A DNA stretch of 48,753 nucleotides from Desulfobacterales bacterium. GTDB taxonomy: Bacteria > Desulfobacterota > Desulfobacteria > Desulfobacterales > JARGFK01. Every line of letters starts with the position of its first letter. Within the stretch, counting starts at the first letter, position 1. The notes under the pieces were generated by a model. The model was not told the DNA's origin. It did not search any database and worked only from the letters and a program-made list of their open reading frames with translations. Both the position numbers and the translations under genes were made by a program. Where the stretch lies: the NCBI GenBank assembly GCA_029211065.1, contig JARGFK010000025.1, positions 1-48,753 on the forward strand. Reading direction: 5' to 3'. Positions 1-48,753 of the stretch are shown in pieces.

Positions 1-82
1 ACGGATCGGCATCAGGGATGTCGGTGGCACCCACAGCGCCGGTAACATTTTCCCGACCTGTTGATATCGGTTCTTTGATCAT
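1..82 (-). CDS. Possible 5' end of an unidentified gene, cut by the window edge
   Basis: An ATG on the minus strand at 82-80 opens a reading frame that stays open to the window edge, about 27 codons beginning MIKEPISTGRENVTGAVG. No clear Shine-Dalgarno sequence precedes it and the fragment is too short to identify. The other frames here hit stops or show no start, so this is the best coding candidate. It would lie on the same strand as the ComB-like gene upstream, separated by the REP-like repeat. It could equally be non-coding. Confidence 0.3.
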   Translation of the reverse strand, partial: MIKEPISTGRENVTGAVGATDIPDADP

Positions 83-126
83 GCGGAATTAGTGCCAAGT
101 CCTGTAAATAAGTTACAAAAAAAATG

Positions 127-190
127 TCACTCCCGCGCAGGCGGGAGTCCAGGAAAATAATGCCTGGATTCCTGCTTTCGCAGGAATGAC
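127..190. repeat. REP-like double-hairpin repeat
   Basis: Two short hairpins lie side by side. The first has arms CTCCCGC and GCGGGAG. The second has arms ATTCCTGC and GCAGGAAT. They are joined by an inverted CCAGG/CCTGG pair, and the unit begins TCACTCCCGC and ends GGAATGAC. The same plan (hairpin, CCAG, spacer, TGGATTCC hairpin, GGAATGAC) recurs at 6214-6282 inside the MITE-like element. This is a dispersed non-coding repeat, not a terminator, because no T-run follows on either strand. Confidence 0.7.
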
Positions 191-275
191 GGACTGCCGT
201 ATTTCAAGAATTGTATTAAATGATGCATCAAAAATATGGGACACGATACTATTCAAATTAAATAAAGATTGTTTG

Positions 276-977
276 TCAAAGTTTTAATTTCCTGACGGTT
301 ACATGCTCTGTCTTGCGTTCCGCCCGTAAAACAAAGTCATATATATCGCGCTGCAGGCAAAGGATCGGATCTGAAGGCGGGTAATAAACCTTGTCTCCCC
401 GGAGAAACTTCCGGGTGGTCTCGTGAAAAATGATGTCGCGCAGGGCCTGATTGTGATCGTAATCCCCTTTCCCGAGCAAGTGGGCGATATAACGGGCACA
501 GTGTTCATCTTCGGGCGCCTGCACCTCCAGGTTCCAGCCCATGGCAACAATGCTGACACGCTTTGCATTCTTTGTGCGGATATACTGAGCGACTGCTTTT
601 GCAAGGGGGTAGCTCCCCAGCAGGACCTCATCGGCCACTTTTAAAGCGGCCAAAGCGCCCTGGACACCGGAAGACGTTCGCTGCACCACCGTGCGTTCAC
701 TGAAAAATGACGGGTCCTGTTTCAGAATATAGGTGGGTGAATTCCCCAGATCAAACCCTTTGATGGGAGCCCCCCCGACCTCGCCCACCAGAATGAAGTC
801 CGGGTTTTTATCTTTTAAAGCGAACCCCTCGGCGGGTGTAGATACCAGGATGATTTTTTCGATACCCAGCGAAAACATCAGCGGCGCGCAGGTAAAAGCT
901 CTGAACACGTCGATAATGACCGCTATCCCACGGGCCGCCTGGGCTCCCGGCAGCAGGCTATCGCGACTAATCTGCAT
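276..977 (-). CDS. comB: 2-phosphosulfolactate phosphatase family protein (ComB-like)
   Basis: The 233-residue product matches the ComB family in length and motif order: IIDVFRAFT near residues 21-29, the GEVGG...GFDLGNSP block near 64-80, and RTSSGVQGA near 100-108, where the family usually has a TTNGT-like loop. ComB hydrolyses 2-phosphosulfolactate to sulfolactate in coenzyme M synthesis. In bacteria without coenzyme M the substrate is often unknown. The start chosen is the ATG at 977, because GGAAAGGAG precedes it by about five bases; an upstream in-frame start at 1010 has no such site. No neighbour encodes another coenzyme M enzyme, so the family call is good and the reaction uncertain. 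Confidence 0.8.
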   Translation of the reverse strand: MQISRDSLLPGAQAARGIAVIIDVFRAFTCAPLMFSLGIEKIILVSTPAEGFALKDKNPDFILVGEVGGAPIKGFDLGNSPTYILKQDPSFFSERTVVQRTSSGVQGALAALKVADEVLLGSYPLAKAVAQYIRTKNAKRVSIVAMGWNLEVQAPEDEHCARYIAHLLGKGDYDHNQALRDIIFHETTRKFLRGDKVYYPPSDPILCLQRDIYDFVLRAERKTEHVTVRKLKL

Positions 978-1149
978 GGTGTCTCCTTTCCGGTCTAACC
1001 ATTTATTCAAAGTCAGCTTGAAAATCGTCGCATCTTAAGTGAGAAATATCACCCGGCCGGAGGTCTGTCAATGCCTGGAATGGCGGATTGGCGTAACACC
1101 ATTCACTGACGTAAAACGTATTTTTGATCCGGAAACAGGTTTCTTTAGC

Positions 1150-1178
1150 TTGACATCGATTTTGTTGTCTACTATATA
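1150..1178 (+). promoter_or_regulatory. Sigma-70-type promoter of the liv operon
   Basis: TTGACA at 1150-1155 and TATATA at 1173-1178 are separated by exactly 17 bases. Transcription would start near 1185, giving a leader of about 150 bases before the binding-protein gene at 1340. Confidence 0.7.
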
Positions 1179-1266
1179 TGGCGCCATTGTCAGAACAAAA
1201 TCCGCACGTGATTTAAACCAACCTTTATATTAGCGCCCTACTGTTAATAGTGACTCAAAAAGCCCT

Positions 1267-1278
1267 TAAGGAGGTGAT
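1267..1278 (+). promoter_or_regulatory. Perfect 12-base anti-16S (Shine-Dalgarno) site with no start codon behind it
   Basis: TAAGGAGGTGAT is complementary to the full canonical 3' end of bacterial 16S rRNA. No ATG, GTG or TTG follows at the normal 5-10 base distance, and the real gene start at 1340 has its own AGGAGG at about 1330. It lies in the predicted liv leader, so it may be a standby ribosome site or an old start-site remnant. Confidence 0.5.
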
Positions 1279-1339
1279 AAAGAAAGTTAGCAAGCCGTGA
1301 AAAACCTTCAAACAAATTATATTTACATAGGAGGATCAA

Positions 1340-2584
1340 ATGAAAAAGTTTTTTGCTTTGATTGTCGTTTTCTTGTTTTGCTTTGCTTTTGTTTCCAACA
1401 GCGCACTTGCTGCCAATCCTGACAAGATAAAAGTCGGCATCCTGCTCCCGCTCACCGGTGTGTTTGGGGCGGTGGCGAAAACCCAGGAAGAAGGCGCGTT
1501 GCTGGCAGTGGATGTTATCAACAACAAGGGCGGACTCAATATGCCCTGGGGCAAGATAAAGGTTGAAGGCGTAGTCGCCGACGACGAGGCCAAACTGGAT
1601 GTGGGTGTACGCCGCTACCGCTACATGGTTGAACAAGGGGTTAAAGGCGTGGGCGGTCAGACCTGGGCGCCGCTCTCTTTTGCCATTAATGCCGTGGTTC
1701 AGAAAGAACCCATGCCGTACTTTCCGGTATGCGTAATGGCAAAGGAAGCCTTTGAAAAGGGAAAACTGGCTGATTCCACCTTTGCAACGGCATTCAGCCC
1801 CTGGACGGTGGGATACATGGGCGGATCAGCGTCGATCAAGGTGCTGGGCAAGAAACGTATTTTCTTTTTAGCCCGCGCCGATAGCTGGGGCTGGGACATC
1901 CGCGACGGTGTGTATGCGGCTGCCAAGGAAAACGGCGCCGAGATCGTCGGATATGACGAAGTCTCCCGGGGAACCAGCGATTATACGACCATTTTGCAGA
2001 AAGTCCGTGCGGCCAAACCGGATGTTTTCATTTCGGCCCAATTTGCCGGTGATGCCGTAGCCCTTTTAAATCAGTGCTATCAGATGGGGCTCAACAAGGA
2101 AATGACCATTTTCAACGCTTTCATCACCAATGTGGTCGCCAAAGGGATTCCGCCCAAGGCATTAGAGGGCGTCTATTCGATGCATTATTTCTATTATGAC
2201 CTTAGCGATTTTGAAGACAAGGAAGTTGCCAAAAGCGCCAAAAAATTTACCGAACTGTACCAGGCGAAATTCAATGCGCCCCCGGATGCCTATGCAACCA
2301 TTGCATACGTTGCCTACATGGAAATGTTCAGAGGGTTTGAAGCAGCCGGGTCGTTTGATCCCAAAAAGGTGTCTGCAGCTCTGATGGCCAACAACGGCCA
2401 GTTTGTCTCGGTTAAGGGCCCGGCTCAATGGCGCCAGGACCATTCAGCGGTTTACAAGTATGCTGCCTTTTTGGTCAGGGGTAAAGGCCCCGATGAGAAA
2501 AAAGGGGAATGGGATCTTTTTAAGGTCATGGGCTATCAGGGCGGCGATTCCGTGATGCCGTCTCTGAAAGAACTCGGTTATTAA
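1340..2584 (+). CDS. ABC transporter substrate-binding protein, branched-chain amino acid (LivJ/LivK) type
   Basis: The 414-residue product starts with a clear Sec signal peptide: MKK, a hydrophobic core to about residue 19, and ALA-A cleavage near residue 24. The mature protein opens with KVGILLPLTGVFG, typical of the periplasmic-binding-protein type 1 fold, and keeps the two-lobe pattern to the end. It captures the ligand in the periplasm for the LivGFMH importer encoded directly downstream. AGGAGG precedes the ATG. The family covers branched-chain amino acids, amides, urea and aromatic acids, and the sequence alone does not show the ligand. It is the first gene of a five-gene operon. Confidence 0.9.
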   Translation: MKKFFALIVVFLFCFAFVSNSALAANPDKIKVGILLPLTGVFGAVAKTQEEGALLAVDVINNKGGLNMPWGKIKVEGVVADDEAKLDVGVRRYRYMVEQGVKGVGGQTWAPLSFAINAVVQKEPMPYFPVCVMAKEAFEKGKLADSTFATAFSPWTVGYMGGSASIKVLGKKRIFFLARADSWGWDIRDGVYAAAKENGAEIVGYDEVSRGTSDYTTILQKVRAAKPDVFISAQFAGDAVALLNQCYQMGLNKEMTIFNAFITNVVAKGIPPKALEGVYSMHYFYYDLSDFEDKEVAKSAKKFTELYQAKFNAPPDAYATIAYVAYMEMFRGFEAAGSFDPKKVSAALMANNGQFVSVKGPAQWRQDHSAVYKYAAFLVRGKGPDEKKGEWDLFKVMGYQGGDSVMPSLKELGY

Positions 2585-2670
2585 ACACCTGAATTGTTCG
2601 AGATTTAGGAAATGAATTTTGCCCCGGCGGGAATGATCCCCCGGGGCAATAACCGGAAAAGGGGCTTGCT

Positions 2671-3483
2671 GTGAGTTCAGGGGCAGAAATCATCAAAACT
2701 GAAAACGTCACCAAGCGGTTCGGCGAAATGATCGCTGTAAACCGTGTCAATTATCGGTTGCATGAAAATGAGGTCGCCGGCATTATCGGGTCGAATGGCG
2801 CCGGGAAGACCACCTTTTTTAATCTTCTGACCGGCTATTATCCGCCGGAAGAGGGGACCATCCACTACAGAGGGAAAAACGTCACCCATTTGTCGCCGCA
2901 GAAACGGGTGGAAATGGGGATGATGCGGACATTTCAACTGACGTCGACTTTCGACAACCTGAAAGTAGTGGACAACCTGGTTTTATCCTTTTATCGGTCA
3001 CATAAAAAACCAACCCTGTCGCACCTCTTTCTGACCACCTGCAAGCGCTTTCGCAAAGAAGAAAAAATCGTTGAAACACTGGAAACCTTCGAACTTCAGG
3101 ATACGGCCGACCGGATGGTCAAGCATCTTAGCCTGGGCGAGAAACGACGGCTGGAAATCGCCATGGCAGTCCTGGCGGAACCCACGGTTTTGCTGTTGGA
3201 TGAACCGCTGGCAGGGCTGGGCGAGTCTGAAATCAAAGGGGTTCTGGAGGTGCTTGCCCGGCAGGCAGGCAAGCAGACGATACTGATTGTGGAACACAAA
3301 ATTTCCCAGGTGGAAAATTTTCTGAAAAGACTTACCGTCATGCATGAAGGCCGCGTCATTGCGGACGGCGACTGCCAGGAATGCCTGCGATCCCCGGAGG
3401 TGCGCCGAAGCTACTGGCAAATCGAGGACATCGCCGATGAAATAGATTCGGCCGTTCCAAAAGGAGGTCCCGACCATGACTAA
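2671..3483 (+). CDS. livG: Branched-chain amino acid ABC transporter ATP-binding protein, LivG type
   Basis: This 270-residue cytoplasmic ATPase has Walker A GSNGAGKTT near residues 36-44, a signature loop LSLGEKRRLE near 151-160, Walker B LLLDEP near 174-179 and the switch histidine in IVEHK. The signature reads LSLGE rather than LSGGQ, a variation common in LivG proteins. Translation begins at GTG. Its last codons overlap the start of the second ATPase, so the two are probably made in equal amounts as the LivG/LivF pair powering uptake. Confidence 0.9.
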   Translation: MSSGAEIIKTENVTKRFGEMIAVNRVNYRLHENEVAGIIGSNGAGKTTFFNLLTGYYPPEEGTIHYRGKNVTHLSPQKRVEMGMMRTFQLTSTFDNLKVVDNLVLSFYRSHKKPTLSHLFLTTCKRFRKEEKIVETLETFELQDTADRMVKHLSLGEKRRLEIAMAVLAEPTVLLLDEPLAGLGESEIKGVLEVLARQAGKQTILIVEHKISQVENFLKRLTVMHEGRVIADGDCQECLRSPEVRRSYWQIEDIADEIDSAVPKGGPDHD

Positions 3484-4168
3484 CGACGATCTGCTGGTGG
3501 TCTCAGACCTGAATGTTTCCTACGGTGAGTCGAAGGTTCTGTTCGATATCAGTCTGAAAGTAAAGCCGAACCAAGTGGTGGCCTGCGTGGGGCGCAACGG
3601 CGCAGGGAAAACTACTCTGCTCCGGAGTATCGCCGGATTTATAAAGCCGACGTCCGGTACGATCTCGGTCAACAATGCCAGCCTGGTGGGAAAGATGTCC
3701 TTTGATGTCGCTAAAATGGGGATCAAGTATATCCCCCAGGACAAGAAAGTTTTTTCGGATTTGACGGTCCGGGAGAATCTGGAGTTGGGAAGCTACGCCA
3801 CAAAGGATTACAACTGGGAGCCGGTCTTCGAATACTTTCCAAAACTGAAGGAACTCATGGATCGAAAGGCCGGATATCTGAGCGGCGGTGAGCGCCAGAT
3901 GCTGATGGTGGGCCGGGCGCTGCTGGGCAATCCGAAAATTTTATTAATTGATGAACCCACCGAGGGATTGGCCCCCAGCATTGTGGCACATATGCAAAAC
4001 GTTTTCAGGGAACTGAGCAAAAAATCGGCCATAGTGATCGTTGAGCAAAACCTGCCATTGGTTTGCGCAATTGCGCATAAGGTATATGCCATTAAAGAAG
4101 GGCGGGTGGTGTCAGAAATTACCGAAGCGGATAAGATTAGAGCCGATGTCTGCGAACTGTATCTTTGA
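3476..4168 (+). CDS. livF: Branched-chain amino acid ABC transporter ATP-binding protein, LivF type
   Basis: This 230-residue ATPase shows Walker A GRNGAGKTT near residue 39, LSGGERQM near 137 and Walker B LLIDEPTEGLAP near 160, the last being characteristic of LivF. It starts eight bases inside livG, with AAGGAGG ahead of the ATG. It pairs with LivG on the cytoplasmic face of the LivM-LivH channel. Length and motifs are normal for the family. Confidence 0.92.
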   Translation: MTNDDLLVVSDLNVSYGESKVLFDISLKVKPNQVVACVGRNGAGKTTLLRSIAGFIKPTSGTISVNNASLVGKMSFDVAKMGIKYIPQDKKVFSDLTVRENLELGSYATKDYNWEPVFEYFPKLKELMDRKAGYLSGGERQMLMVGRALLGNPKILLIDEPTEGLAPSIVAHMQNVFRELSKKSAIVIVEQNLPLVCAIAHKVYAIKEGRVVSEITEADKIRADVCELYL

Positions 4169-4209
4169 TTTTGTTTCGACCCGATAACGGCTGCGAGAGG
4201 AAAATTACG

Positions 4210-5196
4210 ATGATGAACATATTCAGGTGGTGGTGGGGCATCCTGCTGATGTTTTTGTTCTTGGGAGTCTTGAGGATGTTCCTGCCGCTGCCCTTTATGA
4301 ACGAGGTTCTGATCTTTTCGATTTATACCATGGGCTGCAACTTCCTGCTGGGCCGGGTCGGGTTTATTTCTTTCGGTCAGCCGGCCTATCTGGCTGTGGG
4401 GGCATATGCCACCGCTTTTTATCTATTTTACTTCGGCACCAACGCTTATATCGGCATCCTGCTGGGAATTCTGGCCGGCATTGTTGTTTCCGCAGCCATC
4501 GGCCCGTTATTTGTCCGCCTGCGGAGCGATTATTTCGCCCTGGTGAATCTGGCCCTGGCAGTCATCATGTTTTATCTGTTTGAAAAAGTTCTGGCCGGGA
4601 TTACCCATGGCGACAACGGGCTGTGGTTTTTGACCCGAATGTCCAACACCCCCGTCTTGAATCTCGGCAAACACAGCGATTTTTTTATCTTTGTTTTTAT
4701 ATTGGCAATGGCAATCTGGGCATTTTATAAGTATCTGGACGATTCGGTTTACGGCGCCTGCTGTCTGGCCACCAAGATCAATGAAGACAAATTAAAATTT
4801 CTGGGATACGACAGTTTTAAAATCCGCTGGCTGGCGTTTATTATTGCCAACACGACAACTGCGCTGGCAGGCTCCTTATACGCCGTCTATTTCGGTTTTG
4901 TGAGCCCTGATTTTACTAGCCCGCACCGAGCCGCTGATCCGGTGGTGGTGACAATCCTAGGCGGCGTCGGCACACTTTACGGCCCCATTGTGGGCGCCAT
5001 CGCATACACCGGCATGAAGGACCTGGTCAGCGGATATATCGCCAATTGGGAACTTTTTATCGGTCTGCTGCTGGTAATCATCATGCTGGCCGGCGAAAAG
5101 GGGATTTGGGGGACACTGGAGCCTTTACTGGCAAAGATCATTTTTCGGAAACGCACCGGGTCGGGTTTATCTAAGAATGGAGACGAGAGTCTATAA
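4210..5196 (+). CDS. livM: Branched-chain amino acid ABC transporter permease, LivM type
   Basis: A polytopic membrane protein of 328 residues with about eight to ten hydrophobic segments and the LivM block GRVGFISFGQPAYLAVGAYA near residues 45-65. The conserved GGVGTLYGPIVGA stretch near 250 is the loop that contacts the ATPases. The ATG at 4210 is preferred, with GAGAGG nine bases upstream; an earlier in-frame TTG at 4165 overlaps livF but lacks a ribosome site. The stop overlaps the next start (TAATG), so LivM and LivH are translationally coupled. Confidence 0.9.
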   Translation: MMNIFRWWWGILLMFLFLGVLRMFLPLPFMNEVLIFSIYTMGCNFLLGRVGFISFGQPAYLAVGAYATAFYLFYFGTNAYIGILLGILAGIVVSAAIGPLFVRLRSDYFALVNLALAVIMFYLFEKVLAGITHGDNGLWFLTRMSNTPVLNLGKHSDFFIFVFILAMAIWAFYKYLDDSVYGACCLATKINEDKLKFLGYDSFKIRWLAFIIANTTTALAGSLYAVYFGFVSPDFTSPHRAADPVVVTILGGVGTLYGPIVGAIAYTGMKDLVSGYIANWELFIGLLLVIIMLAGEKGIWGTLEPLLAKIIFRKRTGSGLSKNGDESL

Positions 5197-6065
5197 TGGA
5201 TACACAATTATTGATTTCCGGCGTCATTTTCGGGCTGAGTATCGGTAGCATCTTTTTCCTGCTGGCTATCGGTCTGTCCCTTTGTTTCGGGCTGATGCGC
5301 ATCATCAGCCTGGACCAACTGCTCTATTATTCCGTCGGCGCCTACTTGACCTATAGTGTCTGTGCCGTCACCGGGAACGCGTGGATCGGCGTGTTGGTTG
5401 GAATGGCGGTTGCCGGAATCGTCAGCTTCATTGTGGAGCGATTTGTTTTTTTAAGGATTTACGAGCGTGACATTACCTTTACCATGGTTGCCTCTTTCGG
5501 GATTCTCTTTGCCGGTATCGGCGTCATCAAGTATATCTGGGGACTGGCTCCCCGGCCGGTTCCCATCCCGATAGAAATGCAGACCACCATTTTTGGTACT
5601 GAGATTCCTGTTTACCGCTTGATCGTCGTGGCCATTTCCCTGCTGGTCTATGGCGGCATCTGGCTTTTTTTGAACCGGACCATTACCGGCAAGGCCATCC
5701 GCGCCGGGATTGAGGATATCGATCATGTTGAAGGGCTCGGCATTAACGTTTACAGACTCTTCACCGTTACCTTCATTATTGCCGGAACCTTGTCCGGTCT
5801 GGCAGGGGGGCTGCATGCGCCCCTGATCATGGTGGATCCGGTCATGGGGCTCGAGGTGCTGCCGTTTGTATTTATGGTCGTCATCATCGGGGGATTGGGC
5901 AGCATCAAAGGAACCCTGGTCTCGGCTTTTCTGGTGGGGCAGGTCATATCGATCGGCTCCCTTATCTACGCGCCGCTGGCGCAGATGGCGCCGTTTGCCA
6001 TCATGCTGCTGATTCTGCTGATCAAGCCCACCGGTCTATACGGCAGCAAGCTGTTGAAGCGTTAG
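5196..6065 (+). CDS. livH: Branched-chain amino acid ABC transporter permease, LivH type
   Basis: This 289-residue membrane protein begins with GVIFGLSIGSIFFLLAIGLS, the standard LivH first helix, and carries GGLGSIKGTLVSAFLVG near residue 230, the ATPase-coupling loop. It forms the transmembrane channel with LivM and is the last gene of the operon. No convincing terminator follows; the next 120 bases lead into the repeat region at 6160-6400. Confidence 0.92.
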   Translation: MDTQLLISGVIFGLSIGSIFFLLAIGLSLCFGLMRIISLDQLLYYSVGAYLTYSVCAVTGNAWIGVLVGMAVAGIVSFIVERFVFLRIYERDITFTMVASFGILFAGIGVIKYIWGLAPRPVPIPIEMQTTIFGTEIPVYRLIVVAISLLVYGGIWLFLNRTITGKAIRAGIEDIDHVEGLGINVYRLFTVTFIIAGTLSGLAGGLHAPLIMVDPVMGLEVLPFVFMVVIIGGLGSIKGTLVSAFLVGQVISIGSLIYAPLAQMAPFAIMLLILLIKPTGLYGSKLLKR

Positions 6066-6470
6066 CAGGCGCTTCCTACCGTTAAGGGCAGTATGATTCT
6101 GACGATAGCCCGGGTGAGACTTTCCTTTTTGGAAAAGCACAAATTCCGAGCACTAAATTACAAATAAATTTCAAAATCCAAAATTGATGAACTCGTAAAA
6201 AGTACTCCAATTGTCATGCCGGACTTGATCCGGCATCCAGAACCGTCTGAAATTCTTGGATTCCCGCCTTCGCGGGAATGACGAAAGAGGCGCATTCTCG
6301 ACTTTTTACAAGATCATCAAAATTCAATGATTAAAACCTTCCGATTGTAATTTTGGAAATTCGGTCATTGGGATTTGTTTGATAATTGGGAATTGATATT
6401 TGGTATTTCTTACACATCCTGAATTTCTCTCGAAACAAATTCCCTTCGAAATGCCTCTGGTTTCGAACTT
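6066..6470. repeat. Intergenic AT-rich imperfect palindrome surrounding the MITE-like element
   Basis: No gene is visible in this 405-bp gap between the convergent liv and hdr operons. On either side of the MITE-like element the sequence is rich in AAATTNNAAATCC-type words: CAAATTCCGAGC and AAAATCCAAAATTG on the left, and GGAAATTCGG, GGGATTTG and AATTGGG on the right. The arms are roughly inverted copies of each other. The same kind of arms recurs at 14616-14735 and 17418-17602. TTCGAAA at 6445-6451 and TTTCGAA at 6461-6467 could form a weak stem at the 3' end of the hdr operon, but without a clear T-run. Confidence 0.5.
6184..6320. mobile_element. MITE-like element with 20-bp terminal inverted repeats
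   Basis: TTGATGAACTCGTAAAAAGT at 6184-6203 matches the reverse complement of 6301-6320 at 18 of 20 positions. The 137-bp unit has no coding capacity. Its interior (6214-6282) holds two hairpins, GCCGGA/TCCGGC and TTCCCGC/GCGGGAA, joined like the REP-like repeat at 127-190. This architecture is typical of a non-autonomous miniature element moved by a transposase encoded elsewhere. Target-site duplication could not be defined with certainty. It lies between the convergent liv and hdr operons. Confidence 0.7.
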
Positions 6471-7694
6471 TTATACAACGAGACAATCGGCCACCAGCTC
6501 CCAGAGATATTTTACTTCCAGATGCGGCAGGTGGTATTCTTCCTTGAGCGAATGGATCTGGCTGTGGCAGCTGTGACAGGGCACCACAACCGTGTTCGCG
6601 CCTGAAGCGCGGATCTGTTCTATTTTTCTCCTGCCATAGAAGATTCGCTCCGGGTTATACCCGGTGGTCAAGGCGCCGCCGCCGCCGCCGCAACAGAACT
6701 GATCGTGTCTGTCGGGATACAGATCCACCCATTCCTCGACACAATGATCCATTATCCAGCGCGGTTCTTCATAATAGCCGTGGCCGAATTTTTTTTCAGC
6801 ATTGCGGGTATAGTTACAGGGATCATGATAGGTGGCTACCCCCTTGAAGCGGGAACGATCCAGCCGGATTCTGCCCTCCGTGATATATTTGATCAGCAGG
6901 TCGAAAACCGTAAACGTTCCGAAGCGCTGCAACGACTCCGGATACCATTTTTCGAGACCGGACCTGGTCGCGAGATAGGCGTGGCCTCACTCGCACCACA
7001 GGAGATTTTTTGCCGCTAAATGGCGCATATGTTCGGCAATGCGGCCGGTCATGATTTTAAGCGCGTCGTCATCCCCGGTAAAGTATCCCCAGCTGCAGCC
7101 TTCCCAATTCTCGGATGGGACTGTCCAGCTTTCTCCGGCGGCATAAAAAATTTTCCACCAGTGCTTCAGGTCTTCGGTATGGGTGTTGACAAGCTTATTG
7201 TGGACCGTCGTTAATATGTTGCTGCCGGGTTGATCAATGGGGACCGTAAAACCCTCAAAACCTGGCTCTGCGGCAATTTCTTCAGCCACGTCCGCCAGGA
7301 TGAAAACAAAATCTTCGGTGGGAATGCCGAGATTGTTGCCGGTCTTCAGCGCAGTGGTCAACCCCTTGTGAAGTATGCCCGGCACCTTGTCGCGGTCCCG
7401 CAGGGACCGGATCGAGTGAACCATCTCGGCGATATCGATATCCATGGGGCAGACCTGAACGCATTTGGCGCACATGGTGCAAATCCACGGCCAGCGTGCT
7501 TCGACGAGTTCATCCGCCTGGCCAAGATTGACCATGCGAACCAGTTTGCGCGGGTCAAACCCGTCAACGCCGGCCACCGGGCAGGAACCGGCGCAGAGAC
7601 CACAGGCCAGGCAGGTTTCCTGGGAAAACGGCCATAACCTGAAACGATCATGGGATGTCCGGTTAAGATTGATGACTGTTTTTGTTTCTTCCAT
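6471..7694 (-). CDS. HdrD-like iron-sulfur (CCG-domain) subunit, probable selenoprotein with in-frame UGA
   Basis: Reading through one UGA at 6989-6987 gives a 407-residue protein of HdrD/GlpC layout. Two 4Fe-4S motifs come first, CLACGLCAGSCP at 28-39 and CTMCAKCVQVCP at 72-83. A first CCG domain then ends in WCE-Sec-GHAY, with Sec at residue 236. A second CCG domain carries DPCNYTR, FCCGGGGG and PCHSCHSQ. Cys homologues carry ECGHA at the Sec site, so Sec would replace a cluster-binding cysteine of the first CCG domain. The frame, the domain order and codon use continue across the UGA, and no plausible restart site follows it. A SECIS-like hairpin lies just downstream. The ATG at 7694 has GAGGCGG upstream. 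It probably works with the two preceding flavoproteins in thiol/disulfide or electron-bifurcating chemistry; the substrate is unknown. Confidence 0.85.
6952..6973 (-). promoter_or_regulatory. Putative bacterial SECIS hairpin
   Basis: In the mRNA, 13 bases after the UGA, UCGCGACC pairs with GGUCUCGA: four base pairs, one C-U mismatch, then three more pairs. The six-base loop AGGUCC starts 22 bases after the UGA. That is within the spacing known for bacterial SECIS elements, and the loop carries the GGU expected for SelB binding. It differs by one base from the AGGUCU loop of E. coli fdhF. The hairpin lies inside the coding sequence, as bacterial SECIS elements do. Confidence 0.75.
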
Positions 7695-7764
7695 ATCAAA
7701 CCGCCTCATTTTAATAGCCAACCCTTTAGAAAAATGAACTTCTGTCAGAATTCGAAATTCGGGT

Positions 7765-9354
7765 TTAACATGTTCTCAAACGGCTGGGCCCCAGCTTGCG
7801 AATCGTTTCGGCGAAAAAGGCGACTCTCTCTGAAAACTCAGCGCCCATATTCGCTGCAATCGTGTCTACAAAAAGCCGGTCCTCTTCAAAGCCGATTTGC
7901 TGAAAAAATTCTTTGATGTGGGCCGCTCTATCATAGGCGTGTTGATGGCCCTGCTCGGAATGACAGTTCCCCTGGTGGCAGGTGAGAATGAGGACGCCGT
8001 CGGCTCCTTGAAGAAACAGCTGATATATGAGGTCATTCGAAATACCGGCGCCGCAGGGAACGGTGATAACCGACAACTGCCGGGGGTGCGGACGCCCCCA
8101 CAGCCGGGACAATTTCCCTGCCGGAACGGCGGATCGGCTGCAGCACAGCGCGATTAAATAGGGTTCGAAGGCATCATCGCCGGACTCAGGCAACGGCTTG
8201 CCGGTTGGATTCAGAAGACCGGATCCGCTTGCGCCAATGGCGCGTCGCGGGCACTCTGCTGCACACAGGCCGCAGTTTTCACAACTTTCAGGGGCGACTG
8301 CCGGCCGCCTATCAATCGTAACGGCCCCATGGGGGCAGAGACGGTAACAGGTCAGGCAATGAATACATTTGCCCGGATCAATGACCGCATGATCGTTCGA
8401 TTCATCGACAGCTGCGGCTGCCAGTTGCATCACCACCAGGGCGGCGCCTTCCGCCTCCGCCAGGGAATCAGTTTCCGTGCAGATTCCCCTGGACGGTCCC
8501 ACGGCCAGGATCCCTTTTCGGTTCGTCCAAATGCGGTTGCGGCGGACATTGTCGGTCTGGACATATCCTTCCGTGCCCCTATCAATTTTCAACACTTCAG
8601 CCAGATGCGCTAAATGCTCGGATGGAAAAACCATCTCGTCCACAACCGTGACGTCCGGCGTCAGTTCGCAGCAATGGCCGGTGATTTCATCAGTAAAGAC
8701 AAATGCGGCGCTGCCGTTTGTCCGGGTGATTTGAGGCGGGTCGCAGGTGAACTTAACATAAACGGTCCCTGCTTTTTTACTTTGCCAGTAGAGGTCCTCA
8801 AGGCCGGGGCCGGCGACTTTCAGATTTCCTGCCAGCACATATGTTTGGATATTGTGCTCACTTTGCAGATAGAGACAGAGTCGCATGGTTTTTTCCGATA
8901 AAATCGGATGACTTTCCAGAATCAAACCCGACAAAAAAACGATTCTTATTGCGCTTTTTATTTTATCGGTTTCCGGGGATGCTGACGAGACCAGGTGATT
9001 GAATTGTGTCAGCGACAGGATGGATTGACCTGGCGCGAGGCCATACAGGGAAAAATTCGCCTTGAACCTGTTTTCTTCTGCGATGATAATGGCGGACACG
9101 GTCCGGTCGATCCGTTGTTGATTGCTTTGGAGTCGGACCTTGAATTTGCCCACCGTTCCGGAGCAGCCGACCACCGTTGCAGCGGTATAGACTTCCGGGA
9201 TTTTGTGGGGTCGGGGTTTAGGCTCACACCACAGGGCCGTGTCCGGATTGGCGTTATGGGAAACGCGGATGACGTCAATCCCTGTCTGTAGAAGCGTTTC
9301 GGATATAGCAACGGCGCAAGTTCCGTTTCCAATTACCAGGACCGGTTTAATCAT
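7765..9354 (-). CDS. HdrA/QmoB-like flavoprotein fused to two 4Fe-4S clusters and an MvhD domain
   Basis: This 529-residue protein opens with a nucleotide-binding strand (VLVIGNGTCAVAI) and a degenerate HdrA-type flavoprotein region. Two ferredoxin motifs follow, CIHCLTCYRLCP near 328 and CENCGLCAAECP near 358. Residues about 400-515 form an MvhD/FrhD-like domain (LCCSRSA, PCGAGIS, GADGVLILTCHQGNCH), the part that passes electrons from a partner dehydrogenase to HdrA. This order is that of QmoB and of HdrA-MvhD fusions. The ATG at 9354 overlaps the end of the upstream gene by eight bases. A GTG at 9363 is an alternative start. It probably bridges the HdrA-like and HdrD-like subunits. Confidence 0.85.
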   Translation of the reverse strand: MIKPVLVIGNGTCAVAISETLLQTGIDVIRVSHNANPDTALWCEPKPRPHKIPEVYTAATVVGCSGTVGKFKVRLQSNQQRIDRTVSAIIIAEENRFKANFSLYGLAPGQSILSLTQFNHLVSSASPETDKIKSAIRIVFLSGLILESHPILSEKTMRLCLYLQSEHNIQTYVLAGNLKVAGPGLEDLYWQSKKAGTVYVKFTCDPPQITRTNGSAAFVFTDEITGHCCELTPDVTVVDEMVFPSEHLAHLAEVLKIDRGTEGYVQTDNVRRNRIWTNRKGILAVGPSRGICTETDSLAEAEGAALVVMQLAAAAVDESNDHAVIDPGKCIHCLTCYRLCPHGAVTIDRRPAVAPESCENCGLCAAECPRRAIGASGSGLLNPTGKPLPESGDDAFEPYLIALCCSRSAVPAGKLSRLWGRPHPRQLSVITVPCGAGISNDLIYQLFLQGADGVLILTCHQGNCHSEQGHQHAYDRAAHIKEFFQQIGFEEDRLFVDTIAANMGAEFSERVAFFAETIRKLGPSRLRTC

Positions 9355-10588
9355 TCTTCTCACCGTTTAAAAACCGAACCGTTCTCCAGGCGGCCCGGGT
9401 TGCATGGGCAGCGCTTTCCGCTATATTCATGGGGCCGCAGGCGCTGCCGGCGACAAAGATGCCTTTGTCGGCCGCATCTTCCGGTGAGTCCGGCAAAGGG
9501 AAAAAACCGGTTTCAGCCGGGTTCAGAAGAAACAGTCCGGATAGAGCATCGGTGTCCTTGCCGGGTATGATACCGACGGATAAAACCACAAGGTCAAAGG
9601 TATCTTCCAACTGCTGCCGGGAGCGATTGTCAAAAAAAAGTAAGCGCAGACGGTTGTCATCCGTTTTCATAATATCGCCGGGGATGGCGCGAATCAGATC
9701 CATGTGCCGGGGCAATTCCCGATAGTATTGCTGGAAATTGCTGCCGAATGTCTGGATGTCGATATAAAAAAAAGAGATTTGCGTCCGGGGCTGTCTTTTC
9801 TTTATCAGCATCGCCATGCGCAGGCCTGAGGCGCAGCATACCCGGGAACACCACAGATGCCCCAGCTTTACATCCCGGCTGCCCACACACTGGATAAACG
9901 CGATTCTTTGGGGAAGCGTGCCATCCGAGGGCCTTTTGACAACGCCCTGGCGCTTCAGCATACGTTCTAAATCCAGACTGGTGACCACATCGCTGAAGCG
10001 TCCATAGCCGTATGGCTTGTCTTTCGGGTTAAACGCTTGAAATCCGGTGGCAATTACAACTGCGTCTGATATTAGTTTTTGCAGCGACCCCTGACGCTGC
10101 AGATTTATCGCTGCAGACGGACAAATATCCTGGCATAGGGTGCAAGACTGATCTTTCAGGAACAGACAGGATTCTGTTATAAAAGGGGGGTCGCTGCTGG
10201 AATACCCGGGGCGGATGGCGCCCGGATAGGGGCATTTTTGGATGCACACACCGCAGCGGGTACACTTTTCCGGCGCGATATACTCAGGTCCATTTTCAAT
10301 ATCGGCAATCAAACGGGGAGAGCCGGAAACCCCAGCCAGGCGGCTGTTGGGGGTGATGCGTATCAGGGGGTGCGATCGAGCAGCTTTAAGCTTATCCTCA
10401 ATGATGCAGGCGCCGCAGGACACGCAGGCGGTTGTCGCCTTGCAGGTAAAATGGACGGCATGGCCCCCAAGATAAGGTTTTTTTTCGATGAGTCTAACCG
10501 GAATATGGCTTCGGGCAATTTCCAAAGCCGCCGTAAGTCCGGCAACACCAGCGCCAAGAACGAGAACCTGCTTATTCTCAGAATCCAA
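9347..10588 (-). CDS. HdrA/QmoA-like FAD and iron-sulfur protein
   Basis: This 413-residue protein starts with a Rossmann FAD motif (VLVLGAGVAGLTAALE, near residue 8). It then has CVSCGAC, CTRCGVCIQKCP and CTLCQDICP cysteine motifs, and the HdrA signature CVGSRD...WCSRVCC near residues 230-250. A C-terminal FAD-binding stretch (GIFVAGSACGPMNIAES) ends it. HdrA-type flavins are the site of electron bifurcation in Hdr complexes and of electron transfer in Qmo. I place the start at TTG 10588 because TAAGGTG precedes it and the product then begins just before the FAD motif; an upstream TTG at 10639 is possible. It is the first gene of the three-gene cluster. A TTGACA lies about 65 bases upstream, without a good -10 partner. 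Confidence 0.85.
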   Translation of the reverse strand: MDSENKQVLVLGAGVAGLTAALEIARSHIPVRLIEKKPYLGGHAVHFTCKATTACVSCGACIIEDKLKAARSHPLIRITPNSRLAGVSGSPRLIADIENGPEYIAPEKCTRCGVCIQKCPYPGAIRPGYSSSDPPFITESCLFLKDQSCTLCQDICPSAAINLQRQGSLQKLISDAVVIATGFQAFNPKDKPYGYGRFSDVVTSLDLERMLKRQGVVKRPSDGTLPQRIAFIQCVGSRDVKLGHLWCSRVCCASGLRMAMLIKKRQPRTQISFFYIDIQTFGSNFQQYYRELPRHMDLIRAIPGDIMKTDDNRLRLLFFDNRSRQQLEDTFDLVVLSVGIIPGKDTDALSGLFLLNPAETGFFPLPDSPEDAADKGIFVAGSACGPMNIAESAAHATRAAWRTVRFLNGEKND

Positions 10589-10920
10589 AAGACACCTTAT
10601 AAGTATCGAAACCGGTGAAATATCCAAATTAAAAAACAATAATGCTGCAAGGATGTCAAGTATGAACCTGGATTTTGCATGAAAATTGATGCGGATCGCT
10701 TTTATTGCCCAATATGGTCGGGCGTGAATTCAAGCTGCTGTAGCGATTATCCGGGAGCGCAAACCATAGCCTTGACTTAAGCACTGTTTTTGATTTAGGA
10801 TAAAACACGATGAAGCTAAAATAAAAACAGTTTCCCGGCAAATTAAAACAGACGCGATCGATTGCATTGCTGGGAATAGGGGGCAAATAAGTATTGAATA
10901 ATTCGGGGGGATTATATAAT
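10589..10920. other. Intergenic region with no recognised gene
   Basis: About 330 bases separate the start of the hdr cluster from the tRNA-Arg terminator. Short open frames on both strands lack ribosome sites and protein-like composition. The only signal is a minus-strand TTGACA at 10658-10653, a possible -35 of the hdr cluster without an acceptable -10. Nothing else is evident. Confidence 0.5.
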
Positions 10921-10949
10921 AAGGGGTTGAAAATTACCTTCAACCCCTT
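10921..10949 (-). terminator. Probable terminator of the tRNA-Arg transcript
   Basis: An 11-bp perfect stem (AAGGGGTTGAA with TTCAACCCCTT, 7-base loop) sits nine bases past the CCA end of the tRNA on the minus strand. It is followed by ATTATATAAT, not a strong T-run, so termination may be partial. Confidence 0.6.
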
Positions 10950-10957
10950 CGTTTGTT

Positions 10958-11034
<77 letters not shown>

Positions 11035-11132
11035 ATCATAAATACGGAGGCTCTTTAACATATGTCGGCGGGGATGTCCATAAGAAACATCCGGTCGTAA
11101 CCGCAGGCATTATCATATCGGCAGTATAAAAG

Positions 11133-12122
11133 ATGAATGCAAAAATAAAAAAAACAAGTAAAAAAAACAATAAGTTAGAGAAATCCGATTTTCTTGTTTC
11201 TGATAAAAATGGCCGGAAATCCGGCAGCCCGGCTTCCGACAAGTCTCTGGTCAAGTATGATCCTCTCCAGCGATATTTACAAGAAATTTCGAGATATAAA
11301 CTGCTTACCCGGGAAGATGAAGTCGAACTGGCCAAAAGGGTTCGTGAGGAAAATGATCTGGATGCAGCCTATATCCTGGTCACTTCAAATTTGAGGCTGG
11401 TTGTAAAAATCGCACTGGAATTTCAGCGGGTTTGGATGCAGAATCTTTTGGATTTGATCCAGGAGGGAAATATCGGTCTGATGCAGGCGGTTAAGAAATT
11501 CGATCCCTACAAAAATGTAAAATTTTCCTACTATTCTTCTTTCTGGATCAAGGCCTATATCCTGAAATTCATCATGGATAACTGGCGTTTGGTTAAAATC
11601 GGGACTACCCAGGGGCAACGAAAGTTATTTTTCAAACTGAAAAAGGAAAAACAGAGTTTAATTGACCAGGGGTTTGATCCGAAGCCGAAGCTTCTCTCCG
11701 AGCGGTTGGGTGTTTCGGAACGGGAGATTGTGGATATGGATCAGCGTCTGGATGCCTGGGATGTATCCCTGGATGCTCCCTTAAAAGAAGATTCGGATAC
11801 TGAAAGAATCGAATTTCTGAGTACGGAGGCTGATTCGGCTGAGGATAAAGTTGCCAAGAAGGAAATGCAGGTATTGCTGCATACTAAGATCGATGAATTT
11901 AAGAAGAACTTATCCAAAAGAGAGCTCGAGATATTTAATTTGCGAATTTTTTCAGATAATCCGGTAACGTTGCAGGATATTGGGGATCGCTACGGCATAT
12001 CCAGAGAGCGGGTTCGCCAGGTTGAAAAGAGCGTGATCAAGAAAATGAGAGGATTTTTTAAGGAAGAGTTGCCGGATTTTCATTCATACACCGAAGACGG
12101 TGAAAGAGAAATTACCGAATGA
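11133..12122 (+). CDS. rpoH: RNA polymerase sigma factor, RpoH (sigma-32) type
   Basis: This 329-residue protein has a lysine-rich N-terminus of about 45 residues. Region 1.2 follows (DPLQRYLQEISRYKLLTREDE), then region 2 (NLRLVVKIALEF, DLIQEGNIGLMQAVKKFD, FSYYSSFWIKAYI). The RpoH box QRKLFFKLKK lies near residue 164, and region 4 carries DIGDRYGISRERVRQVE. The RpoH box separates it from RpoD and RpoS. It would direct polymerase to heat-shock or stress promoters. No clear ribosome site precedes the ATG. Its stop overlaps the start of the TPR lipoprotein (ATGA), so the two are co-translated. Whether it is the only RpoH in the cell cannot be told. Confidence 0.85.
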   Translation: MNAKIKKTSKKNNKLEKSDFLVSDKNGRKSGSPASDKSLVKYDPLQRYLQEISRYKLLTREDEVELAKRVREENDLDAAYILVTSNLRLVVKIALEFQRVWMQNLLDLIQEGNIGLMQAVKKFDPYKNVKFSYYSSFWIKAYILKFIMDNWRLVKIGTTQGQRKLFFKLKKEKQSLIDQGFDPKPKLLSERLGVSEREIVDMDQRLDAWDVSLDAPLKEDSDTERIEFLSTEADSAEDKVAKKEMQVLLHTKIDEFKKNLSKRELEIFNLRIFSDNPVTLQDIGDRYGISRERVRQVEKSVIKKMRGFFKEELPDFHSYTEDGEREITE

Positions 12123-13834
12123 AAACAGTTTTTCTTAAAATGGCCATTGTGGGAATGGTCATTTTCTTTATATCTGGATGTACTTTTGCAAGAGATATCC
12201 TACGGGCGGAAAAAGAACCGCCGGTCAATATATACCAATCCGACGGACGCTACTATTATTACATCGAATCGCAGATACAACAGAAAAAGGGACATCTCGA
12301 TGAGGCCATTGACTTTCTCAACAAGGCCATTGAAATCGATCCCGGGGCGGCTTTTCTAAAAAAAGAACTGGTTGTGCTGTATCTTCAGAAAAAAGACCAT
12401 CAGAAAGCCCTGGAAATTATTGAAGGCGAACTTTATGTTGACCCCAACAATGTGGAGGCCCTGGTTATTTATGGCCGGATACAGCAGACCGTCAAACAGA
12501 CAGATGCCGCCAAGGAGACCTATCAGAAAATACTCACCCTCAATCCCAAACTGCAGAATATATATTTATTTCTCGGCGGCATTTACATGGATGAAAACAA
12601 TTTGTCTGCGGCCCGTGAAATCTATCAGCGCCTGCTGGAACATTTTCCCGATTCTTACGTCGGACATTTTTTTATAGGCCAAATCTTCGCGCGCCAGGGT
12701 GATGCGAAAGCGGCAGAAAAAGAATTTCAAAAAACGTTGGAATTGCGGCCCGACCTTGAAGGGCCGAAATTCGAACTGATCGATCTGTACAAAACAACCG
12801 GCCAAACCGGCGATGTGATCCAGCTTTACAATGATATTCTTCAGCAAAATCCCGACCAGGTCCGGGCGGCGATGGAGCTGGGGTATTATTTCCATCAAGT
12901 CGGAAATTTTGAAGAGGCGGATGTGCTTTTCAGAAGCCTGGGAACCCGCAGCAGCACAGACCCGGAAGTCGTGAAAACCTTTGCGCAGCTCTACCTGGAT
13001 CAAAAGAAATATGATGCCGCCATCGTCGTCATCAAAGGATTGCTGAAGGAAGCCGAGGACAGTTCCGATCTGCAATATGCCGCAGGCATCGCCTACGACG
13101 GAAAAGAAGATAAAGAAATCGCCCTCGAACACTTTTTGCGGGTAAAACCGGATTCACGTTTCTATCAGAGTGCCGTTGTTCATATATCTTTCCTTTATCA
13201 GGATATGAAAAAGAATGATGAAGGGATCCGTTTTTTAAAAGAGGCATTAAAAAAACAACCGGATAATCCCGACCTCTGGATGTATCTGGGTTCATTTTAT
13301 GAAGAACTCGAAGATTTTTCCCGGGCCGAACAGGCGCTTCAGCAGGCCTTGAAAATAGACCCGGACAGCCCCAAAATATATTTTCGCCTGGGTGTTGTTT
13401 ATGACAAATGGAACCGCAAAGACGCCAGCATTGACGCGATGAAACAGGTCATCCGGCTTGATCCCCAGAACGCAAACGCCCTGAATTATCTGGGCTATAC
13501 CTATGCGGATCTCGGCCGAAACCTGGATGAGGCCGAACACCTCATCAAAGAGGCGCTGAAATACAAGCCCGACGACGGTTATATCACGGACAGCCTGGGA
13601 TGGGTTTATTTCAAAAAAGGGAGGATAAAGGAGGCGCTGCTGTATCTTGAAAAGGCAGTAAGCTTGGTCCCTGACGATCCCATTATACTCGAACACCTCG
13701 GTGATGCCTATTTAAAGGCGAATCAACATGACAAAGCGCTGGAATATTATCAGCGTTCACTGCTGCTCAGAAAAAAAGATAAGGCCGAAATAGAGAAAAA
13801 GATCCGGCAATTGACCACCGGCGAGGGGCGCTAA
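12119..13834 (+). CDS. TPR-repeat lipoprotein
   Basis: A lipoprotein signal (MKTVFLKMAIVGMVIFFISGC, lipobox ISGC at 18-21) is followed by about 550 residues of tandem tetratricopeptide repeats. Examples are AIDFLNKAIEIDPG, AEKEFQKTLELRPD, AEQALQQALKIDPD and ALLYLEKAVSLVPDD. It is therefore an envelope-anchored protein-protein scaffold, 571 residues long. It overlaps the RpoH-type gene by four bases and precedes a LolB-like lipoprotein by five. That suggests an envelope role co-expressed with a stress sigma factor. Similar TPR lipoproteins act in outer-membrane assembly or export, but nothing here identifies the partner. Confidence 0.85.
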   Translation: MKTVFLKMAIVGMVIFFISGCTFARDILRAEKEPPVNIYQSDGRYYYYIESQIQQKKGHLDEAIDFLNKAIEIDPGAAFLKKELVVLYLQKKDHQKALEIIEGELYVDPNNVEALVIYGRIQQTVKQTDAAKETYQKILTLNPKLQNIYLFLGGIYMDENNLSAAREIYQRLLEHFPDSYVGHFFIGQIFARQGDAKAAEKEFQKTLELRPDLEGPKFELIDLYKTTGQTGDVIQLYNDILQQNPDQVRAAMELGYYFHQVGNFEEADVLFRSLGTRSSTDPEVVKTFAQLYLDQKKYDAAIVVIKGLLKEAEDSSDLQYAAGIAYDGKEDKEIALEHFLRVKPDSRFYQSAVVHISFLYQDMKKNDEGIRFLKEALKKQPDNPDLWMYLGSFYEELEDFSRAEQALQQALKIDPDSPKIYFRLGVVYDKWNRKDASIDAMKQVIRLDPQNANALNYLGYTYADLGRNLDEAEHLIKEALKYKPDDGYITDSLGWVYFKKGRIKEALLYLEKAVSLVPDDPIILEHLGDAYLKANQHDKALEYYQRSLLLRKKDKAEIEKKIRQLTTGEGR

Positions 13835-13839
13835 GTCAG

Positions 13840-14610
13840 ATGAAAGCCATTGTGTGGGCGGGTATGTTTCTGACAGCCTTATTGTTAACGGCCTGTGCGG
13901 GTGTTGATCATAAACCGGTTGACGCAAAAAAGGCCGCCGAATTGGCGGAAGCCCGGGAATTGGTTGCTGCGCTCGGCGCAAAAAACCACACCCTTTGGAC
14001 CTTCAAAGGGACCGGCCGGTTTAAGGTATGGCAGGAGGGGCGCGTCCTGTCCACCCGGGCCGCTTGGGTTGGGACCTTTCCGGACAAGCTGCGAATCGCT
14101 GTGATGAATCCGGCCGGTCAGCCAATGGTGAGCCTGTCCACCGATGGACAGTATCTCTATCTGATTTCCCACGCAGACGGTGAATTTTATAAAAAACCGT
14201 CCAACAATCCGACCCTGCAACGACTCGTTTCAATTCCGATTTCAGCCAATGACATCATTTCCATTTTAACGGCCCGCCTGCCCATCCGGGAGCACCATAC
14301 GGCTGAATTAACGGCGGATGAGTCCGGCCGTGGATATATTCTGACCTTGTCGAAAAAATGGCGGGGCGTTACTGAGAAAATTTACCTGGACACAGATAAG
14401 CGCTCAGTTTTACAGATTGAAATATACGGGGCTTCGGATCAGTTGTCATACCGGACGGTTTTCCAGGGCAAACAACATGTCAATGAATTTGAATTGCCGG
14501 CAAAGATAATGGTTTCCGACACGGAAGGAAATCGCTTTGAGCTAGAAATCGATAAATACTGGACTGACGTCCCCCTGTTGCCGTCAATATTTGTGTTAGC
14601 GCCGCCCTGA
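13840..14610 (+). CDS. LolB-like outer-membrane lipoprotein
   Basis: This 256-residue protein has a lipobox (LLTAC, Cys at about 19) after a short hydrophobic signal. A region follows with the LolA/LolB-type strand pattern: WTFKGTGRFKVWQEGR, AAWVGTFPDKLRIAVMNPAGQP and YLYLISHADGEFYKK. LolB receives lipoproteins from the carrier LolA at the outer membrane. The match is structural in style rather than motif-perfect, so a relative of LolB of unknown substrate is possible. It follows the TPR lipoprotein at five bases and ends the sigma operon. Confidence 0.65.
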   Translation: MKAIVWAGMFLTALLLTACAGVDHKPVDAKKAAELAEARELVAALGAKNHTLWTFKGTGRFKVWQEGRVLSTRAAWVGTFPDKLRIAVMNPAGQPMVSLSTDGQYLYLISHADGEFYKKPSNNPTLQRLVSIPISANDIISILTARLPIREHHTAELTADESGRGYILTLSKKWRGVTEKIYLDTDKRSVLQIEIYGASDQLSYRTVFQGKQHVNEFELPAKIMVSDTEGNRFELEIDKYWTDVPLLPSIFVLAPP

Positions 14611-14615
14611 ACAGG

Positions 14616-14735
14616 TTAAATCCGAAATCCGAAAAAAAAGCTTAAATTCGAATGCTCAAAGGCACAAAACAATCAAGAAAGTTTTCATTCCATAACGACG
14701 GTGGATTTGTTTTGATCATTCGATATTGTTTGGGA
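14616..14735. repeat. Dispersed AT-rich imperfect palindrome, copy 2
   Basis: The left arm (AAATCCGAAATCCGAA, AAATTCGAATGCTC) and the right arm (TTGATCATTCGATATTG, TTTGGGATTTGCGG) are rough inverted copies. They share words with the arms at 17418-17602 and around the element at 6066-6470. It is non-coding. The gap to the next gene (14611-14876) holds nothing else recognisable. Confidence 0.5.
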
Positions 14736-14876
14736 TTTGCGGCTATCGCCTTGAAAAAAGACGGGTTTAGTGATTCGTCTTTGGAGTATTTTCAATACAT
14801 TGGTCAGCGCCACTGAACGCTGCCTTGGTACTGATGATCAGGTTTTCGTTAGCGAAACACAGAAGGGGGCGATCCG

Positions 14877-15335
14877 ATGGCGTTGTGTTTTGCAGCCGAG
14901 AAGACTTTGGGAAGGCTTGCAAAATGGTTGCGTATTCTTGGATTTGACACCTTATTTGAACCGGATTTGCCGGCAGGTTATTTCAGTGGTTTAGAGCCGG
15001 AACGCCTGCTTCTGACGCGCCGGAAAACCTGCCGACAGAGCCGGACCGACAATGCCTGTGTTGTGATTCGGACCGACCATTATTGGGATCAACTCGGTGA
15101 AGTGATCCAGGCGGTCGGCATGACCGCTGAATCCATCAAGCCGTTTTCCAGATGTATTTGCTGCAATTCGGCCATCATCTCTGTTGATAAAGCGCATTTG
15201 CATGGAAAAGTACCTGATTATATTTGGGAAACGCACGATGTTTTTAAATTTTGCCGGAGGTGTCAACGGGTATACTGGCCAGGGAGTCATATCGAGCGCA
15301 GCATGGAAAGGATCACATGTCTGTTCAACGGTTAA
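14877..15335 (+). CDS. Mut7-C family RNase domain protein
   Basis: This 152-residue protein is a stand-alone Mut7-C (PF01927-type) domain. FAAEKTLGRLAKWLRILGFDT occupies the N-terminus, LLLTRR follows near residue 42, and a zinc-ribbon-like C-terminus has CICCN near 98 and CRRCQRVYWPGSH near 124. Mut7-C has a PIN-like fold and is predicted to cleave RNA. GGGGG precedes the ATG by seven bases. It opens a group with an ATP-grasp enzyme and a dNTP triphosphohydrolase, with 49- and 2-base gaps. The function of bacterial Mut7-C proteins is poorly established. Confidence 0.8.
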   Translation: MALCFAAEKTLGRLAKWLRILGFDTLFEPDLPAGYFSGLEPERLLLTRRKTCRQSRTDNACVVIRTDHYWDQLGEVIQAVGMTAESIKPFSRCICCNSAIISVDKAHLHGKVPDYIWETHDVFKFCRRCQRVYWPGSHIERSMERITCLFNG

Positions 15336-15384
15336 ATTCTGACGGTATCACCCAAATAAGGGGAACGTCTGTCATCTGAATCTT

Positions 15385-16170
15385 ATGAGTCAGAAACATC
15401 AAGTGATCGCCTTTGAAAATCGTCTCAAGGGGTGCCGGAATGTGCTGACATTGGGGGTGCGCCCCAATTTTTCGGATTACAACCCGGAAGAAGCGGCCTT
15501 GATACGGGCTGCCGCCAAAATTTATTATCCGACTACTTTTTATGCCGATCTGTTTAATTCTGCCGGAAAATCAACGTTTCCCAGCTACCACACCTACAAA
15601 TGCGTTCAGGACAAGATCAAACAGACAGCCCTCTTTGAACTGTTGCAAATTTCCCATCCCAAAACCCGGGTGTTTTACGGCAACCATCAGAAGTCAAAGA
15701 TTCTGGATTATTTCAAATTTCCTTTTGTCGCAAAAATTCCCCGGGGTTCGGCAATGGGAAGGGGGGTCTATCTGATTCAAAACAGGCAGGAACTGCTGGC
15801 ATACAATCAGTTAACAACCGTCGCCTATATACAGGAATATCTTCCCATCGATAGAGATATCCGGATTGTCGTCATCGGGGAAAGGATTGTCCATAGCTAC
15901 TGGCGCATTGCCGGACCCGGTGAATTTCGAAGCAATTTAGCCGCCGGCGCAACCGTCAGCCTGGAAGGGGTTCCCCAAGAAGCCCTGGACCTTGCCCTGA
16001 CTTGTGCCGGAAAGTGCGGCTGGGATGATGTGGGAATCGATATCTGTTGCTTTAATGGCCGTTGCTATGTCCTTGAAGCCAATATGAAATACGGCAAGGA
16101 AGGGTTTCGAAAGGCAGGTATCGATTATAACAAACTGATGGAGAGTCTGATAGAAAATGGAGAAATTTAA
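15385..16170 (+). CDS. RimK-type ATP-grasp ligase
   Basis: This 261-residue protein has the ATP-grasp layout. Lysines lie in KIKQTALF and FPFVAKIPRGSAMGRGVYLI (residues about 76-130), YIQEYLPIDRDIRIVVIG follows near 150-168, and the metal-binding DIC...YVLEANMKYG is near 215-233. ATP-grasp enzymes of the RimK group join a carboxylate to an amine through an acyl phosphate. The acceptor cannot be read from sequence. No strong ribosome site precedes the ATG. It lies two bases ahead of the triphosphohydrolase and may be translated with it. Confidence 0.8.
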   Translation: MSQKHQVIAFENRLKGCRNVLTLGVRPNFSDYNPEEAALIRAAAKIYYPTTFYADLFNSAGKSTFPSYHTYKCVQDKIKQTALFELLQISHPKTRVFYGNHQKSKILDYFKFPFVAKIPRGSAMGRGVYLIQNRQELLAYNQLTTVAYIQEYLPIDRDIRIVVIGERIVHSYWRIAGPGEFRSNLAAGATVSLEGVPQEALDLALTCAGKCGWDDVGIDICCFNGRCYVLEANMKYGKEGFRKAGIDYNKLMESLIENGEI

Positions 16171-16172
16171 CA

Positions 16173-17330
16173 ATGGACGTCGATCTTGAGAAAATTCATG
16201 AAAGTTTGAATCAGCGGGAAAAAAGGACGTTGTCCCCTCATGCGGCTTACAGCTCTCAGGCGGTCCGGCGCCGTCCGGAAGACCAGTTGGAAAGAGGGTA
16301 TCGACAGGCTTTCTCAGTGGATGCGGACCGGATTCTGCATTCCCTGGCCTATACCCGTTATATTGACAAGACCCAGGTCTTTTATCTGATCCAAAATGAC
16401 CACATCACCCACCGGGTGCTTCATGTTCAACTGGTATCAAAGATTGCCAGAACCATCGGCCGTTTTTTAGGATTAAATGAGGATCTGATCGAGGCCATCG
16501 CCCTTGCGCACGATATCGGCCATACCCCCTTCGGGCATGACGGCGAACGAATTTTAGCGGAATTGTGCCATGGGCACGGCATCGGGAATTTTCATCATAA
16601 CCTCCAGAGTGTTCAATTCCTGGACAAGGTTGAACGAAAGGGAAGAGGGTGGAATTTATGCCTCCAGACCCTTGACGGCATCCTTTGCCATGACGGCGAA
16701 ATACATGATCAAAAACTTGAACCAGTAAAGTATAAGACTTTTGAATTACTTGAAAAAGAAATTATATACAAAAAGGATAATCCCGGAACAAAATTGATTC
16801 CCATGACCCTGGAAGGGTGCGTGGTCCGTATGGCGGATACCATCAGCTACATCGGTCGTGATCTGGAAGATGCCATTCGGCTGGGGATGATTCAGCGATC
16901 TGATATTCCCCGGGAATGTGTTCAGCGTCTGGGAAATACGAATGGGACCATCGTTTACAACCTGGTCACGGATGTCATCACAAACAGTTTCGAAAAAAAC
17001 CACACGGCCTTCAGCGGGGAGGTGTCCACAGCCCTGCAGGCGTTAAAGGCGTTTAACTTAGAACACATCTATCTGAACCCCAAAATAAAAAATCATTTGG
17101 AAATTATCCGGCGATTGTTTGAAATGCTTTTTGATCGATATCTTAACGATCTGAAAAATCGCAACCTCTCGTCGGTAATTTTTACCCAATTCCTTGAAGA
17201 TATTTCCGACACCTACCTGACAAATCACACCCATGCGGAAATTGTCAGGGATTTCATGGCCGGTATGACCGATCACTATTTTCTGCGATTGTGTCCGGAG
17301 GATATGCGGCCGGCGTATCGGATTTTATAA
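16173..17330 (+). CDS. dgt: dGTP triphosphohydrolase-like HD protein
   Basis: This 385-residue protein opens with the conserved SPHAAYSSQAVRRRPED and DADRILHSLAYTRYIDKTQVF blocks. It carries the HD metal site THRVLHVQLV...AHDIGHTPFGHDGE (residues about 73-125), the FHHNLQSVQFLD helix, and HDGE...MADTISYIGRDLEDA. The family hydrolyses dNTPs to nucleoside and triphosphate, controlling nucleotide pools and phage defence. GGAG lies nine bases before the ATG. It is somewhat shorter than E. coli Dgt but of normal size for the type found across anaerobes. Confidence 0.88.
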   Translation: MDVDLEKIHESLNQREKRTLSPHAAYSSQAVRRRPEDQLERGYRQAFSVDADRILHSLAYTRYIDKTQVFYLIQNDHITHRVLHVQLVSKIARTIGRFLGLNEDLIEAIALAHDIGHTPFGHDGERILAELCHGHGIGNFHHNLQSVQFLDKVERKGRGWNLCLQTLDGILCHDGEIHDQKLEPVKYKTFELLEKEIIYKKDNPGTKLIPMTLEGCVVRMADTISYIGRDLEDAIRLGMIQRSDIPRECVQRLGNTNGTIVYNLVTDVITNSFEKNHTAFSGEVSTALQALKAFNLEHIYLNPKIKNHLEIIRRLFEMLFDRYLNDLKNRNLSSVIFTQFLEDISDTYLTNHTHAEIVRDFMAGMTDHYFLRLCPEDMRPAYRIL

Positions 17331-17675
17331 GTACGATGGTGTCCTGATGTCGGGCGAGTAACTATCCGACCCCAGTGAGGCCGGCTTTGGTCTAAGCTCA
17401 GAGAGCATTATTCACGCAAATACCAAAGGTAAAATTCGAAATCTGAATATCGAAATTCGAAACAAATTCAAATATCAAATGCACGAATGACAAAAACGAA
17501 ATCATATTTGCGCTGTCAGAAATGCCTATCGTTTGGATCATTTGAATTTTGGTCATTAAATATTGTTTAGGATTTCGGATTTCGTGCTTCGGATTTAGAG
17601 TCTTTGCACTTGATAAGGCGGAGCAACTGAAGGCTGAGCTGGCCCGAGAACTATGTTTTCTATGCTGGAATAAAT
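17331..17675. repeat. Dispersed AT-rich imperfect palindrome, copy 3 (about 17418-17602)
   Basis: No gene is visible in this 345-bp gap. The left arm (GGTAAAATTCGAAATCTG, CGAAATTCGAAACAAATTC, AAATGCACGAATGAC) is the approximate inverse of the right arm (GATCATTTGAATTTTGGTC, AAATATTGTTTAGGATTTC, GGATTTCGTGC). The whole could fold into a long imperfect stem. The right arm shares TATTGTTTNGGATTT with copy 2 at 14616-14735. It is the clearest copy of the family in the window. Confidence 0.6.
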
Positions 17676-18401
17676 ATGCAGCAAAGACTTACCTACCGTA
17701 ACCTGATCAGCAAAAAGGGTTTGGTTTCGTTCCGGGTGGCAGTAAAGGAAACCGACCTTTTGGTTCAAGCCCTTGGCGGGCTTGAAGAACCCACAACCGA
17801 ACTCGTTCTTCGGTATCGCGGCATCATTGAGTCCTACGGTCAAAGGTATCCGGAGTTTCTTAGAACACTGACTCCCTGGCAAATCCCCGGACCGGCCCCC
17901 CTCATCATCAGGGATATGGCGGCAGCCGGGGAAGCGGCAGGGGTGGGGCCGATGGCAGCGGTGGCCGGCGCCATCGGCGCCCATGTGGGCGCGGACCTTT
18001 TATCCTATTCCAGTGAAGTAATTGTTGAAAACGGGGGAGATATTTTTTTAAAAACAAAAGATCCGGGGACCGTTGCAATTTACGCGGGAGAGTCGCCTTT
18101 GAGTTTAAAGATCGGTCTAAAAGTCTATCCGGACGATAAACCCCTGGGGGTGTGTACCTCTTCCGGAACAGTCGGACATTCCTTGAGCTTCGGCAGGGCG
18201 GATGCGGTGTGTGTGATTTCCCGCGACTGCGCTTTGGCGGATGCAGCCGCCACATCGGTATGCAATCAGGTAAAGTCCGGCAAAGACATTCAAAAAGCCA
18301 TTGATTTCGGAAAACGCATACGCAGCGTCAACGGCCTGGTTATCATTATCGGTGAACAGATCGGCATGTGGGGCGACATTGAGATCGTGCCGCTGGGCTA
18401 A
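17676..18401 (+). CDS. UPF0280 family (ApbE-like) protein
   Basis: This 241-residue protein matches UPF0280 along its length. TDLLVQA is near residue 27, the glycine/alanine-rich MAAVAGAIGAHVGADLL is near 90, and VENGGDIFLK (about 112-121) is the motif shared with the ApbE flavin-transferase fold. CTSSGTVGHSLSFGRADAV near 163-181 and DAAAT near 190 complete it. ApbE relatives attach FMN to threonine or handle flavin. UPF0280 itself is uncharacterised and concentrated in anaerobes and archaea. It is a stand-alone gene followed by the HIT hydrolase. Confidence 0.85.
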   Translation: MQQRLTYRNLISKKGLVSFRVAVKETDLLVQALGGLEEPTTELVLRYRGIIESYGQRYPEFLRTLTPWQIPGPAPLIIRDMAAAGEAAGVGPMAAVAGAIGAHVGADLLSYSSEVIVENGGDIFLKTKDPGTVAIYAGESPLSLKIGLKVYPDDKPLGVCTSSGTVGHSLSFGRADAVCVISRDCALADAAATSVCNQVKSGKDIQKAIDFGKRIRSVNGLVIIIGEQIGMWGDIEIVPLG

Positions 18402-18474
18402 AAAAGGGTTGAGTTTTACAATTGAAAAGATTAGGATATTTGGTAATTATTTTTTTAAATAGGGATGTACCTTT

Positions 18475-18960
18475 ATGGAAACCATGTGGGCTCCCTGGCG
18501 GATGGAATATATCCAAGGACGCAAGGATGAAGGTTGCATATTTTGCAAGGCCATCTCCGAACAGGATGAACTGACCCTTTACAAAGGCAGCACCACTCTG
18601 GTGGTGATGAATAAATATCCATACATTAACGGGCATATGCTGGTGGCCCCGAACCGTCATCTTTCCAGTCTTGAACAGCTCAGCAGAAGTGAAAAGGGCG
18701 ATCTGCTCCAAACCGTGGATCAATCCATTGCTGTTTTAAAAACAGTTATGCATCCGGATGGGTTCAATGTGGGGCTGAATCTGGGAAAAGTGGCCGGGGC
18801 CGGGGTGGAAGCGCATCTGCATTTCCATATCGTCCCCCGGTGGTTCGGAGATACCAATGCGTTTACTGTTTTTGCTGAGGTTCGCGTCATCCCGGAGCAT
18901 CTGATGTCCACCTATAACAATTTAAAGCCATACTTTGAGAAAATAAACGCAACCATCTAA
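18475..18960 (+). CDS. HIT family nucleotide hydrolase/phosphorylase
   Basis: This 161-residue protein has WAPWRMEYI at the start and GCIFC (Cys pair near 22 and 25, probably zinc-binding). The histidine triad EAHLHFHIVPRW lies near residues 112-123. The WAPWR start and CIFC pair put it with the AP-4-A phosphorylase-like branch, which splits dinucleoside polyphosphates. It is followed at 17 bases by the LapA-like gene. Confidence 0.88.
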   Translation: METMWAPWRMEYIQGRKDEGCIFCKAISEQDELTLYKGSTTLVVMNKYPYINGHMLVAPNRHLSSLEQLSRSEKGDLLQTVDQSIAVLKTVMHPDGFNVGLNLGKVAGAGVEAHLHFHIVPRWFGDTNAFTVFAEVRVIPEHLMSTYNNLKPYFEKINATI

Positions 18961-18977
18961 AAACATGGAGAAAAAAA

Positions 18978-19316
18978 ATGAGTAAAATTAAAGCATTTTT
19001 TTGGATTGTCCTTGTCGGTTTCATACTGATTGTTTTCTTTTCGAATCTTGATTTCTTTTTGCAGCCCCAGCCCATCAACCTGAACTTTATCGTAAAAAAT
19101 TATTCGTTGCCGGCATTGCCCACCGCCATCCTCTTTCTATTCTTTTTCGCGGCGGGAGTCCTGGTCGCCTATTTGTCCAATCTGCCGGAACGATTTCGAC
19201 TTCGCAAAACCATCAAAAATCTTAAAACAACCATTGATTCCCATGATAAAGAGATCGAAAGGATAAGAACAAGACCGAAACCCCCGGAAGTGAATTCAAC
19301 TCCCGAAAATCCTTAA
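18978..19316 (+). CDS. LapA/DUF1049-like inner-membrane protein
   Basis: This 112-residue protein has two membrane segments (about 8-28 and 45-65) and a basic, helical cytoplasmic tail (LRKTIKNLKTTIDSHDKEIERIRTR). That is the usual layout of LapA-domain proteins, which in E. coli act with LapB in controlling lipopolysaccharide synthesis. GGAG precedes the ATG. No LapB partner lies adjacent; the TPR lipoprotein at 12119 is not LapB-like, having a lipobox. Confidence 0.7.
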   Translation: MSKIKAFFWIVLVGFILIVFFSNLDFFLQPQPINLNFIVKNYSLPALPTAILFLFFFAAGVLVAYLSNLPERFRLRKTIKNLKTTIDSHDKEIERIRTRPKPPEVNSTPENP

Positions 19317-19373
19317 CCGGTTAAAGGGCCTCGATAGGTTATTCCTCCGGCATTTCGTTTTTCCGTCATGCTA

Positions 19374-19399
19374 CCGGTTTTCTTCCACTGGAAAACCGG
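19374..19399. repeat. Hairpin between the lapA-like gene and mutS
   Basis: CCGGTTTTC and GAAAACCGG form a perfect 9-bp stem with an 8-base loop. No T-run follows on either strand, so it is at best an attenuator or mRNA stabiliser. No other signal was seen in 19317-19483. Confidence 0.4.
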
Positions 19400-19483
19400 C
19401 GAAAGTAAATGAACTTGACTTATGCAAAGAATTTATCCGTCCGCTTAAAAGACGCCATCTGCGATCGGTTTGTCTAACAATCC

Positions 19484-22111
19484 ATGAATCCATCTAAAAT
19501 CACACCCATGATTCAGCAATATCTTTCCATCAAAGAGGATTACGCCGATACGCTCCTGTTTTACCGGATGGGTGATTTTTACGAAATGTTTTTTGAGGAC
19601 GCACAAGTCGCTGCAAAAGCACTTGAAATCACGTTGACCTCCCGGAACAAGAAAGATAATCAACCGATTCCCATGTGCGGTGTGCCGGTCCGGTCTGTTC
19701 AGGGATATATTGCCCGATTACTGGAAAGCGGCTTCAAGGTTGCCATATGTGACCAGGTGGAAGATCCGGCGGTTTCCAAGGGGTTGGTCAAGCGTGAAGT
19801 GGTCCGGGTCGTTACGCCGGGGATGATCGTCGAAAACGAGCTATTAGATGAAAAAACAAATAATTATGTTTTGTCAATCACCCGGGAGGAACAAACAGTC
19901 GGTATTTCCTACATAGATATATCTACCGGCGTTTTCCGGGTGACCGAGTCGGGGGATGCCTCCGCCATGGTGGACGAGGCCCTGCGAATATCCCCGCGGG
20001 AAGTATTGCTGCCGGAATCGTCGCAAACCGATCCTTTTTTCACGGTTTTGCTCAAGGCTTTTTCGGAGAAATCCATCACTTTTTTAAATGATGCGATCTT
20101 TGAATATGGTCGGAGCCGCCAGCGGCTATTGGACCAATTCAGAACCATATCGCTGGAGGGATTCGGCTGTGAGTCCATTAAAGCCGGCATTCAGGCTGCC
20201 GGCGCAATTGTTTATTATATCGGAGACACCCAAAAAAAACAGATTGAACATATTTCCCGAATTGAAACCTATTCATTGAACAACTATCTGTTTGTTGATG
20301 AATTAAGCTGTCAAAATCTGGAACTGATAAAGAATATCAGATCCGGGACCAGAAAAGGGACGCTGATCGCGGAAATCGACCGGACATTGACGGCCATGGG
20401 AGGGCGTCTGCTGAAAAACTGGGTGCGATATCCCCTGATGAACCTGGACGAGATTCAGAGCAGGCTTGATGCCGTTCAGGAGATAAAAGAAAATGTGAGG
20501 GTGCGGCGCTCCCTGCAGGACCCCCTCGGATCGGTTTATGATCTGGAACGGCTTTCAAGCAAAATTACGCTGGGACATTGTAACGCAAGGGATTTACTGG
20601 CACTGCAACGTTCGCTCCACCTGCTTCCGCTGCTGACCAGTGATTTAGCGGAATTAACCGCCGAACTGTTTCAATTTGACGTTCAGTTGGATGATCTTTA
20701 TCGACTGGCGGATCTTATCGAACAGGCCATCCTGGAAGATGCCCCGCCGGTTATCAATGAAGGCGGCATCATCAAAATGGGGTTTAACAGCGAACTGGAC
20801 GAATTGATGACCATCAGCCGTGACGGCAAAAGCTTTCTGGCCAAACTTGAGGCTAAAGAAAAGCAGTCCACCGGCATCAATTCCTTAAAAGTCCGATACA
20901 ACAAGGTCTTCGGTTATTATATCGAGGTGCCTAAATCCCAGGCCAAGTCGGTTCCCCTGCATTATGTTCGCAAACAGACGCTTGTTAATGCGGAGCGATA
21001 TATTACCGATGAGTTGAAAACATTTGAGGCCAAGGTATTGGGCGCCGAAGAACGCAGGGCTTCCCTGGAATATGAAATCTTCAATGAAATCAGGGCTGAA
21101 GTTGTAAAAAATAATAAAGAAATCCAGATAGTCGCACAATTTTTAGCCCGGACCGACTGCTTGATGGGTTTGGCGGAAGTGGCGGATCAAAACAATTACA
21201 CCCGTCCCCGATTTAATGCCGACGGCGCCATTTTTATTGAAGAAGGGCGTCATCCGGTAGTGGAAAAAATGATCAGCGCAGAGCGGTTTGTGCCCAATTC
21301 GATCCGGCTGGACAACACCGAAAATCAGATCTTGATCATCACCGGGCCCAATATGGCCGGCAAGTCGACGGTGCTCAGGCAGGTCGCCCTGCTGGTCATT
21401 ATGTCCCAGATGGGGTCGTTTGTCCCGGCCCTGACCGCCTCGATGTCTATTGTGGACAGAATTTTTACACGGGTTGGCGCTCTGGATAATCTTTCCCAGG
21501 GACAGAGCACGTTTATGGTGGAAATGCAGGAAACCGCCAATATTCTGAACAATGGGTCGGGCCGAAGCCTTGTCATTATGGATGAAATCGGACGGGGCAC
21601 CAGCACCTTTGACGGTTTAAGCATCGCCTGGGCGGTTGCCGAATACCTGCATGACCTCCATGGCGTCGGGGTAAAAACCCTGTTTGCCACCCACTATCAC
21701 GAATTGACGGATCTGGCCCAGGTGAAGCCAAGGGTAAAAAATTTCAACATTGCCGTAAAGGAATGGAACGACGAGATAATTTTCCTGCGAAAGCTGGTGG
21801 AAGGGGGAACCAATCGCAGCTACGGCATCCAGGTGGCAAGGCTTGCGGGGATACCGGCACAGGTTATTGTGCGCGCCAAGAAAATTCTTGCGAACATTGA
21901 AAAGGGCGAACACAATTTAAATGGATCCCCTATTTTTGCCGGCAACGAAACATCGCTAAACCTAAAAACAAACCGACAACTCGATTTGTTTCGCAAACCG
22001 GAACATGTTATCGTTGAAAAACTTCAAAAACTGGACCTGTCGAAAATGACACCGCTGGATGCCATGATTTCCTTGAATGAACTTCAGGAAAAAGCCAAAA
22101 CGGTTGTCTGA
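19484..22111 (+). CDS. mutS: DNA mismatch repair protein MutS
   Basis: This is a full-length MutS1 of 875 residues. The mismatch-wedge Phe-X-Glu is F32-Y-E34 in GDFYEMFFEDA. The connector, lever and clamp regions follow, with GVPVRSVQGYI and VRYNKVFGYYIEV both seen. The ATPase has Walker A GPNMAGKST near 620-628, DEIGRGTSTFDGLSIAWA near 697 and THYHELTDL near 730. It recognises mispaired bases and recruits MutL. There is no MutL in the window. No strong ribosome site precedes the ATG at 19484, but the N-terminus aligns well. Confidence 0.96.
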   Translation: MNPSKITPMIQQYLSIKEDYADTLLFYRMGDFYEMFFEDAQVAAKALEITLTSRNKKDNQPIPMCGVPVRSVQGYIARLLESGFKVAICDQVEDPAVSKGLVKREVVRVVTPGMIVENELLDEKTNNYVLSITREEQTVGISYIDISTGVFRVTESGDASAMVDEALRISPREVLLPESSQTDPFFTVLLKAFSEKSITFLNDAIFEYGRSRQRLLDQFRTISLEGFGCESIKAGIQAAGAIVYYIGDTQKKQIEHISRIETYSLNNYLFVDELSCQNLELIKNIRSGTRKGTLIAEIDRTLTAMGGRLLKNWVRYPLMNLDEIQSRLDAVQEIKENVRVRRSLQDPLGSVYDLERLSSKITLGHCNARDLLALQRSLHLLPLLTSDLAELTAELFQFDVQLDDLYRLADLIEQAILEDAPPVINEGGIIKMGFNSELDELMTISRDGKSFLAKLEAKEKQSTGINSLKVRYNKVFGYYIEVPKSQAKSVPLHYVRKQTLVNAERYITDELKTFEAKVLGAEERRASLEYEIFNEIRAEVVKNNKEIQIVAQFLARTDCLMGLAEVADQNNYTRPRFNADGAIFIEEGRHPVVEKMISAERFVPNSIRLDNTENQILIITGPNMAGKSTVLRQVALLVIMSQMGSFVPALTASMSIVDRIFTRVGALDNLSQGQSTFMVEMQETANILNNGSGRSLVIMDEIGRGTSTFDGLSIAWAVAEYLHDLHGVGVKTLFATHYHELTDLAQVKPRVKNFNIAVKEWNDEIIFLRKLVEGGTNRSYGIQVARLAGIPAQVIVRAKKILANIEKGEHNLNGSPIFAGNETSLNLKTNRQLDLFRKPEHVIVEKLQKLDLSKMTPLDAMISLNELQEKAKTVV

Positions 22112-22143
22112 ACCGGACTTTCTGTGGTTTAACGATATGAATA

Positions 22144-24192
22144 ATGCTAAATAGAAAATCTGTCATAACCCTGTATGTACTTATTGGTCTGATTCTTTTT
22201 CTGAAGCCCGCGACCGCCTCTTCACTGACAGCAAGGGAGCAGTTTTTCAAAGCTGAAACCTGCTATAAGAACCTTCGACACAACCCGGTCAAGATGAAGT
22301 ACCGGGAGAACTGGCTGGGGTGTGTGGAAGCGTTTGAATCCGCTTACCGGGAGGATGCCAATGGTCCCTGGGCGGCCGCAGCACTATTTAAAACCGGGGA
22401 GCTTTACCAGGAACTGTATCGGTATTCGTTTAAAACGTCGGATATCAAAGAAGCCCTGGACATATTTGAGCGGGTCAGCAAACGCTTCCCCAGAAGCAGC
22501 TACAAGCCCAAAGCGGAAGCGAAGATCCGCGAAATAGACCGGGCGGGACCGAAGCCGGCCCCGTTGCAGCCAAAAGCTGAAACCGGAAAACAGTTTGCCG
22601 GAGCCGAATCCTGTTATGACAATTTACGGCGCAACCCCGCCAAAATGAAATACCGGGAAAACTGGTTGCGTTGCATCGATGCGTTTGAGGCTGCCTACAA
22701 GGAAAATCCCAACGCCCCCCGGGCCGCGGCCGTGCTTTTTAGAATCGGGGAGTTGTATCAGGAGCTATACAAGCGTTCGTTCCGGTCTTCAGACAAGGCA
22801 GAGGCTGTTGACATCTTCCAGCGCGTCATCAAACAGTTTCCCGACAGCGAATACAAGGTCCTGGCCGAACAAAATCTTGGCAAGACCCCCGCGAAAGGAG
22901 ATACTCCGGTTCTTGGGAACACGGTCGAGACGGCATCCGTTCCGCCGGCCGCGCCCAAGGATGATATCGCTGCAGTCATTGAAAAGTTGAAAGAAACCAC
23001 GAATGCCGGCACGGATATTATCGCCCCATCCGAAGACGGTAAAGCCACGGTGACAAACCTGCGCTTCTGGTCCAATCCCAATTATACCCGAATCGTCATT
23101 GACGCCGACACTGAATCAACTTATACCCACCGGCTTCTCAATGAAGATCCCAGCATCCAAAAGCCCCAGCGGTTATATATCGATCTGGACAACAGCAAGC
23201 TGGGCAAAGATACTTCTAAGGTTGTTCCCATCAATGACAACCTTTTAAGTGATGCCCGCGCCGGTCAGTATACTTTGGATACGGTCCGGGTCGTTGTGGA
23301 CATCAAATCGTTTAAGACCTACAAGATCTTTTCCCTTAAAAACCCTTTCCGGATTGTCGTGGACATATGGGGGGAGGGTGAACCTGCCGCCGTTGCGGAA
23401 AAGGGGCCTGCCCAGACGGCTGTCAAAGACCAAAAGATTCCCGTCAGCGCCCTGGCGAAACAACTGGCGCTGGGCGTTCGCCGAATCGTCATCGATCCGG
23501 GCCATGGCGGCCGGGATTACGGTGCACCCGGATATCTGAGAGGGGTTCATGAAAAACATGTGGTGCTGGATATCGCTAAAAAACTGGCTGAAAAAATAAG
23601 GAAAGAGCTGGGGTGCGAAGTGGTGATGACCCGCACTGGAGATCACGATCTCACACTTGAAGAACGCACGGCAATTGCCAATACCGAAAATGCGGACCTG
23701 TTTATATCCATTCATACCAATTCGGTCAGGGACCGAAGGGCCTATGGCATCGAGACGTATTTTTTAAATCTGGCGACGGACGACGAAGCCATTCGCGTGG
23801 CCGCAATGGAAAACGCCACTTCCACAAAAAACATCAGTGATCTGCAGACCATACTGAACGACCTGATGCACAATGCCAAGGTAAATGAATCCAGCCGGCT
23901 GGCGGTTCACGTCCAGGAAGCCCTTTACAGCCACATGAAAACAAACTACAGCAGCATCAAAAACAAAGGGGTGAAACAGGCGCCGTTTTACGTCCTGCTG
24001 GGCGCCCAGATGCCCTCTATTTTGATCGAAACCTCGTTTATCAGCAACTCCAGGGAATGCAAGCGCTTAACCGATCCCAAATACCAGGACCACCTGATCG
24101 ACGCGATCGTAAAAGGGATCCGCATCTACATTAAAGAAACAAATCCCACTGCCTATGGCGACCCTTCAGGCACCCGTAAGGCCAGGGGATAA
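22144..24192 (+). CDS. N-acetylmuramoyl-L-alanine amidase (AmiC type) with AMIN domain and duplicated N-terminal repeat
   Basis: This 682-residue exported protein has a signal peptide (about 1-26, ending ATA-SS). Two TPR-like repeats of about 95 residues follow (near 30-140 and 155-260). An AMIN domain lies near 300-415 (RFWSNPNYTRIVID, VRVVVDIKS, FRIVVDIWG). A zinc-dependent Amidase_3 domain spans 445-670, with metal ligands in DPGHGGRDYGAPG, the Glu in RGVHEKHVVLDIA and His in FISIHTN. It cleaves the peptide stem from glycan strands, typically during division. AMIN targets it to the septum or envelope. The repeats contain KMKYRENWL twice and are clearly a duplication. Confidence 0.92.
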   Translation: MLNRKSVITLYVLIGLILFLKPATASSLTAREQFFKAETCYKNLRHNPVKMKYRENWLGCVEAFESAYREDANGPWAAAALFKTGELYQELYRYSFKTSDIKEALDIFERVSKRFPRSSYKPKAEAKIREIDRAGPKPAPLQPKAETGKQFAGAESCYDNLRRNPAKMKYRENWLRCIDAFEAAYKENPNAPRAAAVLFRIGELYQELYKRSFRSSDKAEAVDIFQRVIKQFPDSEYKVLAEQNLGKTPAKGDTPVLGNTVETASVPPAAPKDDIAAVIEKLKETTNAGTDIIAPSEDGKATVTNLRFWSNPNYTRIVIDADTESTYTHRLLNEDPSIQKPQRLYIDLDNSKLGKDTSKVVPINDNLLSDARAGQYTLDTVRVVVDIKSFKTYKIFSLKNPFRIVVDIWGEGEPAAVAEKGPAQTAVKDQKIPVSALAKQLALGVRRIVIDPGHGGRDYGAPGYLRGVHEKHVVLDIAKKLAEKIRKELGCEVVMTRTGDHDLTLEERTAIANTENADLFISIHTNSVRDRRAYGIETYFLNLATDDEAIRVAAMENATSTKNISDLQTILNDLMHNAKVNESSRLAVHVQEALYSHMKTNYSSIKNKGVKQAPFYVLLGAQMPSILIETSFISNSRECKRLTDPKYQDHLIDAIVKGIRIYIKETNPTAYGDPSGTRKARG

Positions 24193-24200
24193 CCCGGTTT

Positions 24201-24644
24201 TTATTTTCGGTTGACGATGTAAATCCCGAAGCCCACCAACGTACAGGCGATAATCAAACCCAGATCGAAGGCCTCCTTCAGCAGCAGGATCCCGAGGAGC
24301 ATCCCGAACAGGGGTGTGGCAAAAAAGAATACCGATATGCTGGCGGAATTATGCCGAACAATCAGATATTGCCAGGACATGAAGCTGAACACGCTGATGG
24401 CCAGAGATTGAAAAGCCAGCGAAAGCCATGCATCAAGTTTTACCGCATGGATATCGAAATTTTCAAATACCACGGCCCCGCAAAAGAAAAAAAGGATCAT
24501 GACCCCTACCGCATTAGCCGCCCACAAAATGACCAGCAGCAGCAGCCAGAGCAGGGTGGCGGTATGAATGGGGGCCTGGCCTGAATCGACCTCCGGCATG
24601 GGTTCAATATTCGTTTTTATTGCTAATTCAGACGCTTTTTGCAT
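24201..24644 (-). pseudogene. Truncated EamA/DMT transporter (C-terminal half only)
   Basis: The 147-residue frame has four hydrophobic segments. It ends like the second EamA repeat of a drug/metabolite transporter (SISVFFFATPLFGMLLGILLL...GFGIYIVNRK), but the first repeat, about 140 residues, is absent. Its first 30 residues are polar and unlike an EamA start. No ribosome site precedes the ATG at 24644 or the TTG at 24650. It is convergent with the amidase gene, nine bases apart, and divergent from an intact EamA gene. A deletion remnant is the simplest reading. A functional half-size transporter is possible. Confidence 0.55.
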
Positions 24645-24689
24645 GACCAAAATATTATCTTACAAAGACCGGATCCCTGACAATGCACG

Positions 24690-24718
24690 TTGACATCTGG
24701 TTTTGATTTTTATATCCC
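24690..24718 (+). promoter_or_regulatory. Possible promoter of the EamA transporter gene
   Basis: TTGACA at 24690-24695 is followed after 17 bases by TATCCC, with an overlapping TTATAT nearer in. The -35 is perfect and the -10 weak. It lies about 110 bases before the preferred start. Confidence 0.35.
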
Positions 24719-24807
24719 AATACCGGGTTATGATGATCCTGATGACGGCTCATTTCATTTTTAAGACCAGATTCAGACAAAATACAATTTTAGGGTGTAC
24801 AGTAAGG

Positions 24808-25701
24808 ATGATTCCAAAAAACGCAAATTCAGGGCCCCGGGTCCACCCCTATTTTGCGCTCATCAGCGGCGTCATTGCAGTCTCAACCGGTGCGATCTTC
24901 GCGCGTTTGGCAGAGGCGCCGGCCCTTGTGATAGCCGCTTATCGGGTCGGACTGGCGGCCATGATCCTGTCGCCCCTGGCCTTTTGGAAAGTCAGAGAGG
25001 AGATCTGTCATCTCTCCAGAAAGGATGTCGGCCTGTCAATTATCTCCGGTACTTTTCTCGCGCTTCATTTTGCAACATGGATTTCATCCCTCGATCATAC
25101 ATCGGTGGCCAATAGTGTCGTTCTGGTGAATACCAATCCCATCTGGGTCGCATTAATGACACCCGTGATCACCGGAGAACGGATGAACCGGGCGTCTTTT
25201 TTCAGCATCGCTATCAGCGTGGCGGGGGTCGGTATCATTGGGGCCGGTGATATTGTCACCGGGAATTCCGCCCTGTGGGGAGATTTTCTGGCGCTCATGG
25301 GCAGTGTCTGCGCCGCGATCTATTTGCTGCTGGGGAGAAGACTTCGCCAAAAACTGTCCCTGCTTGCGTATATATTCGTCTGTTATAGCAGCGCTGCTGC
25401 TATCCTGTGGCTCGTTGTCCTGCTGATGCAGCTGCCGGTCAGCGGGTTCAGCACTTCAACCTGGGCGGCCTTTGGTGCGATGGCGCTTTTTACGCAGCTG
25501 GTGGGTCACACCAGTTATAACTGGGCACTGAGATGGGTCAGCACCGGTCTGATTGCCGTCAGCCTGCTGGGTGAACCCATCGGGAGCACCCTCCTGGCTT
25601 ATGTTATATTTGATGAGGGCCTGACCTGGATGAAAGTGATCGGCGGCGTGTTGATTTTAGCAGCCATATACCTGACCGCGATCAATGAAAAAGTAAATTG
25701 A
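24808..25701 (+). CDS. EamA/DMT family transporter
   Basis: This 297-residue protein has about ten membrane segments in two EamA repeats. The first runs YFALISGVIAVSTGAIFARLAEAP...YRVGLAAMIL and includes WISSLDHTSVANSVVLVNTNPIW. The second includes VGHTSYNWALRWVSTGLIAVSLLGEPIGSTLLAYVIF. These are inner-membrane exporters or importers of small metabolites, and the substrate cannot be predicted. The start is uncertain. ATG 24808 begins just before the first helix and is preferred, though AAGG lies too close to it. The frame is open from 24703, with further ATGs at 24730-24742. Confidence 0.85.
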   Translation: MIPKNANSGPRVHPYFALISGVIAVSTGAIFARLAEAPALVIAAYRVGLAAMILSPLAFWKVREEICHLSRKDVGLSIISGTFLALHFATWISSLDHTSVANSVVLVNTNPIWVALMTPVITGERMNRASFFSIAISVAGVGIIGAGDIVTGNSALWGDFLALMGSVCAAIYLLLGRRLRQKLSLLAYIFVCYSSAAAILWLVVLLMQLPVSGFSTSTWAAFGAMALFTQLVGHTSYNWALRWVSTGLIAVSLLGEPIGSTLLAYVIFDEGLTWMKVIGGVLILAAIYLTAINEKVN

Positions 25702-25825
25702 CAAAAATATTTCGATGTTTTATCCCTCGGACACGGACTGCAATGATAATGAAGTAATCGATGACAATCCGTTGGACACAACTGGCCCTTTGATGAAAGC
25801 AAAATCCCCAAGGGAGGTATCACAA

Positions 25826-26617
25826 ATGACATATCAACATATTCTATTTGAAATGAATGAAGCAATTGCCACCATCACATTTAACCGGCCCAAGGCCCTG
25901 AACGCCCTGAACGGCGAATTATTGGATGAGTTGTCCCACGCACTGGATGAAATTGCGCAAAAGGAGGCGATAAAAGTTCTGATCCTCACAGGAGCCGGGG
26001 ACAAAGCGTTTGTTGCGGGCGCGGATATAACCGAACTGGCAACCTTTAATTCCCTGGAAGCCAAACTGTTCTCCAAAAAAGGCCACGATACGTTTAACAG
26101 ACTCCAGGCGCTGCCGATTCCCGTGATTGCAGCCGTCAATGGCTATGCCCTGGGCGGCGGCAGCGAGGTTGCGCTCGCCTGTGATTTTATTTATGCTTCG
26201 GAAAATGCGATGTTTGGTCTGCCCGAGATCACCCTGGGCCTGATGCCCGGGTTCGGCGGCACCCAGCGGCTCCCCAGGCTGATCGGTAAAAATATGGCAA
26301 AGGAGATGATATTTACCGGCAAAATGATTTCTGCTGGTGAAGCCGTTCAAATCGGAATGGTGAATAAAATCTGTCCGAAAGAATCCTTAATGGATGAAGT
26401 ACTTAAAACAGCAAAAATGATCGCATTAACAGGGAAAGTCTCCCTTCGGGCAGCCAAAGAGACAATTGACAACGGCATGAATGTCGACCTTGCTTCCGGT
26501 TGCACCATGGAAATGGATGGGTTTGCACTCTGCATGGCCAGCGCGGATTCCAAAGAAGGAACCCGTGCGTTTCTTGAAAAACGAAAGCCTGATTTCAAGG
26601 GCGGGCTGAGCAAATAA
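25826..26617 (+). CDS. Enoyl-CoA hydratase/isomerase family protein (crotonase)
   Basis: This 263-residue protein has the crotonase core. NRPKALNALNGELLDEL lies near residues 17-33 and AFVAGADITELA near 58-69, the latter forming the first oxyanion loop. NGYALGGGSEVALACDFI is near 103-120 and FGLPEITLGLMPGFGGTQRL near 130-149. The catalytic glutamates corresponding to E144 and E164 of rat hydratase are present (GGGSEVAL and LPEITLGL), so hydration of a 2-enoyl-CoA such as crotonyl-CoA is plausible. The start is ATG 25826, with GGGAGG nine bases upstream. It stands alone, without other beta-oxidation genes. Confidence 0.9.
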   Translation: MTYQHILFEMNEAIATITFNRPKALNALNGELLDELSHALDEIAQKEAIKVLILTGAGDKAFVAGADITELATFNSLEAKLFSKKGHDTFNRLQALPIPVIAAVNGYALGGGSEVALACDFIYASENAMFGLPEITLGLMPGFGGTQRLPRLIGKNMAKEMIFTGKMISAGEAVQIGMVNKICPKESLMDEVLKTAKMIALTGKVSLRAAKETIDNGMNVDLASGCTMEMDGFALCMASADSKEGTRAFLEKRKPDFKGGLSK

Positions 26618-26626
26618 TGTTTTTCC

Positions 26627-26654
26627 TTGACAGGAAATTTTGATTCATTATAAT
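26627..26654 (+). promoter_or_regulatory. Perfect-consensus sigma-70 promoter
   Basis: TTGACA at 26627-26632 and TATAAT at 26649-26654 are separated by 16 bases; both hexamers match the consensus fully. The predicted start is near 26661. The first gene downstream begins 200 bases away and has its own promoter, so this one may serve a short untranslated RNA. A 6-bp stem, TCCCAA/TTGGGA, lies near 26684-26705, followed a little later by GTTTTT. Confidence 0.65.
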
Positions 26655-26781
26655 CATTTTAAATACTTAAGTCATAATCGCTAATCCCAAAGACACAAAT
26701 TGGGAATGCGTTGTTTTTATAAAGTCCTTTATCTGCAACGACATTCGTTCAAAACCGGAACGATTCATATCTGCTAATTAT

Positions 26782-26810
26782 TTGACACCAGCAGCATAGA
26801 AAGCTATATA
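26782..26810 (+). promoter_or_regulatory. Sigma-70 promoter of the membrane protein/pilB-like operon
   Basis: TTGACA at 26782-26787 and TATATA at 26805-26810 are separated by 17 bases. The start would be near 26817, about 43 bases before the GTG of the small membrane protein. Confidence 0.65.
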
Positions 26811-26859
26811 CAAATAGCGTCGGCCTTTAATACGTTTAATTGCTTGTCGGGATGCGCAT

Positions 26860-27102
26860 GTGCTGAAAACCAGAACTCTTGTTCAACTCGTGTGGGGCAT
26901 CGCATTGGTTCTTGCCGGAATCGGGGTCTTTTTCAGGATCCCCTATGTGATGCCCAAGATTGAAAAGATCGAACAATTTGCAGGCGTCATGGTTTTCATC
27001 CGGGTGAGCTTCTATCTTCTGGGAATTCTTCTGGTCAGCGGCGGTGCCCAAAAAATTTTTAATTACACCCGAAAAAATAGAGATGGAAATGCCGATACCT
27101 AA
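26860..27102 (+). CDS. Small two-helix membrane protein of unknown function
   Basis: This 80-residue protein starts at GTG. Hydrophobic segments lie at about 8-26 and 43-62, with a basic tail NYTRKNRDG. It matches no family I recognise. It sits right behind a strong promoter and 30 bases ahead of the GAF-PilB gene, so the two are probably one transcript. The ribosome site is weak. Composition and operon position make it a likely real gene. Confidence 0.6.
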   Translation: MLKTRTLVQLVWGIALVLAGIGVFFRIPYVMPKIEKIEQFAGVMVFIRVSFYLLGILLVSGGAQKIFNYTRKNRDGNADT

Positions 27103-27132
27103 ATTTTATCAATCATAACTGAGGTAAACAAG

Positions 27133-29436
27133 ATGGCGATTACCATGTTGCAAGAAGCAAATTCAACGGACGATCGACAACTTAAATCCGAGGTTGCGTA
27201 TCGAAAAAAACTGCAGCAGATCTGCAATGATATTTATGCTGCTAAAAACCTGGATGAAATTTTAATCGATCTGAAAGATGAAATTACATCCCTCTTTGAG
27301 TCCGAAAGAATAACGGTTTATGTTGTCGACGGGATCAAAAGGGAACTGGTTTCACGTTTTAAGTCCGGAGATGAGATTGGTGAGATACGGATTCCGATTG
27401 CATCCAGCAGTATTGCGGGGAACTCGGCGTATAAACAGAAACTGATCAATATCAAAAATGTTTATGACACCAAGGAACTGGCATCCATTGACCCGGAACT
27501 GAAATTCGACGGGAGCTGGGATAAAAAAACCGGATTTAAAACCAAGCAGGTGCTGGCGTTTCCAATCATCTTCAAAAAGTATTTGCTGGGGGTCATCCAG
27601 CTTATCAACCGGTCTGACGGCGGTTCATTTACCAAGCTGGACGAAGAAGCCGTCCAGGAGCTGGCCAAAATTCTGGGCATTGCGCTGTATAACCAGAAAC
27701 GCATGGCCAAAGCCAAAGCTACTAAATTTGATTACCTGCTTGAAAATCACATCCTGACCCAAAAGGAACTGGATTCGGCCATCGGGGATGCCCGGAGGGC
27801 AAAAGAGTCGGTGGAATCTCTTTTAATCAAGGAGTATAAAATAGCCAAGCAGGATATCGGCAAATCGTTGAGCAAGTTTTATAATGTTCCCTTTGTGGAA
27901 TTTAACAAGACCATGCCGATTCCCGGGGAGCTGCTGGCCAGTTTGAAAATTCCTTTTTTACGCAAAAATATTTGGGTGCCGTTGCGCACCGAGGACGGAA
28001 AAGTCGTCATTGCGGTGGACAATCCCCATGATCTCCAGAAAATTGATGTGATTAAATCTCTCTTTCCCGGCAAAGGCTTATCTTTTTTCGTGGCCCTGCG
28101 ATCCGACATCCTTGACTTTATCAAACTTTTTACCCACGACGAAAAAGAACTGGCGGCAATTGACGACATCCTGTCTCAGCTTCAGTCGGAAGCCGAGGAA
28201 ATTGAAGATGCGGAATCTTCCCTGGATGAACAGGACAGCGCCGTTGTTCAGCTGGTCAACAAGATTATTATAGATGCCCACGCACGCAATGCTTCTGACA
28301 TTCATATTGAACCTTACCCGGGAAAACAGAGCACACAGGTTCGCATCCGGATCGACGGCGCCTGCTCGGTCTATCAGACCATCCCGTTCAGTTATAAAAA
28401 CGCGGTGGTATCCCGTATTAAAATCATGTCCGATCTGGACATTGCCGAGCGCCGCAAACCCCAGGACGGTAAGATTAAATTCAAGAAATACGGCGGAAAG
28501 GACATTGAACTGCGGGTGGCCACGATTCCGACCCAGGGCGGCATGGAGGATATCGTCATGCGAATCCTTGCTGCCGGCGAACCGATTCCGCTGGATAAAA
28601 TGGGCTTTTCCAAAATGAACTACGATAACTTCATCAGTGTGATTACACAACCCTATGGGATCGTTTTTGTCTGCGGGCCCACCGGATCCGGAAAAACCAC
28701 AACACTCCATTCCGCTTTGGGGTATATCAACAAGACCGAGACCAAGATCTGGACAGCCGAAGATCCGGTTGAAATCACCCAGGCGGGATTGCGGCAGGTG
28801 CAGGTGCGGCCGAAAATCGGGTTTGATTTTGCCGCGGCCATGCGGGCGTTTCTGCGGGCCGACCCCGATGTCATCATGGTGGGTGAAATGCGCGACAAGG
28901 AAACCACCCATATCGGCATCGAAGCCTCTCTAACCGGTCACCTCGTTTTTTCAACCCTGCATACCAACAGCGCACCGGAAAGCATAACCCGCCTGCTGGA
29001 CATGGGCATGGATCCCTTTAATTTTGCCGATGCGATTCTGTGCATTCTGGCCCAGCGCCTGGTGCGGACCCTGTGTAAAAAGTGCAAAAAAGCGTACCAT
29101 CCCTCCAAGGAAGAATACGACGAGCTGGTCCGGGAGTATGGCAAAGAGGATTTCGAAAAGAATCTGAATATCCCCTATAACGATGATTTTACTATTAACC
29201 GGACGGAAGGATGTGACGCGTGCCACAATACCGGATATGCCGGGCGAATGGGACTGCACGAGCTCTTGATGGGCACCGATGAAATGAAGAAACTGATCCA
29301 GGAAAAAGCGAAAATGGAAGATCTGCGCGGCCAGGCCATCAAAGACGGCATGCGGACCCTGAAACAGGACGGAATTGATAAAATATTCGGCGGTTTCTGC
29401 GACCTGCTGCAGGTGCGCAAGGTTTGTATAAAATAG
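27133..29436 (+). CDS. PilB/GspE-type secretion ATPase with N-terminal GAF domain
   Basis: This 767-residue protein has three parts. A GAF-type sensor domain occupies about 20-195 (ICNDIYAAKNLDEILIDLKDE; QVLAFPIIFKKYLLGVIQLINR). An MshEN/GspE-N domain lies near 205-340. The hexameric ATPase has Walker A GPTGSGKTT near 515, the Asp box (AEDPVE), Walker B and the His box (GHLVFSTLHTN). A tetracysteine zinc site (LCKKCKK...GCDACHNTGY) lies between the last elements. PilB-type enzymes power pilus extension or type II secretion. The GAF fusion suggests control by a small ligand. There are no other pilus genes in the window. GAGG lies eight bases before the ATG. Confidence 0.9.
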   Translation: MAITMLQEANSTDDRQLKSEVAYRKKLQQICNDIYAAKNLDEILIDLKDEITSLFESERITVYVVDGIKRELVSRFKSGDEIGEIRIPIASSSIAGNSAYKQKLINIKNVYDTKELASIDPELKFDGSWDKKTGFKTKQVLAFPIIFKKYLLGVIQLINRSDGGSFTKLDEEAVQELAKILGIALYNQKRMAKAKATKFDYLLENHILTQKELDSAIGDARRAKESVESLLIKEYKIAKQDIGKSLSKFYNVPFVEFNKTMPIPGELLASLKIPFLRKNIWVPLRTEDGKVVIAVDNPHDLQKIDVIKSLFPGKGLSFFVALRSDILDFIKLFTHDEKELAAIDDILSQLQSEAEEIEDAESSLDEQDSAVVQLVNKIIIDAHARNASDIHIEPYPGKQSTQVRIRIDGACSVYQTIPFSYKNAVVSRIKIMSDLDIAERRKPQDGKIKFKKYGGKDIELRVATIPTQGGMEDIVMRILAAGEPIPLDKMGFSKMNYDNFISVITQPYGIVFVCGPTGSGKTTTLHSALGYINKTETKIWTAEDPVEITQAGLRQVQVRPKIGFDFAAAMRAFLRADPDVIMVGEMRDKETTHIGIEASLTGHLVFSTLHTNSAPESITRLLDMGMDPFNFADAILCILAQRLVRTLCKKCKKAYHPSKEEYDELVREYGKEDFEKNLNIPYNDDFTINRTEGCDACHNTGYAGRMGLHELLMGTDEMKKLIQEKAKMEDLRGQAIKDGMRTLKQDGIDKIFGGFCDLLQVRKVCIK

Positions 29437-29447
29437 GCAGGGGGTTA

Positions 29448-29816
29448 GGCTGAAGGTTGACGACTGAAGGCTGAAGACTGAAGACCGAAGGCTGAATAAC
29501 TCCGAGAATGAAATTCGTTAACCTTATAACCATCCAGAAATACTGATGAACCAAGTTATACTTGGCTTTTGCCCACTTAAGGGAAAACAATAACTTGTAT
29601 GTTCAGTGTTTCTCCGGTTGGTATGTATAATCATTCAGCCCCTTTACAGGGGTGCAACAAGCCCTTCGCATGTGTATTTGACTGTCACCCTCAAACTCAT
29701 CTTTCAAAAAGTTTGTCATATCCTTTCCTAAAATCCTTCAGCCTCCAGTCTATATTCCCTTTCCTAAAAGCCTTCGGTCTTCAGCCTTCAGTCTGTCAAA
29801 ATCCTTTAGCCTTCCG
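29448..29816. repeat. Heptad-like repeats in inverted arrangement
   Basis: The left block (29448-29496) is built of CTGAAGN-type units, such as GACTGAAGGCTGAAG and ACTGAAGACCGAAGGC. The right block (29734-29816) holds the inverted version, such as AGCCTTCGGTCTTCAGCC and TTCAGTCTG. The inner 240 bases contain no recognised gene. The right block runs into the stop codon and last codons of the M48 gene. This covers most of the 359-bp gap 29437-29795. Confidence 0.65.
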
Positions 29817-31634
29817 TTCGGCCGTACGAAATTTTTCCAGCTGATCTTCAAAATAAGATCGGTTGGTTCGGGCGAGTTGCAGCGCCCTTTCGGCCGCCTG
29901 TGCGGCCTCGGCATATTTTCCATTCACATAAAAACTTTCAGCCAGCGTGTCCATAATATGCGCTGCCGGAGATAGGGTCGCGGCCTGTTGCGCCAGTCTC
30001 AGCGCTTTTTGCGGGTCACGGTAGTTCGGATCATCACAAGTGGCGAACAACCACGCGAGATTGTTCAATACTTCCGGATTGTCGGGCCGGAGCCCCAGTG
30101 CGTTTTCATATGCCCGTATGGTCGTTTCGTAGTCTTTGCGACTGTAGTATAAATCCCCCAGCATGCGGTATAGATTCGGATTATGTGGTGTTTTCTGGAG
30201 TTCGCGCTGAATGATTTTTTCAAAAAAATGATTGTTCAGCTTCTGTCCGACACTTCCAAAATTCAAATGATACCCCAATGCGCCCATGAGCAGTACCGCC
30301 GCCAGATAGACGGCGATACTTTTTTTGATTTTGCGGTTGTGACGCCGGATCCAGTTTCCGTCATTTTCACATTTTTTCAGATAAGCGATCCGTTCGGTAA
30401 TGCTGAAATGGTGCCAGTTGGGTCTGTCCGGCGGTTGTCCGCTGGTTAGGGCGATTTTTTCAAGGGTGCGGATCAACGGTTGGGCGTTTCCGATAACTGC
30501 ATAGACATAGGTATCGGCCTGGCGTTCAAAATTACGCATAAAGTATCCGAATATATATCTGAAATAGATCACGAAATTAAGGATGATAACGATGCTGAAC
30601 AGCGCTGCCGTTACTGAAGCCTGGCTAAAGCCGTATTCGTGGACAAACCGGTAGACCGGTTCTGCGTAGATGATTGCAAATACCAGCAGGTCAAAGGTGC
30701 CGTATGACACCAGCATGTAGCCCGCAAAAAAAAACAGATAAAATAACAGATGCTTTTGTTTGACATGGCCGATTTCATGGGCGATGACCGCATCAAGTTC
30801 TTCAGGCTCCAGCAGACGCAGCAGGCCGTGTGTCACCAGAATATAACGGAATTTTGTTACCAGCCCCATCACGCCGGCGGTGATCATTTTGCCGCCGAAA
30901 ATCGGCCAATATAGAATATTGTTATACCCTATGCCTGTTTGTCGACACAGGTTCTCAATTCGCTCCCGGGTGGCGCCCGCTTCCAGCGGCGTGCATCTCC
31001 AGAATTTCTGGATCATGACCGGTCCCAGCAAAGCGACCGCACACAGAAAGAATAAAAAATAGATAACCTCGCCGGTTGGGGTTGCGAGAAACTGTTTGGG
31101 GATCGTAAAGGGGAGCAGGTTGATCAGGTCGGCGATTCCCGATAGCAGCAGCCACGGCAGCAGTACGGGAATGGAAAATGAAATGTTTGACAGAATATAG
31201 GACCGGCGGGTCACGGTGTTGAGGTATAACTTCTGGTAGGCCCCATGGGCGCCGGCCCAAACAACCGCCATATAGAGCACAAACAACCCGATAAAAAGAA
31301 CGGCCTGGAGGGTCGGGATAGCTCTGAAAACGGTGATGTCGGCAGTAAACGACGACAAATTCAAGCCGTAGATGTCAATGGCAAACAGGACGATCGCCAT
31401 GATGGACTGGCGCGTCAGCAGGGTGTTGAATCTGTGATCCAGATTTGAAAAGTTTTCGGTTGAAATCCGCTTTTCAAGTCTTTGAAACTGCAGCTTTGTC
31501 AGGAAAATGAAAATTCCCAACAATCCGGCAAAAAATAAAACGGTTTCAGAAAAAGCAAAGGCGGCCTTTTCCGGCGGCTGGTGCGTGGTATAGATAAGCA
31601 GCACAACAATAAAATAGATAAAATTACTGAACAT
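29796..31634 (-). CDS. M48 family membrane metalloprotease with C-terminal TPRs
   Basis: This 612-residue protein has an N-terminal block of about six membrane helices. The zinc protease motif AVIAHEIGHVKQKH is near residue 283, with a downstream glutamate in FERQADTYVYA. More helices follow, and TPR units lie near 500-590 (LGDLYYSRKDYETTIRAYENALGLRPD; AEAAQAAERALQLA). M48 proteases of this Ste24/HtpX type cut membrane or lipid-anchored substrates. Its C-terminus (RKAKGF) lies inside the inverted heptad repeat, so the last few residues may have come from the repeat. It is the last gene of the maf-yggS-queH operon, 24 bases from queH. Confidence 0.88.
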   Translation of the reverse strand: MFSNFIYFIVVLLIYTTHQPPEKAAFAFSETVLFFAGLLGIFIFLTKLQFQRLEKRISTENFSNLDHRFNTLLTRQSIMAIVLFAIDIYGLNLSSFTADITVFRAIPTLQAVLFIGLFVLYMAVVWAGAHGAYQKLYLNTVTRRSYILSNISFSIPVLLPWLLLSGIADLINLLPFTIPKQFLATPTGEVIYFLFFLCAVALLGPVMIQKFWRCTPLEAGATRERIENLCRQTGIGYNNILYWPIFGGKMITAGVMGLVTKFRYILVTHGLLRLLEPEELDAVIAHEIGHVKQKHLLFYLFFFAGYMLVSYGTFDLLVFAIIYAEPVYRFVHEYGFSQASVTAALFSIVIILNFVIYFRYIFGYFMRNFERQADTYVYAVIGNAQPLIRTLEKIALTSGQPPDRPNWHHFSITERIAYLKKCENDGNWIRRHNRKIKKSIAVYLAAVLLMGALGYHLNFGSVGQKLNNHFFEKIIQRELQKTPHNPNLYRMLGDLYYSRKDYETTIRAYENALGLRPDNPEVLNNLAWLFATCDDPNYRDPQKALRLAQQAATLSPAAHIMDTLAESFYVNGKYAEAAQAAERALQLARTNRSYFEDQLEKFRTAERKAKGF

Positions 31635-31658
31635 TCAATCCGAACCTTATATGATATA

Positions 31659-32225
31659 TCAGCAAGACTCTTTTTTGTTTGCAGATGATTCAGCTAGTGG
31701 CCTGTAATATCTTTCCTTCTCACTGTAAATGCACCCACAATACTGCTGGCGGTACATGTTCAGCCGTTTGGATTCGGCAACGCCTTCTTTCCAGCCTTTG
31801 CGAAAATCGTAGTAATAGAAGGGGACGCCGACGTCTTTGCCGACAGCTTCTCCAACAGTCCGGATGAGGTCGTGTTGTTGAAATTTACTGTATAAAAGGG
31901 TGCTGGTGAAGTAGTCAAACCGGCCCTTTTGGGCGATCCGGGCCGTGGCAATGAGGCGTTCGTGATAGCACAGGCGGCATCGTTCTGTTTCCCGGAAGGC
32001 CATGTTTCGGATGAATCCCTCCAGGTCGTAGCCTTCCTGGCATATAACCCGAAGATCGACCCTTTGGGCATAGGCTTTCAGGGTTTCCTCCCGTCTCAGA
32101 CACTCCTGATAGGGATGGATATTATGTCTGTAAAAATAACCCATAATGGTGAACCCCTCCGTGCGAAGGGTGTTTAAGGGATAGATGCTGCAGGGGCCGC
32201 AGCAGGTGTGGAGCAGTATTTTCAA
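31659..32225 (-). CDS. queH: Epoxyqueuosine reductase QueH
   Basis: This 188-residue protein is of DUF208/QueH type. HTCCGPCSIYPL is at residues 6-17, TERCRLCYHERL near 76-87, and QQYCGCIYSEKER near 160-172, supplying the conserved cysteines for a 4Fe-4S cluster and the active-site pair. It reduces epoxyqueuosine to queuosine in tRNA wobble modification, replacing QueG. Translation starts at TTG with GGAGA six bases upstream, overlapping the yggS stop (TTGA). Confidence 0.92.
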   Translation of the reverse strand: MKILLHTCCGPCSIYPLNTLRTEGFTIMGYFYRHNIHPYQECLRREETLKAYAQRVDLRVICQEGYDLEGFIRNMAFRETERCRLCYHERLIATARIAQKGRFDYFTSTLLYSKFQQHDLIRTVGEAVGKDVGVPFYYYDFRKGWKEGVAESKRLNMYRQQYCGCIYSEKERYYRPLAESSANKKESC

Positions 32226-32932
32226 TCTCGTTCTCCAAAGATGGCGGTTCCAATCCGTACCATGGTCGCACCGGCGGCAATGGCCACTTCGAAATCGCCG
32301 GACATCCCCATGGAGAGTTCGTCCATGGATATGTTTGGCGCTAAATCCGCGTTTATATTTTTTTGAAGCGCCTCGCTTAACGACCGTAGATCATCAAAAT
32401 AGGGGCGGGCCTTTTCCGGATTGTTGAAACAGGGGGGCATTGTCATCAGCCCTTTGACTTTGAGGTTGGGGAGAGAGCCGATTTCAGCCATCAGTTTTCG
32501 GGCTTCTTGGGCTGCGATACCCGACTTGGTCGTTTCTTTGGCAATATTCACCTGGATTAGAATGGCTTGGATTTTATTTATCTTTCCGGCTTCCCGATTC
32601 AGCGCATGGGCCAATTTCAAAGAGTCCACCGAATGGATGAGACTAAACAGCCGAACCGCATACCCGGCCTTATTGGTCTGGAGATGGCCAATAAAATGCC
32701 AGGATGCCGAAGCGGGAGGGAGCGATACCGCGCTGATTTTAGAGCGTGCTTCCTGGATATAGCTCTCACCCAGAATCGTCACACCGGCCTCAATCGCTTT
32801 TTGGATGGTTTCAACCGGTACGGTTTTACTGACAGCCACCAGACGGATGGATTCAGGGTCCCGGTTGCTTTTTTTGGCGGCCTTTCGAATACGCTCTTTT
32901 ATCTCTTGCAGATTTTGTTTGATGTCGTTCAA
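32222..32932 (-). CDS. YggS family pyridoxal phosphate homeostasis protein
   Basis: This 236-residue protein has the family blocks. VAVSKTVPVETIQKAIEAG holds the PLP lysine (K36) near residues 32-50, GESYIQEA is near 55, and WHFIGHLQTNKA is near 79-90. GLMTMPP near 161 and SMGMSGDFEVAIAAGATMVRIGTAIFG close the barrel. It binds PLP and buffers its cellular level. The likely start is a TTG at 32932, two bases after the maf stop; no other start is available, so translation is probably coupled. Confidence 0.92.
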   Translation of the reverse strand: MNDIKQNLQEIKERIRKAAKKSNRDPESIRLVAVSKTVPVETIQKAIEAGVTILGESYIQEARSKISAVSLPPASASWHFIGHLQTNKAGYAVRLFSLIHSVDSLKLAHALNREAGKINKIQAILIQVNIAKETTKSGIAAQEARKLMAEIGSLPNLKVKGLMTMPPCFNNPEKARPYFDDLRSLSEALQKNINADLAPNISMDELSMGMSGDFEVAIAAGATMVRIGTAIFGERD

Positions 32933-32934
32933 TT

Positions 32935-33564
32935 TTATACTGATGCTGAATGTGTTCTGTTATTGTTTTCAAAGCCAAGTACGCCTTCCTGTATCAAACA
33001 GGAGATTACTTCGCAAACCGGCAGCCCCACCACATTGGTATAGGATCCGTTGATACTTTTTACGATAAATGTCCCCAGCCCCTGGATGGCATATGCCCCG
33101 GCCTTGTCAAAAGGTTCTTCGGTATGAATGTACCATTCGACCTCTTGATCGGTCAGTTCTTTGAAACAGACATCGGTTTGAACGGTTTCCGAAAAAGAGC
33201 GTTCCTTGGCGATGCACAGGATCGTATATCCGGTCAGCACCTGGTGGGTCTTGCCGCTGAGGTGCTTCAGCATGGTCCGGGCTTCCATTTTGGAGGCGGG
33301 TTTCCCCAGGATGGTGTTGCCGATAAGTACGATCGTGTCTGCGCCGATTACCCAGCTTTGGGGATATTGAACGGCGATGTTGCGGGCTTTTGCTTCCGCT
33401 AGTTTCCGGACATAGAGGGCCGGCTCTGTCGGTGCGATGCTGCTTTCATCAAAATCACCGGGGATGACGGAAAAAGACAGCCCCGCCTGTTTCAACAGAT
33501 AGCGGCGTCGCGGCGAACCGGATGCCAGAATCAACCGGGGCGCTGGTTGGATAGTTGGTTGCAT
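32935..33564 (-). CDS. maf: Maf family nucleotide pyrophosphatase
   Basis: This 209-residue protein shows LILASGSPRRRYLLKQAG at residues 11-28, the family's phosphate-binding loop. GADTIVLIGNTILGKPA is near 73-89, and AGAYAIQGLGTFIVKSINGSYTNVVGLP near 157-184. Maf proteins hydrolyse non-canonical or pyrimidine triphosphates (dTTP, UTP, CTP) to monophosphates. It opens the maf-yggS-queH-M48 operon on the minus strand. A weak divergent promoter lies at 33618-33590. Confidence 0.92.
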   Translation of the reverse strand: MQPTIQPAPRLILASGSPRRRYLLKQAGLSFSVIPGDFDESSIAPTEPALYVRKLAEAKARNIAVQYPQSWVIGADTIVLIGNTILGKPASKMEARTMLKHLSGKTHQVLTGYTILCIAKERSFSETVQTDVCFKELTDQEVEWYIHTEEPFDKAGAYAIQGLGTFIVKSINGSYTNVVGLPVCEVISCLIQEGVLGFENNNRTHSASV

Positions 33565-33592
33565 GGCAACAAGTTAACAGAAGAAATAGCCT

Positions 33593-33622
33593 TTGACAAT
33601 ACCCGGCGGCGGAAAATATAAT
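33593..33622 (+). promoter_or_regulatory. Sigma-70 promoter upstream of the Rossmann/cysteine gene
   Basis: TTGACA at 33593-33598 and a perfect TATAAT at 33617-33622 have an 18-base spacer. It points away from maf, toward the gene at 33828, with a leader of about 200 bases containing the direct repeats described at 33650-33792. Confidence 0.6.
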
Positions 33623-33649
33623 TCAAAAGGCAGGATTCAGGTTTCAAGG

Positions 33650-33792
33650 ATTCGAAGGTTCAAGTGAAAGGATCATAGGCTATCGGGCTATGAAGCTGGG
33701 AGGCTAGGAAGTTTGGAGGCTGGGACGCGGAAAGGGACAGGAGCAGGCGTCGGGCATTTTCCCCCTTTGGAAAAGGGGGGCAGGGGGATTTC
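33650..33792. repeat. Short direct repeats and a CCCCCTTT hairpin repeat
   Basis: From 33650 to 33725 the sequence is a loose array of GGCTANGAAG- and GAGGCTGGGA-type units. At 33761-33780, CCCCCTT and AAGGGGG form a strong hairpin followed by CAGGGGGATTTC; this is a dispersed repeat often seen between genes in anaerobic delta-type and other bacteria. It is non-coding leader sequence of the following gene. Confidence 0.5.
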
Positions 33793-33827
33793 ATGACAGC
33801 GTCAATGAAAACGATAGAACAAAAACC

Positions 33828-34490
33828 ATGAAACGGTCTCAAGAAATCTGGATCCTCGGTGCCGGTCGGCTTGGCCGGAGGGCGGCCGAGTCCCTGCGCC
33901 AAAAATACCCCCGGGCCGGTATTGTCCTGATCAATTCTTCCGGAAAAGCCTGTGCGCAGATGGACAGTTCCGCTTTCACCGTTATCTGCCGGGAAGGCGT
34001 GGACTATCTTTTTGAAAATTTAAAAGAGGGGAGGAGCCCAGACTTTATTGTCCCCATGATTCCGGTGCATGTGACTTATGAATGGATGCGGCTGAAACTG
34101 AAAAAAACCCATCGCATCCGGCCGGTGGCAGTGCCGCCCGAAGTCTTTGAAAAGCTGCCGAACCCGATCCGCGGCGCCGACGGACAGGCCTATATGACCA
34201 ATGCGACGTTTATATGCCCCTGGAATTGCCCGGAACCGGATGACATCTGCACCCATACCGGTAAACCCCGGCCGCAGATTCTGCACCGGTTTCTGGAAAA
34301 CATTGCGCACCCGGAATTTCGCTCGATGGTGGTCAAAAGCCTGCAGCTTGCACCGGGCATCGGCGGGTACAGCCCCGCAGTTTTATTTCAGGCACTGAAG
34401 ACGGTTGCCTCAGAAAACGATTCCGTTCTGCTGAGCACGGCCTGCCGCTGCCACGGGGTCATGCATGCATTTAGGACAGAGGCGCTTTAA
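33828..34490 (+). CDS. Unknown protein with Rossmann motif and cysteine cluster
   Basis: This 220-residue protein begins with a dinucleotide-binding strand-loop (IWILGAGRLGRRAAESL, residues 7-23) as in TrkA-N or dehydrogenase folds. Midway it has CPWNCPEPDDICTHTG (about 129-144), which could bind a metal or an Fe-S cluster, and near the end STACRCHGVMHAF (about 204-216). I do not recognise the family. It has its own promoter and no operon partner; tRNA-Leu follows. No ribosome site precedes the ATG. Composition is protein-like throughout and the motifs look conserved, so it is a real gene of unknown, possibly redox, function. Confidence 0.75.
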   Translation: MKRSQEIWILGAGRLGRRAAESLRQKYPRAGIVLINSSGKACAQMDSSAFTVICREGVDYLFENLKEGRSPDFIVPMIPVHVTYEWMRLKLKKTHRIRPVAVPPEVFEKLPNPIRGADGQAYMTNATFICPWNCPEPDDICTHTGKPRPQILHRFLENIAHPEFRSMVVKSLQLAPGIGGYSPAVLFQALKTVASENDSVLLSTACRCHGVMHAFRTEAL

Positions 34491-34609
34491 CCTGATTATT
34501 TTTTAAGCCCGGCCAAAACCAATACCTCTCAGCTTGCTGCTGGGAATCTTCAATATAAATTTTGGATCGAAAAAATGCGAGTTTTAAACAATCAAACCGT
34601 CTTGGATGC

Positions 34610-34638
34610 TTGACAAATTTGACCATTACAGATACAAG
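34610..34638 (+). promoter_or_regulatory. Promoter of tRNA-Leu
   Basis: TTGACA at 34610-34615 and TACAAG at 34633-34638 are separated by 17 bases, placing the start near 34645, about 15 bases before the mature tRNA 5' end. Confidence 0.6.
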
Positions 34639-34659
34639 CACCGCATCAGCTAAGGTTGT

Positions 34660-34748
34660 GCCTGGGTGGCGGAATAGGTAGACGCAAGGGACTTAAAATC
34701 CCTCGGTCCTTAGTGGCTGTGTGAGTTCAATTCTCACCCCAGGCACCA
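34660..34748 (+). tRNA. tRNA-Leu (anticodon UAA)
   Basis: The sequence is an 89-base class II tRNA. The acceptor GCCTGGG pairs with CCCAGGC. The anticodon arm GGGACTTAAAATCCC has TAA, a long variable arm (TCGGTCCTTAGTGGCTGT) follows, and the T arm contains GTTCAAT. Discriminator A and an encoded CCA end it. It reads UUA/UUG leucine codons. Confidence 0.95.
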
Positions 34749-34916
34749 ACTTTTTTATTTCTGTGCAGCCCCGCTCGATGAAAAATTCTGGCTTTATCCG
34801 TAGCTTTAAAGACGTATACCAGATGCGAGGAACTTTCTGGAGAAATGTTCCATTGATATGATCATCTGGAATCGCAGAAACAAGAAAAAACCTGTTAATG
34901 AAGAAGGAATATCCAA

Positions 34917-35315
34917 ATGAATGAAGTCGGCGTCGGAGAAAGATTGATAGGTCTGATCAAAGAGATGTCTGAAGATCAGAAAATACATCTCTTGAACTAT
35001 ATTGAAAGCCAACAAGCCGGTTACAGGCAGTATTCGCGGAAAGCGGAATCTATTCCCTCTGCCTTTGTTGTTGGAGATCAAATCTTTACGGATTTTATTA
35101 AAAATATAAGTGCCGGCGGTGTATTCATAACATCGAAGAAGCCTCAATCGGTTGGGAATGAGGTTTCTCTCAATTTTATGCTTGGCGGCCGCAAAAGAGC
35201 AATCAGGGTTTTCGGTAAAATTATTCGGAGTGATGCGAATGGATTTGCTGTAGAATTTTGTCAAGAATCTAAACAGGTCCTTCGGTATTTAAACCGCATT
35301 AACAATGGGATATAA
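34917..35315 (+). CDS. PilZ domain protein
   Basis: This 132-residue protein has a helical N-terminus (about 1-35) and a PilZ-type barrel. KNISAGGVFI (residues about 62-71) is the second c-di-GMP motif (normally DxSxxGG), followed by GNEVSLNFMLGG and FAVEFCQ. The first motif (RxxxR) is only partly visible, as YSRK near 40, so binding is likely but not certain. GAAGGA precedes the ATG. It heads a run of signalling genes with HEAT, HD-GYP and HD proteins. Confidence 0.75.
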   Translation: MNEVGVGERLIGLIKEMSEDQKIHLLNYIESQQAGYRQYSRKAESIPSAFVVGDQIFTDFIKNISAGGVFITSKKPQSVGNEVSLNFMLGGRKRAIRVFGKIIRSDANGFAVEFCQESKQVLRYLNRINNGI

Positions 35316-35425
35316 ACTTGGCCCAAACCAATGTAAAGAGGGACATTCTATAATCCCCTTGTCAACAGCAATATTTTATTCTTAAGAAATGTAACCCTGA
35401 AGCATTCAATAGTTCTCTTGGCTTA

Positions 35426-37198
35426 GTGGAAAAAGTGAATACAAAAGAACAGCACGAAATTCCAGCACCAAAATCCCTTTCGGGCAAGGAATTGCAGGAT
35501 GCCAGGCAGGTAATCAACATTTTTATTTTGGCGTGGAAGAATTACGGCCTGTATCCTGAGGATCATGAATCCACTATAAAATCCCTTGAAAACCTTGTTG
35601 CTGCATTCAACCATTTTTTCACAAGCCATGGAGATCTGCGGCTGACTGTTGAAAAAGACCGTCTTCTTTGCAAGTCTGAAATCATCTATAAAGTTTCACA
35701 GGAGGCCCCCTCTGAAGACATCCTCACCCTGCTTTATCGTGACGGAATCAAATGGATTGAGTTTCAAGAGGGCCTCTCCCTCGAGGGAATCGCCTCCTTA
35801 TTTAAAATAGCTAATAAATACAAATTGTTCGCAGAGGAAACCGAGGGAGATATCGTCACTGCTCTGATGGATGAAGAACTTGAATATATAGATTTCAAGG
35901 CGGTGGATATTTTCTGGCAGGACTTGCTGTTAATGAATTTTTCCCAGCTCCCCCCCCCCGCGCCTCAGCCGGAAGAAATCGCTGATCAAAATAAAACGGA
36001 CCAGTCCCAGCAACCGGCAGAATCGGACGGCGAGGTAACTTATGCCAAAAGTATTGCCGACCCATCGATCAGTGCTGTCCAACTGGAGCTGTCCAATACC
36101 GATTACAAAATACTTCAGCAAATGGTTAAGGAAGAAGAAAGCTGGAATTTTACAGATGACCTCTTTGAATTATTGCTGATCATTCTTAGAAACCAGACCG
36201 AACAGGAAAAATTTACCGCGGTTCTGGGGTTCATCTCGGAAGTGGCTGTTGAGACCATTGAGCTGGAAAAGTTTGATCTGCTGGTCAAATTATTCCAGTC
36301 GCTGTACCAGCTTCTCCCCCCGGAAACATCAACTGAACAGGATTGGAAGAGCCCCCTCATCGGCCGTTTTTTTCATGATTTGTCCAGGCCTGAAATTTTT
36401 AAAATCATCGGCAAAAAGCTCCTGCATCTGCAAAAGATTAAACTTAAACAGTTAGAGGCTCTTGAACAGGCACTTCTTTATTTTTCCCCGGAGGTTATCC
36501 CTTTTCTGGTGCCGGTCATCATGCAGAGAAGTTCGCTCAAGATACAACAGTTGCTTTCGAGAGTGATAGTGCGCCTGAGTCGGCGTGACATTGGGCCTCT
36601 TGAAAAAATAGCGGAACAGCGTGGCCCGGAGATGGGGGACAAGCTTCTGGCCATACTGAATTGCCTGCAGGGAGACCGGGTCAATGAAATTCTTTTCAAC
36701 ATGTGTAGACACACCTCTATCAAGGTGCGCAGGAAAGCGATCAATGAGCTGGTTGAAAGGGACCCCAAATACGCACAAAAATTGTTTTCACTCATTGATG
36801 ATCCCAGCAAAGAGATACGCGCCTGTATCCTGGCAGCTTTTGCAAAACATAAAACCAGTGTGCTGGAAAACTTGCTGCTGAACTACTTGCGAGAAAATCT
36901 CGCTCAAAAGGATCCCGCTCACATCCTTGCCTGTTATAAGGCGCTTGGCCGCTGCGGTTCAAACACGGCTGTCCCGTTCCTGAGCAGAATACTCCTGAGC
37001 CGGAGATGGAACAGTTTTATGGGTTCAGGGAAACCTGTTTTCCGTGAGGGAGCAGCCATTGCCCTGAAATTGCTCGATACTCCGGAAACAAAGAATGTTC
37101 TCCAGACAGCTTCAGAAAGCAGATTCAAGGTGATCAGGAAAGCTTTTGATAGAACAAAGACCATAAGTGTTCCCTCTATGGAAAACACCAATGACTGA
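35426..37198 (+). CDS. HEAT-repeat protein with an N-terminal module shared with the HD-GYP protein downstream
   Basis: This 590-residue soluble protein has no signal peptide. Residues about 25-170 form a module with the pattern LYPEDHESTIKSLENL, RLLCKSEIIYK, LYRDGIKWIEFQEGLSLEGI. The same pattern recurs at the N-terminus of the HD-GYP protein. A proline/glutamine-rich linker follows near 175-205. From about 340 to 570, HEAT-type helical pairs appear (SIKVRRKAINELVERDP, SKEIRACILAAFAKH, FREGAAIALKLLDTPE). The start is unclear: GTG 35426 or GTG 35435, neither with a good ribosome site. It overlaps the HD-GYP start and probably acts with it. Confidence 0.75.
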   Translation: MEKVNTKEQHEIPAPKSLSGKELQDARQVINIFILAWKNYGLYPEDHESTIKSLENLVAAFNHFFTSHGDLRLTVEKDRLLCKSEIIYKVSQEAPSEDILTLLYRDGIKWIEFQEGLSLEGIASLFKIANKYKLFAEETEGDIVTALMDEELEYIDFKAVDIFWQDLLLMNFSQLPPPAPQPEEIADQNKTDQSQQPAESDGEVTYAKSIADPSISAVQLELSNTDYKILQQMVKEEESWNFTDDLFELLLIILRNQTEQEKFTAVLGFISEVAVETIELEKFDLLVKLFQSLYQLLPPETSTEQDWKSPLIGRFFHDLSRPEIFKIIGKKLLHLQKIKLKQLEALEQALLYFSPEVIPFLVPVIMQRSSLKIQQLLSRVIVRLSRRDIGPLEKIAEQRGPEMGDKLLAILNCLQGDRVNEILFNMCRHTSIKVRRKAINELVERDPKYAQKLFSLIDDPSKEIRACILAAFAKHKTSVLENLLLNYLRENLAQKDPAHILACYKALGRCGSNTAVPFLSRILLSRRWNSFMGSGKPVFREGAAIALKLLDTPETKNVLQTASESRFKVIRKAFDRTKTISVPSMENTND

Positions 37199-38648
37199 CG
37201 CTGCAAAATACAGATCCCATTCCCAGTTTGAAGAATTCCTGATAAACTTCTACAGCCTGACCCAGAATGCAAGAATTCACAGTGATAACCATACGCTGGT
37301 TATACAAGGAACTGAGAAATTCTCCGAATCCATATCCAACTGCATGGAGAATGAATCATTGACGCTCAAAATCTCCAATGACCAGCTGTTTATTGATGAT
37401 GAAAAGCTCCCCTACAGCAGAAACACAAAGAGTCTTTTTGATAACATTATACGATATTTCGATACCCGCGGACTGGAAGGCGTGCGTTTCCTCGAAGCTG
37501 TCAAGCAGGTCTCTGCGGAGGAGATTCTGGCTTTCCTACGCCTGCTGGAACAGTCCAGGCAAAAGCCGGAACCTCTCACCTGGCTCATAGACCGCCTCGC
37601 TGAACTAAATATAGAATGGGTTGAACTGGTCAAGAAATCGGAAAAACCACAGGCTGACCAGGAAACCTCTTACAAAGACAAGGCGGAACGGTGGGAAAGG
37701 GCCAGAAAAGACTACACTTACGCCAAGGCCTCTCTCGATGAAGTCGCCCAGAAGATTAAAGACAAGAAGCGTGTGGTCGGTATAGGGAAAACTGTCCGGG
37801 TCGTCCAAGACATGGTGACAAATCTTATCGAGGATGACGAAGTTTATGCTGCCATCAGCACACTCCGGGTATTTGACGACTACACCTTCACACATTCGGT
37901 GAATGTTGCCATGCTATCCATGTGCCTTGGCAGGCGTATCAACCTCTCACGTCGCACTCTGGCAAGTCTTGGCATTTGTGCCCTTTTTCATGACCTTGGA
38001 AAACTTGAGATTCCCAACGAAGTTCTGTACAAAAAGGATAAGCTGGATGACAGTGAGTTAAAATTGATTGAGGAGCATTCATTGAACAGCGCCAGACTGT
38101 TGTTAAAACTCAAGGCCTCCCCCGACAGCAAAGCCAGAATCCTGGTGCCGCTTTTTGAGCACCATCTGAAATATGACCTGTCCGGCTATCCCCGGGCCGA
38201 CTGGAAAAAACCGTTAACCCTTTTTGGAAAGATTATTTCCATTGCAGATAAATATGATACTTTAACATCATCGCGGGCCTACAGGAAATCTCTGCTAAGT
38301 CCGGACCGCGCCCTGGGCTACATGCTGGATCATGCCGGCAAAGACTTTGATCCCATCCTCATCAAGGTTTTCATCAATATTCTTGGAGTATACCCGGTCG
38401 GCACCCTGTTAAGGCTTGACACTGACGACCTGGCCTTGGTTGTCAGTTCTCCCAGCAGGAATTTTTCCAAAAGGCCATTAGTCTGTACCTTGGAAAAAGA
38501 GGGGGAAGGCAGTTATAAAAAAAGGGAAATAATTAACCTGGACGAACGCGACACCGAAACAGGCAACTACGTAAGGGAAATTATCGAAACCTATCACCCT
38601 GCAACTTTCGGGATCCAACCTGTACAGCATATGTTTTCCAGTAATTGA
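37191..38648 (+). CDS. HD-GYP domain cyclic di-GMP phosphodiesterase-like protein
   Basis: This 485-residue protein has the shared N-terminal module (about 10-150), a coiled linker and an HD-GYP domain near 215-410. Motifs are THSVNVAMLSM, FHDLGKLEIPNEVLYKKDKL (HD near residues 266-267), EEHSLNSARLLL, FEHHLKYDLSGYPR (the GYP) and ISIADKYDTLTSSRAYR. HD-GYP enzymes break c-di-GMP to GMP. With HD, HH and GYP all present it is likely active. ATG 37191 overlaps the HEAT gene stop and is preferred over GTG 37167. Confidence 0.88.
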   Translation: MTDAAKYRSHSQFEEFLINFYSLTQNARIHSDNHTLVIQGTEKFSESISNCMENESLTLKISNDQLFIDDEKLPYSRNTKSLFDNIIRYFDTRGLEGVRFLEAVKQVSAEEILAFLRLLEQSRQKPEPLTWLIDRLAELNIEWVELVKKSEKPQADQETSYKDKAERWERARKDYTYAKASLDEVAQKIKDKKRVVGIGKTVRVVQDMVTNLIEDDEVYAAISTLRVFDDYTFTHSVNVAMLSMCLGRRINLSRRTLASLGICALFHDLGKLEIPNEVLYKKDKLDDSELKLIEEHSLNSARLLLKLKASPDSKARILVPLFEHHLKYDLSGYPRADWKKPLTLFGKIISIADKYDTLTSSRAYRKSLLSPDRALGYMLDHAGKDFDPILIKVFINILGVYPVGTLLRLDTDDLALVVSSPSRNFSKRPLVCTLEKEGEGSYKKREIINLDERDTETGNYVREIIETYHPATFGIQPVQHMFSSN

Positions 38649-38710
38649 TTGGGTGCGGGATATAAAACTTGGACCTGGGACTAAAGCATCCTCTCCCCCA
38701 CGTTTTATTA

Positions 38711-38885
38711 CGCATAAAGATCCTTGTCTATTTTCCATCTCCCCCTGAAATGATGTGGAGCTGCAGAAGAGACTCCATGACTGTTTCCTTCATCTGTCTT
38801 ATGTTGTACTTGATTGATTCTTCATATAGATTGCTGTCTATTTTCCATCTTTCCCTAAAATGATAGAGAGCTGCGGAAGAAACCC
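38711..38885. repeat. Direct repeat of about 65 bp at the 3' end of the HD gene, 110 bp apart
   Basis: 38711-38775 and 38821-38885 are similar copies sharing GTCTATTTTCCATCT exactly and GAGCTGC(A/G)GAAGA with few changes. The offset is 110 bases, not a multiple of three. The second copy (read first on the minus strand) lies in frame. The first copy is read in a different frame and then stops. Confidence 0.75.
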
Positions 38886-39618
38886 CTCCCAGTTCACCGG
38901 CCATCCGTTTACGTGCTACCAAGCGATAGAACTCCTCTGTTTTCCTGAAAAGCTCCAGGGGGGACTCAAACCCTTCCGTCCCGGCCTCCTGGAACTCAAG
39001 GAAAAGCAGCGGCAATTTTTCCTGGTAATTCTTGTCTGCCATCTGGGCAACCAAGTCGGCGGTTCCAAGAACCTTGCCCATGGTCCTGACCTCTTCAGAT
39101 TCGAAAGGTATATCTTCTATGGGAAATAAGAGTTCAGTACTTTTGATAATATGGCTGCAGTCGCGGATGCCCACCTGCGAATAGCCGTTTTGGGTGAGAT
39201 ATTTTTCCATGACGGCAATTGAGCGATCCTCGTGTCCGATGGTAAACTGAGCCCCGGTACCCTTCACTTCTTCCTCGGTCTGGATCAGGCCCGTATCATG
39301 AAAAAGCGCCCCGATCAGACAAAGCTGAACAATCCTTGGGGAAAAAACCTGTCCCTGGACGTGCAAACCATGAATGAGTCTTGCAGTAGCAAGAGCGGTT
39401 GAACAGGTATGCTCCAGGTTATGATATTTTGTATTGCTGGCCCGGTATCCTGGAAGTTTTCCGTTGAAGAGACGGAGAATATCCGCGTATATCTTTTCGA
39501 TTGGCAACGGGTCCGGGGGAGGGGCGATCAGGAGCAGGATATTTTTTATCTCAGCTATGGATTCAACTGGAGAGTTGGTATCTGTTAGATCATAAAGCCT
39601 GTCGTTGTTCATAATCAT
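38728..39618 (-). CDS. HD-domain phosphohydrolase resembling cyclic-nucleotide phosphodiesterases
   Basis: This 296-residue protein has YHNLEHTCSTALATARLIHGL near 64-84 and IGALFHDTGLIQ near 101-112, the order seen in class I cyclic-nucleotide phosphodiesterase folds. GHEDRSIAVMEKYL near 128 and ADLVAQMADKNY near 192 follow. Metal-binding His/Asp are present, so nucleotide hydrolysis is likely, substrate unknown. It is convergent with the HD-GYP gene. Its 3' end lies in a 65-bp direct repeat, so the last 15 residues are probably out of the ancestral frame. No clear ribosome site precedes ATG 39618 (or 39612). Confidence 0.75.
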   Translation of the reverse strand: MIMNNDRLYDLTDTNSPVESIAEIKNILLLIAPPPDPLPIEKIYADILRLFNGKLPGYRASNTKYHNLEHTCSTALATARLIHGLHVQGQVFSPRIVQLCLIGALFHDTGLIQTEEEVKGTGAQFTIGHEDRSIAVMEKYLTQNGYSQVGIRDCSHIIKSTELLFPIEDIPFESEEVRTMGKVLGTADLVAQMADKNYQEKLPLLFLEFQEAGTEGFESPLELFRKTEEFYRLVARKRMAGELGGVSSAALYHFRERWKIDSNLYEESIKYNIRQMKETVMESLLQLHIISGGDGK

Positions 39619-39862
39619 ATCATCAAAGCGCCATAAAAGGTCAGTTCAGATTAAGTTATTATTCTCTTTTAGGGTCTAATAGATAATCGCTTTTTTGCCT
39701 GTGCCACATTTCGGGGTGATTCTTTAAACCAACCGATTCATCGCAGTATATCAACAAATTACCAAGCCGATCAACAATATATCAATCATGGTCCATTTTA
39801 ACAACTTTTTCCACCAAGAACCAATCCTTATTTTCCTGATTTTAATATGCTATCGACAGGGT

Positions 39863-40372
39863 ATGGACAATGAAATGCCAGATCCATTTGAGTGGATAGG
39901 TGGGACGACTTTAAAAATTAAACAACTTGACTATGATCCCCGGCGCGTTACGTATGCCCGGCTCCTGGACATTTTCTGGGAAAGCCATAGGCCGAATCGA
40001 GGTTCATGGTCGCGGCAGTACCTGAATGCGGTCTTTTACCATAATAAAGAACAGCACGTGCAGGCATTGGCTTCTAAGGCCGCCCTTGAAGAGAAAACCG
40101 GTCGAACCGTCAAAACCGAAATTATACCGCTTCGCTCCTTTACCATGGCCGAAGATTACCACCAGAAGTACACCCTGAAGCGTCATCAGGACCTGCTTAA
40201 TGAGATGACGCGCATATATCCGCTTCCCCGGGATTTTGTGGACTCCACTGCCGTTACCCGCCTCAACGGCTATGCGGGCAGGCATGGCTCCGGCGATCAG
40301 TTGACGAGGGAAATCGACAGCCTGGGATTGACTGATGGGGGAAAGAAGCGGTTGGCGGGTTTGGTGCGGTAA
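39863..40372 (+). pseudogene. MsrA-like protein lacking the catalytic GCFWG region
   Basis: The 169-residue frame matches the C-terminal two thirds of peptide-methionine (S)-S-oxide reductase: DYDPRRVTYARLLDIFWESH, SRQYLNAVFYHNKEQ, TEIIPLRSFTMAEDYHQKY and the late STAVTRLNGYAG block. Upstream of WIGGTT, where GCFWG and its catalytic Cys should be, there are only about 15 residues (starting at ATG 39863) with no Cys. About 25 residues between GGTT and DYDP are also missing. The frame is open from 39788 but adds only a hydrophobic stretch. It is most likely an inactive remnant. A non-catalytic descendant is possible. Confidence 0.7.
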
Positions 40373-40397
40373 TAGGGTTGCATCACGATCTGTGTCC

Positions 40398-40426
40398 TTG
40401 ACTTTTTAGATGGATGTAATTACAAT
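40398..40426 (+). promoter_or_regulatory. Promoter and candidate operator of mazEF
   Basis: TTGACT at 40398-40403 and TACAAT at 40421-40426 have a 17-base spacer. The perfect palindrome TGTAATTACA (40415-40424) overlaps the -10, a natural place for MazE/MazEF autorepression. Confidence 0.65.
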
Positions 40427-40457
40427 GTACCCACAAATTACAACAAGGAGACAGCCA

Positions 40458-40712
40458 ATGAGGGCACGTGTTGTTAAAATCGGAAATTCCCAGGGAATAC
40501 GTATTCCGAAACCACTTCTAGAGCAGACCGGAATTATGGACGATGTCGAGCTCGAAGTGGAAAAAAACAGGATCATTATTCGCTCTGTCCCTAATCCCCG
40601 GGAGGATTGGGATCGTGCATTCAAAACCATGGTTGATAAAGGTGATGATGCACTTTGTGCCGCTGTTGAAAATATATCGCATTCCTGGGATGAGGAAGAA
40701 TGGCAGTGGTAG
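40458..40712 (+). CDS. mazE: MazE-type (AbrB-fold) antitoxin
   Basis: This 84-residue protein has a swapped-hairpin DNA-binding N-terminus (RARVVKIGNSQGIRIPKPLLEQTG) and an acidic C-terminal tail (HSWDEEEWQW) that would wrap the toxin. The start is ATG 40458, with AAGGAG ahead; the frame extends upstream to 40410 without a ribosome site. It overlaps the toxin gene by 13 bases, normal for MazEF. It binds its own promoter and neutralises MazF. Confidence 0.9.
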   Translation: MRARVVKIGNSQGIRIPKPLLEQTGIMDDVELEVEKNRIIIRSVPNPREDWDRAFKTMVDKGDDALCAAVENISHSWDEEEWQW

Positions 40713-41029
40713 TCAATCGCTTTGATGTTTATCTGATAAATCTCGATCCTACCATTGGTTCCGAAATCAAAAAGATCAGACCCTGTTTAATTATTTCGCC
40801 TGACGAAATGAACCGTCATATCCGTACAGTAATCATCGCACCGATGAACACCGCCGGAAATGATTATCCCACCAGGATCCCATGCACATTTAAAAGGAAA
40901 AAAGGCCAAATAGTACTGGACCAGATACGAACAATAGATAAATCGCGACTCATCAAAAGGCTGGGTACCATCGATCCGAATACCCAATCAGATGTTATTG
41001 AAGTTTTACAAAGATTATTTGCATTCTGA
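40700..41029 (+). CDS. mazF: MazF/PemK-type endoribonuclease toxin
   Basis: This 109-residue protein carries the family motifs FDVYLINLDPTIGSEIKKIRPCLIIS (about 8-33), VIIAPMNTAG (about 44-53) and VLDQIRTIDKSRL (about 72-84). The arginine in RPC and the threonine in IRTID are the usual catalytic positions. It cleaves mRNA at short sites; the target sequence cannot be predicted. GAGGAA precedes the ATG. Both toxin and antitoxin look complete. Confidence 0.9.
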   Translation: MAVVVNRFDVYLINLDPTIGSEIKKIRPCLIISPDEMNRHIRTVIIAPMNTAGNDYPTRIPCTFKRKKGQIVLDQIRTIDKSRLIKRLGTIDPNTQSDVIEVLQRLFAF

Positions 41030-41056
41030 GTTTCCCGGATCCGTTGCCGCAGCAGG

Positions 41057-41167
41057 CTAAAATCGCCAGGGTTTACACCGCTGAAATTCCCCCAAAGATT
41101 CATACACCATCTCATCCCCGGACATTTGTTGGATATTTTCATAGAGATACAAAATTCGAAGTTTCAT
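41057..41167 (-). CDS. Possible 36-residue small protein or gene remnant
   Basis: A minus-strand ATG at 41167 opens MKLRILYLYENIQQM..., 36 residues ending KPWRF. The ribosome site (CCCAGG) is too close to the ATG. Composition is protein-like rather than random, but the frame is very short. It is convergent with mazF. It could be the end of a decayed gene. The rest of the 349-bp gap holds the hairpin at 41297-41349. Confidence 0.25.
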   Translation of the reverse strand: MKLRILYLYENIQQMSGDEMVYESLGEFQRCKPWRF

Positions 41168-41296
41168 CCTGGGATTCGTATTTAAAATGCTTGGGGCAAT
41201 CATTATTCAGTTGAAAATATTGGAAAATATGATAAACGGGGAATTAATTTATACCGCCTTCCATAATAAAGTTTCGAAACAATGAATTGTGGTATA

Positions 41297-41349
41297 AGCG
41301 GTTGTAGAATAAACCGTTGGGATAACGGAACGTTTTTTTGACAACCGCT
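41297..41349 (+). terminator. Nested hairpin with T-run in the ferredoxin leader (terminator or attenuator)
   Basis: An inner stem CCGTT/AACGG (41314-41328) is followed closely by seven T residues (41333-41339). An outer inverted repeat AGCGGTTGT (41297-41305) and ACAACCGCT (41341-41349) encloses it. The inner stem is short, so it would be a weak terminator. Its place 30 bases before the ferredoxin start suggests an attenuator, or simply the mazEF terminator. Confidence 0.45.
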
Positions 41350-41378
41350 AAATCAGAACTGAATGGAGAACATCTGCT

Positions 41379-42071
41379 GTGAAAGTTAACGACACCTGTA
41401 CGGGTTGCGAAGCGTGTCTTCCGTATTGTCCCCAGGGCGCCATTCATATGACGGAAGAAGCCCAGGCCGCCGTTGATCGGGAGTTGTGCGTGGAATGCGG
41501 CGTCTGTATCGATCCGGATATCTGCCCGGTAGATGCGTTTAGAGAGGACCAGGATGAGACGGCAAAATATAAACGGTCCTTCGGCAGGCTGCTGTCAAAA
41601 CATCTGGATCGCAAGGATGTGGTTAAAGACAGCCCCTATGATGTCAAAACCAACGACGTGACCGCTAAAATTCCGAAAAACAAGGTGGTTATGCGCCTGG
41701 AACTCAACCGGCCCGGGGGCGGGCTTACTTTCAGGGCTGTTCAGCAAATGGGGGCGGAGATGCAACGGCTGGGATGGAATCTCGACATCAGCAGCCGGAC
41801 CCTGAACATAGATGGAGATCGCTCCATGGGGCATCTATTAGACCAACGCATTCTGACGTGTCATTTTGAGGTGGAACTCGACCCGGAGCAAGTGCCGGAT
41901 ATCGTAAGGGATGCCACCCGAGTCGTCACGGAACAACATCTCTGGGTATCCATCAATGTCGCCGGACTGGCTGAAACCATCGATCGCACCCAGGATGTGT
42001 TGAAAGCAGGAGGGGTGACAATGGAACCTGTTGCCAAAGTGAACCTTGGATTGGGAAGGAGGCTGTCATGA
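41379..42071 (+). CDS. Two-cluster ferredoxin fused to an unknown C-terminal domain
   Basis: This 230-residue protein starts at GTG, with GGAGAA nine bases upstream. Residues 6-55 hold two 4Fe-4S motifs, CTGCEACLPYCP and CVECGVCIDPDICP. The second has two extra residues before its last Cys. After a charged linker comes a domain of about 130 residues (VVMRLELNRPGGGLTFRAVQ, CHFEVELDPEQVPDIVRDA, LWVSINVAGLAET) that I do not recognise. The stop overlaps the next ATG (ATGA), so the pair is co-translated. An electron-carrier role is clear; the partner redox enzyme is not encoded here. Confidence 0.8.
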   Translation: MKVNDTCTGCEACLPYCPQGAIHMTEEAQAAVDRELCVECGVCIDPDICPVDAFREDQDETAKYKRSFGRLLSKHLDRKDVVKDSPYDVKTNDVTAKIPKNKVVMRLELNRPGGGLTFRAVQQMGAEMQRLGWNLDISSRTLNIDGDRSMGHLLDQRILTCHFEVELDPEQVPDIVRDATRVVTEQHLWVSINVAGLAETIDRTQDVLKAGGVTMEPVAKVNLGLGRRLS

Positions 42072-42676
42072 CCCATGCTGTCCACCGGAGAGTTCCTGAA
42101 AAGGAGAGCGATTATGTATTGATGATGCGCAGCAGCAAAGGGATTAACCAGGCCGGCGCAGGAGAGAAGCTGCTCAAATTCCTGGAACGGATCGAACCGC
42201 TGGGGCCTGTTAATTTCGGAAACCCGGCGGACGGCACGCTGCTTCGAACCGAACGAAGCATGATCAAAAAAAATATCAATGACGGATCCAATCTGCACAT
42301 CGTTTTCAAAGATTCGGAAAGTGCACAAAAGGCGGTTGAAATCGCCTGGGATATGAACACGGGCCTTTCGGTAAGCCTCACAGGCCCTTTGGATCGTATC
42401 CGGGGGATGGCTGCTGAAATGGGGCTCCGGATTGATTCCTTTCAAATTGACCTGGGAACGATCGGTGATGCCCATTTAGATGACGCCACAGAGGGGATAC
42501 TGTCCTTATGCGGTCATATGCGGGTTTCAGAAAACCTGATCAAGGAGATGCGTAAAAAAGTTAAGGCGTGTAAAGTGGAACTGGAAACAGCCTCCCGGGA
42601 AATCGGCAAAGTGTGTCTGTGCGGGTGTTTTAATCCTCATGCGGCCGGGAAACTTTTGACCGTTGACGACAAATAG
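42068..42676 (+). CDS. Unknown protein with Cys-rich C-terminus, partner of the ferredoxin
   Basis: This 202-residue cytoplasmic protein has two alpha/beta stretches (DYVLMMRSSKGINQAGAG; LHIVFKDSESAQKAVEIAWDMNTGLSVSLTG). It ends with Cys-rich blocks: LCGHMRVSENLIKEM near 138, KACKVEL and IGKVCLCGCFNPHAAGK (about 178-194). The five or more cysteines and the His in GHM could bind iron, zinc or an Fe-S cluster. I know no family for it. The overlap with the ferredoxin gene argues that the two form one functional unit. Confidence 0.7.
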   Translation: MTHAVHRRVPEKESDYVLMMRSSKGINQAGAGEKLLKFLERIEPLGPVNFGNPADGTLLRTERSMIKKNINDGSNLHIVFKDSESAQKAVEIAWDMNTGLSVSLTGPLDRIRGMAAEMGLRIDSFQIDLGTIGDAHLDDATEGILSLCGHMRVSENLIKEMRKKVKACKVELETASREIGKVCLCGCFNPHAAGKLLTVDDK

Positions 42677-42730
42677 GTCTGATTTTGCGGCCATAGATTT
42701 AAAAACCCAAAGACCAAAACCCAATTAATA

Positions 42731-43339
42731 TTAGAATCCCAAATTAATAATGGGTAAAAATCGGACGGGTTCCCTGGTCCAGATAAAATTCAGCAACCCG
42801 ATCTGTGCGCCATATAAGGAGTCGGCTGAATTATACAGCAGGCCGATTTGAACGCCGGAAATTCTACCGGCGTGGTTGATAAGGCCGAATTGAAACCCTT
42901 TGGCGTTTTTATCAACGGCATTCAGCAAACCGATCTGCACCCCCTTGAGTTCGTCTGCAGCATTGTACACGCCGGTCTGCAATCCGACGGACCGGCCTTT
43001 TACATTGTTGATGATTCCATCCTGCCATCCGGACTGATTGCCGTCCACGGAATTGAGAAAACCGAACTGCAATCCCTTCAGGTTTTCCGTAACCTTGTTA
43101 CTCAAACCGATGTCCAGACCGGTAACATTCCGGTTCATACCGTACAGCAAGTTAAAACGAAACCCCTTTATGGAAGTCTCTGATTTGAATATTTGGGTAG
43201 GATGCCATAGGGACAATTGGAACGCTTTGGGAGCCGATTGCGGTGATGTTTCGGAATTGGTTTCTGCCGAAAAAGCTGAGCCCGGACAGAAAATAGTCAG
43301 AGTGATAAATAATACCCCTACCAACAGGATGTTTTTCAT
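42731..43339 (-). CDS. Exported surface-repeat protein (LA_2272-like GLQxGLxN repeats)
   Basis: This 202-residue protein has a signal peptide (about 1-24, ending AFSA-ET). Near-tandem repeats of about 18-20 residues follow, of the type LKGLQFGFLNSV, LKGVQIGLLNAV, AKGFQFGLINHA and ISGVQIGLLYNS. The alternating glycine and hydrophobic pattern predicts a beta structure at the cell surface or outer membrane, as in LA_2272-type proteins. AGGAG and GGTGATAAA precede the ATG. It is a single gene. Function is unknown. Confidence 0.7.
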   Translation of the reverse strand: MKNILLVGVLFITLTIFCPGSAFSAETNSETSPQSAPKAFQLSLWHPTQIFKSETSIKGFRFNLLYGMNRNVTGLDIGLSNKVTENLKGLQFGFLNSVDGNQSGWQDGIINNVKGRSVGLQTGVYNAADELKGVQIGLLNAVDKNAKGFQFGLINHAGRISGVQIGLLYNSADSLYGAQIGLLNFIWTREPVRFLPIINLGF

Positions 43340-43423
43340 TTTATCACCTTTCTCCTTTCATATTGGAGGGCTTAACGTAAAGTTTCACAACGATCTGTCG
43401 ATTTTTGGGAACAGGGCGTCGGT

Positions 43424-43603
43424 TTAATCGCATGTATTTGGAACAGGCTTGTTTTGTTCTCTTTCTTTTTTTTGCTCTTCGGCAATCACCTTGGCGACCG
43501 CCTGGCGAACTTCCATTAAAACCGTGTGTATCCGTGCGGCAACATTCTGGCCATCCGTATGTTTGGACTGTTCGATGATTAATTCAACTATCTTATCTAT
43601 CAT
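43424..43603 (-). CDS. Small helical protein of unknown function
   Basis: This 59-residue frame (MIDKIVELIIEQSK...) is strongly helical and ends in a charged KKEREQNK tail. The start is ATG 43603 with GGGG upstream. A good promoter lies at 43710-43682 on the same strand, which raises confidence that it is expressed. I do not recognise the family. Confidence 0.55.
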   Translation of the reverse strand: MIDKIVELIIEQSKHTDGQNVAARIHTVLMEVRQAVAKVIAEEQKKEREQNKPVPNTCD

Positions 43604-43681
43604 TAGGAACCCCAATCTTTTTTCGGTTTTGCAGATCCGCGCTCAGGCAAGGAGTGATCGGACGATGATGACTCTTTTTGT

Positions 43682-43710
43682 TACATAATGGATTTTTTCA
43701 TGTGTATCAA
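43682..43710 (-). promoter_or_regulatory. Promoter of the small helical protein gene
   Basis: On the minus strand TTGATA (43710-43705) and TATGTA (43687-43682) are separated by 17 bases, about 80 bases ahead of the ATG at 43603. It is divergent from the ileS promoter. Confidence 0.5.
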
Positions 43711-43737
43711 CCCCAAATTCTGAAATACATGATTCTC

Positions 43738-43766
43738 TTGACACTTCCGTGTTTACATATTAAAAA
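43738..43766 (+). promoter_or_regulatory. Probable promoter of ileS
   Basis: TTGACA at 43738-43743 is followed after 17 bases by TAAAAA (43761-43766), with TATTAA overlapping nearer in. The leader would be short, about 35 bases, leaving no room for a T-box. Confidence 0.5.
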
Positions 43767-43807
43767 ATAAAACTTTAATTATATTCAGGAAAGTCGGAGG
43801 AGATTTA

Positions 43808-46603
43808 ATGGACTATAAGAAAACGCTGAACCTTCCGGTAACGGCGTTTCCAATGAAGGCCAATCTGGCCAAGCGGGAACCGGATCAAATCCTTACTTGG
43901 GAACAAGACAAGCTCTATCAGAAAATCAGAGCCGCTTCCGGGGGACGCAAAAAATATATTCTGCATGACGGCCCTCCCTATGCCAACGGCAATATCCATA
44001 TCGGAACGGCCTTGAACAAGATACTAAAAGATTTTGTTGTCCGGACCCGCCAGATGTCCGGTTATGATGCGGTATATGTGCCCGGATGGGACTGCCATGG
44101 GCTGCCCATCGAGCATAATGTCGACAAGGAGATCGGTGAACGCAAAAAAGACCTTTCATTGGCACAGATTCGCGGTCTCTGCCGCACGTATGCCGAGAAA
44201 TTTATCGATATTCAACGCAGTGAATTTAAACGACTCGGTGTCATGGGGGAATGGGAAAATCCCTATTTAACAATGAGTTATGAATATGAGGCCACCATCG
44301 CGCGGGAATGCTGCAATTTTGCCTTGTATGGGAGTCTTTTCCGAAGCAAAAAGCCGATCCACTGGTGCTGCAGCTGCCAGACAGCACTGGCGGAGGCTGA
44401 AATCGAATATCAGGATGAGTCTTCTCTTTCTATTTTCGTAAAATTTCCCCTGCTGGATGATATGGGTGATCAACATCCATTTTTAGCCGGCAAAAAGGTA
44501 TCCCTGGTGATATGGACGACTACGCCCTGGACGCTCCCGGCCAATATGGGGGTTGCCCTGCACCCGGACTTGGAATATGCGGCCGTCGCCATTGACAGCG
44601 GCGATGTGTTGATACTGGCCCGGGATCTGGTGGAAAGCTGTATGCAGTCATTCGGGATCCAGAAATACAGCGTTTTGGGAACCATACCGGCAGCGGATCT
44701 TGAACGTAAAAAATGCCGCCATCCGCTCTATGACCGGGATTCATTGATCGTCCTGGGAACGCATGTCACCCTGGAAGCCGGCACCGGCTGCGTCCATACG
44801 GCTCCCGGGCACGGACGCGAGGATTACGAGGTCGGCATGCAGTACGGCTTGGATGTGTATTCACCGGTTGATAATAAGGGCTGCTTTACCGACGCAGTTG
44901 AGTTTTTTACGGGTCAATTTGTCTTTGATGCCAACAAACCCATTAACGCGAAGTTAAAAGAACGGGACGTGCTGATTGCCGAAACGACCATTTCCCACTC
45001 CTATCCGCATTGCTGGCGCTGCAAGGAACCGGTGATTTTTCGTGCGACGCCCCAATGGTTCATATCCATGGACAAGACGGGGCTGCGTCAGAAATCGCTG
45101 GAAGCCATCGACACGGTCCGCTGGATCCCCCAATGGGGCCGCGAGCGGATTTACGGGATGATCGAAAACCGGCCGGACTGGTGTGTTTCCCGCCAGCGGG
45201 CCTGGGGCGTTCCCATTACGGTGTTTTATTGTAAAGCGTGTGAATCGCTCTATATGACACCGGAGATCGCCGACAGCATCTACGACCTGTTTAAAGCCCA
45301 CGGCGCCGATATCTGGTTCGAAAAAGATGCGGACGCATTTTTGCCAAAGGATGCAGTCTGCAAGGACTGCGGCGGCTGCGTTTTTATAAAAGAAAACGAT
45401 ATCCTGGATGTCTGGTTTGACTCCGGTGTCAGCCACGCCGCCGTTCTTGAGCAGCGACCGTATTTAAACTGGCCGGCCGATCTCTATCTGGAAGGAAGCG
45501 ACCAGCACCGGGGATGGTTTCACAGCTCGCTGTTAACCGCTGTGGGCACCCGGGACAAGGCGCCTTACCGGTCGGTGTTGACCCATGGGTTTGTGGTGGA
45601 TGCAGACGGGAAAAAAATGTCCAAATCCCTGGGAAACGTGGTGGCGCCCAAAGCGGTTATTGATAAATATGGCGCTGAAATTCTCCGGCTGTGGGTGTCT
45701 GCATCGGATTACCGTGACGATATCCGTATTTCAGATAAAATTTTAAGCCAACTCAGCGACGCTTATCGCAGGATCAGAAATACCTGCCGTTTCCTGCTGG
45801 GCAACCTTGAAGATTTCAACCCGGACTCGGATCCGGTAAAATATGACCTGATGCCCGACATCGACAGATTCGTACTTCATAAACTGCAGGAATTAGTTGC
45901 AAAAAACCTGAAAGCATATGAAACATTCGATTTTCATGTTATTTACCATGCCCTCCACAATTACTGCAGTGTTGACCTCTCCGCTTTTTATCTGGATGTC
46001 CTCAAGGATCGGCTTTATACGTCGGTGCCGAACTCAACAGCCAGGAAAAGCGCCCAAACAGTAATCCATCTGATTCTGGATGCAATGGTCCGGTTGATGG
46101 CGCCGGTGCTGCCCTTTACCGCCGAGGAAGTCTGGCAATACATGCCGGCCGTAAAACTAAAAGAGGAAAGCGTTCATCTGGCCGGACTTCCCAGTGTCAA
46201 TGCGGAATTTACCCATAAGGAACTGGCTGAAAAGTGGGAGATGATCCTTGAAATCCGCGCGGAAGTCACCAAATCCCTTGAGGAAGCCAGAGCCGCCAAA
46301 CGGATCGGTCATTCGCTGGATGCATCCGTAACCCTCTATGTCGATGATAAGTTGTTGCGTCTGCTGCAACCCTACAGGGATGATTTGCGATCCATTTTTA
46401 TTGTTTCCGAGGCCGGCCTGGAAAAACAAAAGGATTTCGGCGGCACCTTCCGCAGCAGCAACCTGGCGGGGTTGACCGTGCTGGTTGCACCGGCAACGGG
46501 TAAAAAATGTGAGCGCTGCTGGGTCCATGACACAACGGTCGGGGGCAATGCCGAGAGCCCTGCCATTTGCGATAGGTGCCAGTCCGTGATTGCCCAATTG
46601 TAA
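43808..46603 (+). CDS. ileS: Isoleucyl-tRNA synthetase
   Basis: This 931-residue enzyme is full length. The HIGH-type motif [15 protein letters not shown] lies near residues 56-70, and the editing domain has [12 protein letters not shown] near 238. [13 protein letters not shown] is near 575, KMSKSLGNV near 602-610, and a C-terminal zinc site (CERCW...CDRC) near 900-922. It charges tRNA-Ile and edits valine. GGAGGAG precedes the ATG by six bases. It is followed by lspA and holA. Confidence 0.97.
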
Positions 46604-46652
46604 CTTTTAATCGTCATCAGCTTAACAGCGCAACAGATAAACTTAAGATTCC

Positions 46653-47156
46653 ATGGATTGGAAAATTCCCTTTAGGAGCAGAAAATATAACAGGCTGGTG
46701 ACGATTGCCGGTCTGGTCGTCCTAGTCGATCAGCTCAGCAAAGCGGTCATATTAAACAGTATGTCGCTTCACCATTCAATTCCCGTCATTCCCGGTTTTT
46801 TTGATATCACGTTTATTTTTAATCCGGGTGGCGCATTCGGATTCCTGGCAGGCCAGCCTTCAATCCTGCGCCATGTTTTTTTTCTGGGCGCTTCCTCCAT
46901 GGCCATTTGCTTTATTTTTATCCTGTACCGGAAAATCCCCCATACGCATTCACTGCTGGCCAGCGCTTTTGCACTTATCATCGGCGGGGCGGTCGGCAAC
47001 CTGATTGACCGGATCCGCTTTGAAAAGGTCGTTGATTTTTTAGATTTTTATCTGGGAAAACATCACTGGCCCGCCTTTAATGTGGCCGACAGCGCGATTT
47101 CAGTGGGCATGGCCATTTTTGTTTACCATCTTATTTTTAATAAAATACCGGATTAA
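46653..47156 (+). CDS. lspA: Lipoprotein signal peptidase (signal peptidase II)
   Basis: This 167-residue membrane protein has four membrane helices and the aspartyl-protease motifs: DQLSKA near 29, FNPGGAFGFL near 55, GGAVGNLIDRIRF (catalytic Asp near 121) and FNVADSAIS (catalytic Asp near 145). It removes signal peptides from prolipoproteins such as the two encoded at 12119 and 13840. The ileS-lspA order is conserved in many bacteria. Confidence 0.95.
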   Translation: MDWKIPFRSRKYNRLVTIAGLVVLVDQLSKAVILNSMSLHHSIPVIPGFFDITFIFNPGGAFGFLAGQPSILRHVFFLGASSMAICFIFILYRKIPHTHSLLASAFALIIGGAVGNLIDRIRFEKVVDFLDFYLGKHHWPAFNVADSAISVGMAIFVYHLIFNKIPD

Positions 47157-47183
47157 CCCATCCTGCCGACAGCTTTCAGTATC

Positions 47184-48653
47184 ATGCCCGAGATTGATTA
47201 TAAAAATTTAACGCAGCATCTGAACACGCTTGAAAAAAAAGAACCGGCGCCCGTGTATCTTTTTTGGGGTGAGGAGTTTCTCTATAAAACCGCCTTGGAA
47301 GAATTTTTAGATAGGATTTTTACCTCATCTGAAAAGCGACTGAACTACGAGGCGATGGACGACAACAATGAGAATATCCACGACATTATTGAACGCATAA
47401 ACACATATTCGCTTTTGTCAGGCCCCAGGGTTGTCGCCCTCAAAGACGCTAAAATATTCTATTCCAGTCTTGACATTGCCGCCTTTTTCGAAAAAGCCAG
47501 AACCGCTTATGACAGCAACGATATCAAGAAGGCTTCAAAGTATATCCTCAGCCTGATGGGTAAATTGAACTTGACGTATGAGGATTTGGCCGACAAGGCG
47601 AATCGTAAAGTGCGATTGAAATATGATGCCGGCATTTTCGGAGACGATGCCTGGCTGGAAAAAATAATAGATAATTGTATGGAGACCCGGTTGATGATTC
47701 CCCCGGCACTGGATAATGCCGATTTATTGCAGCGCGCCATTGAAAAAGGGCTTCCCCGGGGAAACCATCTGGTTGTTACCACCGATATGGTTGACAAGCG
47801 GCGCACCCTCTATAAGTCTATTCTTAAAGTCGGGACCGTGGTCAATTGTTCCGTCCCCAAGGGAGACCGCCGCGCTGATAAAACAGCCCAGAGAGAGGTC
47901 CTCAACGATCAGCTGCGGGTATTTTTGACCCGCGCCGGCAAAACCATCCAAAAAGAAGCCTTCGATTGTCTGGTTGAAATGACCGGTTTTGATCTGCGGA
48001 CGTTTACCAGCAATCTTGAAAAACTCATCAGCTTCGTGGGCGACCGGACTGAAATCAGCAGCGACGATGTTAAACAAATTCTTGATCGCACCAAGAAAGA
48101 TCCCCTTTATGAATTGACGAATTCCGTGGCTGAACGAAACATATTGGATGCGATTTTTTTTCTCGACTCGCTGCTGTCGGATAATTTTCATCCGCTGCAG
48201 ATACTGGCCGCCATATCCAATCAAGTCCGAAAACTCCTGGTAATCCGGGACTTCATGGAAAGCCCCCACGGCAAAAGCTGGCAAGGGCCGAAAACGAACT
48301 ATCAGCGTTTCCGGGACGCGGTCATGCCCGCCATGCAGCTTTACGACAAAGATAACTTAGACCGGCTGGACGAGTGGGACAGAATGACGGCGGCTGCCGA
48401 ACCGGATGAAGCCGCTAAACCGTCTAAAAAGAAAGATAAGACCAAAACCGATCTCGGCATCGTTAAAAATCCGCAGAATCCCTATCCTGTTTTTCAAATG
48501 GCCCAGAGGGCCCACGGGTTTAGTCTGCGCGAACTTCAGGCTGCCATGGAAACACTTTCCGACGCAGACCTGCAGATGAAGTCCACCCCGAAGAATCCCC
48601 GATTGATTTTGGAAAAAGTCATTTTTTCGATCTGTCAGCAGCCCGTAAAGTGA
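47184..48653 (+). CDS. holA: DNA polymerase III delta subunit with insertions
   Basis: This 489-residue protein matches HolA in its start (PVYLFWGEEFLYKTALEEFL, a degenerate nucleotide fold), in FLTRAGKTIQKEAFDCLVEMTGFDLRTFTSNLEKLISFVGDR and DPLYELTNSVAERNILDA, and in the C-terminal helical collar. The delta subunit opens the sliding clamp in the clamp-loader complex. It is about 140 residues longer than usual. The extra length is a stretch near residues 105-170 and a lysine-rich linker near 410-435 (KPSKKKDKTKT). It is the third gene of the ileS-lspA-holA run. Confidence 0.9.
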   Translation: MPEIDYKNLTQHLNTLEKKEPAPVYLFWGEEFLYKTALEEFLDRIFTSSEKRLNYEAMDDNNENIHDIIERINTYSLLSGPRVVALKDAKIFYSSLDIAAFFEKARTAYDSNDIKKASKYILSLMGKLNLTYEDLADKANRKVRLKYDAGIFGDDAWLEKIIDNCMETRLMIPPALDNADLLQRAIEKGLPRGNHLVVTTDMVDKRRTLYKSILKVGTVVNCSVPKGDRRADKTAQREVLNDQLRVFLTRAGKTIQKEAFDCLVEMTGFDLRTFTSNLEKLISFVGDRTEISSDDVKQILDRTKKDPLYELTNSVAERNILDAIFFLDSLLSDNFHPLQILAAISNQVRKLLVIRDFMESPHGKSWQGPKTNYQRFRDAVMPAMQLYDKDNLDRLDEWDRMTAAAEPDEAAKPSKKKDKTKTDLGIVKNPQNPYPVFQMAQRAHGFSLRELQAAMETLSDADLQMKSTPKNPRLILEKVIFSICQQPVK

Positions 48654-48694
48654 GGTTTGCCTGCGCTTCCGTCAAATAATTTCCCTTAGGTAAA

Positions 48695-48713
48695 CCTCCG
48701 GCTATGCCGGAGG
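48695..48713. repeat. Palindromic hairpin, REP or IS200-end type
   Basis: CCTCCGGC and GCCGGAGG form a perfect 8-bp stem with a TAT loop. GGTAAA precedes it and GACTCCCAGAGTTTGAC follows. No T-run makes a terminator. Such hairpins occur as REP units and at ends of IS200/IS605-type elements. The window ends 40 bases later, so the rest cannot be seen. Confidence 0.45.
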
Positions 48714-48753
48714 ACTCCCAGAGTTTGACAATTCCGGGAATATAAGAAAGCCT

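Follow-up and report, generated by a model that had tools for sequence, protein, structure and literature searches.

A predicted selenocysteine-containing HdrD-like protein encoded with HdrA/QmoA- and HdrA/QmoB-like proteins in a Desulfobacterales bacterium

The stretch of DNA analysed here (the window) spans all 48,753 nucleotides from 1 to 48,753 of contig JARGFK010000025.1, from Desulfobacterales bacterium assembly GCA_029211065.1. Its minus strand carries a single reading frame, 7694-6471, interrupted by one TGA at 6989-6987, codon 236; translation could alternatively start at 7709, on an in-frame ATG, instead of at 7694. Reading the frame confirmed the initial annotation, which had described two open stretches joined in the same frame by this UGA. 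It had also expected ordinary gene calling to split or truncate the gene, and a plain ORF listing does give two pieces, 7721-6987 and 6932-6471. Across both strands, only two TGA codons in the window have open stretches of 100 codons or more both before and after them. We discounted the other one, at 16407 on the minus strand, because a 385-aa ORF runs antisense to it. Translation with read-through gives a 407-aa product with U236 in the context WCE-U-GHAY. As in methanogen-type HdrD, an HdrC-like dicluster domain is fused to an HdrB-like part. The two complete CCG motifs of methanogen-type HdrD and of HdrB were not found in this product: the second motif is complete, and the first keeps residue 236 only. 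The gene is the last of three, following genes for an HdrA/QmoA-like protein and an HdrA/QmoB-like protein with an FlpD domain, in that order (Table 1).

Table 1. Coordinates of the HdrD-like gene, its internal features and the two genes upstream of it in the operon
Feature	Position in window	Strand	Basis or remark
hdrD-like gene, HdrC-HdrB fusion, 407 aa with predicted Sec236	6471..7694	-	TAA stop included; Pfam CCG and Fer4_8
In-frame UGA, predicted to be read as selenocysteine, residue 236	6987..6989	-	TGA in 80/80 named loci; Sec/Cys column
Bacterial SECIS-like hairpin, loop AGGUCC at 6965-6960	6952..6973	-	Fold and codon resampling
HdrC-like dicluster ferredoxin domain, residues 26-87	7434..7619	-	Pfam; eight Cys, residues 28-82, invariant in 21 aligned sequences
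Second CCG domain, residues 288-380	6555..6833	-	Noncubane [4Fe-4S] Cys complete: C293, C334, C335, C373, C376
HdrA N-terminal/QmoA-like FAD protein, 430 aa	9347..10639	-	Overlaps next gene by 17 bases
HdrA C-terminal/QmoB-like protein with FlpD (MvhD) domain, 532 aa	7765..9363	-	Without in-frame TGA

Genes for a branched-chain amino acid/urea-type ABC transporter (1340-6065, plus strand) converge on hdrD, and an RpoH-like sigma factor is encoded at 11133-12122 on the plus strand; in one homologous locus (L111) the operon is preceded by the same neighbour, with 82% identity. Promoter-like sites numbered 10 against 4.9 expected (sd 2.3) and terminator-like sites 6 against 6.9. None of either kind could be attributed to the operon.

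We looked for the interrupting codon in homologues. TGA was present at the matching codon in 80 of 80 named loci, which are the best 80 of 286 homologous loci in the genome collection and hence biased to close relatives (58-73% identity to the window protein); the locus scan used two patterns, one of them the Cys-coded motif. One of the 80 (L119) comes from an Olavius algarvensis symbiont. In 57 other genomes of the same order, all 20 matches of at least 44% identity had exactly one internal TGA, each within EUGHAY. Counted over 148 distinct homologous sequences, with the window's own gene excluded, the residue-236 column held Sec 126 times, Cys 22 times and nothing else; dropping alignments of fewer than 300 query residues and identical sequences had reduced the set from 173 to 149, the window's gene included. 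Merging at 97% identity left 145 clusters, 123 with Sec and 22 with Cys. The Cys column that the initial annotation had suggested looking for at this residue is thus present among the homologues. Orthologues picked deliberately for having no stop read PECGHAYY or PQCGHAYY, with codon TGC or TGT (L163-L170), or PDCGG (L171-L177).

One residue next to the codon is unusual in the window, where the context is WCE; homologues have WPE, and all 80 named loci carry Pro where the window has C234. Such an oddity is what one might see in a pseudogene, or where an assembly or sequencing error had turned a Cys codon into an apparent UGA. We rejected this explanation, as exceedingly improbable, on the recurrence of TGA in the 80 other loci and in the 20 same-order matches, on the conservation of the hairpin and on the presence of sel genes, both described below. 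For practical purposes the 80 loci exclude the sequencing error that the initial annotation had itself raised as an objection.

The UGA could also encode some other amino acid under a changed genetic code, or the two stretches could be made as separate polypeptides by termination and restart. The initial annotation had stated that no restart codon with a ribosome site follows the UGA. This was only partly right: the first in-frame start, TTG at 6932, does have GGAG 3 bases upstream, at a spacing so poor that the site is only ribosome-like. A restart there would fall after the conserved block UGHAYLATR. Where the column is not UGA it is always Cys, never Trp, Gly or another residue, on which ground we rejected a changed code; the genome also encodes tRNA-Sec and SelA, SelB and SelD. 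Either of these alternatives is very improbable.

Downstream of the UGA the window folds as.(((.((((......)))).))), with loop AGGUCC. The initial annotation had placed a hairpin with this loop, which it likened to the SECIS loop AGGUCU of E. coli fdhF, 22 bases after the UGA; hairpin and loop are there, and 22 nt is the distance to the loop, the stem starting at 14 nt. Taken alone the window hairpin is modestly unusual, since 4% of 200 synonymous shuffles give an equally good fold. A longer segment, of 71 nt and beginning 11 nt before the UGA, folds stably (z -2.75), though with another pairing preferred. Comparison across genes was more telling. In a set of 88 (the window, the 80 named loci and L023-L029), a 4-bp hairpin core occurred in 84, against an average of 6.6% under resampling that redraws synonymous codons mainly from each gene's own usage. 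The core is formed in one of two pairing registers, A in 67 genes and B in 17, the latter displaced by a single base and associated with GGG; the remaining 4 of the 88 lack it in either register. The register-A loop-closing pair is A-U in 38 genes and C-G in 19, which makes 57 paired out of 81; in the other 24, which include the window, it is unpaired. Eleven of these 24 unpaired positions are C-C, many of them from register-B genes. Codon choice beneath the hairpin was skewed in the same 88 genes: Thr was ACC in 88/88, Arg was AGG in 50 and CGG in 38, and Gly was GGT in 67, GGG in 19 and GGC in 2. Elsewhere in 81 of those genes ACC makes up 56% of Thr codons, AGG and CGG 9.5% and 24.6% of Arg codons, and GGC is the commonest Gly codon. 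Judged by the resampling, the hairpin is conserved beyond coding constraint.

The machinery for selenocysteine insertion is encoded in the same genome. Only sel matches over the family cut-offs were counted, weak matches being common in 14 control genomes. SelB scored 391.6 bits (cut-off 242.25), SelA 610.3 bits (cut-off 267.9) and tRNA-Sec 77.2 bits (gathering score 47), the last with anticodon TCA (UCA). Three selD genes exceeded the cut-off of 125, each with one internal in-frame TGA (L048-L050, at G000:C7:48811-49737, G000:C26:15131-16048 and G000:C37:30071-30988). All four of the genes selA, selB, selC and selD that the initial annotation had proposed to look for are therefore present over cut-off. 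Among the 14 control genomes, over-cut-off matches were found to selB in 2, to selA in 1, to selD in 2 and to tRNA-Sec in 5. SelB also exceeded its cut-off in 19 of 20 other genomes carrying the Sec orthologue; G031, where the TGA gene is present and the draft assembly is fragmented (about 1,210 contigs), gave no SelB. Five genomes (G264, G385, G367, G013 and G017) each encode two SelB-like proteins that exceed the family cut-off.

Phylogeny put the window protein inside an all-Sec clade of 38 rows (SH-aLRT 98) in a tree of 89 rows, for which U was masked as X and C was kept in the Cys rows. Sec and Cys changed places at least five times on the tree, mostly in a sister clade where both are mixed, a pattern that fits repeated Sec-Cys exchange in either direction. 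Outgroup branches are long and their joins are flagged. Loss of the Sec machinery as the cause of the Cys versions was unsupported: of 14 genomes that have a Cys version, 13 encode a SelB over the cut-off, and the remaining one (G005) gave a hit of 219.8 bits, below it. Six of these 14 genomes (G306, G422, G367, G264, G385 and G308) have a TGA copy as well. Since Cys versions occur in the 13 SelB-bearing genomes, Sec is dispensable for fold or function. A second Sec HdrD paralogue, at L181:9066-10205, has 34.5% identity and the motif NTEUGH, and is encoded immediately ahead of the HdrA-like gene in the same operon.

Because codon conservation, sel machinery, hairpin and phylogeny agree, UGA236 almost certainly encodes selenocysteine and the gene is almost certainly an intact selenoprotein gene. 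The proposal of the initial annotation that the HdrD-like protein is a selenoprotein is supported, and the observations it had named as able to overturn it came out against refutation.

The gene order recurs. An FlpD gene lies within 2 kb upstream of hdrD in 71 of the 80 named loci. Of the nine without one, four hold less than 1.2 kb of upstream sequence, and five hold enough (L056, L070, L128, L130 and L132). No more than 5 kb upstream, 58 of the 80 loci have a gene for the FAD protein, as do 55 of the 60 with more than about 3 kb of upstream sequence. Cluster ligands in both partners are complete, and conserved too. With loci left out whose ORF aligned too briefly, all 62 aligned homologues of the FlpD protein keep Cys 408, 437, 462 and 467 and the eight ferredoxin Cys (333-371), and all 33 of the FAD protein keep Cys 66, 72, 75, 78, 251, 264 and 269. 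Two ferredoxin clusters, at window-protein residues 126-173, are missing in 9 or 10 of the 33 HdrA1-like homologues. The window's HdrA-like and FlpD genes have no Sec, and in-frame TGA codons in the homologues examined are sporadic or terminal except at L130 and L132; there the upstream FlpD domain reads CCTWU, with a second Sec at the position of a Ser in the window. From the conserved gene order and cluster ligands it is quite likely that the three products form one complex.

A small protein recurs near these operons, as 22 ORFs in 21 of 81 loci (for example L121:4402-4917), the window having no member. Fifteen of the 22 begin 3.1-5.3 kb ahead of hdrD, close to or before the point where the HdrA-like gene begins; five others sit immediately downstream of hdrD. 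The protein from L121, a locus of Desulfosarcina alkanivorans PL12, matches the PocR sensory domain.

The HdrD-like protein might instead be a disulfide reductase of a sulfur pathway, of the DsrK/HmcF/TmcB type, serving DsrC or a membrane complex rather than HdrA-like partners. Its nearest NCBIfam models are indeed HmcF, TmcB and DsrK, and the HmcF of the same genome, which passes its cut-off (808.5 against 750 bits), has Cys at the matching position (ECGHA). This HmcF is consistent with the organism being a sulfate reducer. The best scores of the read-through product itself are far under the equivalog cut-offs (HmcF 196.2 of 750, TmcB 163 of 735 and DsrK 136.5 of 400 bits), and it is assigned to none of the three. 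The adjoining genes are HdrA/QmoAB-like, and no HdrE-, QmoC- or DsrM-like membrane subunit was found among the ten window neighbours scanned; aprBA was likewise missing from these ten. We consider a sulfur-pathway role of this kind unlikely.

An AlphaFold2 model of the HdrD-like protein had a mean pLDDT of 84.9. Its best structural match was EtfD of M. smegmatis (Z 24.5 over 364 residues, 2.6 Å, 19% identity), followed by 3kwl, an H. pylori hypothetical protein (19.7), LutA (19.5) and HdrB chains (18.3-19.4); matches at Z below 7 were taken as generic folds. The first CCG domain of EtfD is described as holding a linear [3Fe-4S] cluster by Cys503, 538, 581 and 584, and the second as holding a noncubane [4Fe-4S] cluster by Cys637, 672, 673, 709 and 712 together with His583 (PMC13083937). 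In a profile (HMM) alignment, the run U236, G237, H238 and A239 matched EtfD Cys581, Pro582, His583 and Cys584, and G157 and W190 matched Cys503 and Cys538. Three of the four first-cluster ligands are therefore gone, and the fourth is the predicted Sec. By contrast, C293, C334, C335, C373 and C376 matched Cys637, 672, 673, 709 and 712, so that with His238 the six-ligand set of the noncubane cluster is kept. Between residues 83 and 292, residue 236 is the sole invariant Cys/Sec in 21 aligned sequences.

The first-CCG cluster is probably absent, because three of its four ligands are missing. The initial annotation had supposed that Sec directly alters the cluster of this domain, which is unlikely given Gly157, Trp190 and Ala239 at the positions of Cys503, 538 and 584. 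Such a cluster, ligated by selenium from Sec236 and by other residues and resembling the linear [3Fe-4S] of EtfD or the first noncubane cluster of HdrB, would draw on the match of U236 to a true ligand, Cys581, and on two extra Cys nearby, C200 and C234. Among the 80 named loci, only L095 and L131 share C200, and C234 is the residue that is Pro in all 80. Together with the three substituted positions and the lack of another invariant Cys in the region, this makes a selenium-ligated first cluster quite unlikely.

The simplest reading is that the HdrD-like subunit would contain two cubane clusters and one noncubane cluster, with the selenol two residues from a His ligand. On the alignment to EtfD, a distant homologue, we lean towards Sec236 being a redox-active residue beside the noncubane cluster. 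A more specific version may be put forward tentatively: in this clade the degenerate CCG domain might have lost its own cluster, its last ligand being now a free Sec paired with the His-ligated noncubane [4Fe-4S]. As part of a soluble complex like QmoAB-HdrD, the pair would catalyse two-electron chemistry of the disulfide type. UGH would then be a conserved active-site signature and not a cluster ligand.

A working mechanism can be outlined. SelB, bound to the hairpin after the UGA, would deliver Sec-tRNA(Sec), and the ribosome would place Sec at residue 236. The soluble HdrD-like subunit would join the HdrA/QmoA-like flavoprotein and the HdrA/QmoB-like FlpD protein in a cytoplasmic electron-transfer complex of the QmoAB-HdrD type. 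Electrons may pass between the [2Fe-2S] of FlpD, the FAD and ferredoxin clusters in the HdrA-like proteins, the two HdrD cubanes and the single noncubane [4Fe-4S]. In the degenerate first CCG domain, Sec236 would stand in for the lone surviving Cys. His238, predicted to be the sixth noncubane ligand, is two residues away, and the selenol would most likely be redox-active in two-electron, thiol/disulfide-like chemistry. We take the combination of a selenoprotein gene, a three-gene complex and a Sec beside the noncubane cluster to be highly likely as the best overall explanation of the locus.

An Fe-S oxidoreductase-like selenoprotein family is reportedly due to Kryukov and Gladyshev in 2004. 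It has been described as an 'Fe-S oxidoreductase-like protein' with motif UGH, in PTHR43551, whose gene in Deltaproteobacteria can join the selenoprotein genes frhA-frhD-hdrA (PMC13188914), and it has been filed as COG0247 GlpC (PMC9312934). By motif, domain and description the window protein is like this family, being a CCG-type Fe-S protein with UGH at 236-238 and the Pfam CCG domain. The operon differs from the described frhA-frhD-hdrA arrangement in that its HdrA-like and FlpD genes lack Sec. An Fe-S oxidoreductase is also among the Sec proteins reported for a marine deltaproteobacterium (PMC8318568), and HdrD4 of Desulfobacterium autotrophicum HRM2 is given as a selenoprotein (PMC2702500); going by that description, it too is a soluble HdrD-type selenoprotein of a sulfate reducer. 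The excerpted text on Desulfococcus multivorans lists five Sec genes, none of them HdrD (PMC5109826), and that on the Sargasso Sea selenoprotein families includes no Fe-S oxidoreductase of the UGH/HdrD kind (PMC1088965).

A soluble QmoAB-HdrD-type complex has been reported for some Deltaproteobacteria (PMC10504309). The window operon resembles QmoAB-HdrD and HdrABC, as far as these are outlined in PMC10504309 and PMC2702500, in gene order only: one operon encodes an HdrA-like FAD protein, another HdrA-like protein that carries FlpD, and a fusion of HdrC with HdrB. It differs from them in the Sec and the single complete CCG motif of its HdrD member, and in having no aprBA among the neighbours scanned. 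With EtfD (9ojn) the protein shares, by alignment, the noncubane [4Fe-4S] ligand set, including the His of the CxH motif. It is unlike EtfD in having Sec in place of Cys581 of the linear [3Fe-4S], in missing the other three ligands and in lacking a membrane part.

The HdrD-like Sec protein probably joins a selenoprotein family already known in these anaerobes, and as a kind it is not new. In the part of the open-licence literature consulted we found no placing of a Sec236-type residue against the EtfD or HdrB clusters and no one-base sliding of a SECIS element. Papers joining a selenoprotein with DsrK, or DsrK with a noncubane cluster, were not found in that literature.

Since a plain ORF listing splits the gene, what is likely an electron-transfer subunit may be annotated as fragments in many uncultured Desulfobacterales-type genomes. 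The locus also offers a testable site, where a predicted Sec would take the place of one ligand of a cluster presumably lost. It lies two residues away from the His that is predicted to bind the noncubane cluster. Cys and Sec versions both exist, sometimes in one genome (as in G306 and G422), so the contribution of selenium to noncubane-cluster chemistry should be directly measurable.
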